This document shows, piece by piece, positions 1 to 64,000 of a DNA stretch of 64,000 nucleotides. Position numbers and translations under genes: made by a program. Location: positions 1-64,000 of the forward strand of contig JACPKQ010000022.1 of NCBI GenBank assembly GCA_016186995.1. Reading direction: 5' to 3'. How positions within the stretch are numbered: position 1 is the first letter of the stretch; the number at the start of each line of letters is the position of its first letter. The DNA comes from Deltaproteobacteria bacterium. GTDB lineage: Bacteria > Bdellovibrionota > JACOXK01. The notes beneath the pieces are model-generated. The model was not told the DNA's origin, did not search any database, and saw only the letters and a list, made by a program, of their open reading frames with translations.

Positions 1-1
1 T

Positions 2-154
2 GGTGTGAAAGATTATTTTGTTGGGGTTTTAGCAAAACTTGGGATGAATGGGATTGAAAAGATTTACGAACTTAAACTTCATGATCAGGCTAAACAAAAT
101 ATGCAAAAATCAATTGAACATGTGAAGTCTTTAGTAGCTCAAGTGCGAGTATAA
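2..154 (+). CDS. mdh: malate dehydrogenase, C-terminal fragment (truncated by window edge)
   Basis: Open frame from the window edge: GVKDYFVGVLAKLGMNGIEKIYELKLHDQAKQNMQKSIEHVKSLVAQVRV*; resembles MDH C-terminus and lies directly upstream of sucCD. Confidence 0.6.
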   Translation, partial: GVKDYFVGVLAKLGMNGIEKIYELKLHDQAKQNMQKSIEHVKSLVAQVRV

Positions 155-1363
155 ATGAATATTCACGAATATCAGGCCAAGGAAGTTTTAAAAAAATATG
201 GAGTTCCTGTTTTGAAAAATGGAGTCGCTCGTACACCACAAGAAGCAGAGAAGGTTGCAAAAAGTTTGGGTGGCGGGGTGTGTGTTGTTAAAGCTCAAGT
301 TCATGCAGGGGGGCGTGGTAAAGCTGGGGGGGTTCAGCTTGTTAAGTCCCCTGCGGAAGTAAAGCAAGTAGCAGGAACCCTTTTAGGAAAAAATCTTGTT
401 ACTATTCAAAGTGGCCCAGAAGGAAAACCTGTAAGTACTCTTCTTGTTGAAGAAGGGTGCAATATTCACAAAGAATTTTATGTAAGTCTTCTTTTAGATC
501 GGGGGCGTGGGCAACTTGCCTTTATGGTGAGTTCTGAAGGTGGGGTTGAAATTGAAAAATTAGCGGTTGAACAACCAGAAAAAATTTTAACTGTTTATAT
601 TAATACTCAATTTGGTTTTTTAAATTATCAAAAAGCAGAACTTGCACGATTTCTGACCCAACAAAAAGAACTTCAAGCCAAACTTATTTCTCTTTTTGCC
701 AAACTTTATGAAGCTTTTATTCACAATGACTGTTCACTTTTGGAATTAAACCCACTTGTTCAAACAAAAGATTCTCTATTTATAGCATTAGATGCCAAAA
801 TGGGTTTTGATGATAATGCACTTTTTCGTCATAAAGATCTTGCAGAGCTTCGTGATCTTGAACAAGAAAATAAAATGGAAGTTGAAGCCAGAAAATATGG
901 GCTTTCTTACATAGCTTTGGACGGTAACATTGCTTGTATGGTGAATGGTGCTGGGCTTGCTATGGCAACAATGGACATTATTAAACTTCATGGGGGTGCA
1001 CCCGCAAACTTTCTTGATGTTGGAGGGAGTGCAACAACAGAAGCTGTGACAGAAGCTTTTAAAATTATTCTTTCTGATTCTAAAGTAAACGCTATTCTTG
1101 TGAATATTTTTGGTGGCATTATGAAGTGTGATGTTGTTGCAAGTGGTATTATAGGGGCACTTCAAAATGTTTCTTTATCAGTGCCTTTAGTTGTGAGGCT
1201 TGAAGGAACCAATGTCGAATTAGGGAAAAAAATGTTAAATGAGGCTCCTTTTGCAATTATGACTGCAACAGGTATGGAAGAAGCAGCTAAGAAAGTAACT
1301 GACGCTGTGAAGCAAACATCTGCTCGAGGTAGAACTCAAGAAATTTCTGCGGGGAAAGTATGA
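155..1363 (+). CDS. sucC: succinate-CoA ligase (ADP-forming) beta subunit
   Basis: [19 protein letters not shown]..., ATP-grasp and [14 protein letters not shown] motif; overlaps sucD start. Confidence 0.97.
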
Positions 1364-2250
1364 GTATTCTAGTTAATAAAAATACAAAAGTTATTTGTCA
1401 GGGTATTACAGGCGGAGCAGGGACTTTCCACTCTTCTCAAATGCTTGATTATGGAACAAAACTTGTGGGTGGAGTGACCCCTGGAAAGGGCGGTCAAAAC
1501 TGGCTTCATCCAACAAAAAATAATGTAATACTGCCTATTTTTGATTCTGTTAAAGATGCAAAAAAAGAAACGGGGTGTATTGCCTCTGTGATATTTGTAC
1601 CAGCACCCTTTGCAGCTGAAGCAGTTATTGAAGCAGCTGAAGCAGAGTTAGAATTAGTTGTTTGTATTACAGAAGGTATTCCTGTTTTAGATCTTGTTAA
1701 AGTCAAAAACTATTTAAAAGGAAGTAAGACGAGAATGATAGGACCTAATTGCCCAGGCATTATTACACCTGATGAATGTAAAATTGGGATTATGCCAGGT
1801 TATATTCATAAACGTGGAACTGTTGGGGTCATTTCAAGAAGTGGAACCTTGACATATGAGGCTGTTCATCAACTGACCCAAGTAGGTTTGGGGCAATCGA
1901 CTTGTATTGGTATTGGGGGCGATGCGTTAAATGGAACAAGCTTTATTGATGCCCTAGGGCTTTTTCAAAATGATCCAGAAACAAAAGCTATAGTCATGAT
2001 TGGTGAAATTGGCGGGCATGCTGAAGAGGATGCTGCAGATTTTATTTCAAAAAATGTTACAAAACCAGTTGTTTCTTTTATTGCAGGGCAAACAGCTCCT
2101 CAGGGAAAACGAATGGGACATGCGGGTGCTATTATTTCTGGAGGAAGTGGAACGGCAGAAGAAAAATTTAAAGCTTTAGCAAAAGCAGGGGTTCATATTT
2201 GTAAGAATCCAGCGGATATGGGAACAAGAATGAAGGAGGTTTTGTGGTAG
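1360..2250 (+). CDS. sucD: succinate-CoA ligase alpha subunit
   Basis: [27 protein letters not shown]...; active-site [17 protein letters not shown]. Confidence 0.97.
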
Positions 2251-2654
2251 TTGAAAGAACACTTTCAATTATTAAGCCTGACGCAGTTGCGCGAAATCTC
2301 ATAGGCACAATTGTTAAAGTGTTTGAAGATAATGATATCAAGGTTCAAGCGATGCTTATGAAGAAACTCTCTCAAAAAGAAGCGCAGAGTTTTTATATCG
2401 AACATAAAGAAAGGCCTTTTTATGGAAGTCTTGTTGCTTATATGACTTCTGGGCCTGTTGTTCTTATGGTTTTAGAAGGAAACAATGCCGTTGAAAGAAA
2501 CAGAAAAATCATGGGGGCGACAAATCCTGCTCATGCCGAAGAAGGCACTATTCGAAAGATGTATGCTGAAAGTCTTGAAAGAAACTCAGTTCATGGTTCT
2601 GATTCCCCCACCTCAGCTCAAAGAGAAATCAATTTCTTTTTTCCGAATCTCTAG
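2244..2654 (+). CDS. ndk: nucleoside diphosphate kinase
   Basis: [15 protein letters not shown]..., NSVHGSDSP active-site motif; GTG start. Confidence 0.97.
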
Positions 2655-2667
2655 TTAAAATAAGTAG

Positions 2668-3669
2668 ATGGATAAAAAAAAGTTTCTTAAGCTTGTTAAA
2701 GAATCAATCAATGGTACACAGAGTAAAGATTATTATGCTCAGATGCTTCGAACCATTTGGAAGCTTTCTCACGAAAATCCCCCAACTGAAGATTTAAAAC
2801 TCATTAATACATCTCTTAAAGAACTTCGTTACACTTCTAAAATCTTAGCACCCTATAAAAATCATAGAAAGGTTACTATTTTTGGTTCTGCACGTATTCA
2901 CAAAGGAACAGTGACTTATAATCAGGCACAAGATTTTTCAAAACATATGGTAGAAAGTGGTTTTATGGTTATTACAGGGGCTGGTCCGGGGCTTATGGAG
3001 GCTGGAAACGAGGGCGCAGGCCGAAAAAACAGTTTTGGGTTTAATATTAAACTGCCCTTTGAACAACACCCAAACCCTGTTATTGATAAAGACCCAAAAC
3101 TGATTAATTATAAATACTTTTTTACAAGAAAGCTTGCATTTGTAAAAGAAACAGATGCGGTTGTGGTGTTTCCAGGTGGGTTTGGAACCCATGATGAAGC
3201 CTATGAGGTTTTAACGTTAACCCAAACAGGGAAAAGTGCGCCTATGCCGATTATTTTTATTGATAAACCAGGGGGTACTTACTGGAAGACATGGGAAAAA
3301 TATATAAAAGGAAATCTTTTAGATAACAAATTGGTTTCTGAGGAAGACATGTGTCTTTTTAAAATTACAGATAAAATTGATGAAGCTTATTCTTATATTG
3401 AACATTTTTACGCTAATTATCATTCGTTAAGGTATATCAAAGAGATTCTTGTGATTCGAATTCAAAGAGATATTCCTCAAAAAGAAATTCAAAAACTTAA
3501 TGAAGAATTTAAAGATATTATTTCAGAAGGAGAGATAAAACTAACAAAAGCCTATCCTGCCGAAAAAGATGAATCTGAACTTCTACATCTTAAAAGACTC
3601 AGTTTTAATTTTAATAGAAGAAACTTTGGTAGACTTCACCAACTTGTAGATAGAATTAATAAATTTTAG
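2668..3669 (+). CDS. LOG / TIGR00730-like Rossmann-fold family protein
   Basis: FGSARI, GAGPGLMEAGNEGA and PGGFGTHDEAYEVLTLTQTGK motifs of the LOG (lysine decarboxylase-like) family. Confidence 0.85.
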   Translation: MDKKKFLKLVKESINGTQSKDYYAQMLRTIWKLSHENPPTEDLKLINTSLKELRYTSKILAPYKNHRKVTIFGSARIHKGTVTYNQAQDFSKHMVESGFMVITGAGPGLMEAGNEGAGRKNSFGFNIKLPFEQHPNPVIDKDPKLINYKYFFTRKLAFVKETDAVVVFPGGFGTHDEAYEVLTLTQTGKSAPMPIIFIDKPGGTYWKTWEKYIKGNLLDNKLVSEEDMCLFKITDKIDEAYSYIEHFYANYHSLRYIKEILVIRIQRDIPQKEIQKLNEEFKDIISEGEIKLTKAYPAEKDESELLHLKRLSFNFNRRNFGRLHQLVDRINKF

Positions 3670-3713
3670 GTAATTTAAAACCATGTTATTCCCGTGAAAA
3701 CGGGAATCTAGTC

Positions 3714-3812
3714 TTATTTTCTCTTCTTGATTTTAGCACGATGACGTCTGCGCCACATGCGACGCTTGTGCTTGGCCATTTTTTTTCGACGTTTTTTAAC
3801 AACACTTCCCAT
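3714..3812 (-). CDS. AURKAIP1/COX24-domain (bS22-like) small basic ribosome-associated protein, 32 aa
   Basis: Reverse-strand reading MGSVVKKRRKKMAKHKRRMWRRRHRAKIKKRK*; matches the MGSVxKKRRKxMxKxKxRxxxRxxR pattern; below the ORF-track length cutoff. Confidence 0.85.
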   Translation of the reverse strand: MGSVVKKRRKKMAKHKRRMWRRRHRAKIKKRK

Positions 3813-4000
3813 GATTTCTATTTTCTAGCCTGAGGACATAATCCTGTCAATCAAACGATGAATGGGTTGTATTTTAATTACAACCTTGCTCTCAAAGATC
3901 ATTGTATGCTACTTAAGCTTTTCACAGTTTCTGTGGAAAACTGTTTTTAAACTGTGAGAAAAGGTTTGTAACTTATTTAAAACAGAGAAGATTGAGTAAA

Positions 4001-5320
4001 ATGATTAAAAAAATAACAGTTATTGGCGGAGGGTTGGCGGGGTGTGAAGCTGCTTGGACAGTTGCTAACTTAGGAGTGGATGTTGATCTCTATGAAATGC
4101 GTCCACAAAAAAATACACCTGCACATAAAACATCTTATCTAGGTGAACTTGTTTGCAGTAATTCTTTAAAATCAAAAGATCCAGAAACCCCTGCTGGGCT
4201 TTTAAAAAGTGAAATGCAGGATCTAGGCTCCCTTATTTTAGAAGCGGCAACTTATGCACACATTCCTGCAGGACAAGCTTTAGGTGTTGATCGTCATCTT
4301 TTTTCTTCTTACATTACAGAGAAAATTGAAAACCACCCCCGTATTCAAGTGATAAGAGAAGAAATCACAAGTCTTCCAAAAGAGTCAGTTTGTATTATTG
4401 CAACAGGGCCTTTAACCTCAGATGCTTTAACACAAGAGATACAACAATACACAGGCTATAATAGACTTTATTTTTTTGATGCCATTTCACCTATTGTGAA
4501 TGCTGAATCCATTGATATGGAAAAATGCTTCCGTGCTTCAAGATATGATAAAGGTGGAGATGATTATCTTAACTGCCCCTTAACAGAGGAAGAATACCAT
4601 CATTTTGTTTCTGAACTTCTTAAGGCAGAAAAGGTAGAGATCAAAGCTTTTGAACAAAATTACTATTTTGAATCGTGTTTACCTATCGAAGTGTTAGCTG
4701 AACGTGGGCCTATGACATTAGCTTTTGGGCCCATGAAACCTGTGGGGCTTATGGATCCAAAAACAGGAAAAAGGCCTTTTGCTGTTGTTCAGTTGCGAAT
4801 GGAGAACCAATACGGCACTTTATATAATCTTGTTGGCTTCCAAACAAAGCTAAAGTACCCAGAGCAAAAAAGAATTTTTTCTCTTATTCCAGCACTTCAC
4901 AACGCCCACTTTGAAAGATTAGGGTCGATTCATAGAAATACTTATATTAACTCACCAGATCTTTTAACTCGAAAACTACAGCTGAAAAAAAATCCATTTT
5001 TCTTTTTTGCAGGGCAAATAACAGGTGTTGAGGGTTATGTAGAATCAGCCTCTATGGGAATTGTAGCAGGATTGTATGCACATGCTTTTGTGGCAGACAA
5101 AAAAAGAGGAGAGCCTCCACACACAACAGCTTTAGGTGCTCTTTTACAATACATCACAACACCCAACCCTCATTTTCAACCTATGAATATTAATTTTGGA
5201 CTTTTGCCACCGGGGGAGCATCGAGACAAAAAGATAAGAAAACAAAAGATAATAGAAAAAGCTCGCAGTGATTTTAAAGAATGGTTCAATATTGTCATTC
5301 CCGCGAAGGCGGGAATCTAG
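4001..5320 (+). CDS. trmFO: methylenetetrahydrofolate-tRNA-(uracil-5-)-methyltransferase TrmFO
   Basis: ITVIGGGLAGCEAAW, YLGELVCSNSLKS, GQITGVEGYVESASMG; C-terminus VIPAKAGI* comes from a palindromic repeat. Confidence 0.95.
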   Translation: MIKKITVIGGGLAGCEAAWTVANLGVDVDLYEMRPQKNTPAHKTSYLGELVCSNSLKSKDPETPAGLLKSEMQDLGSLILEAATYAHIPAGQALGVDRHLFSSYITEKIENHPRIQVIREEITSLPKESVCIIATGPLTSDALTQEIQQYTGYNRLYFFDAISPIVNAESIDMEKCFRASRYDKGGDDYLNCPLTEEEYHHFVSELLKAEKVEIKAFEQNYYFESCLPIEVLAERGPMTLAFGPMKPVGLMDPKTGKRPFAVVQLRMENQYGTLYNLVGFQTKLKYPEQKRIFSLIPALHNAHFERLGSIHRNTYINSPDLLTRKLQLKKNPFFFFAGQITGVEGYVESASMGIVAGLYAHAFVADKKRGEPPHTTALGALLQYITTPNPHFQPMNINFGLLPPGEHRDKKIRKQKIIEKARSDFKEWFNIVIPAKAGI

Positions 5321-5439
5321 TTATTATGCGGAGTGCAAAGGTCGTTGTTGACATTTTTTTCTCTATTTGAAATTCTTCTCTTGGGTTTGTTGTTTGTGTA
5401 GTTCCATTGAAATTAAGATTAAAACCTGGAGGATTAAGG

Positions 5440-6099
5440 ATGAAAAAAATCTTATCTTTGGTGTTTCTTTCTGTTCTTGCAGTTCCTTTTTTTCTTACAG
5501 CATCAGCTGGACAACCACTTGCTCGAGTTGAGATTCCATCCATGTATAAAAATATTTTCCTTATACCTGGAGAAGTACATCATTTTGAGGCATTTGGTTA
5601 TTTTATGGATGGTCAGGTTAAAAGTGATTTTGTTCCTTCTTGGAAAATCATAGATATGGAGGGAGATGAAACAACCATTCCTGGACGTATTGATCAAGAT
5701 GGAACTTTCACCGCAACTCGTTTTAACTGGGGACCTTTTAAAATTGTAGCCTTTGACCCAGAAACGAGTCTTTTTGATGAAGCCGAAGTGACTATTGGTC
5801 ATCAACCAGATAATCGTGTTTATCGTATTGATGTTTCACCTTGGAGTCTTCAATCGGGTCGTGGAGGGCTCAATCGTTTGTGGATTACTTGTTACAATGT
5901 TCAGTGGCAACCTATCGGGTGTTATCTAGATGTGACAGTTCATGATTGGTATGGTGGTTGGCGTTTTGATGTAGCTGAAATGAGACATGGTTCTTATCTT
6001 TATGTCCAACCTTGGGCTCCACTAGGGGACTATCGAGTTCATTTTCAAGATGCTTATGGTTATGCTTCATCAGAAATTCAACTGCATGTGAGGTGGTAA
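5440..6099 (+). CDS. secreted protein of unknown function (signal peptide)
   Basis: MKKILSLVFLSVLAVPFFLTASAG signal peptide; GGAGG upstream of ATG 5440. Confidence 0.6.
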   Translation: MKKILSLVFLSVLAVPFFLTASAGQPLARVEIPSMYKNIFLIPGEVHHFEAFGYFMDGQVKSDFVPSWKIIDMEGDETTIPGRIDQDGTFTATRFNWGPFKIVAFDPETSLFDEAEVTIGHQPDNRVYRIDVSPWSLQSGRGGLNRLWITCYNVQWQPIGCYLDVTVHDWYGGWRFDVAEMRHGSYLYVQPWAPLGDYRVHFQDAYGYASSEIQLHVRW

Positions 6100-6109
6100 T
6101 TAAAAGTAT

Positions 6110-6143
6110 GGCCCATCAGATCGATGGGCCAATGCTTTTTCTT
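6110..6143. terminator. intrinsic terminator between convergent genes
   Basis: GGCCCATC-AGATC-GATGGGCC hairpin followed by AATGCTTTTTC. Confidence 0.7.
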
Positions 6144-6167
6144 GTTTGTACAGTTGGAGAATCTTCT

Positions 6168-7118
6168 TTAAGAAAGTGTTTTAAAATAAAATTTCCTCGA
6201 AACTTCAGGATATTTTTCTCCAGCTACCTCAGCATATGGATAAATAAAATAATTAAGAGGCTCTCCTTTTTGGCGTGGATTTAACACAATATCACGCCCT
6301 TGACTAAATTTAATTCTATTGCTGGGTAATGCACCAAAATATTTTTCAATCTCACCTGTTTTTTTAGCCTCTGTTGCATCAACAGGAATCCAGCCCTTAT
6401 GCTTATCATAAGCCGCTGCCCAACAATGATAGCCTGCAATTTCTCCTTCTGTTTTATCCACTGGAATTGGAAATCCAATTTCAAAACGAGCTGGAATATT
6501 TTCACTCCGATTTAAAGCAATAAAAAGAGAATGAAAATCTGTACAATTTCCTCTTTTCGTACTACAGGCCCACACAGCATCTCCATTGCCCCAGCCTGTA
6601 CCACTTTTGTCATAAGTCATAGCGTTGATAATATAATCATAAAGCGCTCTAATTTTTTGATGCGTGGATGAAGCCTTCTTTGTTTCTTCTTTTGCGATTG
6701 TTTGAATCTCTGGAAAAATAGGCACTAACTTATCAGGCCCTCGATATAAAGCGGGGGCTAAAAAGGAATCATTTTTCTTTTCTCCTTTATAAGGAAAGCG
6801 CTCAATTTTATATTCAAACTTTAAAGTTACAGGCTCTTTTTTGGTCTTTCCCTCTATATAAATCATTCGATTTCCATATTTATTTTCTTGGGTCAATTTC
6901 ACGGGCCACACTGAATGTGATTTAAAAGAAAATACTTTTTGGGCTTGATCTTCTACGGGATAGGGTATCCATAAAGATAATTTTTTATTTTCTTTCTGAG
7001 ATGGTGCTATAACCACTTCATAGGTAAATGCATACTTTTGAGATTTCTGAAATATAATTTCAGAAGCGTATAAAAATTGACTTACAAAAAAGAAAGTTAA
7101 AATAAGGTAGCTTTGCAT
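6168..7118 (-). CDS. transglutaminase-like (papain-like) domain protein, secreted
   Basis: Signal peptide MQSYLILTFFFVSQFLYAS; CSTKRGNCTDFHSLFIALNRSENIPARFEIGFP and YHCWAAAYD motifs. Confidence 0.8.
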   Translation of the reverse strand: MQSYLILTFFFVSQFLYASEIIFQKSQKYAFTYEVVIAPSQKENKKLSLWIPYPVEDQAQKVFSFKSHSVWPVKLTQENKYGNRMIYIEGKTKKEPVTLKFEYKIERFPYKGEKKNDSFLAPALYRGPDKLVPIFPEIQTIAKEETKKASSTHQKIRALYDYIINAMTYDKSGTGWGNGDAVWACSTKRGNCTDFHSLFIALNRSENIPARFEIGFPIPVDKTEGEIAGYHCWAAAYDKHKGWIPVDATEAKKTGEIEKYFGALPSNRIKFSQGRDIVLNPRQKGEPLNYFIYPYAEVAGEKYPEVSRKFYFKTLS

Positions 7119-7161
7119 TTTAGATCTCCACTTTTGCCTTCAGATGACATTAATAACTACT

Positions 7162-7806
7162 TTATTTGATATCAACAATTTCCTCATCTTTAAATGTATA
7201 ACGCGCAATTTTTCGTCCTTCGTTATCAGCAGGATGTTTGTGAATCTTCTCTTCCGTTGTTACAAGCTTTCCAGATTCAGGACTGAGCCAAAAATCAAGA
7301 TCGTACAGTCTTCCAGGTGTTCCAACCACTTCAAAGTCCGTACAGGCAAAATACTCCTTGTTATTAAGCTTTCTCACTGGATCGTGGATTTTTACAAAAC
7401 GTAATTTTAAATTCTTGTTTTCTTTTGCGTCAAAAATTTCAAAAATGCCAGAAAGACTTTTACTGTCCGTTCGGCTGGAAATGTACTGGCGAATTGCAGT
7501 TTTAATTTCTGTAGCTGTGAAATCTTTCTTGATTTCAAGCTTTGAATCCCCAGGGTGTTCATTTGTGTTTTCTCCTGGATGTTCACTTTCTTTCTTTTCT
7601 CCTGGATGTTCTTCATCTTTTTCTTTTTCATCAGATTGTGTATTTGCTTTTTTACCGGGGTGTTCATCACTGGCTTTCTCTCCAGGGTGTTCTGCGAGAG
7701 CGGTTCCTGGATGCTCGTGGCTTTTTTGCCAAACGAAGTATCCTCCAAGCCCTAAAATAACCGCTACGATTAAACCTATAATTGCATATTTCATTTTTGC
7801 CTCCAT
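7162..7806 (-). CDS. membrane-anchored protein with six EHPG repeats
   Basis: N-terminal TM MKYAIIGLIVAVILGLGGYFVW, six EHPG tetrapeptides, then a C-terminal globular domain. Confidence 0.7.
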   Translation of the reverse strand: MEAKMKYAIIGLIVAVILGLGGYFVWQKSHEHPGTALAEHPGEKASDEHPGKKANTQSDEKEKDEEHPGEKKESEHPGENTNEHPGDSKLEIKKDFTATEIKTAIRQYISSRTDSKSLSGIFEIFDAKENKNLKLRFVKIHDPVRKLNNKEYFACTDFEVVGTPGRLYDLDFWLSPESGKLVTTEEKIHKHPADNEGRKIARYTFKDEEIVDIK

Positions 7807-7876
7807 TTCTTTTACCTATTCAGGTAAATATTCTTGTTTTAAAAACATCTTTTTCTACAGCCCTTTTTTACCATAT

Positions 7877-10207
7877 TTAATGTGTTTCTTTCAATGTTTC
7901 AACTACGGAAATCTGCTTAGAAAATATATTGGATTGATGTGTAGGTAATTCACACATTCCTTTTTCACACACATAGGCCGTTGTCTTGTTTTGGATGGCA
8001 TATTTTAATTTGATCAAAGGTATGACTTGGGCTTGCGCTTTCAGCTCTTCTCCTTCCTCCACCACAACAAGTATTTTGTTAGGTAAAAACTTTTTTCTCA
8101 ATTCAGAAAGTAAAAGATGAGCTTCTTCTCTTTTTCCCTTGGGGGTTACAATGATAATTTCTTTAGGCTTATCAAGAAAAAAATCGACGGCTAGAAGCAT
8201 TTCTGAAAGTGCGGCTGGACGAGATTCAAGTGTTTTAGAAAAAACTTTAAGTGCTTTTTCAATTCGTATTCGATAAGAATCCTTTGTTGTAAACTCTTGA
8301 AGTTTTAAAAGATTTAATAAAGCTACGGAATTTCCAGATGGCTCAGCGCCATCGTAGGCGGGTTTTTGTCGAGCAAGGAGCTTTTCATGGTCATGGCTGG
8401 TCATAAAAAAACCACCTGATTTATCTTCATAGTATTTTTCAAGAGTTTGATCCAGTTGAATGGCCTGTTTAAGCCATTTAATTTCAGAGCTGGCTTCATA
8501 GAGATCCAGAAGGGCTGCTATAAAAAAAGCGTAATCATCCAGGTAAGCATTAAACTTGGTTTTACCATCTTTAAAACTACGGAATAATCTTCCGTCTTTA
8601 TAAAGATTACTTAAGATAAATTGAGCTGCGCGCTTTGCACTTTCTACATATTCATTTTCATTAAGAATGAGTCCGGCTTGTGCATAAGCTGAAATCATAA
8701 GCCCATTCCAGGCAGTCAGTATTTTTTCATCTCGAATGGGTGATGGGCGTTTAAGCCGATATTGATAGAGTTTTTCAAGGGCTTCTTTAATTTTTTGGCG
8801 TGCTTCAGTCTCAGAAAGTTTAAATTTTTTAGAAATTTTAGAAAGTGGCTCTGAGGTATTTAAAATCGTGCGTCCTTCAAAATTTCCTTGGGGGGTCACT
8901 GAATAGTACTCCTTAACAAGCTTTGAATCTTCACTTTCCAAAACCGTATCAATTTCTTTTGGAGTCCATGTGAAAAACCAGCCTTCTTCTCTGTGACCTT
9001 TAGGATTCGGGCTATCCGCATCTGTCGCTGAATGAAAAGCACCTTCAAGAGAGGTCATGTCGCGTTTTACATAACGAAGAATTTCTTGTGTGATACGTTT
9101 AAATTCTGCTTCCCCTGTTACTTGATACGCTTCAAGATAGGCCACCGCTAAAAGCGCATTATCATAGAGCATTTTTTCAAAATGAGGAGTGAGCCACTCG
9201 GAATCTGTTGAATAACGGTGAAAGCCACTGCCGACATGGTCGTATATACCACCGGCAGCCATTTTTTTAAGTGTGTGTGTGGCTGCATTCAATATTTTTT
9301 TATCTTGGGTGCGACGATAGTAACGAAGTAAAAATCGAATGGGCAGGCTACTTGGAAACTTAGGAGCCCCTGAAAGCCCACCATAGGTGGAATCAAGTCT
9401 ACTTTTATAAAAATCTGCTGCTTTATGAAGTACCTGCTCGCTAGGCAAAGCCAGACCCACATCAGGTTTTAAAGTATCTTTTACGATAGTGATAAGTTGC
9501 TCTGTTGCATCGGCAACTTTATCGGGTTCCTTGTGATAAACGGCCTCAAGTCTTTTGAGTAAAGTTAAAAACCCAGTACTCGTTCCTCGGTCACCATCCC
9601 GTGCCGGAAAATAGGTTCCCCCAAAAAATGGTTTTCGCTCAGGAGTGAGCCACACTGTCATGGGCCAGCCGCCATGTCCTGTCATGGCCTGAACAGCACT
9701 CATATAAATGGCATCCACATCGGGTCTTTCTTCTCGATCCACTTTAATCGCAATATAATTTTCATTCATCACTTTTGCGATTTCTTCATCTTCAAAGGAT
9801 TCTTCTTCCATCACATGACACCAATGGCAGGTAGAATATCCCACACTAAGCAGTACAGGGCGTTTTAGTTTTTTTGCTGTTTCAAACGCATGATCTCCCC
9901 ATGGGTACCAATTTACAGGATTATGCGCATGTTGAAGAAGATAGGGGCTTGTTTCCAAAAATAAACGATTTGTATATTGTGCCTCCCCCTCTTTATCAAA
10001 ATGGCGGGTTCTCGGTTTATAATCTGACCCAAGCTGTTTTCTCTTAGTATCAAACGCCTCTAAAAGTTTTTGATCAATCTGCTTTGTATCGGAAACTGTG
10101 TCGAGCAATTCCTTCATGTCAGTTTTATTGAGCCCTCCTCGCCTCACCATGATTCCAATAAAAATGATAACACTAAGAGATCCTATGATAAGAAATATTT
10201 TTTTCAT
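7877..10207 (-). CDS. thioredoxin domain-containing DUF255/YyaL (SSP411-like) protein
   Basis: [61 protein letters not shown] signature. Confidence 0.93.
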
Positions 10208-10341
10208 TCAATTCACTCATAACAGTCATTCTTTTTCTCAAGTTATCAATAAATTGACTTCAAATCACCATAAAAATCTTATCTATTGCTTTTTTTCTTA
10301 CAGAATCGCATTCATGTGAATGAGTGTGTTATCATATAAGT

Positions 10342-11412
10342 ATGGGGAAAAATTATTTCTACTTTGTGCTTATACTTGCTTTTTTAGGTTTAAAATCAAG
10401 TAGTTATGCAGAGGAGTCTTTAGAAAAGGCTACTTTTGCAGGGGGGTGTTTTTGGTGTATGGAGCACCCTTTTGAAAAACTAGAAGGTGTCAAAGAAGTC
10501 GTTTCTGGCTACAGCGGGGGTGAAGAAAAAAATCCAACCTATAAACAAGTTTCAAGTGGAAAAACAGGGCATAGAGAATCCATTCAGATTATTTATGATT
10601 CTAGAAAAATAAGTTATCAAAAATTGGTTGATGTTTTTTTGAGACAAATTGATCCAACTGACAATGGTGGACAGTTTGTCGATCGTGGAGTTCAGTATAA
10701 ATCAGGCATTTTTTACCATTCAGAAGAACAAAATAACATAGCGCTTCAAGCAAAAAAAGCACTTCAAGAATCAAAACTTTTTAATAAACCTATTGTAACT
10801 GAAATACTTCCTTTTAAAACTTTTTATAAGGCAGAAGAATATCATCAAGATTATTATAAAAAAAATTCTATACAATATAAGTTTTACAGATATGGTTCAG
10901 GAAGAGATCAGTTTTTAGAAAAAATATGGAAAATAGAAAAACCCATGAGTAAAAGTGATTTAAAGAATAAAAAGTTTATAAAACCTTCACAAGAAGAATT
11001 AAAAAAGAAATTAACATCACTTCAATATAAGGTAACGCAAGAAGAAGGAACAGAACCTGCTTTTAGAAATGAATATTGGGATCATAAAGAACCTGGTATT
11101 TATGTTGATGTCGTTTCTGGAGAACCTCTTTTTGCTTCTTTAGATAAATTTGATTCAAAAACAGGATGGCCATCTTTTACAAAACCTCTTATAGAAGAAA
11201 ATCTCATTGCGAAGAGAGATTTTAAAATTCTAATACCCCGCACAGAAGTTCGATCCAAAAAAGGTGATTCTCATTTAGGGCATGTGTTTAAAGATGGCCC
11301 TCAACCTACAGGTCTTCGTTATTGCATTAATTCTGCTGCTCTTCGTTTTATTCCAGCTGAAAAGTTAGAAGAAGAAGGGTATTCAGAGTTCACAAAACTT
11401 TTTAAAAAATAG
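10342..11412 (+). CDS. msrAB: bifunctional peptide-methionine (S)/(R)-sulfoxide reductase MsrAB, exported
   Basis: MsrA motif [21 protein letters not shown] and MsrB region [33 protein letters not shown]. Confidence 0.93.
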
Positions 11413-11658
11413 TTAAGATTTAAGTTTTTCTTTTATCCAATCAAAAATTTTACGTGAGTGGTGATTGCTTTGTTCTTTTACTTTTTTAAGAAGATGATGA
11501 GCCCAAGCAAACTCTGTTCCCAGCACGGCTAGGCCCACAGGTATAACAATAAAAGCAGGGCCAGGAGTGAAAATAAGTATAATTCCTATGAGAACAATCG
11601 TTATTCCTATGATAAAGACAACGAGCTTTCTTATGTGTTTAATAATGAGTCTATGCAT
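11413..11658 (-). CDS. PGPGW-like small transmembrane protein
   Basis: IIGITIVLIGIILIFTPGPAFIVIPVGLAVLGTEFAWAHHLL. Confidence 0.65.
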   Translation of the reverse strand: MHRLIIKHIRKLVVFIIGITIVLIGIILIFTPGPAFIVIPVGLAVLGTEFAWAHHLLKKVKEQSNHHSRKIFDWIKEKLKS

Positions 11659-11659
11659 A

Positions 11660-12283
11660 TTACTGATTATTAAACACAACGAAATAAGGATTCTTCGATT
11701 CTGTTTTGAAAATCTCAAATTCGCACATATAGTAATCTTTTTCTTCTTTTATATCTTTAACCCAGTAAAGAGGAAATTCATAAGTGGGTTCTTCAAGTTC
11801 TTTTTTTGAAAAAACTTTCCGAATGGTTGTGAGAAAAACATTATTTTTTGTAAGATGAATATTTTTTTCTTTTGGAATTTTAAACTTAAGAGAAATGGGA
11901 TGCGCTTGTGGACATTGTACACCAATACCAAAAGAAAAGGCTGAGGTCATTTTTATATATTGTGATTGGAGAGGGGGAATAGCTTCTATAAGATTGGAAA
12001 CTCTCTGTTCAGGAATTTTTTGAAGTAAAAATTTATTTGGTTGTAAACAAGAAGACTGGAGAAAAAGTTCTTTTTTTTGTGGAGTTGCTTCTGAAGTGGG
12101 AACTCTTGGAGGAGTTTTTAAATAATGGGAAACTTTTTGTAAAAAATCAGATCTCAAAAAGAAAAAAGTAAAGAGAACTATTGTTAAAATGCCGAATAGG
12201 AACTTAAATTTTTCTTTCACCAAGCCAAAAACTAACACAGCTCGAAAAAAATTGACAGTATTTTCTCTATTCTTTACTGTCAC
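11660..12283 (-). CDS. hypothetical membrane-anchored protein
   Basis: 207-aa ORF with N-terminal hydrophobic segment; start overlaps the mtnP upstream region, so 5' end uncertain. Confidence 0.5.
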   Translation of the reverse strand: MTVKNRENTVNFFRAVLVFGLVKEKFKFLFGILTIVLFTFFFLRSDFLQKVSHYLKTPPRVPTSEATPQKKELFLQSSCLQPNKFLLQKIPEQRVSNLIEAIPPLQSQYIKMTSAFSFGIGVQCPQAHPISLKFKIPKEKNIHLTKNNVFLTTIRKVFSKKELEEPTYEFPLYWVKDIKEEKDYYMCEFEIFKTESKNPYFVVFNNQ

Positions 12284-12290
12284 ATTTATT

Positions 12291-13193
12291 ATGTCGAAAA
12301 CAAAGTTAGGTATTATTGGGGGAAGTGGCCTTTATGAAATAGAAGGTCTTAAAAATATCCAAGAAGTTCGGGTTAAAACCCCTTTTGGAAATCCTTCTGC
12401 CCCTTATATTTCTGGAAAAATAGGAGATGTAGAGGTTTGTTTCTTACCCCGTCACGGGGCAGGACATGTCTTTTCCCCTACAGAAATTAATTATCAAGCT
12501 AATATTTATGGTTTTAAAAAGTTAGGGGTGAACACGCTCATTTCTTTCAGTGCTGTAGGAAGTATGAAAAAAAATATTAAGCCTGGGGATTTTGTCATTG
12601 TAGATCAATTCATTGATCGCACTCGATATCGGAAATCTACTTTTTTTGAAGGTGGTTGTGTGGCCCACGTTTCTTTGGCTGATCCTGTTTGCCCTTCTTT
12701 AAAAAAAGTACTTTCTCAAAGCATCAGTACCTCGGGAATTTCACTCCATGATAGAGGAACTTACATTTGCATTGAAGGGCCTCAATTTTCAACCAGGGCG
12801 GAATCTCATTTATATCAAAGTTGGGGTGTTGATGTTATTGGAATGACGAATCTTCCTGAGGCTCGTTTGGCAAGAGAAGCAGAGCTTTGTTATGGAAGTG
12901 TTGCACAAGTTACAGATTATGATTGTTGGAATGAAGAGCATGATGCTGTTGATGCGGGAACTGTTCTTAAGGTTATAAAGCAAAATGTTCATTATGCAAA
13001 ACAAGCCATTCAAAAAATTGTTTTAGATCCCCGCTTGCGCGGGGATGACAAAGGAAAAATCGGGGATGATTTTTCTAAAAAATGTACTTGTCGCAAAGCA
13101 CTTCAGTTTGCTATCGTTTCAAACCGAGTCTCCTTATCAAAAGAGACTCAAAAGAAGTTAGATTTGTTTCTAAAGAAAAATAAGAAGGGGTAG
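12291..13193 (+). CDS. mtnP: S-methyl-5'-thioadenosine phosphorylase
   Basis: KLGIIGGSGLYEIEGL, FLPRHGAGHVFSPTEINYQANI, EGPQFSTRAES, GMTNLPEARLAREAE; carries in-frame repeat DPRLRGDDK. Confidence 0.93.
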   Translation: MSKTKLGIIGGSGLYEIEGLKNIQEVRVKTPFGNPSAPYISGKIGDVEVCFLPRHGAGHVFSPTEINYQANIYGFKKLGVNTLISFSAVGSMKKNIKPGDFVIVDQFIDRTRYRKSTFFEGGCVAHVSLADPVCPSLKKVLSQSISTSGISLHDRGTYICIEGPQFSTRAESHLYQSWGVDVIGMTNLPEARLAREAELCYGSVAQVTDYDCWNEEHDAVDAGTVLKVIKQNVHYAKQAIQKIVLDPRLRGDDKGKIGDDFSKKCTCRKALQFAIVSNRVSLSKETQKKLDLFLKKNKKG

Positions 13194-14099
13194 GTGATGA
13201 GTGTTCTCGTTGTTGGCTCTGTTGCTTTTGATACCATAGAAACACCTCGGGGCAAGGTTGAAAAAGTTTTAGGGGGAAGTGCTAACTATTTTTCCATTAC
13301 TACAAGTTATTTTACAGGGGTCAGCCTTGTGGGTATTGTTGGAGAAGATTTCCCAGTAGAACATATCCGCTTTTTGCAATCTCGAAATGTATGTACAGAT
13401 GGTTTAAAAGTTACCCAAGGGAATACTTTTCATTGGGCTGGAAAATATGACAAAACCTATAAAGATGCGGAAACCTTAAGCACAGCACTCAATGTTTTTG
13501 AACATTTTTCCCCAGAGTTACCTGATCATTATAAAGATAAACCTTATGTGTTTTTAGCCAATATCGATCCAACACTTCAAGCCCATGTTTTAGAACAAAT
13601 TCAAAAACCTAAAATTGTAGCTTGTGACACAATGAATTTTTGGATTTATGGAAAACGTGAAGAGCTTCTCAGTACTTTAAAGCTTGTTGATATTTTTATT
13701 ATTAATGAAACAGAAGCTAAAGACTTGAGTGGAGAAATTAATCTTGTTGAAGCAGCCAGGAAGATTCGTTGCATGGGGCCTCAAATTCTTATCATTAAAC
13801 GTGGTGAGTATGGAGCCATGATGTTTACAAGTGAAAGTGTTTTTGCCTCCCCTGGTTATCCTCTTTCAAATGTTGTCGATCCAACTGGAGCTGGGGATAG
13901 CTTTGCAGGTGGGTTTATGGGATATTTAGCAAAAACAGGAAATACATTTGAAGAAGAGGCTTTAAGAAAAGCTGTTGTGTACGGTAATACAATGGCTTCT
14001 TTTGTAGTTGAAGGATTTTCATTCGATCGTTTGAAAGACCTTAATTCTCAGATGATCGAGCGTCGCTTTCAGGATTTTGTTGCTCTTTCAAAGGTTTAA
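13194..14099 (+). CDS. PfkB-family carbohydrate kinase
   Basis: VLVVGSVAFDTIETPRGKVEKVLGGSANYFS; VVDPTGAGDSFAGGFMGYL. Confidence 0.9.
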   Translation: MMSVLVVGSVAFDTIETPRGKVEKVLGGSANYFSITTSYFTGVSLVGIVGEDFPVEHIRFLQSRNVCTDGLKVTQGNTFHWAGKYDKTYKDAETLSTALNVFEHFSPELPDHYKDKPYVFLANIDPTLQAHVLEQIQKPKIVACDTMNFWIYGKREELLSTLKLVDIFIINETEAKDLSGEINLVEAARKIRCMGPQILIIKRGEYGAMMFTSESVFASPGYPLSNVVDPTGAGDSFAGGFMGYLAKTGNTFEEEALRKAVVYGNTMASFVVEGFSFDRLKDLNSQMIERRFQDFVALSKV

Positions 14100-14123
14100 A
14101 TTGCTTATTTTTTAACCATATAA

Positions 14124-14152
14124 TTGACTTTTAGGGTCTCTCAAGGTATGAA
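14124..14152 (+). promoter_or_regulatory. putative sigma70-type promoter upstream of pyrG
   Basis: TTGACT-N17-TATGAA. Confidence 0.35.
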
Positions 14153-14177
14153 TATTTCTTTGTTTTGGGGTGTGTAG

Positions 14178-16683
<2,506 letters not shown>

Positions 16684-16687
<4 letters not shown>

Positions 16688-17658
16688 GTTTTGATGCCAT
16701 TTCCATAGCACGGGAAGTTTTAGATATTGAAGCCAACGCCCTTCTTCATTTAAAAAATTCTTTAGATAATTCTTTTGTTAAATCAGTCGAAGTTTTAAGT
16801 CAGTGTCAGGGCAAAGTTATTGTTACGGGTATGGGTAAGTCAGGCCAAGTTGCAAAAAAAATTGCAGCCACTCTTGCAAGTACGGGTACCCCTTCTTTTT
16901 TTCTTCATGCTTCTGAAGCTATTCATGGAGATTTAGGAATGGTTGGAGAAAGTGATGTCATTCTTTCTATTTCTTACAGTGGTGAAACTGCAGAGCTTTT
17001 AAAAGTTTTGTCTATTGTTAAAAGGAAAAAACTTCCTATTATTTCTATAACAGGACGCAAAGCATCACAACTTGCACAAGTTTCTGATATTGCCCTCATT
17101 CTTCATATTGAAAAAGAAGCCTGTCCTTTGGGTTTGGCTCCAACAGCAAGTACAACAGCAACCCTTGCTTTAGGCGATGCTTTAGCTGTTTGTCTTTTGA
17201 AAAAGAAGGGATTTAAAGAGGAGGATTTTGCAAATCTTCATCCAGGTGGAAATTTGGGTAAAAAACTTCTTGTAAGAGTTCAAGATCTTATGCTTACGGG
17301 AGAAAATATCCCTATGGTTTTTGAAGACACCCGTATGAAAGAAGCACTTATGGAAATGACGACTAAAAGACAAGGGTGTACAGGTGTTTCAAATGGTCAA
17401 GGTGAGCTTGTGGGGGTTATTACTGATGGTGATTTAAGGCGTCTTCTTGAAAGAAATGAGTCTTTTCTTGAAAAACCTGTTTTTTCTATCATGGCTCAAA
17501 ATCCTAAAACTATTTCCCAAGAAAAATTGGCTTCACAGGCGCTTAATCTTATGGAAGAGAATAAAATTACTTCACTTTTTGTGTGTACTTCTCCATCTTC
17601 TTTAAAACCGGTCGGGTTTTTGCATCTGCACCATTTAATAGAAGCAAAAATTATCTGA
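16684..17658 (+). CDS. kdsD: arabinose-5-phosphate isomerase (SIS + CBS domains)
   Basis: VIVTGMGKSGQVAKKIAATLASTGTPSFFLHASEAIHGDLGM; CBS pair. Confidence 0.95.
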
Positions 17659-17694
17659 GCCCAAAAGGCACTCTGTCATCCCTGAGCAGCCCTC

Positions 17695-17760
17695 TTGTCA
17701 TTGCGAGTATAGCGAAGCAATCTCAACACGTAAGTGTTGTCCTAGAATTCTTTTTCTACG
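17695..17760. repeat. interspersed palindromic repeat (GTCATTGCGAG...GCAATCTCAACACG family)
   Basis: Related copies at 43181-43288 and 41181-41266. Confidence 0.7.
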
Positions 17761-17865
17761 ACCTTGGTTCTGAGTTGGGAGGGTGTTTTTCCGATACTTA
17801 TAGGTTCTTGATGACCCTTTTAAATAGTGGTAAAATGAAGGGTGTGGTTGTGGTAAGCTCATCGT

Positions 17866-18813
17866 ATGTTTAAGCATAAAGATTCGTGGTATTCAGTTAT
17901 TTTCTTTGTTGTGTTGTGCCAGGTTTTGTTGTTTTCTCCATCTCAGGTTTTTGAACCCGTGCTTAAGGTGAGTTATCCGTCAAAAGCTGATCTTGTTCTT
18001 GAGGGGTTTAGTGTTATTCAAGCTCCTTATGAAAGTGGGGAAAAAATTAATATACAAGCTGAACATGCCAATGTTTTTCAAGAGCAAGATGTTGTGCTTC
18101 TTGATATTATACATGGCTTTTTAGAAGATAAAGAAGGTAAAAGATTTTTTTTCGAAAGCAAAAAAGGACAGTATTTTCCAAGTGAACAAAAAGTAGTGGC
18201 ACAAGATAGGGTGACAATGAGGCTTCCTCAAGGTTATGAAATTAAAACTGAAAAGCTGAACTATTTAAATAATGGGAAAAGTATGAGTTCAGATGAACAC
18301 ATCGAGTTTAGTGGTCCGGATCTTAAAAAACCAGAACTTATTTTAAAAGGACGAGGCCTCTTTGGAGATGTAGAAAGGAAAGAATATAGAATTTTATATG
18401 AAATTTATTGTGAGAAAAAGGATTTCATGGATGTAGGTCTTAATTATACTATTACATCTCAATCTATGAAGTTTTTACCAGCAACTCATAAAGCTGTTTT
18501 TGTAGGTGATGTTCATGTTGTACAAAAAGATTTTTTAATGACTTCTGATACTTATGAAGTATTTGTGAAGTCTCAGGGTGGAGAAGTTAATAAGGCTATT
18601 GCCAAAGGAAGAGTAAAAATTAAACAGGGAGAGAGAAGCGCTAAGGCCGAGTCAGCTACTTTTATTAATTCTCAAAAAAGACTCATCTTAAAAGGAGATC
18701 CTGAAGTGGTTATTGGAGAAAACACTTTAAGAGGAGATGTCATTATTTTTCATACGGACACTCAGAAGATAGAGTCTTATAATGTAGAAGGAGAATTTGA
18801 CGAAAAATCATGA
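17866..18813 (+). CDS. LptC-like + LptA/OstA-like fused LPS transport protein
   Basis: N-terminal TM and LptC-like region (FSVIQAPYESGEKINIQAEHANVFQEQDVVLL); second half with OstA-like repeats (MKFLPATHKAVFVGDVHVVQKDFLMTSDTYEVF...); adjacent to lptB. Confidence 0.75.
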   Translation: MFKHKDSWYSVIFFVVLCQVLLFSPSQVFEPVLKVSYPSKADLVLEGFSVIQAPYESGEKINIQAEHANVFQEQDVVLLDIIHGFLEDKEGKRFFFESKKGQYFPSEQKVVAQDRVTMRLPQGYEIKTEKLNYLNNGKSMSSDEHIEFSGPDLKKPELILKGRGLFGDVERKEYRILYEIYCEKKDFMDVGLNYTITSQSMKFLPATHKAVFVGDVHVVQKDFLMTSDTYEVFVKSQGGEVNKAIAKGRVKIKQGERSAKAESATFINSQKRLILKGDPEVVIGENTLRGDVIIFHTDTQKIESYNVEGEFDEKS

Positions 18814-19538
18814 AAAGAGTTTTAAAGGCAGTACAACTTAAAAAAGCTTTTAAAAAGAAATCTGTTTTAAAAGGGGTTTCTTTTGAAGTTGAATCAGGCC
18901 ACATTGTAGGTCTTTTAGGGCCTAATGGTGCTGGTAAAACAACAAGTTTTAATATTATGGTAGGAATTATAAGAGCCAATGAGGGTTCTATTTATTTAGA
19001 CAAAGAAGATATTTCAACACTTCCTTTATATAAAAGAGCTCGTTTAGGTATTAGTTATCTTCCCCAAGAGAAATCAGTTTTTCGTAACCTTACCGTTTTT
19101 GAAAATATTCTCGCTGTTTTAGAATATTTAGAAGAAGATCCTTATGAAAGGAGAAGAAAAACACTGGATGTTTTAGAACAACTTAAGATTTCTCATCTTT
19201 CAGAACAAAAAGCATTTACTTTATCAGGTGGGGAAACAAGAAGGGTTGAGATTGCACGAGCTTTAGTAACAACACCTAGTTTTATGCTTCTTGATGAACC
19301 TTTTTCAGGTGTGGATCCACTGGCCGTTTCCGATTTACAAAAAATTATTGTGGAAGAACTTAAACCGAGAGGCATTGGTATTCTTATTACAGATCATAGC
19401 GTGAGGGAAACTTTAACAATATGTGACAGTGCTTATATTTTGAGCGATGGTCTTATCCAAGAAAAAGGCACAAGTGAAGAGTTAGTGAATAGCCCGCGAG
19501 CTAGAAAATATTATTTGGGTGAAAATTTTCAACTCTAA
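18810..19538 (+). CDS. lptB: LPS export ABC transporter ATP-binding protein
   Basis: Walker A GPNGAGKTTSF; signature LSGGETRRVEIARAL; GISYLPQE. Confidence 0.97.
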   Translation: MKRVLKAVQLKKAFKKKSVLKGVSFEVESGHIVGLLGPNGAGKTTSFNIMVGIIRANEGSIYLDKEDISTLPLYKRARLGISYLPQEKSVFRNLTVFENILAVLEYLEEDPYERRRKTLDVLEQLKISHLSEQKAFTLSGGETRRVEIARALVTTPSFMLLDEPFSGVDPLAVSDLQKIIVEELKPRGIGILITDHSVRETLTICDSAYILSDGLIQEKGTSEELVNSPRARKYYLGENFQL

Positions 19539-19553
19539 GGTGGTAGATATTTA

Positions 19554-20954
19554 ATGGCTAATTTAAAACAAACATTAAAATTAGGTCAACAACTTGTTAT
19601 GACACCACAGTTGCAGCAAGCAATTAAGTTGCTACAACTATCTCGTTTAGAGCTTGAAAAGGTTGTTAGTTCTGAACTCCTTGAAAACCCACTTTTAGAA
19701 GAAGATGTTCAATCTTTAGAAGCAAAAGATTTACCTAAAGAAGAGAAAAAAACACTTGTTGAAGGTAAAGATAGTTTTGATTGGGAATCTTATGTTGAAA
19801 GCTACAATGCTTCTTCAGGCTCATTACCTTATCAGAAAAAGAATCAAGATGAAGTTCCTGTTTACGAAAATTTAACATCTAAAGCTCAAACACTGACAGA
19901 TCATTTGAATTGGCAACTAAAACTTTCAGAGTTCTCCCATGAGGAGGTTGAAATAGGGGCTTTTATCATTGGTAATTTAAATGAGGATGGTTATTTAATC
20001 ATGGGTGTAGAAGAAATAGCTCAAAAAGAAAACTGGGATTTAGATAAAGTGAAAAGGGTTCTTTCAAGAATTCAATCTTTTGATCCTGTGGGTGTTGCTT
20101 CAACATCTCTGAAAGAGTGTTTACTTAAACAGCTCGATTATTTTGAAATTGGTGATGAGAAAGTAAAAAGGGTTGTTCAAGATCACCTTCAAGATCTTGA
20201 AAACAGAAATTTTTCTACCATTTCTAAAGCACTCAATATTTCACAAGAGGGTGTTATTGATATTGTGAAACTCATCCATCAATTGGAGCCAAAACCAGGA
20301 CGTTCTTTTTCAACAACAGATACTCATTACATCACCCCTGATGTTTATATTTACAAAGTAGCGGATGAATATGTGATTGTTCTCAATGAAGATGGGTTGC
20401 CTAAACTTAAAATCAGTTCTTTTTATAAGAATCTTTTAAAGACAGATGAGTCTTCAACACTCACAAAGGATTATATCCAAGATAAATTACGTTCAGCTAT
20501 TTGGCTCATCCGAAGCATTCATCAAAGACAAAGAACGATCTATAAAGTAACAGAAAGTATTGTAAAACATCAGAAAGAGTTTTTTGATAAGGGTTTACAG
20601 CATTTAAAACCCATGGTTCTCAAAGATATTGCCGCTGATATTGGAATGCATGAATCGACTGTGAGCCGTGTAACAACCAATAAATATATGCACACACCTC
20701 GAGGTATTTTTGAACTCAAATACTTTTTTAATACAAGTGTAAGCCGAGATGAAGGGGCTGATATTGCTTCAGAAAGTGTGAAGCACATGATTAAAGAAAT
20801 TGTAGAAAGTGAACCACCCAAAAAACCTTACTCCGACCAGAGAATTGTAGAAATTTTGAAATCAAAAAATATCAATATTGCAAGACGTACGGTTGCTAAA
20901 TACCGTGATATGTTGAAAATTCTTCCATCTTCTAAAAGAAAAAAGATGTTCTAA
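19554..20954 (+). CDS. rpoN: RNA polymerase sigma-54 factor
   Basis: LKQTLKLGQQLVMTPQLQQAIKLLQLSRLEL; RpoN box variant ARRTVAKYRDMLKI; HESTVSRVTTNKYMHTPRGIFELKYFF. Confidence 0.98.
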   Translation: MANLKQTLKLGQQLVMTPQLQQAIKLLQLSRLELEKVVSSELLENPLLEEDVQSLEAKDLPKEEKKTLVEGKDSFDWESYVESYNASSGSLPYQKKNQDEVPVYENLTSKAQTLTDHLNWQLKLSEFSHEEVEIGAFIIGNLNEDGYLIMGVEEIAQKENWDLDKVKRVLSRIQSFDPVGVASTSLKECLLKQLDYFEIGDEKVKRVVQDHLQDLENRNFSTISKALNISQEGVIDIVKLIHQLEPKPGRSFSTTDTHYITPDVYIYKVADEYVIVLNEDGLPKLKISSFYKNLLKTDESSTLTKDYIQDKLRSAIWLIRSIHQRQRTIYKVTESIVKHQKEFFDKGLQHLKPMVLKDIAADIGMHESTVSRVTTNKYMHTPRGIFELKYFFNTSVSRDEGADIASESVKHMIKEIVESEPPKKPYSDQRIVEILKSKNINIARRTVAKYRDMLKILPSSKRKKMF

Positions 20955-20973
20955 GAAAAAAAAGGAGGCTTGT

Positions 20974-21369
20974 ATGGCACTTAAAATTAAAGAAACATTT
21001 AAAAATATGGAACCTACAGACAGTCTCAAAGACCGTCTTGAAGAAAAACTTAATCATATTACTGAACATGTTCCAGGTGTTCGAGAAGCTCAGTGTATTT
21101 TTAAAATAGAGGGTTCTCGTCATATTGTAGATGTAACTCTCTATGCAACTCATAAAGAGTTTTTTGCAGAGGCTGGCTCCACAGATATGTATGCATCTAT
21201 TGATTTAGTGGTTCACAAGCTTCAAACTCAACTTCGTCGCTTTAAAGAAAAGATTAAAAACCATAAATCTTTTGAACAAAGTAACGCTGGTAAATTGCGC
21301 TATGCAGAAAATCTTTTTGATGAAAAAAGATTGAAAGAAGATGCAAAACATAGAAATGATGAGGAATAG
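20974..21369 (+). CDS. hpf: ribosome hibernation promoting factor / sigma-54 modulation protein
   Basis: MALKIKETFKNMEPTDSLKDRLEEKL... position after rpoN. Confidence 0.93.
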   Translation: MALKIKETFKNMEPTDSLKDRLEEKLNHITEHVPGVREAQCIFKIEGSRHIVDVTLYATHKEFFAEAGSTDMYASIDLVVHKLQTQLRRFKEKIKNHKSFEQSNAGKLRYAENLFDEKRLKEDAKHRNDEE

Positions 21370-21378
21370 CAATTCTAC

Positions 21379-22224
21379 ATGTCTAAAAGAATTATAGTTG
21401 TCACCGGAGTTTCTGGCTCCGGGAAAACATCTGCCATTAAAGCCCTGGAAGACCTGGGCTTTTTTTGTGTTGATAACCTACCTCAAGAGTTTTTTTACAA
21501 ATTTTTAGAGTTAGCAGAAAAGCGAGATGTCGATGTTGCTTTGGGGATTGATGTTCGAAGTCATGTCATAGGAAGCGATTTTAAAAATTTTTTTCAAGAG
21601 ATGAAAGGCCGTATTGAAGTTTTATTTATTGAAGCGAGCAAAGAAATTATTATGCGACGTTTTGGTGAAACAAGACGCAAACACCCCATACCTCACGTTA
21701 AAAATCTTCAAGAAGGAATTGAAAAAGAACTGCAATGGATTCAAGAATTAAGACAGTACGCCACAGATATTATTGATACCACAAATTTGAATATCCATGA
21801 GCTTCGAAGGTTTATTCGAAAAAAATATGGATCTTCTGACCCAGAAAATACGATGCAGATCAATCTTGTTTCTTTTGGGTATCGCCATGGAATTCCTCTG
21901 GATACTGATATAGTGATTGATACACGCTGTCTTCCCAATCCTCATTATAAGGACGAGCTTCGAAAATTTACGGGCAAAGATAAAGAAGTTATTGAGTATT
22001 TGGAAAAAGAAGGGGGGGTTTCTCATTTTTTAAATCTTTATTATAAGGTTTTAAGTGAAACGATCCCTCTCTATGAGAAAGAGGGTAAAGCCTATCTTAC
22101 CATTGCCATAGGTTGTACAGGGGGACATCATCGCTCTGTTTATGTGGCTCTTAAACTTCAAGAATTCTTTAAGAAAAACGGCTATAATACGCAGTTGAGT
22201 GATCGAGATATCTATAAAAATTAA
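21379..22224 (+). CDS. rapZ: RNase adapter protein RapZ
   Basis: VVTGVSGSGKTSAIKALEDLGFFCVDNLP; IAIGCTGGHHRSVYVA. Confidence 0.97.
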   Translation: MSKRIIVVTGVSGSGKTSAIKALEDLGFFCVDNLPQEFFYKFLELAEKRDVDVALGIDVRSHVIGSDFKNFFQEMKGRIEVLFIEASKEIIMRRFGETRRKHPIPHVKNLQEGIEKELQWIQELRQYATDIIDTTNLNIHELRRFIRKKYGSSDPENTMQINLVSFGYRHGIPLDTDIVIDTRCLPNPHYKDELRKFTGKDKEVIEYLEKEGGVSHFLNLYYKVLSETIPLYEKEGKAYLTIAIGCTGGHHRSVYVALKLQEFFKKNGYNTQLSDRDIYKN

Positions 22225-22242
22225 TCTTTCGATTTCTTTGGC

Positions 22243-22271
22243 TTGACTGGCCTAAAATCTCGACATAATGT
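22243..22271 (+). promoter_or_regulatory. putative sigma70-type promoter upstream of metK
   Basis: TTGACT-N17-TAATGT. Confidence 0.4.
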
Positions 22272-22305
22272 CAAAATCTATACTAACAATTAAAAGGGGA
22301 ATCCT

Positions 22306-24589
<2,284 letters not shown>

Positions 24590-24605
24590 AAACTTTCCCT
24601 ATTTT

Positions 24606-24646
24606 CCTCTCCCTTGATGGGAGAGGATTGAGGAGAGGGTGATAGA
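24606..24646. repeat. interspersed CCTCTCCCTTGATGGGAGAGGATTGAGGAGAGGGTGATAG repeat
   Basis: Related copies at 46317-46387 and 46541-46582. Confidence 0.8.
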
Positions 24647-24713
24647 TTATAGAAATTGACTTTATGTTCTCTTTTATGATTTGATAATTTTTATAGGTTG
24701 TTGTTGTACCTTT

Positions 24714-24741
24714 CGTCATCCCGGACTTGATCCGGGATCCA
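24714..24741. repeat. short palindromic repeat TCGTCATCCCGGACTTGATCCGGGATCC
   Basis: Same family as those at 32956, 42251, 5294. Confidence 0.8.
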
Positions 24742-24772
24742 TTTGCAGTACTACTTTTTTTAAGGAGGCTTT

Positions 24773-26917
24773 ATGCTGAAGAAGTCCCTAGTAGTAGTCG
24801 TTGCAGTTTTTGTTTTTTCAAACTTAGCTCACAGTATACCTATCTATCTTAAAAAGAATATTTTTGATCCAGAAAAAATCCCAGTTGAAAGAATAGAACC
24901 TTTATTTTCTTTTGGTGATGAGTTTAAGGCTCAGAACTTTTTAGTACAATTTAAAAGTGTGATTTCGGAAAGTTTAAAACAGGATCTTTTAAGTCATAAT
25001 GTAGAAATACTTTCCTATATACCAGAAAACACCCTTGTTCTTTCTTTAACAAGAGATCAAATCATAAATTTTAAAAATTCTTCTGATATTTTAGGGATTT
25101 TTCCTTTAAAATTTGAGTATAAAATTTCAGAAAAAATAAAACCTGTAAGTATTTTTGATAAAGAAACAAGTTTTATTCTTTCTATACAGATTTTTGATCA
25201 TCAATTCCAGGAAGAACTTATTTCTTTTTTAGAGAGTAATAATCAAGAAATATTTGTAGCTTCAAAAAAAAGAGTGATAGCGCGTATTTCTTATGATTTG
25301 CTTTACAAAGTGGCTCAGTTTTCAAGCGTTGAGTGGATTGAAAGATATGAAGAACCCCAATTCTTATATTATCCTATGATGACATTGGATGAAAAAGAAC
25401 CTCAAGAGCCACCCACTGAAGGAGATTATGACAAACTTACAGGTTATGAAAGTGGGGTTCGTATTTTAAGAACACAACTTTCCTATCAAATGGGTTTATT
25501 GGGACAGCGTCAAATCGTTGCCATGGCTGACACAGGGGTTTCTCAAGGAAAAATCGACAAAACTTTGCACCAAGATCTAAAAGACCGCCTTCTTAAAGGA
25601 TATGCCGAAGGCTTTTTTAGTAACTCATGGGCAGATCCTCTAGGACACGGTACGCATGTTGCAGGCTCTATTGCTGGAGATGGTTTTACTTCTAAAGGAA
25701 AGATTAGAGGCACTGCTTATGCTTCCGGACTCATAGTTCAATCAATGATGACAGGTTTGGGGGGCATGTTTCCTCCTCAAGACTTACACCGACTTTTTGA
25801 AAAAACATATAATGATGGAGCACGAATTCATTCTAATAGTTGGGGACTTCCTATGTCTCATGGGGAATATGAAAGTTTTTCTGTGGATGTAGATCAATTT
25901 TCTTGGGAATTTCAAGATTTTCTTCCTGTCTTTGCAGCAGGGAACAATGGGGGAGATTTCAATAAAGATGGTATTATTGATGAACGTTCAATTTTAGCTC
26001 CTTCTGTTGCGAAAAATAGTTTATCAGTAGGTGCAAGTGAAAATCTTGTTTTTGTAGGGGGCATTCAAAGAAAATGGGGTGTGTTACTTGATGCAGATAA
26101 GAAATGGGGAGTTCCCCCTATTAGTGAAGACCTTATTTCTGATAATGAAAATGGAGTCGCTGCTTTTAGTAGTCGAGGTCCTACAGCGGATGGAAGGCTA
26201 AAACCTGATGTCGTAGCACCAGGAACTAATGTTTTATCTCTTCGATCCTCTCATCCTGATGCTGAACAGCTCTGGGGTGCGTATGACAGTCATTATGTAT
26301 GGAGTGGCGGGACAAGCATGTCTACCCCACTGGTCACTGGATCTCTTGCCATTATCAGACAGTATTATACTGAGGTAGAAAAACTTAAATTTGTTTCTTC
26401 AGCACTTCTTAAAGCAACCATTATGAATGGTGCGTATGACATGTACCCAGGACAGTTTGGAGATATTGAAAAGAAAGAACTTCCACATCGTCGTCCTAAT
26501 ATTCATGAAGGGTGGGGGCGTGTTGATATTGATAACACACTTTTTAAACCTTTCTTTTATTTGGATGAAAGAGTGGGGCTTCCTGTAGGGGGAAAGAAAA
26601 CTTTAAAAGTTAAAGTTTTAAGTTTGGATAAGCCTTTAAGATTTACCATGGCTTATACAGATTATCCTGGTTCACCCTCTGCATCTCGAGCACTGGTGAA
26701 TGATCTTGATATAACGATAACCGACCCACAAGGCAAAATTCATTTTCCAAATGGTTTAGGTAAAGCTGATCGTCTTAATAATGTTGAAACCATTGATATT
26801 CTTCAACCTGTTGTGGGTGTTTATACTGTTGAAGTTGAGGGTTATCAAATACCTCAGGGTAAAAATGGAAAACAACCTTTTGCTCTTGTAGCCTCAGGTG
26901 ACTTTCAAAAACTTTAA
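24773..26917 (+). CDS. secreted S8 (subtilisin-like) serine protease
   Basis: MADTGVS, DPLGHGTHVAGSIAG, SGGTSMSTPLVTGSLA catalytic triad motifs; signal peptide. Confidence 0.95.
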   Translation: MLKKSLVVVVAVFVFSNLAHSIPIYLKKNIFDPEKIPVERIEPLFSFGDEFKAQNFLVQFKSVISESLKQDLLSHNVEILSYIPENTLVLSLTRDQIINFKNSSDILGIFPLKFEYKISEKIKPVSIFDKETSFILSIQIFDHQFQEELISFLESNNQEIFVASKKRVIARISYDLLYKVAQFSSVEWIERYEEPQFLYYPMMTLDEKEPQEPPTEGDYDKLTGYESGVRILRTQLSYQMGLLGQRQIVAMADTGVSQGKIDKTLHQDLKDRLLKGYAEGFFSNSWADPLGHGTHVAGSIAGDGFTSKGKIRGTAYASGLIVQSMMTGLGGMFPPQDLHRLFEKTYNDGARIHSNSWGLPMSHGEYESFSVDVDQFSWEFQDFLPVFAAGNNGGDFNKDGIIDERSILAPSVAKNSLSVGASENLVFVGGIQRKWGVLLDADKKWGVPPISEDLISDNENGVAAFSSRGPTADGRLKPDVVAPGTNVLSLRSSHPDAEQLWGAYDSHYVWSGGTSMSTPLVTGSLAIIRQYYTEVEKLKFVSSALLKATIMNGAYDMYPGQFGDIEKKELPHRRPNIHEGWGRVDIDNTLFKPFFYLDERVGLPVGGKKTLKVKVLSLDKPLRFTMAYTDYPGSPSASRALVNDLDITITDPQGKIHFPNGLGKADRLNNVETIDILQPVVGVYTVEVEGYQIPQGKNGKQPFALVASGDFQKL

Positions 26918-27000
26918 ACCTTGTTATCCAGGGCTTTTCTTTTTGTCATCCCAAGGCCCTGACCGGGGGATCCAGATTCTTCTTCAGCCTTGGTTCTTGA

Positions 27001-27155
27001 AATGGTTAGTGTCTTTCGCTTCATGGCTCGCTACACTTGTCATATCGGATTCTTCATTATCCCGTAAGTGCTAAAGCACTGTCCGGGATGATAGAATGCT
27101 GAATATTTGCAACCATAGGCTGCGCTTTACTTCCGCTCCAGACACTGACCATTTC
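27001..27155. repeat. composite repeat type II (copy A)
   Basis: Ends AATGGTTAGTGTCTTTCGCTTCATGGCTCGCT ... CCGCTCCAGACACTGACCATT; inner ATCCCGTAAGTGCTAAAGCACTGTCCGGGAT palindrome. Confidence 0.85.
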
Positions 27156-27220
27156 CGAACATGGTTGCGAATTATGTCATGTTTATGAAAGAATCTAAAC
27201 TCGAGAATAAAACTATAGGG

Positions 27221-27420
27221 CAAAAGATATAAAGAGGTGGGACTGTGTTTCAAAAAAACCTTCTCGCAGGCCAAAGCGGGCATGGATTTTTTACGAAGTG
27301 AAAAAGAGCGTCGGCCGAGAGAGAGCGCAAAATTCTCGCAGGGAATTTTGATAGCGTGTTTTTGAGAAATACAGTCCCACCGATGTAATATATCGAGGGA
27401 AGTACTATCCCTATCTTTTG
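27221..27420. repeat. composite repeat type I (variant interior)
   Basis: Shares GGCAAAAGATA start and GAAGTACTATCCCTATCTTTTG end with other type I copies; interior GTGGGACTGTGTTTC/GAAATACAGTCCCAC inverted repeat. Confidence 0.75.
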
Positions 27421-27488
27421 TGGCCACTTCAAGAACCTAAAGTTGTTGGGATCATTCCAAGAATCTAGCGATGGGACCGCCATAGTTT

Positions 27489-28430
27489 TCAATAGAAATT
27501 TGTTCTAAACTCATATATGGGAGAAAGATTTTTTTCTTGGGAAATGATTTTGTAATAGTAGGTTTGGTTGGATTCTAAATTTTCAAATTTTATTTTATAT
27601 TCTTTTAAAGGTTTTTGTTGGTCTATTTTTTTCTCTAAATTTTTAGTTTTTCCATAGTATATAGTAATGGGTGCTTCTTGGTTAAGTATAATTTCTAAAA
27701 GGGCTGAGTGTGATGTAATTTGTGAAACTGTTGGAGAAAGCTCTAATTCAATTGTTAGGGGTTTTTTGGTTAGCTCTGGTGTCATTCCTTCAAACAGTTG
27801 AGACATTTTTTTAGCACCCGATGCATTTTGAATTTCTACTTTAAAAAAATACTTTGTTTGTGGTTTTAAATCTTCTAAATCAATTTCATGTTTTTCACCA
27901 AGAACCAGAACTTCTTGAGACTGTTGTAAATTTGTATCTGTTCCATAACGAATAGTTCCAACAGTTGGAACGTTTGTTTCCCAATAAAGTTTTGCCATTC
28001 CGTTATGGGCTTCAAACTGAGGTTGTTTTGCAAAAAGTGGATAAAGCTGTGGAAGTTTAAGTTTTGTTTTAAAGCTATAAATTTGGGTATTTATCTCTTT
28101 TCCTGCATTATTTTTAAGAGTCAGTTTGAAGTAATACTGTGTGTTAGGAGAAAGATTTTGAAGTTTTACTCTATGAAATTTTGCATTAGGAGAATCTATT
28201 TTTAAGTTAAGAAGATTAACATTGTGACCATAGTAAAGCATTGCGGAGGCAAGTTCATCAGACATCCATTCAATAGAAACATGATTTGTTTCAATGAGGT
28301 TTACAACAGGAGCTGATTCAAAAGAAAGTGCCTTTAACCATAATGGAAATAGGAATATGATAATCAAAAAGGTAGCGCTCAAAAAGCCCTTTCCCCAGAA
28401 TCCGAATTTTTGTTCTTTCAGAGATAGCAA
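27489..28430 (-). CDS. secreted or anchored protein with three fibronectin-type-III-like domains
   Basis: Fn3 ends NLSPNTQYYFKLTL, DLKPQTKYFFKVEI, NLESNQTYYYKII. The track ORF extends to 28697 but that N-terminus is largely repeat sequence; start uncertain. Confidence 0.65.
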   Translation of the reverse strand: MLSLKEQKFGFWGKGFLSATFLIIIFLFPLWLKALSFESAPVVNLIETNHVSIEWMSDELASAMLYYGHNVNLLNLKIDSPNAKFHRVKLQNLSPNTQYYFKLTLKNNAGKEINTQIYSFKTKLKLPQLYPLFAKQPQFEAHNGMAKLYWETNVPTVGTIRYGTDTNLQQSQEVLVLGEKHEIDLEDLKPQTKYFFKVEIQNASGAKKMSQLFEGMTPELTKKPLTIELELSPTVSQITSHSALLEIILNQEAPITIYYGKTKNLEKKIDQQKPLKEYKIKFENLESNQTYYYKIISQEKNLSPIYEFRTNFY

Positions 28431-28571
28431 TAGTACTTCCTTCGGGTACGCCGTCGCTTTTTTCCTGCGAAAAAGCGCGGCTCGCGTCTCAGGCAATCTG
28501 CTGCATATTCTATGCAGACCAAGCCAGATTGCCTTCCGACACGACCCTCTGTAAGTACTATCCCTATCTCT
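28421..28571. repeat. composite repeat type I (copy 1)
   Basis: AGATAGCAATAGTACTTCCTTCGGGTACGCCGTCGC...CCTTCCGACACGACCCTCTGTAAGTACTATCCCTATCTC. Confidence 0.88.
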
Positions 28572-28732
28572 TAAACTAAATTTTGAGTTCATGTGAGAAG
28601 TCTTGGGGTGTGAAGCATTCTGACGCAACATAAAATTACCTGGTGTATTTTGAGTGGCCGAAGGCTTTTTGAGCGCGGTCATAAAAAAATGTTTCATTTA
28701 CTCCCCTTCATTTTCGAAGTACGATTGTATTT

Positions 28733-29488
28733 ATGTATAAACTGAATACTTCTATTCTACTGGATCATCTTACATGGCCACAAGTAGAAAAAAAAATAAA
28801 TGAAGGATATAAGAATATACTTCTTGGGGTGGGTTCTACCGAACAACATGGGCCTCATTTGCCTCTTTTTACAGATGCTTTTTGTGGGGACGTCATTGGA
28901 AATGCGGTTTCAGAAAATATTGGAAAAACACTTCAAGCCCCTACTATTCGTGTGGGGTGTTCAAGCGCCCATTTGGGATTTCCTGGTACCATGTCCATCA
29001 GTGCGCAAACACTTAAAAAGCTCATTTTAGAATATGGTGAGAGCCTTTCTTTAACGCCTTTTAAAAACTTTATTATTGTGCCTACGCACGGAGGTAATTT
29101 TAAACCTATTTTAGATCTCCTCGAAGAAACAGGCGGGAAAATTAACAAACTTAAACTTATAGCCTATACAGATTTTGAAGAACTTATGGTACGTTTTCAC
29201 GAAGCCTCTCAAAAATTTAAAATATCCCGAGAAGATGCAGGGCTTCATGCAGGAGAAATTGAAACCTCTATTATGCTTTATTTAAGTAAAGAATTTATCC
29301 AAGGTAAAACCTTTGAAAAAGGAACTTTGAATTTTTCAACGGTAGAAGAGGTTTATAAAAAAGGAACTCGATCTTTATCTAAAAATGGTATTTTAGGAAA
29401 TCCAAAAACAGCCACCGCAGAAAAAGGAAAAGTTTATCTTCAGTGTTATGTTGACGCTGTTACCCAATACCTCAAGAAAAATTTATAG
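28733..29488 (+). CDS. creatininase family protein
   Basis: ILLGVGSTEQHGPHLPLFTDAF; HGGN; DAGLHAGEIETSIML. Confidence 0.92.
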   Translation: MYKLNTSILLDHLTWPQVEKKINEGYKNILLGVGSTEQHGPHLPLFTDAFCGDVIGNAVSENIGKTLQAPTIRVGCSSAHLGFPGTMSISAQTLKKLILEYGESLSLTPFKNFIIVPTHGGNFKPILDLLEETGGKINKLKLIAYTDFEELMVRFHEASQKFKISREDAGLHAGEIETSIMLYLSKEFIQGKTFEKGTLNFSTVEEVYKKGTRSLSKNGILGNPKTATAEKGKVYLQCYVDAVTQYLKKNL

Positions 29489-29500
29489 TTATTTAAAAAT

Positions 29501-29530
29501 AAAAAAGGGGCAGCTACGCTGCCCCTTTTT
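29501..29530. terminator. bidirectional intrinsic terminator
   Basis: AAAAAAGGGGCAGC-TAC-GCTGCCCCTTTTT between convergent genes. Confidence 0.9.
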
Positions 29531-29548
29531 GTTGATACGACAATATGT

Positions 29549-30208
29549 TTATTTACCTTTGTTGAGTTTGTAAGAATCGATCCATTGTCCAGTTGGAGTT
29601 CTGTAAGCGATCCATTTTTCACCATTGCTGCGCTTTTCATACTGACCAGGAAGCCATGTCATAATTTGACCATTTTGCTTTCCGTCAGAGGTGTCTCTGA
29701 CGACAAGAACTTTCCAACGATGCCCACTCCATGTCTCAAGCTGTGGTCTTGCAGAATCTAAAAGGCGTGGAGGAAGTCCTTCTTGTTGAACTCGAACGAC
29801 ATAAGTCCACCCACGGCGTGGGTCACCTTCTTTAAATCTCCAGTATTCCCAGCCTTCTGTAATGTTTTCATCCATGGGTGCCCAGGTCACAAAGTGCCCT
29901 TCAGCATCTCTAACAACAAGCCGCTCAAGTTGCTCTCCACCTTTGGCTTCCCATTTTTCAATAAAACCTCTAAAGCCTGTGACAAAGGTTCCATCTTCAT
30001 GGCGTGCCACCCAAGAGCTTTGCTGCGTGCCATCATCCCATTGTTCAGGGGTTAACTTACCCCAACGAAGAAACTCTCCGTCATCATTTCTTTCTGCAAA
30101 GACAAGCCCTGTCTTGCGCCATCGCTCTAACTGATGAGCAGCATCAGAGAACAAGGGTAGAAAAAATAATGAAATGAGGAAAAGAAAAGAAATCCTACGT
30201 AGAAACAT
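29549..30208 (-). CDS. secreted Trp-rich repeat protein of unknown function
   Basis: Signal peptide MFLRRISFLFLISLFFLPLFSDA; repeating W...VVRDxxGxFxTWxP units. Confidence 0.65.
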   Translation of the reverse strand: MFLRRISFLFLISLFFLPLFSDAAHQLERWRKTGLVFAERNDDGEFLRWGKLTPEQWDDGTQQSSWVARHEDGTFVTGFRGFIEKWEAKGGEQLERLVVRDAEGHFVTWAPMDENITEGWEYWRFKEGDPRRGWTYVVRVQQEGLPPRLLDSARPQLETWSGHRWKVLVVRDTSDGKQNGQIMTWLPGQYEKRSNGEKWIAYRTPTGQWIDSYKLNKGK

Positions 30209-30455
30209 ACACGACCTCCTTATGTTACTCTTACATTTCACCACAACGATACTCCACGTGTGGTTTGCAGGCATATCTATAGAAATGTATTTTTTATGTC
30301 AACCCTATAAACAGTTTTGTTAAGAAAATATTCGCTTTGATTTCCAGAATGATTTTAATAACTTATGTTAAATCTGATTAAATATAGATCACTTTATAGG
30401 TGGGTGAAAAACAATGTTAAAATTATAACTTATTGATTTTATTGAGTGTATTTCT

Positions 30456-30471
30456 TGGCACAGGCTTTGCT
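30456..30471 (+). promoter_or_regulatory. sigma-54 (-24/-12) promoter
   Basis: TGGCACAGGCTTTGCT matches TGGCACRNNNNTTGCW, 48 nt before GTG start. Confidence 0.85.
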
Positions 30472-30518
30472 TAATGACCCCTAGTAAATGATCTTCATGG
30501 TCATTAAGGGGAATTTCG

Positions 30519-32360
30519 GTGCGGGGACTTTTTCATTTTTTTCTATTTGTAAACCTTTTCTTGTCTATGTCATTGCGCGCTGAAGGCGAAGCAATCCCAT
30601 CACCTTCAGTGATGAGATCACCACGCTTTGCTCATGATGACAAAAATAACAGCGGGGATCTAAAAAAAATCGAAGGCATTCATGTTCTCACATTAAAAGG
30701 GTCTTCGTTTGAAAGAGCCTATCAACATGGATTTCTTCTTAAAAAAGAAATTAAAAAAGGAATGATTCCTTTTTATGCTGCACTTCTTAAAAAAACACTC
30801 GAGAAAATTCCTTCAAAAAAATTTCAAGATTCTATTGGAGAATATATTGATCTTTTTCTTCTGGATCCAATGCGATCTTATGTTTCAGATCAAGTGAAAG
30901 ATGAATTGAAAGCACTTGCTTGGGCAAGTGGGTTAGATGAAAAAAATTATCTTAATGCCACAATTCTTCCAGATACTTTTTTACTTGTTCTTTCTCTTCT
31001 TTATGAAAATGGAATTATTTTAGATCGTTCTCAATTTGGTTGTACTTCTTTTGCCGCACAAGAAAGCATAACAGAAGATGGTTCTCTTATTGTTGGAAGA
31101 AATCTTGATTATGATGGAATCGGACTTTGGGACGAAAACCCAACGCTTATGATCAATCAACCTCACGATGCATATAAATATGTTTCTGTTACCTCTGCTG
31201 GTGTTCATACAGGAGGAATTACAGCTATTAATGAACACGGCCTTTCTTTAAGCCTTCACCAGGTTCTTTGTACAGATGTAAGTTTGGGTGAGCCTATCAT
31301 TCAAGTGGGTGATAGAATCATACGAGAAGCCAAAACTATTGAAGAAGCTTATAAAATCGCTAAAAACAGTGATATTTCTGGTTGTTGGAGTTATCTCATT
31401 ACAGATCAGGCACAACATAAATCAAGAATTGCTGTTTTATCTTTATCTGCAACGGATCATAAGCTTCAGTTTTTTAAAGATCATATAGAGGTTTCTAATT
31501 TTTTTCTCAACAAAAAAATGCATGAGAAAGAATATGAAATTTCTCCCTCTATTACACAAAGTTCTCTCAATCGATTTTTAAGAATGAGGCAGTTGGTTGA
31601 AAATAATTTAGGAAAAATGAATATTGAAAAAGCTCAAAGTATTCTCAGTGATCAGTATGATCTTTCTGTTAAAAGAGAAAGAGAGGCAAGCCCACACATC
31701 ATCAGTGTTATTAATAATATTCAGTCTGTTATTTTTAAAATAGAAAAACCATCTCAAGGAAAAGAATCTATTTCAAAAAGAATACAGATTTGGGTTTCAA
31801 ATGGAAAGGCTCCAGTAGCACAAGGAGACTATATCGGTTTTGATTTTGAAGGAAACATACTTGGAAAGCTTGCCAAAAAGAAAAACAAAAGTGATTCACT
31901 TGATGCTTATCTTAAAGCCTATAAAGCTTTGTATGAAGGAAATGATGAAGATGTTTTAAAATTTTTAGAAGAAGCTCACAATGATAAACCTTCTGAAACA
32001 ACCTATACGTATGTATTAGCATTATATCTTTTAAAAATGAAGAAGTGGGAAGAAGCACTTTCTCAGTTTGAGAAGGTTAAGGGTGAAGAGCTTAGTTTTT
32101 ATGAGACACTTGTCTATGCCTATTACTATGGGGTGTGTTTGGAAAAATTAGAAAAACAAGATGAGGCTCTTAAAATTTATGAAAAAATTCTAACGAAAGT
32201 TCCCGAGGGCGAGCTTAAAAAGGCGGTTGAGGAGAGAATGAGGAATCCAGAAGGAGATCTTCAAATGATCCCGGATCTTAAATTATTAGATACTATTGGA
32301 TATCGTTTAAACATGCCAAAACCATTAAAATCATTGAACAATGGGGGTTCTCGACCTTGA
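30519..32360 (+). CDS. C45-family (acyl-CoA:6-APA acyltransferase-like) NTN hydrolase with C-terminal TPR
   Basis: FGCTSFAAQESITEDGSLIVGRNLDYDGIGLW; GGITAINEHGLSLSLHQV; TPR-like C-terminus. Confidence 0.8.
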   Translation: MRGLFHFFLFVNLFLSMSLRAEGEAIPSPSVMRSPRFAHDDKNNSGDLKKIEGIHVLTLKGSSFERAYQHGFLLKKEIKKGMIPFYAALLKKTLEKIPSKKFQDSIGEYIDLFLLDPMRSYVSDQVKDELKALAWASGLDEKNYLNATILPDTFLLVLSLLYENGIILDRSQFGCTSFAAQESITEDGSLIVGRNLDYDGIGLWDENPTLMINQPHDAYKYVSVTSAGVHTGGITAINEHGLSLSLHQVLCTDVSLGEPIIQVGDRIIREAKTIEEAYKIAKNSDISGCWSYLITDQAQHKSRIAVLSLSATDHKLQFFKDHIEVSNFFLNKKMHEKEYEISPSITQSSLNRFLRMRQLVENNLGKMNIEKAQSILSDQYDLSVKREREASPHIISVINNIQSVIFKIEKPSQGKESISKRIQIWVSNGKAPVAQGDYIGFDFEGNILGKLAKKKNKSDSLDAYLKAYKALYEGNDEDVLKFLEEAHNDKPSETTYTYVLALYLLKMKKWEEALSQFEKVKGEELSFYETLVYAYYYGVCLEKLEKQDEALKIYEKILTKVPEGELKKAVEERMRNPEGDLQMIPDLKLLDTIGYRLNMPKPLKSLNNGGSRP

Positions 32361-32450
32361 TTTTTATAATGCAACGTGTTATAAAGATGCATTGCTTGAA
32401 TTAGATTTTAAGCCACATACATACTTATTCCCCTTATGGAGGAAGTTATT

Positions 32451-32939
32451 ATGTTCAAGGTAGGAGACACTGCCGTTTACCCGGCTCATGGCGTTGCAGT
32501 TGTAAAAGACATCGAAAACAAGATGATCTCCGGCAAAAAAATGCAGTTTTATATATTAAAAATTCTTGATAATGGCATGACCGTTATGGTGCCTAAAGAT
32601 AATGCTGAATCTGTTGGTTTAAGACAGATTATTGCTAAAGAGAAAGTGCCTAAGGTTATGAGGATTCTTAAAGATAAAACCCGCAATCGTGCTTATGATC
32701 ATTTAACGTGGAACAGGCGTTACCGAGAATACATGGAAAAAATTAAGACCGGCTCTGTTTATGAAATTGCTGAGGTTTTAAGAGATCTTTTCTTGTTAAG
32801 AACAGATAAAGATCTTTCTTTCGGAGAGAAAAGAATGCTTGAAACAGCCCGTAACCTTCTTGTTAAAGAGTTATCTCTTGCTAAGAAAGTAGAAGAAACA
32901 AAGATGGAAGCTGAAATTCGCCAGATTTTTGAGAATTAA
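32451..32939 (+). CDS. carD: CarD-family transcriptional regulator
   Basis: MFKVGDTAVYPAHGVAVVKDIE...; SD GGAGG. Confidence 0.95.
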   Translation: MFKVGDTAVYPAHGVAVVKDIENKMISGKKMQFYILKILDNGMTVMVPKDNAESVGLRQIIAKEKVPKVMRILKDKTRNRAYDHLTWNRRYREYMEKIKTGSVYEIAEVLRDLFLLRTDKDLSFGEKRMLETARNLLVKELSLAKKVEETKMEAEIRQIFEN

Positions 32940-32955
32940 TTAAAAAATATATAAT

Positions 32956-32992
32956 GTCATCCCGGAAGTGCGAAGCACTGTCCGGGGTCTAG
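32956..32992. repeat. short palindromic repeat GTCATCCCGGAAGTGCGAAGCACTGTCCGGGGTCTAG
   Basis: Inverted arms; same family as 59250 and 27056 copies. Confidence 0.8.
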
Positions 32993-33061
32993 CATTTCTG
33001 GATTCTAGGCCTCTTATGACATTTTCGTGCGGGATAGAAAATAAAGTGCTATAAAAAAGAA

Positions 33062-34501
33062 ATGGGAAAAAGACGTTATCGCTATGCACCGAGTCCTACA
33101 GGAGTTCTTCATGTGGGCAATGCAAGAACAGCTATTTATAATTGGCTTTTAGCTCGTCATTACGAAAGTACTCTTATTTTAAGAATTGAAGATACGGATA
33201 AGGAACGCTCTACTCCAGAATCTGAAAAAGCCATACTTCAAGATCTTAAATGGCTAGGGTTGGATTGGGATGAAGGTCCTGATAAAGGGGGTGATTGTGG
33301 CCCCTATCGTCAGTCTGAGCGAGGGCATCTTTATGAAGAGTATCAACACATTCTTCTCCAAAAAAAGAGGGCTTATTATTGTTTCTGTACACCAGAAGAA
33401 CTCAAGCAACAAAGAGAAGAACTTTTAAGTCAAAGTTTGATGCCTCAATATACAGGGCGATGTCTTAAATATTCAGAGTCCCAAGTTAAAATTTTCCTTA
33501 ACCAGAATAAACCTTATGTTGTAAGATATCATGTTCTTCCAGGTGATCCTGTCATTGTGCATGACCAGGTTCGAGGAGATGTGAAGTTTGAAAGAGAAAC
33601 GATTGGAGATTTTGTTATTGCAAAATCAGATGGTGGAGCAACGTATCAATTTGCTTGTGTGGTGGATGATGCTCTTATGAAAGTTACCCATGTTGTAAGA
33701 GGGGATGATCATCTTTCAAACACACCCAAACAATTACTCATTTTTGAAGATTTGGGTTTTAAACCCCCTGTTTATGCACATCTTCCAATGGTTTTAGGGA
33801 TTGATCGGAAAAAGCTTTCTAAAAGGCATGGGGCTGTTTCAGTAGGTGAATATAAAGAAAAAGGTTATTTACCGCACGCATTTTTGAATTTTCTTGTGCT
33901 TTTAGGATGGTCTTCAGAAACAGAAGATGAACTTTTAGAAAAAGAAAGACTTATCAAAGAGTTTACTGAAAAACGCCTTTCTCGAAGTCCTTCTATTTTT
34001 GAAACAGGAAAACTTGATTGGATGAACGGCCAGTATATTCGAAAACTCTCATTAGAAGAGTTTTACCAATCAGAGCTTAGTTTTATTGAAAAAGAATACG
34101 ATCTTAAAAGGATGGATATAAAATGGTTAAAACAAGTTCTTGCTGTACTTCAAACTGCTGTTGTAAAATTGCCAGATATTTGTAAAGAGCTTGAAATCTT
34201 TTTTGAAGATCGATTTCATTTATCTCCCGAAGTGAAAAAAGAATTTCAAAATGAAGATTTTAAAAAAGTACTTATAGGGCTTAAAGAATTTCTAGAAAAG
34301 AGTGAAACAAGTGATTTTGAAGTTATTAAAAAAAGCGTTTCAGAGCAAACCGGGGCAAAGGGCAAAAACCTATTTATGCCTTTAAGACTTGCTATTACAG
34401 GACAAAAACACGGGCCTGAACTTTCTCTTGTTGTACCTCTTTTAGGGTATAAAAATTTGAAAAAAAGAATAGAACACACTATGAAGGAATTAGGTTTATG
34501 A
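33062..34501 (+). CDS. gltX: glutamyl-tRNA synthetase
   Basis: RYAPSPTGVLHVGNARTAIYNWL; KLSKRHGA. Confidence 0.97.
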   Translation: MGKRRYRYAPSPTGVLHVGNARTAIYNWLLARHYESTLILRIEDTDKERSTPESEKAILQDLKWLGLDWDEGPDKGGDCGPYRQSERGHLYEEYQHILLQKKRAYYCFCTPEELKQQREELLSQSLMPQYTGRCLKYSESQVKIFLNQNKPYVVRYHVLPGDPVIVHDQVRGDVKFERETIGDFVIAKSDGGATYQFACVVDDALMKVTHVVRGDDHLSNTPKQLLIFEDLGFKPPVYAHLPMVLGIDRKKLSKRHGAVSVGEYKEKGYLPHAFLNFLVLLGWSSETEDELLEKERLIKEFTEKRLSRSPSIFETGKLDWMNGQYIRKLSLEEFYQSELSFIEKEYDLKRMDIKWLKQVLAVLQTAVVKLPDICKELEIFFEDRFHLSPEVKKEFQNEDFKKVLIGLKEFLEKSETSDFEVIKKSVSEQTGAKGKNLFMPLRLAITGQKHGPELSLVVPLLGYKNLKKRIEHTMKELGL

Positions 34502-36000
34502 AAACTTTTCCAGATCTTTATATTTACAATACCATGAGTAGAAAAAAGGAGAAGTTTGAGCCTTTACATGCAGGTAAAGTTTCTATTTATTGCTGTGGCA
34601 TTACAACCAATGGTTTTACTCATGTTGGTCATGCTCGGGCTTTTATTGTTTTTGATGTTATTGTGAGGTTTTTGAAACAGCTTGGTTATAAGGTAAATTT
34701 TGTAAGAAATCTTACAGATATTGATGATAAAGTTATTGCTAAGGCTCATGAAGAAGGGCTTTCTTCTATTGAGTTAGCTAAAAAATACATTCATCAATTT
34801 CATGAAGATGCAAAGGCTTTAAAACTTTTAGATCCCACTCAAGAACCACGGGCTACAGAACATATAGAAGAAATTTGTGTCATGATAGAAAAACTTCTTA
34901 AAAAAGAACTAGCTTATGAAGTTGATGGAGAAATTTTTTATTCTATTAGAAAGTTTAAAGATTATGGAAAACTCTCTAAAAAGAATATTGAAGATTTAGA
35001 ATCAGGTGCACGCATTGAGATTGGAGAAAAAAAGAAAGACCCTCTTGATTTTGTACTGTGGAAGCCTGCTAAAGAAGGAGAGCCTTCGTGGGATAGTCCT
35101 TGGGGGCGTGGGCGCCCTGGATGGCATATTGAATGCTCTGCGATGAGTCAAAAATACCTGGGCAAAACCTTTGATATTCATGGAGGAGGGGCCGATCTTA
35201 TCTTTCCACACCATGAAAATGAAATTGCACAAAGTGAAGGAGCTTTAGAACATATTTTTGCCAATTATTGGCTTCATAACGGGCTCGTTAATTTTGGTGT
35301 TGAAAAAATGAGTAAATCTTTGGGAAATATTATTACAGTTTCAGAATTTCTTAAAAATTATGATGCTGAAGTTATGCGTCTGTGGGTTCTTTCAAATCAT
35401 TATAGAAGCCCACTTGGGTTTTCACATGTTCATGTGAGAGATGCAGTTTTAGGTTTAGAGCGATTTTATAAAACAGCACTTCTTATTGATAAACTTCTCC
35501 AAAGTGAAGAGAAAAAAGGGCATCCTGAAGCCTCAAACGAAGAAGAAGGTTTATTAAAAGATATTTCACTTTTAGAAGAGCGCTTTTTAGCAGCGATGCT
35601 GGATGATTTTAATACGGCCAAGGCTTTAGGATCTGTTTTTGAAGTGATACGACGCCTCAATCAATATTTAAATCAAAAGAATTTTACAGAATCAACTCTG
35701 ACTCGAGAGATTTTAACGAAAACCAAAACAAGTTTTGATATGGTGAGCCAAGTTTTAGGTATTTTTGAAGAAAATCCAGAAATCAAACTTGCTTCTTTAT
35801 ATGAACTTCTTTTGCCAGAAAACATAACTAAAGAAGAAGTTGAAAAATTGATTCAAGAGAGGAATCAAGCCCGAGCAGAAAGAAATTGGAAAAGAGCTGA
35901 TCAGATTAGAGATAAACTTCTTTCTCAAAAAATAGTTTTAGAAGATAATCGAGGGGGTACAACATGGAGAGTATTCATAGAGAATGAGCCGTCGATTTAA
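34498..36000 (+). CDS. cysS: cysteinyl-tRNA synthetase
   Basis: [31 protein letters not shown]. Confidence 0.96.
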
Positions 36001-37969
36001 ACTTGTTTCTTCATTTAAACCACAGGGCGATCAACCTCACGCCATTGCCGCTTTAGTTGAAGGGATTCAAAAAAATAAAAAAACCCAAACCCTTTTAGGC
36101 ATTACAGGAAGTGGAAAGACCTATACTGTGGCTCATGTGATTGAGCAATGTCAAAGACCAGCACTTGTGATTGCTCCTAATAAAACCTTGGCAGGGCAGC
36201 TTTATTCAGAGTTTCGAGAGTTTTTTCCAGAAAATGCAGTTGAGTATTTTGTAAGTTATTATGATTATTATCAACCTGAGGCCTATATTCCCTCAACAAA
36301 TACCTATATTGAAAAAGACGCTTCTATTAATGATGAAATTGATAAGTTAAGACATTCTGCCACACGCTCTGTACTCACAAGGCGTGATACGATTATTGTT
36401 GCTTCTGTATCTTGTATTTATGGATTGGGTTCTCCAGAGGAATACCAAAAGCTTCATATTCATTTAGAAACGGGCATGAAAATGGATCGAGATGATCTTT
36501 TAAAACGATTGGTCGCTATTCTTTATGAAAGGCAAGATCGTGATTTTTATCGTGGGAGTTTTAGGGTGATGGGCGATGTTGTTGATGTGTTCCCTTCACA
36601 TGAAGAAGATAAAGCTATACGTTTAGAGTTTTTCGGAGATGAAATTGAAAAGATTGTTCTTATGGATCCCCTCACGGGAGTTTTACTTGGAGAGCTAGGA
36701 GAGGCAGATGTTTATCCAGGTGGGCACTTTGTTTCTGACGAAGAAAGTATTTTAAGAGGTATGGAAAGTATTCGGTTAGAACTTCGAGAAAGGCTCCAAG
36801 CGCTTCGAAAACAAAATAAAAAACAAGAGGCAGATCGACTTGCTCAACGTACGCTTTATGATTTAGAAATGATGGAAGAGCTCGGGTATTGTAACGGTAT
36901 TGAAAACTACTCCCGCCATCTTGATGGAAGAAAGCCGGGGGAGCCACCCTGGACACTTTTTGATTATTTTCCAAAGGATGCACTTTTATTTATTGATGAA
37001 AGTCATATTACTGTACCCCAGTTGGGAGGTATGTATAAGGGAGATCATTCACGAAAAATGACACTTGTAGAGCATGGATTTCGTCTTCCTTCGGCTTGTG
37101 ACAATAGACCTTATAAATTTGAAGAGTTTGAAAAAAGAATGCCTCAAACTGTTTTTGTTTCTGCAACACCAGCTGCTTATGAGCTTCAATCCACTCAAGG
37201 GGAAGTAGTTGAACAAATTATTCGACCCACTGGGCTCATGGACCCTGAAGTGGTTGTAAAACCTGCAACGCATCAAGTGGATCATCTTTTTTCTGAAATT
37301 AAAAAAAGAATTGAGAAAAAAGAAAGAGTTTTAGTCACAACGCTTACCAAAAAAATGTCAGAAGAGTTATCAGAATATCTTAAAGATTTAAATATTAAAG
37401 TTCAATACTTACACTCTGATATTGCCACACTCGAGCGGGCTGAAATTTTAAGAGATTTGAGACAGGGTGTGATTGATGTGCTTGTAGGAATTAATCTTTT
37501 GCGTGAAGGGCTTGATTTACCCGAGGTTTCTTTAGTTGCTATTTTGGATGCTGATAAAGAAGGTTTTTTAAGGTCAAAAGTTTCTCTGATTCAAACTATT
37601 GGACGAGCCGCAAGAAACATTAATGGAAAAGTTATTATGTATGCTGACCGAATGACACAATCCATGGAAGAGGCTCTTTTAGAAACGAATCGAAGAAGGC
37701 AGATTCAAGAAGACTTTAATAAGAAACATAACATTACACCTCAATCGATTCAAAAAAATATTCATTCACTTTTAGATTCTGTGTATGAAAAGGATTATAC
37801 AGAAATTCCAAAAAAAGATGAAGAAATCATAGATCCAAAAACCCGTGCCCAAGAAATTGTGCGACTTCAAAAGCAAATGAAAGCCCATGCAAAACGTCTT
37901 GAATTTGAAGAGGCTGCACGTCTTCGCGATCGCATTCTTCAATTAGAAAAAAAACAACTTGGCATTTAA
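35984..37969 (+). CDS. uvrB: excinuclease ABC subunit B
   Basis: [57 protein letters not shown]-terminal UVR motif. Confidence 0.98.
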
Positions 37970-37979
37970 ACCCCTCTTG

Positions 37980-38753
37980 TCATCCTAATCCAAAAAGTTT
38001 AGTGGCATTTTCTGTTGTGATCTTTCCTACTTCTTCTAAAGAAACACCTTTAAGCTCTGCAATTTTTTCTGCTGTGAACCTAACGTAAGAAGGTTCATTG
38101 CGTTTTCCACGATAAGGCTCAGGGGTGAGGTACGGGCAATCTGTTTCTAAAACCATGCTTTCTAAAGGGATGTTTTTTACAACATTTTGAAGTGCTTCAA
38201 CCTTCTTTTTAAAGGTAATAATGCCTGTAAAAGAAATATAAAAACCAAGTTCTATCATTTGAAGTGCAAATGGAAGTGAGCCAGTAAAGCAATGCATGAC
38301 ACCACCATTGTGACTTGCATCGACTTCTTTTGAGATTTTGTAAGTGTCTTCTTCAGCCTCTCGAGAGTGAACAATAATAGGTTTTTTAAGCTTTTGAGCT
38401 ATTTTAATTTGTTTTTTAAAATATTCTTTTTGTAAATCTTGTGGTGAGTGTTCATAGTAGTAATCAAGACCTATCTCTCCTATAGCGACTACTTTTTTAT
38501 GATGTGCTTTTTTTTCTAAAGTTTCTAAATCACCTTCTTTAAGATCTTTTACATCATGAGGGTGAATGCCCAGGGCTGCATATAAAAATTTTTTTGATTC
38601 TGCCACACATAAGGTCTCATCCATATTTGTTATGTGAGTACCCACAACAACCATTTTTTGAACCCCTGCTTCTTTGGCGCGTTCAAAAATATTGGGAAGA
38701 TCTTCTTTGTAATCAGGCCATTGAAGGTGTGCGTGGGTGTCGATGAAGGTCAT
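37980..38753 (-). CDS. tatD: TatD-family hydrolase
   Basis: FIDTHAHLQWPDY; AIGEIGLDYYYEHSP; VLETDCPYLTPEPYRGKRNEP. Confidence 0.95.
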   Translation of the reverse strand: MTFIDTHAHLQWPDYKEDLPNIFERAKEAGVQKMVVVGTHITNMDETLCVAESKKFLYAALGIHPHDVKDLKEGDLETLEKKAHHKKVVAIGEIGLDYYYEHSPQDLQKEYFKKQIKIAQKLKKPIIVHSREAEEDTYKISKEVDASHNGGVMHCFTGSLPFALQMIELGFYISFTGIITFKKKVEALQNVVKNIPLESMVLETDCPYLTPEPYRGKRNEPSYVRFTAEKIAELKGVSLEEVGKITTENATKLFGLG

Positions 38754-40318
38754 AAAGAAATCTCATATTTTTTAAAGAGGGGGTCTGTTTTTTGTACTTT
38801 AAACTCTTTTTGATTTTCCCAAAACCCACACAGTGCATCGATTCCCTTTTCTTTTGCTGTGCCACAAGAAAAACCTTGAATTCCTAAAGCACTTAAGGCC
38901 TTTCCTGCTGTTTGAGGCATAAAGGGAGAAATAAGTACACTTGCAATACGAATGGCTTCTAAAGTAAAACCAAGAACATCATTCAATCTTTCTTTTTTAC
39001 TTTCATCTTTAGAAAGTTTCCAGGGCTCATTGCTATCAATGTATTTGTTTGTAAATCGAATGGCTTCCCAAAGAGCAGTTAAGGCTTTATGAAAAGCAAT
39101 GTCATCCATGTTTTTTTTATACGAAATACGCATGGAAGTATATTTTTCTACAAGTTCTTGATCAATGGGAGTGATGGAGCTAGGTTTTAAAACTTTACCC
39201 TCTTGATATTTCAGTGTCATGGTAATGGTACGGTTAAGAAGATTGCCATAATCATCTGCAAGATCTGAATTAATTCTTCCAATAAGGGCAGAGTTTGAAA
39301 AATCTCCGTCACTTCCAAAAGGAATTTCTCTTAAAACAAAGTAACGAAGTGGGTCAACCCCATACTCATCAATGAGGGCTTCAGGTTCGATAAAATTTCC
39401 TTTGGATTTGCTCATTTTCTCGCCTTCATGAGTCCACCAGCCATGAGCAAATATTTTTTTAGGAAGGGGAAGTCCTAAGGCCATTAAAAACGTAGGCCAA
39501 TAAATGGTATGGTGTCTTAAAATATCTTTTCCTATTAAGTGAATAGCTTCTGGCCAAAACTTTTGAAAACGATCTTTATTATCAAAATATCCAAGACCTG
39601 AAACATAATTGAGAAGAGCATCAAACCAAATATAAACAATGTGAGGAAAGTTTGTTTTATCAGTTTGAGGCATCGGCACACCCCAGGTGACAGTTGTACG
39701 GCTTATGGAGAGATCTCGTAACCCTTCTTTAATAAAAGAAAGTATCTCATTTCGCCTGCTTTCAGGTTCTATAAAGTGAGGATTTTTATTAATGTAATCA
39801 ATCAGTGGGGCTTCATACTTGCTCATTTTGAAGAAATAACTTTCTTCTTTAAGCTTTTGAACCTCTCTATGGCATTCAGGGCAGCGGCCTTTATTATCAA
39901 GTTGTGTTTTGGTCCAAAAGGTTTCACAAGGGGTGCAGTACCAATCTTCATAATTTCCTAAATAAATATCTCCTTGATCAAGAACAGTTTTAATCATGTG
40001 GGTCACAACTTTTTTATGACGTTCCTCTGTTGTTCGAATAAAATCGTCATGGGTGATCAAAAGCTTTTTCCACAGATTTTGGAATCTTTGAACGACTCGA
40101 TTAGCTAATTCGATAGGTTGTTCATTATTTTTTTGGGCTGTTTGTTCTACTTTGCTACCATGTTCATCAGTGCCTGTAAGAAAAAAGGTTTCAAAACCAT
40201 CCATTCTTTTAAAGCGTGCTAAAACATCAGCAGCAATGGTTGTGTAAGCATGTCCAATGTGAGGCAGGTCATTGACGTAATAAATGGGTGTCGTAACGTA
40301 AAAATATTTTTTACTCAT
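38750..40318 (-). CDS. metG: methionyl-tRNA synthetase
   Basis: YVTTPIYYVNDLPHIGHAYTTIAADVLARFKR; KMSKSKGN. Confidence 0.97.
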   Translation of the reverse strand: MSKKYFYVTTPIYYVNDLPHIGHAYTTIAADVLARFKRMDGFETFFLTGTDEHGSKVEQTAQKNNEQPIELANRVVQRFQNLWKKLLITHDDFIRTTEERHKKVVTHMIKTVLDQGDIYLGNYEDWYCTPCETFWTKTQLDNKGRCPECHREVQKLKEESYFFKMSKYEAPLIDYINKNPHFIEPESRRNEILSFIKEGLRDLSISRTTVTWGVPMPQTDKTNFPHIVYIWFDALLNYVSGLGYFDNKDRFQKFWPEAIHLIGKDILRHHTIYWPTFLMALGLPLPKKIFAHGWWTHEGEKMSKSKGNFIEPEALIDEYGVDPLRYFVLREIPFGSDGDFSNSALIGRINSDLADDYGNLLNRTITMTLKYQEGKVLKPSSITPIDQELVEKYTSMRISYKKNMDDIAFHKALTALWEAIRFTNKYIDSNEPWKLSKDESKKERLNDVLGFTLEAIRIASVLISPFMPQTAGKALSALGIQGFSCGTAKEKGIDALCGFWENQKEFKVQKTDPLFKKYEISL

Positions 40319-41150
40319 GAGAGCTTTCTTCATCGTGAAATCTGGGAGCGGAAATTTCTTCAATAAAATCTTCAGGGCCAAGTTCTAGTACTTTTTCAGA
40401 ATCATCAAGTTTGATAGTAAATTTTTGTTTAAGAATATTAAGTTCGGTTACTGTTCCAGTTCCTTGAGTTGTTTTAGTGCACGAGCCACAAGAAGAAGGA
40501 AGCGATTTTCGAAGCTCTTCATAGGTTTGGTTTTCGTAGCGGAGGCAGCAGCGGAGTCTTCCACACTGGCCTGCTAATTTTGAGGGGCTTGAGTTTACAT
40601 TTTGATTTTTGGCCATGCCTACTGAAATGGGCTCGAATTCTCTCAACCACGTTGAGCAGCACAGCTCTCTACCACAAATGCCAATGCCGCCTGTTAATTT
40701 TGCTTCATCTCTGACACCTATTTGGCGTAGCTCTACGCGCATACGAAATCTTTTCACAAGATCTTTAACAAGTTGTCTAAAATCAACACGCTCTTCTGCG
40801 GTAAAATAAAAAATAGCTTTTTTCCCGGAAAGTAAATATTCCACTTGAACCAGCTTCATGCGTAAGCCACTTTCATTTATTTTTCTTTTACAAAAGTCAG
40901 TTGCTATTTTTGCTTTCTTTTTATTTTTATCAAGGAGTCTAAAATCTTTTTCTTCTGCTAGGCGGAGAATGGGTTTGAGTTCTTTTCCTGATTCTGTTTT
41001 TCTTTGAGAAAGAAGTGCAACAGTTCCTAAAGAAACCCCTTCTTCAGTTTCTACAACGACAGGATCTTCTCGTTTTAAGGGAAGATCGTGATTATTTTCA
41101 AAATCGTAAATTCTACCTGCAGTTCTAAACTGAACGCCAACAATATTCAT
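40311..41150 (-). CDS. ricT: PSP1 domain protein (RicT/YaaT-like)
   Basis: GIGICGRELCCSTWL; QCGRLRCCLRYENQTYEEL cysteine motifs. Confidence 0.88.
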   Translation of the reverse strand: MNIVGVQFRTAGRIYDFENNHDLPLKREDPVVVETEEGVSLGTVALLSQRKTESGKELKPILRLAEEKDFRLLDKNKKKAKIATDFCKRKINESGLRMKLVQVEYLLSGKKAIFYFTAEERVDFRQLVKDLVKRFRMRVELRQIGVRDEAKLTGGIGICGRELCCSTWLREFEPISVGMAKNQNVNSSPSKLAGQCGRLRCCLRYENQTYEELRKSLPSSCGSCTKTTQGTGTVTELNILKQKFTIKLDDSEKVLELGPEDFIEEISAPRFHDEESSHE

Positions 41151-41180
41151 TGTTTAATCCCTATTAAAACCTATCCTTTT

Positions 41181-41266
41181 TGTCATTACGAGGGTTCTGA
41201 AAGAACCCGTGGTAATCTCATCGCTTTGCGATGGGATTGCTTCACATTCGTTCGCAATGACTGACA
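41181..41266. repeat. GTCATTACGAGGG...CGCAATGAC palindromic repeat
   Basis: Inverted arms; its right end encodes the last residues of HolB. Confidence 0.75.
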
Positions 41267-42210
41267 TCTTGTTTTTTTAGCTGTAACCCCAACCACTCGT
41301 TATTAAGTTGCTTATTTACATTCCATTCTAACCGGTTTTCGGCCTCCAGTACAACATCCATTTTATGGATAATGTCTTGTTTTGTAAGGATCTCACTTTC
41401 TTTGTGGATGAGGTCTTTAAGATCTTGGTTAATAAGGGTTTCGCTAAGGTCGGGGATACTTTTTAAAATAAGCACATCTCTAAACCATGTTTTAAGAAAG
41501 TGAATATCTTCTTGAGTTAGTTCAGAAGCCCAGTCAAGAGGGTGTTTTTCTTTTAAATTTTTAATGAGGGTGATTCTTTTTTCTTTTGAAATGAGACTCT
41601 CAGAAAGTAAAAGAGCTCTTTCAACACTCCCTTCTGCCATACTAGCCAAAAGAGGAATATAAGTATCAGGAGGAATGGTTAAATGAGAGAGAATTTCTAT
41701 TATTTCATTTGTTTTAAGAGGAGAAAAAATAATTTTTTGGCAGCGAGAGATGATAGTAGGTAAAAGTTTTTGAGGACTTGTTGTTATAAGAATAAAGCTT
41801 GTATGATGTGGCACCTCTTCAAGACTTTTTAAAAGTGCATTAGAACTTGCTTCAGTTAAGCAATCTGCCTCATCTATAATAATAAAACGGTATTTAGCCT
41901 CATAAGGGGCGTAGGCTAAAGTGTGATGAAGCTTTCTCACTTCTTCAATTTTAATATTTTTATTTTTTTCTGAAGGTGCCAGGGTGATGATATCGGGGTG
42001 GTTACCATGATTGATCTTGTGACATGAAGTGCAAACTTCACAACCATTATCATCACAGTTGAGCATTTTAATAAATTCAAATGCGACTTTCTTTTTTCCA
42101 ATGCCTGAAATGCCACTAAAAGCATAGGCAGAGGCCAACTGTTTTGTGTGAGCTATTTTTTGAAGTAGGTTTATTTGTTTTTCGTGCCCAATAATATTTT
42201 TAAAACTCAT
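41242..42210 (-). CDS. holB: DNA polymerase III delta' subunit
   Basis: NIIGHEKQINLLQ, YAFSGISGIGKKKVAFEF, CTSCHKINHGNHPDI. Confidence 0.92.
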   Translation of the reverse strand: MSFKNIIGHEKQINLLQKIAHTKQLASAYAFSGISGIGKKKVAFEFIKMLNCDDNGCEVCTSCHKINHGNHPDIITLAPSEKNKNIKIEEVRKLHHTLAYAPYEAKYRFIIIDEADCLTEASSNALLKSLEEVPHHTSFILITTSPQKLLPTIISRCQKIIFSPLKTNEIIEILSHLTIPPDTYIPLLASMAEGSVERALLLSESLISKEKRITLIKNLKEKHPLDWASELTQEDIHFLKTWFRDVLILKSIPDLSETLINQDLKDLIHKESEILTKQDIIHKMDVVLEAENRLEWNVNKQLNNEWLGLQLKKQDVSHCERM

Positions 42211-42249
42211 TTTTTATCCTTACAATTTCTTGTCACCCACAGTTTGTAA

Positions 42250-42312
42250 AATGTCATCCCCGCGAAGGCGGGGATCCAGTATTTTTAGATGCCTGCTTTC
42301 GCAGGCATGACA
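42250..42312. repeat. two adjacent short palindromic repeats
   Basis: TGTCATCCCCGCGAAGGCGGGGATCC and GATGCCTGCTTTCGCAGGCATGACA. Confidence 0.85.
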
Positions 42313-42931
42313 AAACTTCTTTACATATATCCTTATGTATCGCCTCAATCGTTTGATTCGCATTCATAACCCTAAATCTGTTTTTGTCTTCTTGTGCAAG
42401 TTTAAGATAGCCTTCACGTACCTTTTTATGAAAGTTGAGGCTTTCTTCTTCAAGACGTGATTCGTCTTTATTTTCTTTTTGAAGCCTTGTACGAGAACGA
42501 GCGAGTCCTATTTTAACATCACAATCAAGAATGAGTGTGAGATGAGGAGTCAGCCCCTTTGTTGCAATATGGTTTAAATCTTTACACAGTTTTTCTCCCA
42601 GGTTTCTTGCTATACCTTGGTAAACAGTGGTTGCATCCATAAAGCGATCACAAAGAACAATTTTTTTTTGTTTAAGAGCTGGCTTGATAACCTCTGCAAC
42701 ATGTTGAGCCCGGCTTGCTTCATAGAGAAAAACCTCTGCCTGTGGGGTGAGTGCTTTATTCTTTCTCGAAAGAAGTATTTTCCTTATTTGATCAGCAATG
42801 GGAGAGCCTCCTGGCTCCCTTGTAACGAGAACTTTGTAAGATGTATTTTTTTCAAGATATTCTTTAAGAAGGGGGATTTGTGTAGATTTACCACAGCCCT
42901 CAATTCCTTCTAACGTAATGAAATAAGACAT
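42254..42931 (-). CDS. tmk: thymidylate kinase
   Basis: FITLEGIEGCGKSTQIPLLKEYL; TREPGGSPIAD; DRFMDATTVYQG. Confidence 0.95.
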   Translation of the reverse strand: MSYFITLEGIEGCGKSTQIPLLKEYLEKNTSYKVLVTREPGGSPIADQIRKILLSRKNKALTPQAEVFLYEASRAQHVAEVIKPALKQKKIVLCDRFMDATTVYQGIARNLGEKLCKDLNHIATKGLTPHLTLILDCDVKIGLARSRTRLQKENKDESRLEEESLNFHKKVREGYLKLAQEDKNRFRVMNANQTIEAIHKDICKEVLSCLRKQASKNTGSPPSRG

Positions 42932-42987
42932 GTATTTTGAGTACACACTTCGTTTTCATTTGTCATCTCTGTTGCCACACAGTTTTA

Positions 42988-43140
42988 AGAGACAGGGATA
43001 GTTGCTTCCCTCGGGTACGGCGTCACTTTTTTCCTGCGAAAAAGTGCGCCTCGCGTCTCAGGTAATCTGCCGCATATACTATGCGGACCAAGCCAGATTA
43101 CCTTCCGACACGACCCTCAGTAAGCATTATCCCTATCTCT
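42988..43140. repeat. composite repeat type I (copy 2)
   Basis: Near-identical in order to copy 28421-28571. Confidence 0.88.
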
Positions 43141-43180
43141 TTAAATACACTTCGAGTTTATGTTAAAAAATGGTCTGGCT

Positions 43181-43288
43181 GTCATCGCGAGGGTTCTTAA
43201 AGAACCCGTGGCGATCTCAACACGCAAGTGTTGTCCTAGAATTGCTAAAGCAATTCTAGGAGATTGCTTCGCTACGCTCGCAATGACA
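43181..43288. repeat. GTCATCGCGAGGG...GCTCGCAATGAC palindromic repeat (long form)
   Basis: Shares CAACACG(C/T)AAGTGTTGTCCTAGAATT with 17695-17760. Confidence 0.8.
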
Positions 43289-43625
43289 CGTATCCATGAG
43301 AGAGTAGGCTACTCAGAACCAAGATTGTAGAAAAAGATGGATCCTTCGCTTCACTTGAGGCATGACAGCGAGCCATGAAGCGGAAGATAGTAACCATTTT
43401 AAGAACCTAAGTTTAAGAGATAGAGAAAGTGCTGTATAGAAACTAGTCACACGCTCAAGATTTTTTTGATTCATCTAACCTATTGAAATAATTAGATTTA
43501 ATAAAAAACCGTATAAAAATAATGCATTTCTACACCCATCTATAAGCAAATAGGGGTTTTCATTTTTTTGGGGTTTATTGCCTTAAGTACTTAAAATTAA
43601 ATCGGTTTTTATGTTTTTTTTATAC

Positions 43626-43641
43626 TGGCACATCCCTTGCT
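43626..43641 (+). promoter_or_regulatory. sigma-54 (-24/-12) promoter
   Basis: TGGCACATCCCTTGCT matches TGGCACRNNNNTTGCW. Confidence 0.85.
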
Positions 43642-43714
43642 CTTATTTCAATGTGAGGAAGACCCGTTTAAGTACACGTTGATGAAAGTGAAGCTGATTC
43701 AAGAGGGAGTAGAG

Positions 43715-44974
43715 ATGAAAAAAGTATTAGATTGGAAATTCTTTTTAAGAGTAGCCATAGCCATTATGGCTTTAAGTGTTTTTTTAAGTGCAGCTTTGGC
43801 TGCCCCAGCAAAGAGAAATATCGTTTTGAGTTTATTTGAAGGTATAGAGGGTGATACCTCTTCAGTTGAAGATAAACTTATTTTAATAGGTTTAGCCGTT
43901 GAAGAAATTAAAGCTATGGATGAAACACGATTTAGTCAATTTATGAAAGATGACGGAGGAAAATTTAAATTATTAAGTTATACTTCTTCTGCTGGAGTGG
44001 TTCATAATCATAATATTTTTTTAGAAGATCTTGTTTTACTTCCTGAAAATATCACAAAAGAAGAAGTTTTAGAGGCGTTGAAAGAAGGTGCCACACATCT
44101 TAAAAAAGAACATCCACGTATTTATGACCGAATTGTTAATGATCGTGAAAATGAAAGTGAAGATCACGTTTCAAAAGAAAAGAAATCAGTTCTTAAGATA
44201 CTTCTTAAATGTCTTCAAACTGAACGAGTTGAAAGAACAAAAGAAATTAAGGAACTGAGAAAGATTGTTCTTACTTTAGGGCAGGCTTTTAAAAAGAAAA
44301 AAGACGAACTTGAGGCAAAGCTTGAAACAGCTAACCAAACCATTGCGCAGCTTCAGCAATTCATGCTTTTTAATAGAACAAGTTCAGAGTTAAGTAACTT
44401 TAAAATAAGATTAGATCAATTAAAACAATTGAAACAAAATGTTCTCAGTCAAGCAGCACAATTTGTGGCGGATCCAACGAGGCAAGTTGCTTATATACAA
44501 CAAGGTTTAAAGATTGATCAAGAAATTCAAAACGTCATGAATGGTATTGTTGTCAATATTCAACGTCAAAAAGCAGCTCTTTATCAAAGTGCCCTTCAGG
44601 TTCAAAAAGATTTTGCAGCTCTTCAAAAAGAAAAAGAAGGAATTGATGAAGATGCACAAGGTGCTAAAAAAACAATTCAAGCACTTGATCAAGCGTTAGC
44701 ACAAAAACAAAGTGAGTATATGAGTTTGTTTACCCAAAATAGAAACTTAGAACAATTTGCACAGAGCGTTGAGAAAGATGTTTATGAAACCTTTCATCCT
44801 TATCGAAATGTGCAGTTAGCAACTGAGCAAATACAAGCTGAATATGCAGAAATGTTAAGACAAATTGAGGGTGGGCGTAACGAGTACGCAGGATTTAACG
44901 ATGGATTTAATAGTGCTCAAACCGGGGCAACAAGAGTGCCTAGTGCACAACCTTTTAATGGGTTTGGTGGATAA
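43715..44974 (+). CDS. secreted coiled-coil protein of unknown function
   Basis: Signal peptide MKKVLDWKFFLRVAIAIMALSVFLSAALAAPA; long heptad-rich helices. Confidence 0.7.
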   Translation: MKKVLDWKFFLRVAIAIMALSVFLSAALAAPAKRNIVLSLFEGIEGDTSSVEDKLILIGLAVEEIKAMDETRFSQFMKDDGGKFKLLSYTSSAGVVHNHNIFLEDLVLLPENITKEEVLEALKEGATHLKKEHPRIYDRIVNDRENESEDHVSKEKKSVLKILLKCLQTERVERTKEIKELRKIVLTLGQAFKKKKDELEAKLETANQTIAQLQQFMLFNRTSSELSNFKIRLDQLKQLKQNVLSQAAQFVADPTRQVAYIQQGLKIDQEIQNVMNGIVVNIQRQKAALYQSALQVQKDFAALQKEKEGIDEDAQGAKKTIQALDQALAQKQSEYMSLFTQNRNLEQFAQSVEKDVYETFHPYRNVQLATEQIQAEYAEMLRQIEGGRNEYAGFNDGFNSAQTGATRVPSAQPFNGFGG

Positions 44975-45006
44975 AAATGAAGTTTGAAATAAGAGGAGTG
45001 AAGACA

Positions 45007-46299
45007 ATGAAAGTAGTTAAAGTAAAATTCATGTTGATGTTTGTGATGGTAGGCATGGTGTGGAGTGGGTTTTCTTATGCCTCTCCAACAGAAGGATCAT
45101 TACTTCGCGCTTATATAAAAATAAGTGGCGCTAAAGAAGAGGTGATTCATCAAGGAAGAATTGAGTTAGAGAAGCTTGCAAGAAAAGCTCGTAACACAAG
45201 ACTTGATGAATACGATAGCGCTCGAGCTCAAGTTTTGGCTTATGAAAAAGAAATAGCCATTTTAGAAGCTGAAAACGCAATCATTGAAGCAAAACTTGCT
45301 TATCTTAATAAACTTTCCAACAGTGGAGAAACTACTTTTGAAGACATTGACGACACACTTAAAAAAGTTGAGGAACAAAGAACAATTCAAGCTGAACTCA
45401 AAGCTCAAAATGAAACTACAATAGAAGGGCTTCGTTCAAAGATTGAAGTTCGTAAAAAATTCATGAAACAAATTGAAAGCTATAAACACAAAATGCGTGG
45501 ATACAGAGAAAATTATCAATCTCAAAAAGAAAGAAATACTGAGCTTTGCAAACTTCTTGAATCACTCGTTGATGAAAATAAAAAGATTAAAACACTTCAT
45601 ACAAAAATAAGTCCTGCTTTAAGAGTGCTTCAATATGAAGAAGATCCAATGACAGCTATGGCACGTGCTACAAGTTTTAGTGGTGAAAAAGATATGAAGT
45701 TAGCAAGCGGACTTTATGCAGAAGCTCAAAAATTGCAAGAGCGCGCACTTGTCGCTTCACAATTAGGAAACGAAGAATTAGCAAATGAGTTAGCTGAACA
45801 AGCTATGAAAAAGTTTGTTCAAGCTAAAGCCATTGTGATGACTGTTCAAATGAGAGCCCAAGGTGGTGGAAGTGTGATGCCGCAACGTCCTAGCCTTATG
45901 CAACAATTTCAACCTATGTTAAACCCTCATGCTCAAGGCCAGTTTATGTTTGACGGAGGTATGGTACCAGGTGGCTTTTCTGGTGGTGGTTTTTCACAAA
46001 TGCCTATGATGAACCAAGGTGGATTAAGCTTTGCTTCACCAGGAAATAACTTTGGCGGAACAAGTTTTAACACCGGTGGTACCTTTACCCAAGGTGGAGC
46101 TCCAGGTAGTTTTCAAATGGGTTGGGAGAGTAACCCATGGCAGTCGCAATTTAACTTTGGTCTTTCAAGACCTAATAAATATCTGCAAGATGTGCGTCAA
46201 AACGGAATGGCTCATGGTTTAGGAATGCCAGATCCCTTCGGTGGTTACCAAACGACTGAATTTGGTTTCTTAAGACCCGATCAAGACTTACTACAATAA
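45007..46299 (+). CDS. secreted coiled-coil protein with Gly/Met/Gln/Phe-rich tail
   Basis: Signal peptide MKVVKVKFMLMFVMVGMVWSGFSYAS; tail QGQFMFDGGMVPGGFSGGGFSQMPMMNQGG... Confidence 0.7.
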   Translation: MKVVKVKFMLMFVMVGMVWSGFSYASPTEGSLLRAYIKISGAKEEVIHQGRIELEKLARKARNTRLDEYDSARAQVLAYEKEIAILEAENAIIEAKLAYLNKLSNSGETTFEDIDDTLKKVEEQRTIQAELKAQNETTIEGLRSKIEVRKKFMKQIESYKHKMRGYRENYQSQKERNTELCKLLESLVDENKKIKTLHTKISPALRVLQYEEDPMTAMARATSFSGEKDMKLASGLYAEAQKLQERALVASQLGNEELANELAEQAMKKFVQAKAIVMTVQMRAQGGGSVMPQRPSLMQQFQPMLNPHAQGQFMFDGGMVPGGFSGGGFSQMPMMNQGGLSFASPGNNFGGTSFNTGGTFTQGGAPGSFQMGWESNPWQSQFNFGLSRPNKYLQDVRQNGMAHGLGMPDPFGGYQTTEFGFLRPDQDLLQ

Positions 46300-46316
46300 A
46301 TTTTGTCCTTAATTTT

Positions 46317-46387
46317 TCCCTCCCATCAAGGGAGGGAACTAAAGGGAGGGTGAAAAACTATCACCCTCTCCTCAGTCCTCTCGCGCC
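46317..46387. repeat. CCCTCCCATCAAGGGAGGG...ATCACCCTCTCCTCAGTCCTCTCGCG repeat
   Basis: Family of 24606-24646. Confidence 0.75.
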
Positions 46388-46540
46388 TTTTTTTTGATCA
46401 AACAAGCTATATTTGGTATAATTGTAGAAGTTGCGCGTGTGTTGGTTGTTTATGTTCTATAATCTATAAGTTGTTGAAATTCCCTTATATTTGAGGTTAA
46501 TGCCAAAATTTTGATGAATATGCCCCTTACACCTTGATCT

Positions 46541-46582
46541 TCCTCTCCCTTGAGGGGAGAGGATTGAGGAGAGGGTGATAGC
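46541..46582. repeat. CCTCTCCCTTGAGGGGAGAGGATTGAGGAGAGGGTGATAG repeat
   Basis: Near-identical to 24606-24646. Confidence 0.85.
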
Positions 46583-46657
46583 TTTTTAGAAGACTGTCGC
46601 ATCAAATGTTAATAGAATTGTGTAGTTTTCCGATAAGAAGGCCTAAGGAGTGTTATT

Positions 46658-49600
46658 GTGAAACAGATTACAATCATTGGATTTTTCTTTTTCTTTTCTC
46701 TCACAAGTCTTGTTTTGGCGGCTTCCATAACCCCAACCCATTTTGAAAGAAGACTTGAAGATTTACAGATAGGTACAACAAGAACAAGTATTATTGATCA
46801 TATTAGAGCTGTTCAAAAGCAAATGGAAAAGCAAAAGCTTCACGGAGGACTTCAGTTTTTACCAGAAGGTGTGCACCCTCATATTCTTACACAAGACGCA
46901 GAAAAAGTTTATAGTCAGTATATTGAAAGTGGCAAGCTTACAGCAAACCAGTTGTTTCAAGCTATTCAAAGGCAGAAACAGGCTGATCTTATTTATGTAG
47001 AAGAAGCACAGCAAAAAATAAGACAGATTAAACAGCTTGATGCAATTTCAAGAACAGATCCTGTAAATCAAGAATTAGAAGTGGCTAAAAAAGCCTATAT
47101 TGCTGAGCTTAATCGTTTGAAAGCAGAAGATACGACACTTTTACCTGATGATACTTCTTTAGAAAAAATTTCGCGTATACGTCTGACAAAAGAGCTTAAA
47201 AACTCAACAAGTTATAAAGAGTTTATGCTTAAAAAAGAAGAAGTTGAAAGAAATAAAACTGCACGTGCGGCTGAAAAAGCAGCAAAAGAAAAAGAACTTA
47301 ATGATTTTTTAACAAATCCATCCACACTTGGTTTTGAGAAGGAAAAGATTACAAGCCTCACCCTTGACGATAAACGAAATTGGCTTGAAGCCATACAATC
47401 AAATTATGCGACGCTTTCAAAAGATCCTAACTTTAAAGCACTTCAAAAAGGAACTCAAGATGAAGTTAAAAATCTTGCCATAGAAAAGGCTAAAATGCCT
47501 TTGTTTACACTTCAAGGCCAAAGACAGATTGAACACAACAAAACAAAACTTTTTGAAATGTTTGCAGGGCTTACAGGAAAAGATAGGGAAACATTGAGCT
47601 ATGATGCCACTACTTTTCAAGATGATGTTGGAATTTTAAATGAAGTTTCGGATTTTTTGGGGGGTGAGATTGCCGCGTCGTCTTCGACTCCTCGCAATGA
47701 CTGGGAAAATAAGCTCACGATGACAAAAGAGAAGAGAACAAATCTTTTAACCCATGCGGAGGAATTAAGAAGTAAGGCGAAAGAGATAGATTCCCGCCTT
47801 CACGGGCATGACGGAGAGGCTGGCGTGAGTGATCCAGTAGAAAGGGTAAAACTTGAAAGACAAAGTGCATTACTCGATCGAAGAGCAAAGCTTTTTGAAG
47901 AGGCTGGTAGCCATCTCATGAATGAAGACGTTGCGCCAGGGGCTCAAACAGTTCAAGAAGTAAATAAAGAAATTCAAAAAGAGAAAAAAGCATTGGCGAA
48001 AGACAAAAAAGAATCGGGCGCGCTTATGGCAACCTTAATCCTTCCAGAAACAACACAGCAAACAAGACAAAAAGAACTTTTGGCGGGCCGACAAAAAAGG
48101 CTTGCACAAGAACAAGACCCAGATAGTCAAGTTAATAAAATTGATTGGGCTGCTTTGTGTGAAAACGAAGATAATAGTTCTCAATTTTTTAATCCTGAAA
48201 TGTGGCAGGGGATGTTGGGTTTTGCAGGGGCAGCTTCTTACATAGTTTCCCAAAGAAGGCTTTATGAAAAGGGTTCAAGGGACGCAACTTTTCACGCAAC
48301 TCGTGCTTTAGCTGTTGTGGGTTCTTCTTTTCTTATGGATGAGCCTCAAGACCCTGCTAAAACTTTTATGAGACAGCCAGTTGATGCTGCTATTATTCCC
48401 AACCAACAATTAGGGCAGATGTTTGGAGTGGGTGGCAACCCGGGCACTTTTACAGGTTCTGCGCAACAAGCATTAGAGCCTTCTCAAAGGCTTGCTTTAG
48501 CAACACAACTTAGAGGTATGGGTTATGATATTACAAACCCGGATGTTCAAAAGTTTTTTGGACTCTCAACAAATGGTATGGCACCACAAGGAACTCAAAA
48601 CATTCTTGGTTTTAATCCTTTAACACCTGCCATTTCTGGAACTCAGTTTGGACAAAACCAAGTTTTGTCCCCCACACAAGGCAAACAAGGTTTTGGAAAT
48701 TTTATTCGAAATATTTCGGCCATGCAGCAAAGTGCTAACGGATACAATCGAGAAATGGCAAACCACATGCCTTACCGGGCCAATAATACTTTTGCAGAGG
48801 CTGTACGTTCAGCAAGCCGTGCACAAGGTGTTGTGGCAGGTTTTGACACGGCAGCATCAAATGTACAGGGTTTAGAAGATCGAGCAGGGTTTGTGACCCC
48901 TGATGCCCAAGGCAATGTTTCTGCGGCAGTGCTTACAGACCCGCTTGTGGCGATTCAATCAGCAGATCTTCAAATTCAAGATAAAATTCAAGAACTTTTA
49001 AGACAGGTTTATCCCGTACAACTTGAATATTATAAAGCCTCTGAAGATCTAAGTATTGGCCCCGATGGGTTGATGATAGGTAGCTATAAGCCTTCTGAAA
49101 TGAGAAAGAATATGAATAGAAGAAATGCTGCTTACTTTCAACTCATAAGAATGAAAACTGAAATTGATAAACTTCGAGAATTAAGAAGTATGTTGCCGAA
49201 TTCCCCTGAAATAGCCCAAAGAATTATGCAAGGAGGCATTGCTATCACAAGCTTCTTAGAAAATATTCAAGAGTTTTTCTTTTTTAAAACAGCCTTTGCT
49301 TTACAAAAGCAAGAAAATATTTATGACAAAGTACTTCCTTATGTTCTTAATCAAGATACACAAGGGCTTAAAAAACTTTTAAGGAATTATACTTTAGTTC
49401 CAAATTGGAGAAGTATTTTAAGAGAGGAAAAAAAGAGAATTAATGAAATGAAAGAATTGACTATAAAACAACTTCAAAAAACAAAAGAAGAATTAAAAAA
49501 TCTTATGAAATATGAACAAAAAGATATTCATGAAATGAGCTATCGAGAAATCAAGTATGAAGAAATGAATTTTAGGGCCATTACTTCTCAAACAGAGCAA

Positions 49601-49840
49601 AACATTCTTCTTTTGAAAAAAATGGATGAAGATATTGAAAATAAAAACTGGACAACACCAGAAAAACAAAGCGCCCACGCAGATATTGAGGGTTTTAGAA
49701 AGCTTGTTTTAGAAACTAGAGAAAAGGCTCAAGCCGCGGCTCAAAGCTTTTCAGACATGCATGATTTTCAGCTTCAATTCGTTCTTGGCTTAGAAGAAAG
49801 AAGCCTGTATGAGGAGATGGCCCAGGAGATTTTAAAATAA
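46658..49840 (+). CDS. large secreted coiled-coil protein (1060 aa) of unknown function
   Basis: Signal peptide MKQITIIGFFFFFSLTSLVLAAS, GTG start after AAGGAG; two in-frame repeats. Confidence 0.7.
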   Translation: MKQITIIGFFFFFSLTSLVLAASITPTHFERRLEDLQIGTTRTSIIDHIRAVQKQMEKQKLHGGLQFLPEGVHPHILTQDAEKVYSQYIESGKLTANQLFQAIQRQKQADLIYVEEAQQKIRQIKQLDAISRTDPVNQELEVAKKAYIAELNRLKAEDTTLLPDDTSLEKISRIRLTKELKNSTSYKEFMLKKEEVERNKTARAAEKAAKEKELNDFLTNPSTLGFEKEKITSLTLDDKRNWLEAIQSNYATLSKDPNFKALQKGTQDEVKNLAIEKAKMPLFTLQGQRQIEHNKTKLFEMFAGLTGKDRETLSYDATTFQDDVGILNEVSDFLGGEIAASSSTPRNDWENKLTMTKEKRTNLLTHAEELRSKAKEIDSRLHGHDGEAGVSDPVERVKLERQSALLDRRAKLFEEAGSHLMNEDVAPGAQTVQEVNKEIQKEKKALAKDKKESGALMATLILPETTQQTRQKELLAGRQKRLAQEQDPDSQVNKIDWAALCENEDNSSQFFNPEMWQGMLGFAGAASYIVSQRRLYEKGSRDATFHATRALAVVGSSFLMDEPQDPAKTFMRQPVDAAIIPNQQLGQMFGVGGNPGTFTGSAQQALEPSQRLALATQLRGMGYDITNPDVQKFFGLSTNGMAPQGTQNILGFNPLTPAISGTQFGQNQVLSPTQGKQGFGNFIRNISAMQQSANGYNREMANHMPYRANNTFAEAVRSASRAQGVVAGFDTAASNVQGLEDRAGFVTPDAQGNVSAAVLTDPLVAIQSADLQIQDKIQELLRQVYPVQLEYYKASEDLSIGPDGLMIGSYKPSEMRKNMNRRNAAYFQLIRMKTEIDKLRELRSMLPNSPEIAQRIMQGGIAITSFLENIQEFFFFKTAFALQKQENIYDKVLPYVLNQDTQGLKKLLRNYTLVPNWRSILREEKKRINEMKELTIKQLQKTKEELKNLMKYEQKDIHEMSYREIKYEEMNFRAITSQTEQNILLLKKMDEDIENKNWTTPEKQSAHADIEGFRKLVLETREKAQAAAQSFSDMHDFQLQFVLGLEERSLYEEMAQEILK

Positions 49841-51043
49841 ATGGTTAAGCTTAAAGATATTGAAAAGGCTTACGAGTTCATTCAAGCAGAACTCATAACA
49901 ACACCGCTTAAAGAAACGCGGCATTTTTCTAACATGATTGGTGTCCCCATTTATTTAAAAATGGAAAACCTTCAGCATACAGGATCTTTTAAGGTAAGGG
50001 GTGCCACCAATAAAATACTTAAGCTTACAGAGCAAGAAAAAAAACAAGGAGTTGTGGCGGCCTCAGCCGGTAATCATGCTCAAGGGGTTGCCTCCATTGC
50101 AACACGTTTAGGGATTGCTTCTACCATTTTCATGCCTGAGACAACTCCGTTTGTAAAAATTGTTTCAACCCGTGGTTTTGGGGCACACGTTGAGCTTCAA
50201 GGAAAAAGTTACGATGAAGCCTTTCTCGCTGCTCAAAAATACTGTGAAGAAAACAAAAAAGTTTTTATTCATGCCTTTGAAGATGATGATGTTATTGCAG
50301 GTCAAGGAACGGTCGCCCTTGAAGTTTTAAACCAGCTTGAAAGTTTTGATAGAATTCTTGTTCCTATTGGGGGTGGTGGGCTTATTTCTGGAATTTCTAT
50401 TGCCCTTAAAGAAAAAAATCCAAAAATCGAAGTGATAGGTGTGCAAACAGAGGCTGCACAAGCAATGTATCAATCTTTTCATAATAAAAAACTAGTCACA
50501 ACTTATGAAACAAAACCTTCTATTGCAGAGGGTATTGTTGTCAAACAACCCAGCCCCAAAATGTATGAAATCATTTCGCATTATGTGGATGATGTTGTTC
50601 TTGTGCGTGAAGAAGAAATTGCAAGTGCTATTCTTTTGCTTATGGAAAGATCTAAAACGGTTGTTGAAGGCGCCGGAGCAGCCTCTATGGCTGCTGCTTT
50701 GCAAGGTTACGCAAAAGGAAAAACAGTCGTACTTTTAAGTGGGGGCAATATTGATGTTACTATGATTTCAACCATTATTGGAAGAGGCTTGGTTAAGGAA
50801 GGCCGTCTGCTTCGTATCTCTGTGAAGGTTCCCGATAAACCCGGGAGTCTTCACAGACTTACGAAAATTTTAGCAGAGCTTGGAGCTAATATTATGCAGA
50901 TCGAGCATGACAGGCTTTCTTCTACATTGGCTATGGGTGAAACAGACATCAGCCTTGCCATGGAGACAAAGGGGCCTGACCACATCGAAAAAATTTTAAA
51001 CGAGCTTAAAAATTCAGATTATACCTTTCGAAAATATCAATAA
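49841..51043 (+). CDS. ilvA: threonine ammonia-lyase with C-terminal ACT domain
   Basis: LKMENLQHTGSFKVRGATNKI PLP site; SAGNHAQGVA; ACT-like VKVPDKPGSLHRLTKILAELGANI. Confidence 0.93.
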   Translation: MVKLKDIEKAYEFIQAELITTPLKETRHFSNMIGVPIYLKMENLQHTGSFKVRGATNKILKLTEQEKKQGVVAASAGNHAQGVASIATRLGIASTIFMPETTPFVKIVSTRGFGAHVELQGKSYDEAFLAAQKYCEENKKVFIHAFEDDDVIAGQGTVALEVLNQLESFDRILVPIGGGGLISGISIALKEKNPKIEVIGVQTEAAQAMYQSFHNKKLVTTYETKPSIAEGIVVKQPSPKMYEIISHYVDDVVLVREEEIASAILLLMERSKTVVEGAGAASMAAALQGYAKGKTVVLLSGGNIDVTMISTIIGRGLVKEGRLLRISVKVPDKPGSLHRLTKILAELGANIMQIEHDRLSSTLAMGETDISLAMETKGPDHIEKILNELKNSDYTFRKYQ

Positions 51044-51089
51044 AAGCCAGGGTCTAGTATTTCTCTTTTTACAACTTTAAGTTCTTAAA

Positions 51090-51245
51090 AATGGTTACTA
51101 TCTTTCGCTTCATGGCTCGCTGTAGTTGTCCCACATGAATTTCGCTTTATCCCGTAAGTGCTAAAGCACTGTCCGGGATGAGAGAGTTCTGAATATTTAC
51201 GAACTTTGGGCTGTGCTTTACTTCCGCTCCAGATAGTAACCATTT
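51090..51245. repeat. composite repeat type II (copy B)
   Basis: AATGGTTACTATCT...AGATAGTAACCATT terminal inverted repeats; inner palindrome. Confidence 0.88.
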
Positions 51246-51280
51246 TTTCACATGAACTCGAAATAGATCTATAGGGCAAA

Positions 51281-51501
51281 AGATAGGGATAGTGCTTACA
51301 GAGGGTCGTGTCGGAAGGAAATCTGGCTTGGCCCACATAGAATATGTGGCAGATTGACTGAGACGCGAGGGCCAGGCTTTTATGAATCATTTTTTAGTTT
51401 CACAAAAATGATTCATAAAAAAGATAATTCCCGGAGCCAAATTATTTTTTCCTAATAAAAAAAAGTGACGCCGTACCCGAAGGAAGTACTATCCCTATCT
51501 T
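51281..51501. repeat. composite repeat type I (copy 3, with extra interior segment)
   Basis: AGATAGGGATAGTGCTTACAGAGGGTCGTGTCGGAAGG...GTACCCGAAGGAAGTACTATCCCTATCTT. Confidence 0.85.
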
Positions 51502-51590
51502 TTGTGCCCATTTTAAGAATTTAAGTTTGGATCATTTTTCCTGTGCTTGAAAAATGTTGAAAATCGCGTTCTTCCCTATATCATGGGGGT

Positions 51591-52766
51591 GTGAATGGAA
51601 AAGAAATTGTCATTCTTGAGGGTGCGAGAACTCCTTTTGGAGCTTTTGGTAAGGCCTTTATAAATACATCAGCAACAGAGTTGGGTGTTATGGCAGCCCG
51701 TGGCGCACTTCACAAAAGTGGAATGGGTGTTTCTGATATTAATAGTGTTATTTTTGGAAATGTAGCCCAAACAAGTTCGGATGCTGCTTACATAGCCAGG
51801 CACATTGGTCTTAAAGTAGGGGTTCCCGAAAACATTCCTGCCCTCGCGCTTAACCGCTTGTGTGGCTCTGGATTCCAGGCAGTAGTGAGTGCAACTCACG
51901 AAATTTTATTAGATGAGGCAGATTGTGTTTTAGCAGGTGGGGCTGAAAACATGAGTCAGGCCCCCTATGTTTTAAGAAAAGCTCGTTTTGGAATGCGTCT
52001 TGGACATGGAGAGCTTGAAGATGCTTTGTGGGGAGCTCTCACAGATACCCATGTCAATCTTCCCATGGCCATGACAGCTGAGAATCTAGCTCAAGAATAT
52101 AAAATTTCTCGCAAACAATGTGATGAATATGCTTTTTTATCCCAACAAAGAACCAAAAAAGCACAAGAGAACTCTTATTTCAAAGAAGAAATTTGGCCTT
52201 GTGAATTAAAAACAGGAAAAATTGAAATAGACGAACATCCAAAGCCATAGTCAACTTTAGAAAAACTTGCCTCTTTACCTCCACTTTTTAAAAAAGATGG
52301 GTTTGTGACAGCAGGAAACGCAAGTGGTATTTGTGATGGAGCAGCAGCTCTTATTGTGACAACAAAAGAAAAGGCTCATGATCGCGGGCTTCCCTATTTG
52401 GGAAAGATTTTAAGCTATGCATCATGGGGGTGTGATCCAAAGCGTATGGGTTTGGGGCCTGTGGGTGCAATTCAAAAAGCACTTAATAAAATTGAAATGA
52501 CAGTGGACGAGATGGATCTTGTTGAAGTGAATGAAGCTTTTGCAGCTCAGTATTTAGTAGTTGAAAAAGAATTGAAATTAGATCGTAACAAAACGAATGT
52601 AAATGGAGGTGCCATTGCATTAGGCCATCCATTAGGGGCAAGTGGAGCTCGTATTCTTTTAACACTTTTAAAAGAACTCAAAAGAAGAGAGTTAAAATAT
52701 GGTGTTGGCTCTGCCTGTATAGGCGGAGGTATGGGGATTGCTGTTGTTGTAGAGGCGTCTGCCTAG
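51591..52766 (+). pseudogene. acetyl-CoA acetyltransferase (thiolase) interrupted by one in-frame TAG
   Basis: Both halves in the same frame: ...[46 protein letters not shown]...; TAG at 52248-52250. Confidence 0.88.
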
Positions 52767-52774
52767 AGGTTATT

Positions 52775-53941
52775 ATGGAATCTTTTAAAGGCTTAGATTT
52801 TTACAATTTAGACGAACTTTTGACTCAAGAAGAAAAAATGATTCGAAAAACGGTGAGGGATTTTGTTGACAAAGAGCTTCTTAAAAATATTGCCGAAAAT
52901 TATGAAAAAGCACTTTTTCCAAAAGAATTAATTCCCAAAGTAGGGGCACTTGGGCTTTTAGGAGCTAATCTTAAAGGCTATGGCTGTGCTGAGCTAGGAA
53001 ACACAGCTTATGGGCTCATTTTGCAGGAACTTGAAAGAGGAGATTCAGGATTAAGAAGTTTTGTTTCTGTTCAGGGATCTCTTGTTATGTATCATATTCA
53101 TACTTTTGGTTCAGAAGTGCAGAAAAAAAAATGGCTTCCAAAACTTCAAAAAGGTGAGGCCATTGGCTGTTTTGGTTTAACAGAACCTGATTCAGGTTCT
53201 GATCCAAGCAGTATGAAAACAAAAGCAGAGAAAAAGGGTGGGCATTATATTTTAAATGGTTCCAAAGCGTGGATTACAAACGGAACAGTGGCAGATGTCG
53301 CTGTTATTTGGGCAAGAACAAAAGAGGGTATTCGTGGGTTTTTAGTTGAAAAGGGAACACCTGGTTTTGAAACGCGAGATATTAAAGGAAAGCTAGCACT
53401 ACGTGCTTCTATTACAAGTGAGCTCTTTTTAAGTGATGTAAAAATTCCAGAAGAAAATCTTTTGCCTCATTCAGAAGGATTAAAATCAGCACTCATGTGT
53501 TTGAATCAAGCTCGATTTGGTATTTCATGGGGTGTTATAGGGGCAGCAGAGGCTTGTTATCATCAAGCCCTTGAATATTCTAAAGAAAGAATTGCTTTTA
53601 AAAAACAACTTGCTTCTTATCAGATTGTTCAACAAAAATTAGCATGGATGCTCACAGAAATTACAAAAGCACAACTTTTAGTGTGGAGACTTTCACAATT
53701 GAAAGATCAAGGTACCCTCAAGCACTATCATATTTCTTTAGCAAAAAGAAATAACTGTTGGATGGCTTTGGAAATTGCACGCATGGCGCGTGATATGTTG
53801 GGTGCCAATGGAACAGCTTATGAATACATTGTTGGAAGACATATGTGTAATTTAGAAGCTGTTAAGACCTATGAAGGAACGCACGATATCCATACTCTTA
53901 TTTTAGGAGAGGCTATTACAGGTATACCTGCTTTTTCATGA
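52775..53941 (+). CDS. acyl-CoA dehydrogenase (glutaryl-CoA dehydrogenase-like)
   Basis: GCFGLTEPDSGSDPSSMKTKAEKKGGHYILNGSKAWITNG; YEGTHDIHTLILGEAITG. Confidence 0.9.
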   Translation: MESFKGLDFYNLDELLTQEEKMIRKTVRDFVDKELLKNIAENYEKALFPKELIPKVGALGLLGANLKGYGCAELGNTAYGLILQELERGDSGLRSFVSVQGSLVMYHIHTFGSEVQKKKWLPKLQKGEAIGCFGLTEPDSGSDPSSMKTKAEKKGGHYILNGSKAWITNGTVADVAVIWARTKEGIRGFLVEKGTPGFETRDIKGKLALRASITSELFLSDVKIPEENLLPHSEGLKSALMCLNQARFGISWGVIGAAEACYHQALEYSKERIAFKKQLASYQIVQQKLAWMLTEITKAQLLVWRLSQLKDQGTLKHYHISLAKRNNCWMALEIARMARDMLGANGTAYEYIVGRHMCNLEAVKTYEGTHDIHTLILGEAITGIPAFS

Positions 53942-54705
53942 CACAAGATAATATTTCCTTTTTTGTTGCATTTGCCGCAGGACTTCTTTCTATTTTGTCA
54001 CCTTGCGTTTTACCTCTTTTACCTTCTTATGTTTCTTATATTACAGGTATTTCTTTCGATGAACTGACAAGTGCAGTTTCAGTTGTGGATTCCCGCTTTC
54101 GCGGGAATGACAGAGGAGCAAGAGCAGTTTTTAAAACAACTTTAAGACATTCTCTCTTTTTTATTTTTGGTTTTTCTTTTGTCTTTATTTTTTTAGGTGC
54201 CTCGGCAAGTTTTTTAGGGGGGCTTCTCAATCAATACCAAGATTTAATAACCAAAATAGGCGGTGGTATCCTTATTATTTTTGGACTTCATCTTGTGGGG
54301 GTTATGAAGCTTGGTTTTTTAGAAAAAGAAAAAAAGGCAGATTTTAAAACAAAACCCACAGGACTTTTAGGGTCTTTCATTGTTGGGGTTATTTTTGCAG
54401 CTGCCTGGACGCCTTGTGTAGGGCCTATTTTAGGGGGTATCCTGACTTTAGCGGCTACACAAGGAAATGTGGGTTATGGTGTTTATTTGCTAACCGCTTA
54501 TTCAATAGGGTTTGCTCTTCCTTTTCTTTTGTTTTCACTCTTTCTTAATTCTTTTTTATTTCATTTTCAAAATTTTAAAAAACACATTCATTGGGTTTCG
54601 GTGTTGAGCGGAATTCTTTTGCTTGTTTTAGGAGTGACTCTTATAACAGGGCATTTTACTTCTCTAGCAGGCTATCTTTCACGATTTAATTTCATAAATT
54701 TTTAA
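53938..54705 (+). CDS. ccdA: cytochrome c biogenesis protein CcdA family
   Basis: FAAGLLSILSPCVLPLLPSYVSYITG; FAAAWTPCVGPILGGIL; in-frame repeat VVDSRFRGNDRG. Confidence 0.92.
   Translation: MTQDNISFFVAFAAGLLSILSPCVLPLLPSYVSYITGISFDELTSAVSVVDSRFRGNDRGARAVFKTTLRHSLFFIFGFSFVFIFLGASASFLGGLLNQYQDLITKIGGGILIIFGLHLVGVMKLGFLEKEKKADFKTKPTGLLGSFIVGVIFAAAWTPCVGPILGGILTLAATQGNVGYGVYLLTAYSIGFALPFLLFSLFLNSFLFHFQNFKKHIHWVSVLSGILLLVLGVTLITGHFTSLAGYLSRFNFINF
54088..54111. repeat. short palindromic repeat inside ccdA
   Basis: GATTCCCGCTTTCGCGGGAATGAC. Confidence 0.9.
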
Positions 54706-55399
54706 TGAAACTGACAAGATAAGGGGTCAGTGAAGCACGGGCTGTATCAGAATTTTTCTTCAATTTTTTAAGCTGAAATCTTTTTTTAAAAAAGAAAAAC
54801 TTACTTGAAATATCAGGTACATCTTCATGAGCTGGGTCAAGAACAACTCTCATTTCAATAAAAGGAATGGAAGCTTTATGGGCCACTTCCGCAACGCCAT
54901 AGCCTTCCATATTAATGGCAAGGCAATCAAGTTTTTTACCCAGTTCTTGTTTTCTTTTTGCTGTAAGAATGGGCTCTTGAGTAGTCAGTGTTTTACCGCT
55001 GACTATTTTTACGTCTTTAATCGATTTCGCAAGATTTAAAAAGTTTTCATGGCTTGTGTAAAACCGAAGAGTGTCTGCATTGAGAATAAGTTTTTCACTT
55101 AAAACGATATCCCCAGGTTGTAAATCTGTGTGCGTACCACCACAAAAACCAGTAAGGATAATGCAACGTGGAGAAACAATCTCTAAAGCAGCACGAGTGG
55201 CTCTGGCTGCCCTGTGAAGCCCAACACCTGATTGTACAAGAATAACTTTAGTATTTTCAAGTTCTCCTGAAAAAAATACCATTTTTTTGAAACTGGTGTG
55301 ACGTAAATTTTTTAAATGCCCTTTTAAGTCTTTCAGCTCCTCTTTTAAGGCAGCAATGATAAGAATAGGTTGAGAATGGGGCATATCACTTATAATCAT
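54692..55399 (-). CDS. nucleoside phosphorylase superfamily (MTA/SAH nucleosidase-like)
   Basis: ILIIAALKEELKDL; ILTGFCGGTHTDLQPGDIVLSEKL; AINMEGYGVAEVAHKASIPFIEMRVV. Confidence 0.8.
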   Translation of the reverse strand: MIISDMPHSQPILIIAALKEELKDLKGHLKNLRHTSFKKMVFFSGELENTKVILVQSGVGLHRAARATRAALEIVSPRCIILTGFCGGTHTDLQPGDIVLSEKLILNADTLRFYTSHENFLNLAKSIKDVKIVSGKTLTTQEPILTAKRKQELGKKLDCLAINMEGYGVAEVAHKASIPFIEMRVVLDPAHEDVPDISSKFFFFKKRFQLKKLKKNSDTARASLTPYLVSFIKNL

Positions 55400-55955
55400 C
55401 GCATACCCACTGAGGAATTTCAAAAGCCCAGGATTGAATAGTTTTATATAGTATAGGAAAGGCGCTTCTATGGAAGCCATGGTTTTTTAAATCAGTCGTT
55501 ATTTTTTTTGAAAGAGCTTCTGCATCATATTCTTCTTGAAAGCATGCATTTTCACGAATAGTCACAGCGGCTGATAAAGCGCCTGTTCGATCACTTCCAT
55601 AATGGCAATGAATGTATACCTTTTCTTCTTTGTTTGTTTTTTTTATAAGATATGCAAATGCTTTTTGAAGCATTTTGTAATCAAAGTTTTTATCTGTGCG
55701 CCACAGTAAAAGAATAGGGAAAATGGCGCACTTCATATTATATTTTTCACAGAGTTCATTATCGTCAGGATGGAGTTTTGTTCTGAGATTAATAATCGTA
55801 TAAATTCCTTGTTCATTTAAAAACTTAAAATCGTCTTCTGAATCAACACGTGCCCCTCGGTAAACAAAGGGTGTTACAACCCCAAAGTTTTTAACAGGTT
55901 CTGCATAAAGGCTTGTCTTTCCAAGTAAAAATAAAATAAGAAAAATCTTTTTCAT
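55386..55955 (-). CDS. secreted dual-specificity/tyrosine-phosphatase-like protein
   Basis: Signal peptide; HCHYGSDRTG (HCX5R) active-site motif. Confidence 0.82.
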   Translation of the reverse strand: MKKIFLILFLLGKTSLYAEPVKNFGVVTPFVYRGARVDSEDDFKFLNEQGIYTIINLRTKLHPDDNELCEKYNMKCAIFPILLLWRTDKNFDYKMLQKAFAYLIKKTNKEEKVYIHCHYGSDRTGALSAAVTIRENACFQEEYDAEALSKKITTDLKNHGFHRSAFPILYKTIQSWAFEIPQWVCDDYK

Positions 55956-56048
55956 GCTTCATAAAGCTACCACGATGGTTTTGGAATCTCAAGTAAACCT
56001 GCATTTTCGAGATGACAATAAGAAATTTCTTTTGTTAAACTAGAGTGT

Positions 56049-56603
56049 ATGAAGATATTAAATCGTGGTGATAAAGTACCCATTCTTCAGTTTAAAAGCC
56101 CCGACGGAAGTCCTATCCTTTTCAATCCTGAAAAGGAAAATCGTCTTAAACTACTGATTTTTTTAAGACATCTTGCCTGACTCCTTTGTCAGGAGCACTT
56201 GGTCGAAGTGCAAAAAAATAAAGATCAGTTTGAGGCTTGCGGTGTTGATATTATAATTGTTTCTTTTTCTGAAGGACTTAAGCTTCAAGAGTATATTGAA
56301 TATTATAAATGGATTTTTCCTATTTATTCAGATGCTGAAAGAAAAATTTATAAACTTTTTGGTTTGGGAAGGGCCAGAAAAACTCAAATTTTTACTTTTG
56401 GTGTTATATGGAAGTATTTAAAACTTATAGCTCAAGGCAAAAAACTTAAAAAAACAAATGAAGATGTGTATCAATTGGGTGGCGATTTTATGATAGATGG
56501 AAAAGGTATTCTTCAGTATTGCTTTGAAAGTGAAAACCCCGATGATAGGCCCAGCATAGAAGAGCTTTTAAAAACTGCTAAGAATTATCTACAATCAGTT
56601 TAA
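56049..56603 (+). CDS. putative selenoprotein: SelL/AhpC-TSA_2-like redoxin, UxxC, Sec at TGA 56178-56180
   Basis: ATG 56049 in frame with the 56199 ORF through one TGA: MKILNRGDKVPILQFKSPDGSPILFNPEKENRLKLLIFLRHLA-U-LLCQEHLVEVQKNKDQFEACGVDIIIVSF...YQLGGDFMIDGKG; homologues carry CxxC after FLRHxx. Confidence 0.85.
56195..56211 (+). promoter_or_regulatory. candidate bacterial SECIS apical stem-loop
   Basis: GCACTT-GGTCG-AAGTGC, perfect 6-bp stem; loop begins 21 nt after TGA; loop resembles E. coli fdhF GGUCU. Confidence 0.8.
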
Positions 56604-57699
56604 TAGTAATCGGTAAGTGATCTGAAAAACCTTCATCATTGAAGAAATCATATCGAAAGGGGATTTTTGTTTTTTTAGAGCCCTTTAAATTTTCTTGTAC
56701 TTCTTTAAATAGATATTTTCGATCAAGAATTTTAAAACTAAAAGGATTGATTTGAAGTGGGCTTTCTTTTAAAAATAAATCTTTGCTTACAAGAACTCTA
56801 TCAAGATGATTCCACTTGCCCTTATAATAGTGTGTTCCTCCAGGAAATGTAAGAAGATTCTTCAAAAAACGGTGAATATCAACAAGAGGCACATTATTGT
56901 TTTTAGGATCGGTATCTGCAATGTTTCCAAAAATAGGATTTGGTGTGTCAAGATCAAGGGTATTAAAATCACCCATAGCTATAAAAGGAACACCTGCTAC
57001 TTCAGCCTCTTTGGCAATTTTTTTGATGACTTCTGCAGCTTTAAAGCGTGTTTTTTGAGGGCTTGCTAAAGAGGGCCAGTGATTAGCGGCAACCCTGAGT
57101 TCATACTTGTTATCAATAAGAAAACGAGCTTCTAAAATATCGCGTGTGGACTTATTCATATCTGAAAGATCTACCGTGTGAGAAAGAGCAAGTGTAACAG
57201 GAAATTTACTCATAATAGCAACATCAAGACCTCTAAATCCTGGGCTATCAAAATGGATGGGTTCAAGATAACCGTGATCTGCAAGGTGCAATTCCCAAAG
57301 ATCTTTGACGACTCTTTTGTTTTCAAGCTCTTCAAGCATCACGATATCAGCCCCTGAAGATTGGTTATAATCTAAGATAACTTGAGCAATCTGAGCTAGT
57401 TTGAATTCGTATTTTTCTTGAGTCCAATCAAGATTCGTACATAAGTAATTATAAAAACCACGTTGTGCGGCGCACTCATCTTTACTCCATTTGCGTTTTT
57501 CGCTCATGGGAAGAAAGGCCAGGTCCTTTTGATCCTCACCATCATGGGTAGCATCAAAGAGGTTTTCTACATTATAAGCCATGAGAGTAATAGATCTTTT
57601 ACCTTTACTTTCAACTGAAATGGACAACGATAATAAGATTAAGACTGGAAGAGCAAAAACGAATAATTTGTAAGAGAACCAATAACTTTTATGGCTCAT
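56578..57699 (-). CDS. endonuclease/exonuclease/phosphatase family protein, secreted
   Basis: LMAYNVENLFDATHDGEDQKD; MGDFNTLDLDTP; FSDHLPITIKL. Confidence 0.9.
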   Translation of the reverse strand: MSHKSYWFSYKLFVFALPVLILLSLSISVESKGKRSITLMAYNVENLFDATHDGEDQKDLAFLPMSEKRKWSKDECAAQRGFYNYLCTNLDWTQEKYEFKLAQIAQVILDYNQSSGADIVMLEELENKRVVKDLWELHLADHGYLEPIHFDSPGFRGLDVAIMSKFPVTLALSHTVDLSDMNKSTRDILEARFLIDNKYELRVAANHWPSLASPQKTRFKAAEVIKKIAKEAEVAGVPFIAMGDFNTLDLDTPNPIFGNIADTDPKNNNVPLVDIHRFLKNLLTFPGGTHYYKGKWNHLDRVLVSKDLFLKESPLQINPFSFKILDRKYLFKEVQENLKGSKKTKIPFRYDFFNDEGFSDHLPITIKLIVDNS

Positions 57700-57819
57700 A
57701 GTGAACCTCCTTTGAGGTTATTTACCGTTTAATATCTATGAAATTAACTTAAGCGTAACTGAGAGAATGACACAGTGCAATGAAAATGAAGGAAAAAACT
57801 GAAAAAAGAAAAATAAAAA

Positions 57820-59166
57820 TTAAAAGTTTTCGAAGTTTACAGGACTCCAGGCTGGAGTTGTACAATTACCAAAGTCACTTGTCAGTTTTTTCTCAAGGCT
57901 TCCATCAGCTGTGATGATGTAAATATCTGATTTCTTTTGTCTTGTTGAATAAAAGGCTAAATGTTGCCCATTTGGTGACCAGGATGGATGTTCATTATCA
58001 CCTTCAGAAATAATTTTTGTGAGCCTTTCAATTGTGTAACCTTTGGCATCAATGCTAAAAAGATCAAAGTGTCCTTCAAGCTGTCCTGCAAAAACAATTT
58101 TATCACCTGCAGGCGACCAATCGGGTTTGGCATTATATTTACCTGCAAAGGTGAGGCGCTTAGCCTCTGTTGCGGGGCCTCTTAAATCTCGAATAAAAAG
58201 ATGCGGGTTTCCTTTTCGAGTCGAAACAAAAAGTAGTTTTTTACCGTCTGGAGAAAAAGCAGGTGAAAAATCGCTTTCACTACTTTGTGCAATGATTTGT
58301 GCCTCCTTTTTTTCAAGGTCATGAAGGTAAATATTAGGATATCCATCTCTGACACTTAAGGTTAGAGCCACATATTTTCCATCAGGTGTAAAAACCCCAC
58401 CCATGTTGAGCCCTGTTTTTTGTGAAAGAATTTCTGTTTTTTTCGTTTCAAGTGAGAAAATAAAAAGATCTAAGTTTTTAACATTTTTTTTATGCTCTGT
58501 GTAAGAAGAGAACAAAAGTTTTTTTCCATCAGGTGACCACGAAGGAAGAAGAACATAATTTTTTCTTTTTGTAAGTTGTGTTATATTTTTCCCATCATAA
58601 TCCATTACATAAAGCTCTTTGTGTCCTGTTTTATCTGAGGTAAAAGCTATTTTTGTGAGGAAAATTCCTTTTTCCCCCGTGAGTATTTCAACAAGATTAT
58701 TTGAAAAAAGATGCATGAGATGTCTTTGTTTGATTTCATGAGCCTCAAGTGTTTTTTTAAAAATAATTTTTTCTTCTTGGGTATCAAACATTTTAAGTGT
58801 AACGATGAGATTGTCTTCTTTTTTTGTAAAATTTCCTAAAATAAGAAATCTTACTTTAAGTGATCGCCATTTCGTAAAATCAATTTTTTCTTGTTTGTTG
58901 GGGTCTTCAAGAAACGACTCAGGTGGAACAAAAGTAAAGTAATTTGTGAAATCAAGATCTTGTCTTACGATAGATCTTAGCGTGAAGGCAAGTGCGGTTT
59001 CTTTTTCACCTTCTTGTACAAAGTTTGCAATAGCAATGGGGGTTTTTAGAATTTTTTTCGCAAAGATAGAAATATATGTTCTTTTATTTTTGACATCTGC
59101 TCTTGCAAGAAGAGGCAATAGTGTGATGACTACGAAAAACGCAAGAATAGCCCGTTGTCCCGTCAT
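57820..59166 (-). CDS. tolB: Tol-Pal system beta-propeller protein TolB
   Basis: Signal peptide from M at 59166 (MTGQRAILAFFVVITLLPLLARAD); WSPDGKKLLFSS / FSPDGKKLLFVSTRKG repeats. Confidence 0.92.
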   Translation of the reverse strand: MTGQRAILAFFVVITLLPLLARADVKNKRTYISIFAKKILKTPIAIANFVQEGEKETALAFTLRSIVRQDLDFTNYFTFVPPESFLEDPNKQEKIDFTKWRSLKVRFLILGNFTKKEDNLIVTLKMFDTQEEKIIFKKTLEAHEIKQRHLMHLFSNNLVEILTGEKGIFLTKIAFTSDKTGHKELYVMDYDGKNITQLTKRKNYVLLPSWSPDGKKLLFSSYTEHKKNVKNLDLFIFSLETKKTEILSQKTGLNMGGVFTPDGKYVALTLSVRDGYPNIYLHDLEKKEAQIIAQSSESDFSPAFSPDGKKLLFVSTRKGNPHLFIRDLRGPATEAKRLTFAGKYNAKPDWSPAGDKIVFAGQLEGHFDLFSIDAKGYTIERLTKIISEGDNEHPSWSPNGQHLAFYSTRQKKSDIYIITADGSLEKKLTSDFGNCTTPAWSPVNFENF

Positions 59167-59183
59167 GCGTAACCATGTGTAGG

Positions 59184-59335
59184 AATGGTCTGTGTCTGGA
59201 GCGGAAGTAAAGCGCAGCCAATGTGTGTAATTAAATAGAATGCTGGATCCCGGATAGTGCTTTGCACTTCCGGGATGACAGTGAATTTGTGTAGAACAAC
59301 TGCAGCGAGCCATGAAGCGGAAGACACCGCCATTC
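59184..59335. repeat. composite repeat type II (copy C)
   Basis: AATGGTCTGTGTCTGGAGCGGAAGTAAAGC...GCGAGCCATGAAGCGGAAGACACCGCCATT; inner ATCCCGGATAGTGCTTTGCACTTCCGGGAT. Confidence 0.88.
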
Positions 59336-59410
59336 CAAGAACTTAAGCTTGTGTTTATGTAAACTAGCCACTTCAAGAACCTCAATGTGTTATTTATCAT
59401 AATATACATT

Positions 59411-60028
59411 TTAGTGCGGTGGATAAATTCTAATTCCTATTCCTTCTTTTTGCAAAAGTCCTACTAAGTCCTCCGGAGGAGCTTCAAAGTTTTGAATACT
59501 CATAATAGCTTTTTTCACTATTTCATTAAACTCGCTGTTTCCTGATGATTTTTCAAGATCAATATTTTTGAGTTCTCCATGTACATTAATTTTAAGAATA
59601 AAAGTGGCAAAGGTATCTTTTTCATAAGCAAGATAAGTAGGAAGTTCAAGTTCTGAATGAATCAAATACTCTAATTGAGCAATATACCAATGTTCTTTAT
59701 CTCCTTCATTCATATTTTTCCACTTGGTTTTTTTATTTCCACTTTCGAGTTCATTTTTAATATGTGAAATAGCTTGATCAATTTTTCTAGAGTTAAGAGC
59801 GAATGTTTTTTTCTTTGAAGGAATTCTTTTTTTTTCAAAGGCTAATTTTTTAGGAAGTGCTACAAGATCTATACGAAGTGAAGGTTCATCTTTGTTTCTT
59901 CCAAAAAGTAAAACAGATTTATTTGTAAAATATTCATAGGTATAAATTGATGCAAAAAGGAAAGTATGAATCAAAAGTGAAATGAATAAATATTTAAAGT
60001 TTGTTTTCAAGTATACACACAATAACAA
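59411..60028 (-). CDS. TonB/TolA C-terminal-like energy transducer
   Basis: N-terminal TM; C-terminal FATFILKINVHGELKNIDLEKSSGNSEFNEIVKKAIMSIQNFEAPP; next to tolB. Confidence 0.75.
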   Translation of the reverse strand: MLLCVYLKTNFKYLFISLLIHTFLFASIYTYEYFTNKSVLLFGRNKDEPSLRIDLVALPKKLAFEKKRIPSKKKTFALNSRKIDQAISHIKNELESGNKKTKWKNMNEGDKEHWYIAQLEYLIHSELELPTYLAYEKDTFATFILKINVHGELKNIDLEKSSGNSEFNEIVKKAIMSIQNFEAPPEDLVGLLQKEGIGIRIYPPH

Positions 60029-60118
60029 ATATTTTTGAGAGTGAAAACCAAGCTTACGGCACTCATTTGGTTATATTTTGGACAAACCGTTAGAACTCAA
60101 GTCAGATCGATTTCCCAA

Positions 60119-60364
60119 AAATCTATCCACAGAAAAAACACGAGTTATCAACAGACCTGTGGATAGATTTATGATTAAATAGTAGACTATTTCTAGAGTT
60201 TTTTTCTTTTTTTGTTTTTTATTCATTTGAAAAGAATGTAAGAGTAAATACCTATAAATATTTGATATTCTGCATCATATTTGATTAAAAAATATACAGG
60301 TATTTTTTAAAAAGATTAAATATTAATCATTAATGTCTAACCTTTAAGTTTTGGGTTATCCACA
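60119..60364. other. DnaA-box cluster with AT-rich stretch (candidate origin or DnaA-regulated site)
   Basis: CTATCCACA 60123-60131, TTATCAACA 60145-60153, TGTGGATAG 60158-60166, TTATCCACA 60356-60364; 14-bp inverted repeat AAATCTATCCACAG/CTGTGGATAGATTT. Confidence 0.55.
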
Positions 60365-60456
60365 AAAATCAAGGGCCGCAAGGAGTTCCGGGCGATATTC
60401 TATTTATCGTGAGTCTCATACAATATTACTTTGCTTCAGTCCAATTCTGAACTATA

Positions 60457-61857
60457 ATGAACCCCATGTTTCAGTTCAATAACAAGAAGTTAAAGAAAAT
60501 ATTTAAGTCTATAACAATTGTCGGGCTTATTTTATCATGCTCTTTTCTTCTTAATTTTCTCACACAAAAAAATTCATTTCTTTGGGCTAAAAAAGAATCA
60601 GATAAGCTTCAGATTTTTTCAAAAGTTTTAAGTTATGTAAAACACAACTATGTTGAAGAGGTTGATGAAGATAAGCTTATCGAAGGTGCTATTAAAGGTA
60701 TGTTAAATACGCTGGATCCCCATACTGTGTGGCTTGCACCGAAACAATATAAAGAAATGATTACAGAAACGAAAGGTGAGTTTGGGGGCATTGGTATCGA
60801 AATTACCATAAAGAACAAAATTCTTACTATTGTTGCTCCTATTGAAGATACACCGGGTTATAAAATAGGACTTAAAGCTGGAGATATTATTATTAAAATT
60901 GAAGATAAATCAACTGCTGATATGGATATTTTTGAAGCTGTTAAGCTTATGCGAGGAAAGCCCAAAACACCTGTTAAAATTACAATTATGAGAACAGATT
61001 GGAAAGAACCTAAAGACTTTTCGATCATTCGAGACATTATCAAAGTGAAAAGTATTAAATACCAAACACTTGAACCAGGTTATGGCTATATTAAAATAAC
61101 TCAATTTCAGGAAAAAACCTCAAAACAATTATTAAGTGCGTTGTATGCTCTTAAAAAACAAAATAATTCGCTCAAGGGATTGATTCTTGATTTAAGAAAC
61201 AACCCCGGGGGGCTTTTACCCCAAGCGTTACAAGTGTCAGATATTTTTATTGATAAAGGGCGCATTGTTTCAACAGTAGGTAGAGATCCTTCTAAAAAAG
61301 ACATTCACTATGCCCATAAAGAAGGAAGTTTTACAGATTTTCCTATGGCTGTATTGATTAATAGTGGTAGTGCCAGTGCTTCTGAGATTGTAGCAGGAGC
61401 TCTTCAAGATTCGGGTCGTGCTATTATCATGGGGCAAAAATCTTTTGGTAAAGGTTCTGTACAACAAATTGTAGATCTTGAAGATGAGTCAGCTTTGAAG
61501 TTGACCATTGCTAAATTTGCAACCCCAAATGATCACTTTATTCAAGAACGTGGTATTACACCTGATGTAAAACTTGATGATATTGATATGGAAAAATATG
61601 AAGAAAGCAAACTCAAAGGTCCTATTTGGAGAGAAAAAGATTATGATCGTCATCTTGAAGGTGTGTTGTACAAGGATGACGAGGAAGGTGTAGAAAAAGA
61701 AAAACCAAAAGAAGAAAAACCACAAGAAGAATCTAAAAGTGAGCTTTTAGATCAAGATTTTCAAATTTTTCAAGCACTGAGTTATTTAAAATTTGGTGAT
61801 TATCTAACCCAAAATCCATTTTTCCAAAAAACCGTTCTTAAAAACGGCAAACACTAA
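60457..61857 (+). CDS. ctpA: S41 family C-terminal processing peptidase
   Basis: LDPHTVWLAPKQYKEM; LILDLRNNPGGLLPQALQVSDIFI; INSGSASASEIVAGALQDSGRAIIMGQKSFGKGSVQ. Confidence 0.96.
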   Translation: MNPMFQFNNKKLKKIFKSITIVGLILSCSFLLNFLTQKNSFLWAKKESDKLQIFSKVLSYVKHNYVEEVDEDKLIEGAIKGMLNTLDPHTVWLAPKQYKEMITETKGEFGGIGIEITIKNKILTIVAPIEDTPGYKIGLKAGDIIIKIEDKSTADMDIFEAVKLMRGKPKTPVKITIMRTDWKEPKDFSIIRDIIKVKSIKYQTLEPGYGYIKITQFQEKTSKQLLSALYALKKQNNSLKGLILDLRNNPGGLLPQALQVSDIFIDKGRIVSTVGRDPSKKDIHYAHKEGSFTDFPMAVLINSGSASASEIVAGALQDSGRAIIMGQKSFGKGSVQQIVDLEDESALKLTIAKFATPNDHFIQERGITPDVKLDDIDMEKYEESKLKGPIWREKDYDRHLEGVLYKDDEEGVEKEKPKEEKPQEESKSELLDQDFQIFQALSYLKFGDYLTQNPFFQKTVLKNGKH

Positions 61858-62017
61858 ATTTCCTACGGGCATCGACCCGACTCTCTTTCTGGTAGTTTCA
61901 CGTTGGCAGGAATCTTAAAACTTAAAGTTAGATTGAAAGAATGAAAGTCGTTTTCAATTCCCTAGTCTTCACAAATCGCTTTTCAAGGACACCATGCAGT
62001 GATACGAATGAAAGATT

Positions 62018-62395
62018 ATGTGTGCGAGAAAAAACTCAGATGACTATACCGCAGAGGAACTAAAAGCCACCATTACGGCACAGTGGTTGGAGGACAAAAA
62101 GCGAATTGACGCTGATCCAGCTTATGAATATCATCACGACAGAGATCGGGAATATAAGCGTCACCTGCACAACAAGGATTTGCAAAAACTATTTGGTCAT
62201 GCTGCCTATTTATTTCGTGGTCTTCAGGAGGGTGATATGTTTATCTACCCAAATGAAAAAGGAGTCATTAGCAAAGTCTATCAGGAGATAGTGAAAAATG
62301 GATATTTTACAGCCTCAAAAAGATACGAGAAAAAAATTAGTAACTGGCTCGCAAAAGCCGTTAGCAGACAAACGTATCGCAGATTTGAAAAGTAG
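62018..62395 (+). CDS. hypothetical protein
   Basis: 125-aa ORF; charged N-terminus; tail overlaps next ORF. Confidence 0.45.
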   Translation: MCARKNSDDYTAEELKATITAQWLEDKKRIDADPAYEYHHDRDREYKRHLHNKDLQKLFGHAAYLFRGLQEGDMFIYPNEKGVISKVYQEIVKNGYFTASKRYEKKISNWLAKAVSRQTYRRFEK

Positions 62396-63017
62396 CTTGT
62401 ACGGAATTCGAGATGCAGCTAAGGATCTTCAAAAAAAGAACCCTGAACTTTTGCTTTATGAAGCCATGGACAGAGTTTGGGAAGATTATGCCGCTAAAAA
62501 AGAATTGGATGTCCATATTGAGAATTTTAAAAAAATTGGACGTGTAAAAATACCAGGCACAAATATTCTGATGCCGCCCTTTGACTTTAAAGATGATCAT
62601 GTGAAAGTTTGGTTCAATGAGCGCCTCTTAAGTTTAAAGAAAAATAATTCTAATTTAACATACGGACAATTCATTAAAAAGATCGCTGAAAAAATTGAAT
62701 GCTATGATAGCGAACCTTCACATATTGCCAATGAAGAATTCCTTTTTATTTTCGGAGGTAAAATTGTGGCTATGGCCCCAGATTTATGGGAAATGGAAGA
62801 ATTTGATTGGGATGATCCGGAAAGTCAAAAATGGTTAAAAGAAGAGGAAGAAAAAAGGATAAAAAAATACGGTAAACTTACCTATGAACAATATAATAAG
62901 ATTGTTGAAATTAAGGAAACACTTCTAAAAGAAAATACAAATATAAAGGGTGTAAAAGCCTTTGATCTTGCTTGGGAAAAAGTAACTGGAAAAAAGTTAT
63001 CAATCATAGAAAAATGA
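62298..63017 (+). CDS. hypothetical protein (start uncertain)
   Basis: 239-aa ORF overlapping the previous one by 98 nt in another frame. Confidence 0.5.
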   Translation: MDILQPQKDTRKKLVTGSQKPLADKRIADLKSSLYGIRDAAKDLQKKNPELLLYEAMDRVWEDYAAKKELDVHIENFKKIGRVKIPGTNILMPPFDFKDDHVKVWFNERLLSLKKNNSNLTYGQFIKKIAEKIECYDSEPSHIANEEFLFIFGGKIVAMAPDLWEMEEFDWDDPESQKWLKEEEEKRIKKYGKLTYEQYNKIVEIKETLLKENTNIKGVKAFDLAWEKVTGKKLSIIEK

Positions 63018-63478
63018 ATTTAGAACAATTTATTATTAAAGCAAAAGCCAATGGATGGGTTGGTGTTCTAAAAGGTGGAAAGAAAATAGCGGCTTCTCGA
63101 AAGGGATCTTATGACATTATTTATGATGAAAGGGATTTCCATTATCACGATTCATTTGTTGGATTCTCAGATTTTTGTGGTCAGGAACATATAACTTATA
63201 AAAATGAGCCGGTTTGGAGTATGGTTTACTATGGTTATCTTTTAGAACCCAAGAAATTTACCGGAGATGAAGCGGTTACAATTCTGAAGAAGGCACTTTC
63301 AAAAATGTATCAAGAAGAGAATCGTTTCCTAGGAGGATTCTATTTTTCAGATAGTCCCTATGAATATCGTGACATGAATTTTGGTGATTATAAACGATTT
63401 AATGGTATAGAAAAAATATTCAAAAAAAAAGAATTGGTATATGAGCTCATCTACTGTGGAGGTACAGTAAGGAAATAG
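63014..63478 (+). CDS. DUF5680-like domain protein
   Basis: MNLEQFIIKAKANGWVGV...FVGFSDFCGQEHITYKNEPVWSMVYYGYLL... resembles the DUF5680 pattern. Confidence 0.6.
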   Translation: MNLEQFIIKAKANGWVGVLKGGKKIAASRKGSYDIIYDERDFHYHDSFVGFSDFCGQEHITYKNEPVWSMVYYGYLLEPKKFTGDEAVTILKKALSKMYQEENRFLGGFYFSDSPYEYRDMNFGDYKRFNGIEKIFKKKELVYELIYCGGTVRK

Positions 63479-63595
63479 GTTACACGCCAGCTCTTTCCAA
63501 TGGACTATAGGTCATCTGAAATATGCCATTTCATCTTAATTTAATTACAAGAAAAGATTCCTGCCTTCGCAGGGATGACCCTTTAATTCAACATG

Positions 63596-64000
63596 TTACT
63601 CAGACATGAGATTTTCAAAACTTGTGTATTGATTAAGAAAGGCAAGGCGTGTCATACCTGTAGGGCCGTTTCTTTGTTTTGCAATGAGAATTTCAGCGGT
63701 GCCTTTAAATTCAGAATCTTTATTATAAACTTCATCACGATAGATAAACATAATGATGTCACTATCCTGTTCTATGGCTCCCGATTCACGAAGATCGGCC
63801 ATCATGGGGCGTTTGTCTTGTCGTGCTTCAACAGCACGGTTGAGCTGTGAAAGCGCAATAACGGGTACTTGTAATTCTTTAGCTAATGCTTTCAGAGAAC
63901 GTGAAATTTCAGAAATTTCTCTTTCTCTTGATTCAGCACGAATTCTTCCCTGCATGAGTTGAAGATAGTCCACAACGACAAGTGCAATATTTTCTCTGGC
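63596..64000 (-). CDS. dnaB: replicative DNA helicase DnaB, C-terminal part (truncated by window edge)
   Basis: [18 protein letters not shown]...[49 protein letters not shown]; frame open to window end. Confidence 0.96.

Follow-up and report, generated by a model that had tools for sequence, protein, structure and literature searches.

Rickettsia palindromic elements (RPEs) and their Wolbachia counterparts are palindromes of about 105-146 bp that reside in intergenic regions and also in frame within conserved genes, where they are tolerated by the protein (PMC2229807, PMC10969869), and RPEs have been summarized as carrying a terminal inverted repeat of 12 bp (PMC2229807). Among the streptococcal repeats (BOX, RUP, and SPRITE), BOX has an inner boxB that is flanked by alternative outer modules, either boxA/C or boxE/F, and repeats are found inserted in one another (PMC3049150). 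REPINs are hairpin-forming inverted repeats with compensatory stem changes (PMC3116915), and in the mitochondria of Nematomorpha long perfect inverted repeats lie inside genes with both arms coding (PMC6649704). Template switching between inverted repeats is reported to homogenize their arms and to invert their spacers, both arms being changed to match in one event, and in quasipalindromes it also operates in coding DNA (PMC8604942).

In this study, we describe two composite repeats in a stretch of 64,000 nucleotides, referred to as the window. They have been assembled locally from palindromic elements that occur throughout the class and resemble RPEs and BOX repeats, and fixed ends are missing outside the genome of the window (G000, a 1.68-Mb draft in 30 contigs, 93% complete). 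The initial annotation had reported a type II unit (here A) followed by a type I unit at two places, and direct reading of the letters confirmed both, at 26985-27442 and 51073-51527. The composites have the outer ends (L...L') and the A unit in common while their type I interiors differ, and they are connected by direct repeats without gaps (63, 64, 52, and 42 nt long, 75-88% identical), which is far above chance. The right box that lies between A and B, designated R (CCATTT..CACATRNNNNCGAAT), is asymmetric. The annotation of the composites, their parts and the related units is provided in Table 1.

TABLE 1. Positions of the composite repeats, their parts and related units in the window.
Feature	Position	Strand	Sequence and remarks
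Composite 1	about 26985-27450	+	L - A - R - link - B (B1-beta within B2 outer ends) - L'; RNA fold z = -5.5
L box (outer end), composite 1	26988-27005	+	CCTTGGTTCTTGAAATGG
A (type II) unit, composite 1	27001-27153	+	Stem AATGGTTAGTGTCT/AGACACTGACCATT; conserved internal strands TTTCGCTTCATGGCTCGC, GGCTGCGCTTTACTTCCGCTCC
Apical palindrome of A, composite 1	27060-27088	+	TCCCGTAAGTGCTAAAGCACTGTCCGGGA; other palindromes or none in other A copies
R box, composite 1	27149-27175	+	CCATTTCCGAACATGGTTGCGAATTATG
Type I unit, composite 1	27221-27420	+	GTGGGACTGTGTTTC stem
Left outer-end remnant of B2-type unit, composite 1	27221-27229	+	CAAAAGATA; from comparison with B2 copies
B1-beta unit, composite 1	27236-27381	+	Own arms GGTGGGACTGTGTTTC/GAAATACAGTCCCACC; core 27254-27363; B1 covariance model 110 bits, E 4e-24 (model contains a near-identical copy)
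Right outer end of B2-type unit, kept, composite 1	27394-27420	+	CGAGGGAAGTACTATCCCTATCTTTTG; within a direct repeat common to both composites
L' (inverted outer end), composite 1	27424-27442	+	CCACTTCAAGAACCTAAAG
Composite 2	51073-51527	+	L - A - R - B2 (with module C) - L'; RNA fold z = -8.2
L box, composite 2	51073-51094	+	Read directly
A (type II) unit, composite 2	51090-51244	+	Stem AATGGTTACTATCT/AGATAGTAACCATT; compensatory differences relative to composite 1
B2 unit (type I), composite 2	51277-51504	+	Terminal inverted repeat CAAAAGATAGGGATAG/CTATCCCTATCTTTTG
Module C in B2, composite 2	about 51371-51456	+	Hairpin CTTTTATGAATCATTTTT-TAGTTTCAC-AAAAATGATTCATAAAAAAG plus tail
L', composite 2	51507-51527	+	Read directly
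Stand-alone B2 unit	28410-28577	-	Core 28442-28549; fold z -9.5; B1 model 49 bits, E 2e-9, held out
Stand-alone B2 unit	42979-43146	-	Core 43011-43118; matched by B1 covariance model
Stand-alone A unit	59161-59355	-	Ends at probable tolB start codon (59166, minus)
Truncated A unit with L box	43365-43418	-	Supported by inverted matches

Some of these units touch genes. The R box of the stand-alone A unit abuts the probable start codon of tolB (CACATGGTTACGC and ATGACGGGACAACGG... on the two sides of the junction), where no obvious ribosome-binding site was seen, and at its annotated length the tolB ORF runs through the entire unit. The B2 unit at 28410-28577 lies inside the N-terminal part of an ORF (27489-28697) with purple-acid-phosphatase/Fn3 domains, the start of which may precede or follow the unit. 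The window also contains a second palindrome family with its own inner modules (GTCATTGCGAGCG..AGCAATC / CTCGCAATGACA; 43180-43290 and 17717-17749), which is scattered in G000, and a further short repeat family (CTCTCCCTTGAGGGGAGAGGATTGAGGAGAGGGTGATAG; 24601-24648, 46312-46359, and 46537-46584).

A BLAST search of G000 gave 63 pieces with composite 1 as the query and 76 with composite 2, and a 22-mer of the A arm (at most 2 mismatches) occurred 43 times vs. none for its reversed control. From these searches and 31 stretches fetched around the matches, in which copies were read individually, G000 holds more than 40 A units and about 20 composites. Contig ends fall in or beside B or C modules (L016, L020, L033, L039, and G000 C1:49 and C18:33), and therefore copy numbers are probably underestimated. 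The general order is L - A - R - link - B - L', in which L (about CTTAGGTTCTTGAAATGG) and R (about CCATTTTTTCACATAAACTCGAAT) are conserved across dozens of copies. The A stem varies by compensation (TTACTATCT/AGATAGTAA, TTAGTGTCT/AGACACTGA, TCTCAAGTCT/AGACTTGAGA, and others) and encloses two strands that are conserved and unpaired, TTCGCTTCATGGCTCGC and GGCTGCGCTTTACTTCCGCTCC. Different palindromes can form the tip, which is missing in some copies. In three copies (L014, L027, and L039) the entire stem was exchanged (GCTAACCTTCCTAAATTTTGC/GCAAAATTTGAAAGGTTAGC) while L, R, and the inner motifs were unchanged. Three other loci (L023, L033, and L028) had an additional upstream L box that pairs with L', as expected if L-A-R had landed inside an older L...L' palindrome. 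In the G000 stretches, according to crude ORF calls, element-bearing intergenic regions were divergent in about 17 cases and convergent in 5, a ratio that led us to reject a REP-like placement at gene 3' ends and that is the opposite of the bias reported for pneumococcal repeats (PMC3049150). A Phage_integrase gene that is broken (split, with an internal TAG) was found near an A unit at G000 C1:10001-10427 (L088), and an intact relative of 294 aa at C21:71933.

Exchanges were also seen in the type I interiors of G000. The B1 core (GCGGGCATGG...TCGCAGG) occurs in three unrelated outer stems, alpha (GTTACCTAGTATGTTTTGAAGGC), beta (GTGGGACTGTGTTTC), and gamma (TATCTGAAACTGGTGTCTTTA), and also within B2 ends. 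The latter is a true swap, seen in composite 1, where B1-beta lies between B2-type outer ends (CAAAAGATA^TAAAGAG ... TATAT^CGAGGGAAGTACTATCCCTATCTTTTG), and again in L016, L018, and L019. Module C was present within B2 in composite 2, L013, and L030, and within B1 in L027 and L030:10895, most B2 copies being without it. The possibility that module C is a small gene (ATG AAT CAT TTT TGT GAA ACT AAA AAA TGA after CAGGAG) was rejected, given that in G001 its loop is found in other stems without that ATG. The elements are thus like BOX in that an inner module is kept between differing outer modules and repeats are nested; however, BOX consists of tandem segments with a conserved terminal inverted repeat and target-site duplication, whereas here the palindromes are nested, inspection by eye showed no target-site duplication, and some copies are located in genes.

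The initial annotation proposed a non-autonomous element with conserved ends and swappable cassettes, the interiors being discrete modules rather than one diverged sequence. In the copies read in G000 the ends proved conserved around changing interiors, and these copies are indeed modular, repetitive, non-autonomous and without coding of their own. The cassette idea holds for B1 between B2 ends and for C in B1 and B2, but not for B1 and B2 as discrete unrelated modules. This was addressed with a covariance model of six B1 cores, with B2 copies held out as a test, since a joint sequence alignment of B1 and B2 misaligned the apical motif. The B1 model recovered the held-out B2 copies at E 1e-9 to 1e-5, most of them at 2e-9 to 1e-6 (values that are rough by the tool's own statement), and both share unpaired motifs, namely the internal loop GGA/GA, the strand GGCWTGG, the bulge C/GA, and the apex TCGCAGG. 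B1 and B2 are therefore not unrelated. They are a single fold-back core in which the unpaired motifs are kept and the stems can be exchanged, and at the structural level this is the outcome that the initial annotation had named as refuting discrete modules.

With this model, matches were obtained in all eight genomes of the class (46 in G000 and 11, 8, 13, 3, 8, 5, and 6 in the others, with best E-values, which are rough, from 1e-15 to 1e-24), whereas 31 genomes from the rest of the phylum gave no match. Every genome used is a draft (61-100% complete) with crudely called ORFs, and the lineage is uncultured (G002 is Deltaproteobacteria bacterium GWA2_38_16). The B element is therefore a multicopy palindrome, with a core of about 105 nt plus arms and 3-46 matches per class genome. 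The A core, of about 40-56 nt, was frequent in G000, G002, and G004 (40, 6, and 14 matches), which represent three genera; single weak matches in G005 and in one genome outside the class look like background. The C loop, of about 33 nt, was found in G000 and G001 and at background level elsewhere.

Outside G000, most B copies lie between inverted arms of 20-30 bp that are unique to the locus, each core being followed by the reverse complement of what precedes it (for example TTAGCACATGCCAAGCGGTATCTATTT in L116, GAATAAAACAACTACGTTTAATTCCC in L132, and AATTTTTAAAAACATCGTATGTTCT in L121). The mean complementarity score of left and right arms was 22.7 within a copy vs. 6.8 between copies, and identity between copies was 0.50 for arms (0.44 when shuffled) vs. 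0.73 for cores. The A cores of G004 likewise have copy-specific inverted arms (L191, L196, and L199). The exceptions are G000 and G003, where arms are common to the members of a family, which indicates that amplification as a unit also occurs. A terminal inverted repeat conserved over the whole B family was not found, the arms being unrelated between copies outside G000 and G003. The view that ends are kept while interiors change is accordingly valid within G000, but not elsewhere in the class, where the outer ends are locus-specific inverted arms.

These data bear on the origin of the elements as MITE-like non-autonomous transposons with conserved terminal repeats, moved by a transposase in trans and with interiors swapped by recombination. 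The terminal inverted repeats of the G000 B2 family (CAAAAGATAGGGATAG/CTATCCCTATCTTTTG) are conserved, as are the L and R boxes over dozens of copies, as such transposons would require. In other genomes, however, the ends around the same core are unrelated between copies, no direct target-site duplication was seen by eye at the flanks of A-only copies in G000, and that genome, at 93% completeness, yielded no match in searches for Y1 transposases and reverse transcriptases. We thus regard a MITE-like origin as unlikely. The absence of matches to Y1 (RAYT) transposase PF01797 extends to G003, G005, and G007 (with G000, drafts 61-93% complete), all of which carry B. REPINs are similar as hairpin-forming inverted repeats with compensatory changes, but their outer REP ends are conserved and they are linked to a Y1/RAYT.

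In addition, 12 B copies lie within the reading frame of genes recognized by Pfam, in both orientations and for the most part between domains. The hosts are conserved protein genes: a TrpE-like gene (G002 and G005), an LpxB-LpxK fusion with the copy in its linker (G003, G005, G006, and G007), PurL (G002, G007, and G001), a kinase-PEGA protein, a PBP ahead of its PASTA domain, and CtaA. In four genomes (L096, L123, L126, and L132) lpxB and lpxK form a single fused open frame with a B element as the linker. In the TrpE linker of G007 an A-like core takes the place of B. The elements are thus comparable to RPEs, by the published descriptions, in palindrome size, in residence both between genes and in frame, and in being tolerated by the protein; they differ in that a conserved core is flanked by arms that are specific to one locus and follow the sequence of the gene at that place, and in belonging to another phylum.

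The PurL linker is a hot spot. B is present there in G002 and, with its orientation reversed, in G007; in G005 and G006 it has decayed, and G004 has no element. In G003 (L179) two in-frame palindromes follow each other in the linker, sharing the loop GCGGCATTGCAATTCGAGC but not their stems, and represent a further core with variable arms. In G000 (L180) the linker holds the GTCATTGCGAGC palindrome, and the second palindrome family of the window lies in frame there. The right arm codes for aligned residues in G002, G005, G006, and G007 (VDESS, IDESL, IDKSL, and SNESL, respectively), with a similar LDDSL in G004, and the left arm is an inverted copy of the right arm of its own species. The codons on the native side are also present in orthologs with a decayed element or none. 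In the LpxB-LpxK linker, the LpxB-side arm is homologous among three congeners and the other arm tracks it: the two arms match at 28/29, 30/33, and 25/28 positions within a genome, and the LpxB-side arm at 22/30, 25/34, and 27/35 between genomes. For TrpE the corresponding values were 25/25 and 22/25 within and 20/25 and 21/25 between genomes. Where orthologs allow the comparison, in alignments of the PurL and LpxB-LpxK linkers, one arm is native gene sequence and the other its inverted copy.

It could be considered that cores insert into the loops of pre-existing hairpins, so that the arms are host hairpins. This would account for cores that are always central between inverted arms and for modules nested in the loops of other modules, as C is in B1 and B2. 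Nevertheless, unique arms of 20-30 bp are probably too long and too many for ordinary host hairpins such as terminators, and in PurL just one arm is homologous to orthologs and the site in G004 is without a hairpin, which makes this explanation improbable. The core orientation at the LpxB-LpxK site differs among congeners. Opposite orientations are compatible with either one old insertion or independent insertions at the same linker; the precise reuse of the junction favors one old insertion with concerted arms over independent insertions.

The covariation of the stems was quantified in 53 copies from seven genomes other than G000. In these, 91.0% of cells were paired, compared with 38-53% for slid partners, and 29 of the 32 pairs had changes on both sides. 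Such very strong covariation, together with the conserved unpaired motifs and fold z-scores of about -5 to -9.5, is what would be expected of a structured non-coding RNA (a 3' or 5' UTR element or a small RNA) with its fold under selection and spread by duplication. Selection on RNA should favor G-U on one strand, but mismatches were balanced in the arms (31 G-T and 24 A-C), and in the core, leaving out two columns of fixed G-T, there were 20 G-T and 32 A-C; apart from these two columns, G-T was no commoner than A-C on either strand, which argues against RNA selection. Single-sided changes were also rare next to double ones, in-frame copies occur inside genes in both orientations, and orthologous copies decay (PurL in G005 and G006). 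No relevant Rfam family was found in the whole window at gathering thresholds, and at 26980-28620, down to E 5, nothing relevant appeared except for one chance MS2 hairpin. A structured RNA is, consequently, a distinctly improbable explanation.

The attC sites of integrons fold into imperfect hairpins in which unpaired bases are conserved and the tips vary. The hairpins of the elements recall this design, and G000 has the one intact and one broken Phage_integrase-domain protein mentioned above, so that single-strand (hairpin) recombination sites moved by a tyrosine integrase were also considered. Against this, the intact protein has, by size only, the dimensions of a housekeeping Xer recombinase, no gene cassettes were seen between elements, and the outer boxes of attC are conserved whereas those of the elements are not. 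We consider an attC-type origin extremely improbable.

The best explanation, which we hold to be moderately likely, is that these are non-coding, selfish palindromes of the RPE/BOX kind, that template switching makes or refreshes their arms, and that the composites are assemblies of them. A nascent strand would copy the core, fold back on it, copy the adjoining native flank as an inverted arm and then return. The arms would be made, and later homogenized, by such switching of the DNA polymerase, and the same process could invert the core between its arms. In G000, some units made up of arms and core (families A, B2, and B1) would then have been amplified whole, and units landing in one another would give the L-A-R-B-L' composites and the swapped interiors. 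Template switching fits the matching of the arms and the orientation of the core together, because it alters both arms at once and can invert the spacer. That arms form in this way at insertion is what we infer. The conserved unpaired motifs count against it, since they imply that some protein recognizes them, and template switching on its own requires no such protein. Quasipalindromes are similar in that inverted arms are homogenized and spacers are inverted, also in coding DNA, and the palindromes of Nematomorpha in that both arms are coding; in neither do the arms enclose a conserved repeated core, whereas the spacer of the present elements belongs to a dispersed repeat family. More tentatively, and at rather less than even odds, the elements may represent a mobile repeat without fixed ends, in which the core, upon insertion, copies the host flank into its own locus-specific arms and through repeated template switching keeps them perfect even in essential genes, with several unrelated cores (A, B, C, and the G003 palindrome) following the same rule throughout the class.

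Taken together, even very strong covariation of stems does not necessarily point to a functional RNA when the element is multicopy. The results suggest a small selfish DNA whose spread and arm perfection come from copying errors rather than from an ordinary transposase. Within one class there are dozens of copies of the same core whose arms are specific to the locus, orthologous sites that are filled, decayed or empty, and core inversions at fixed sites, and hence the template-switching model of insertion is directly testable in it.
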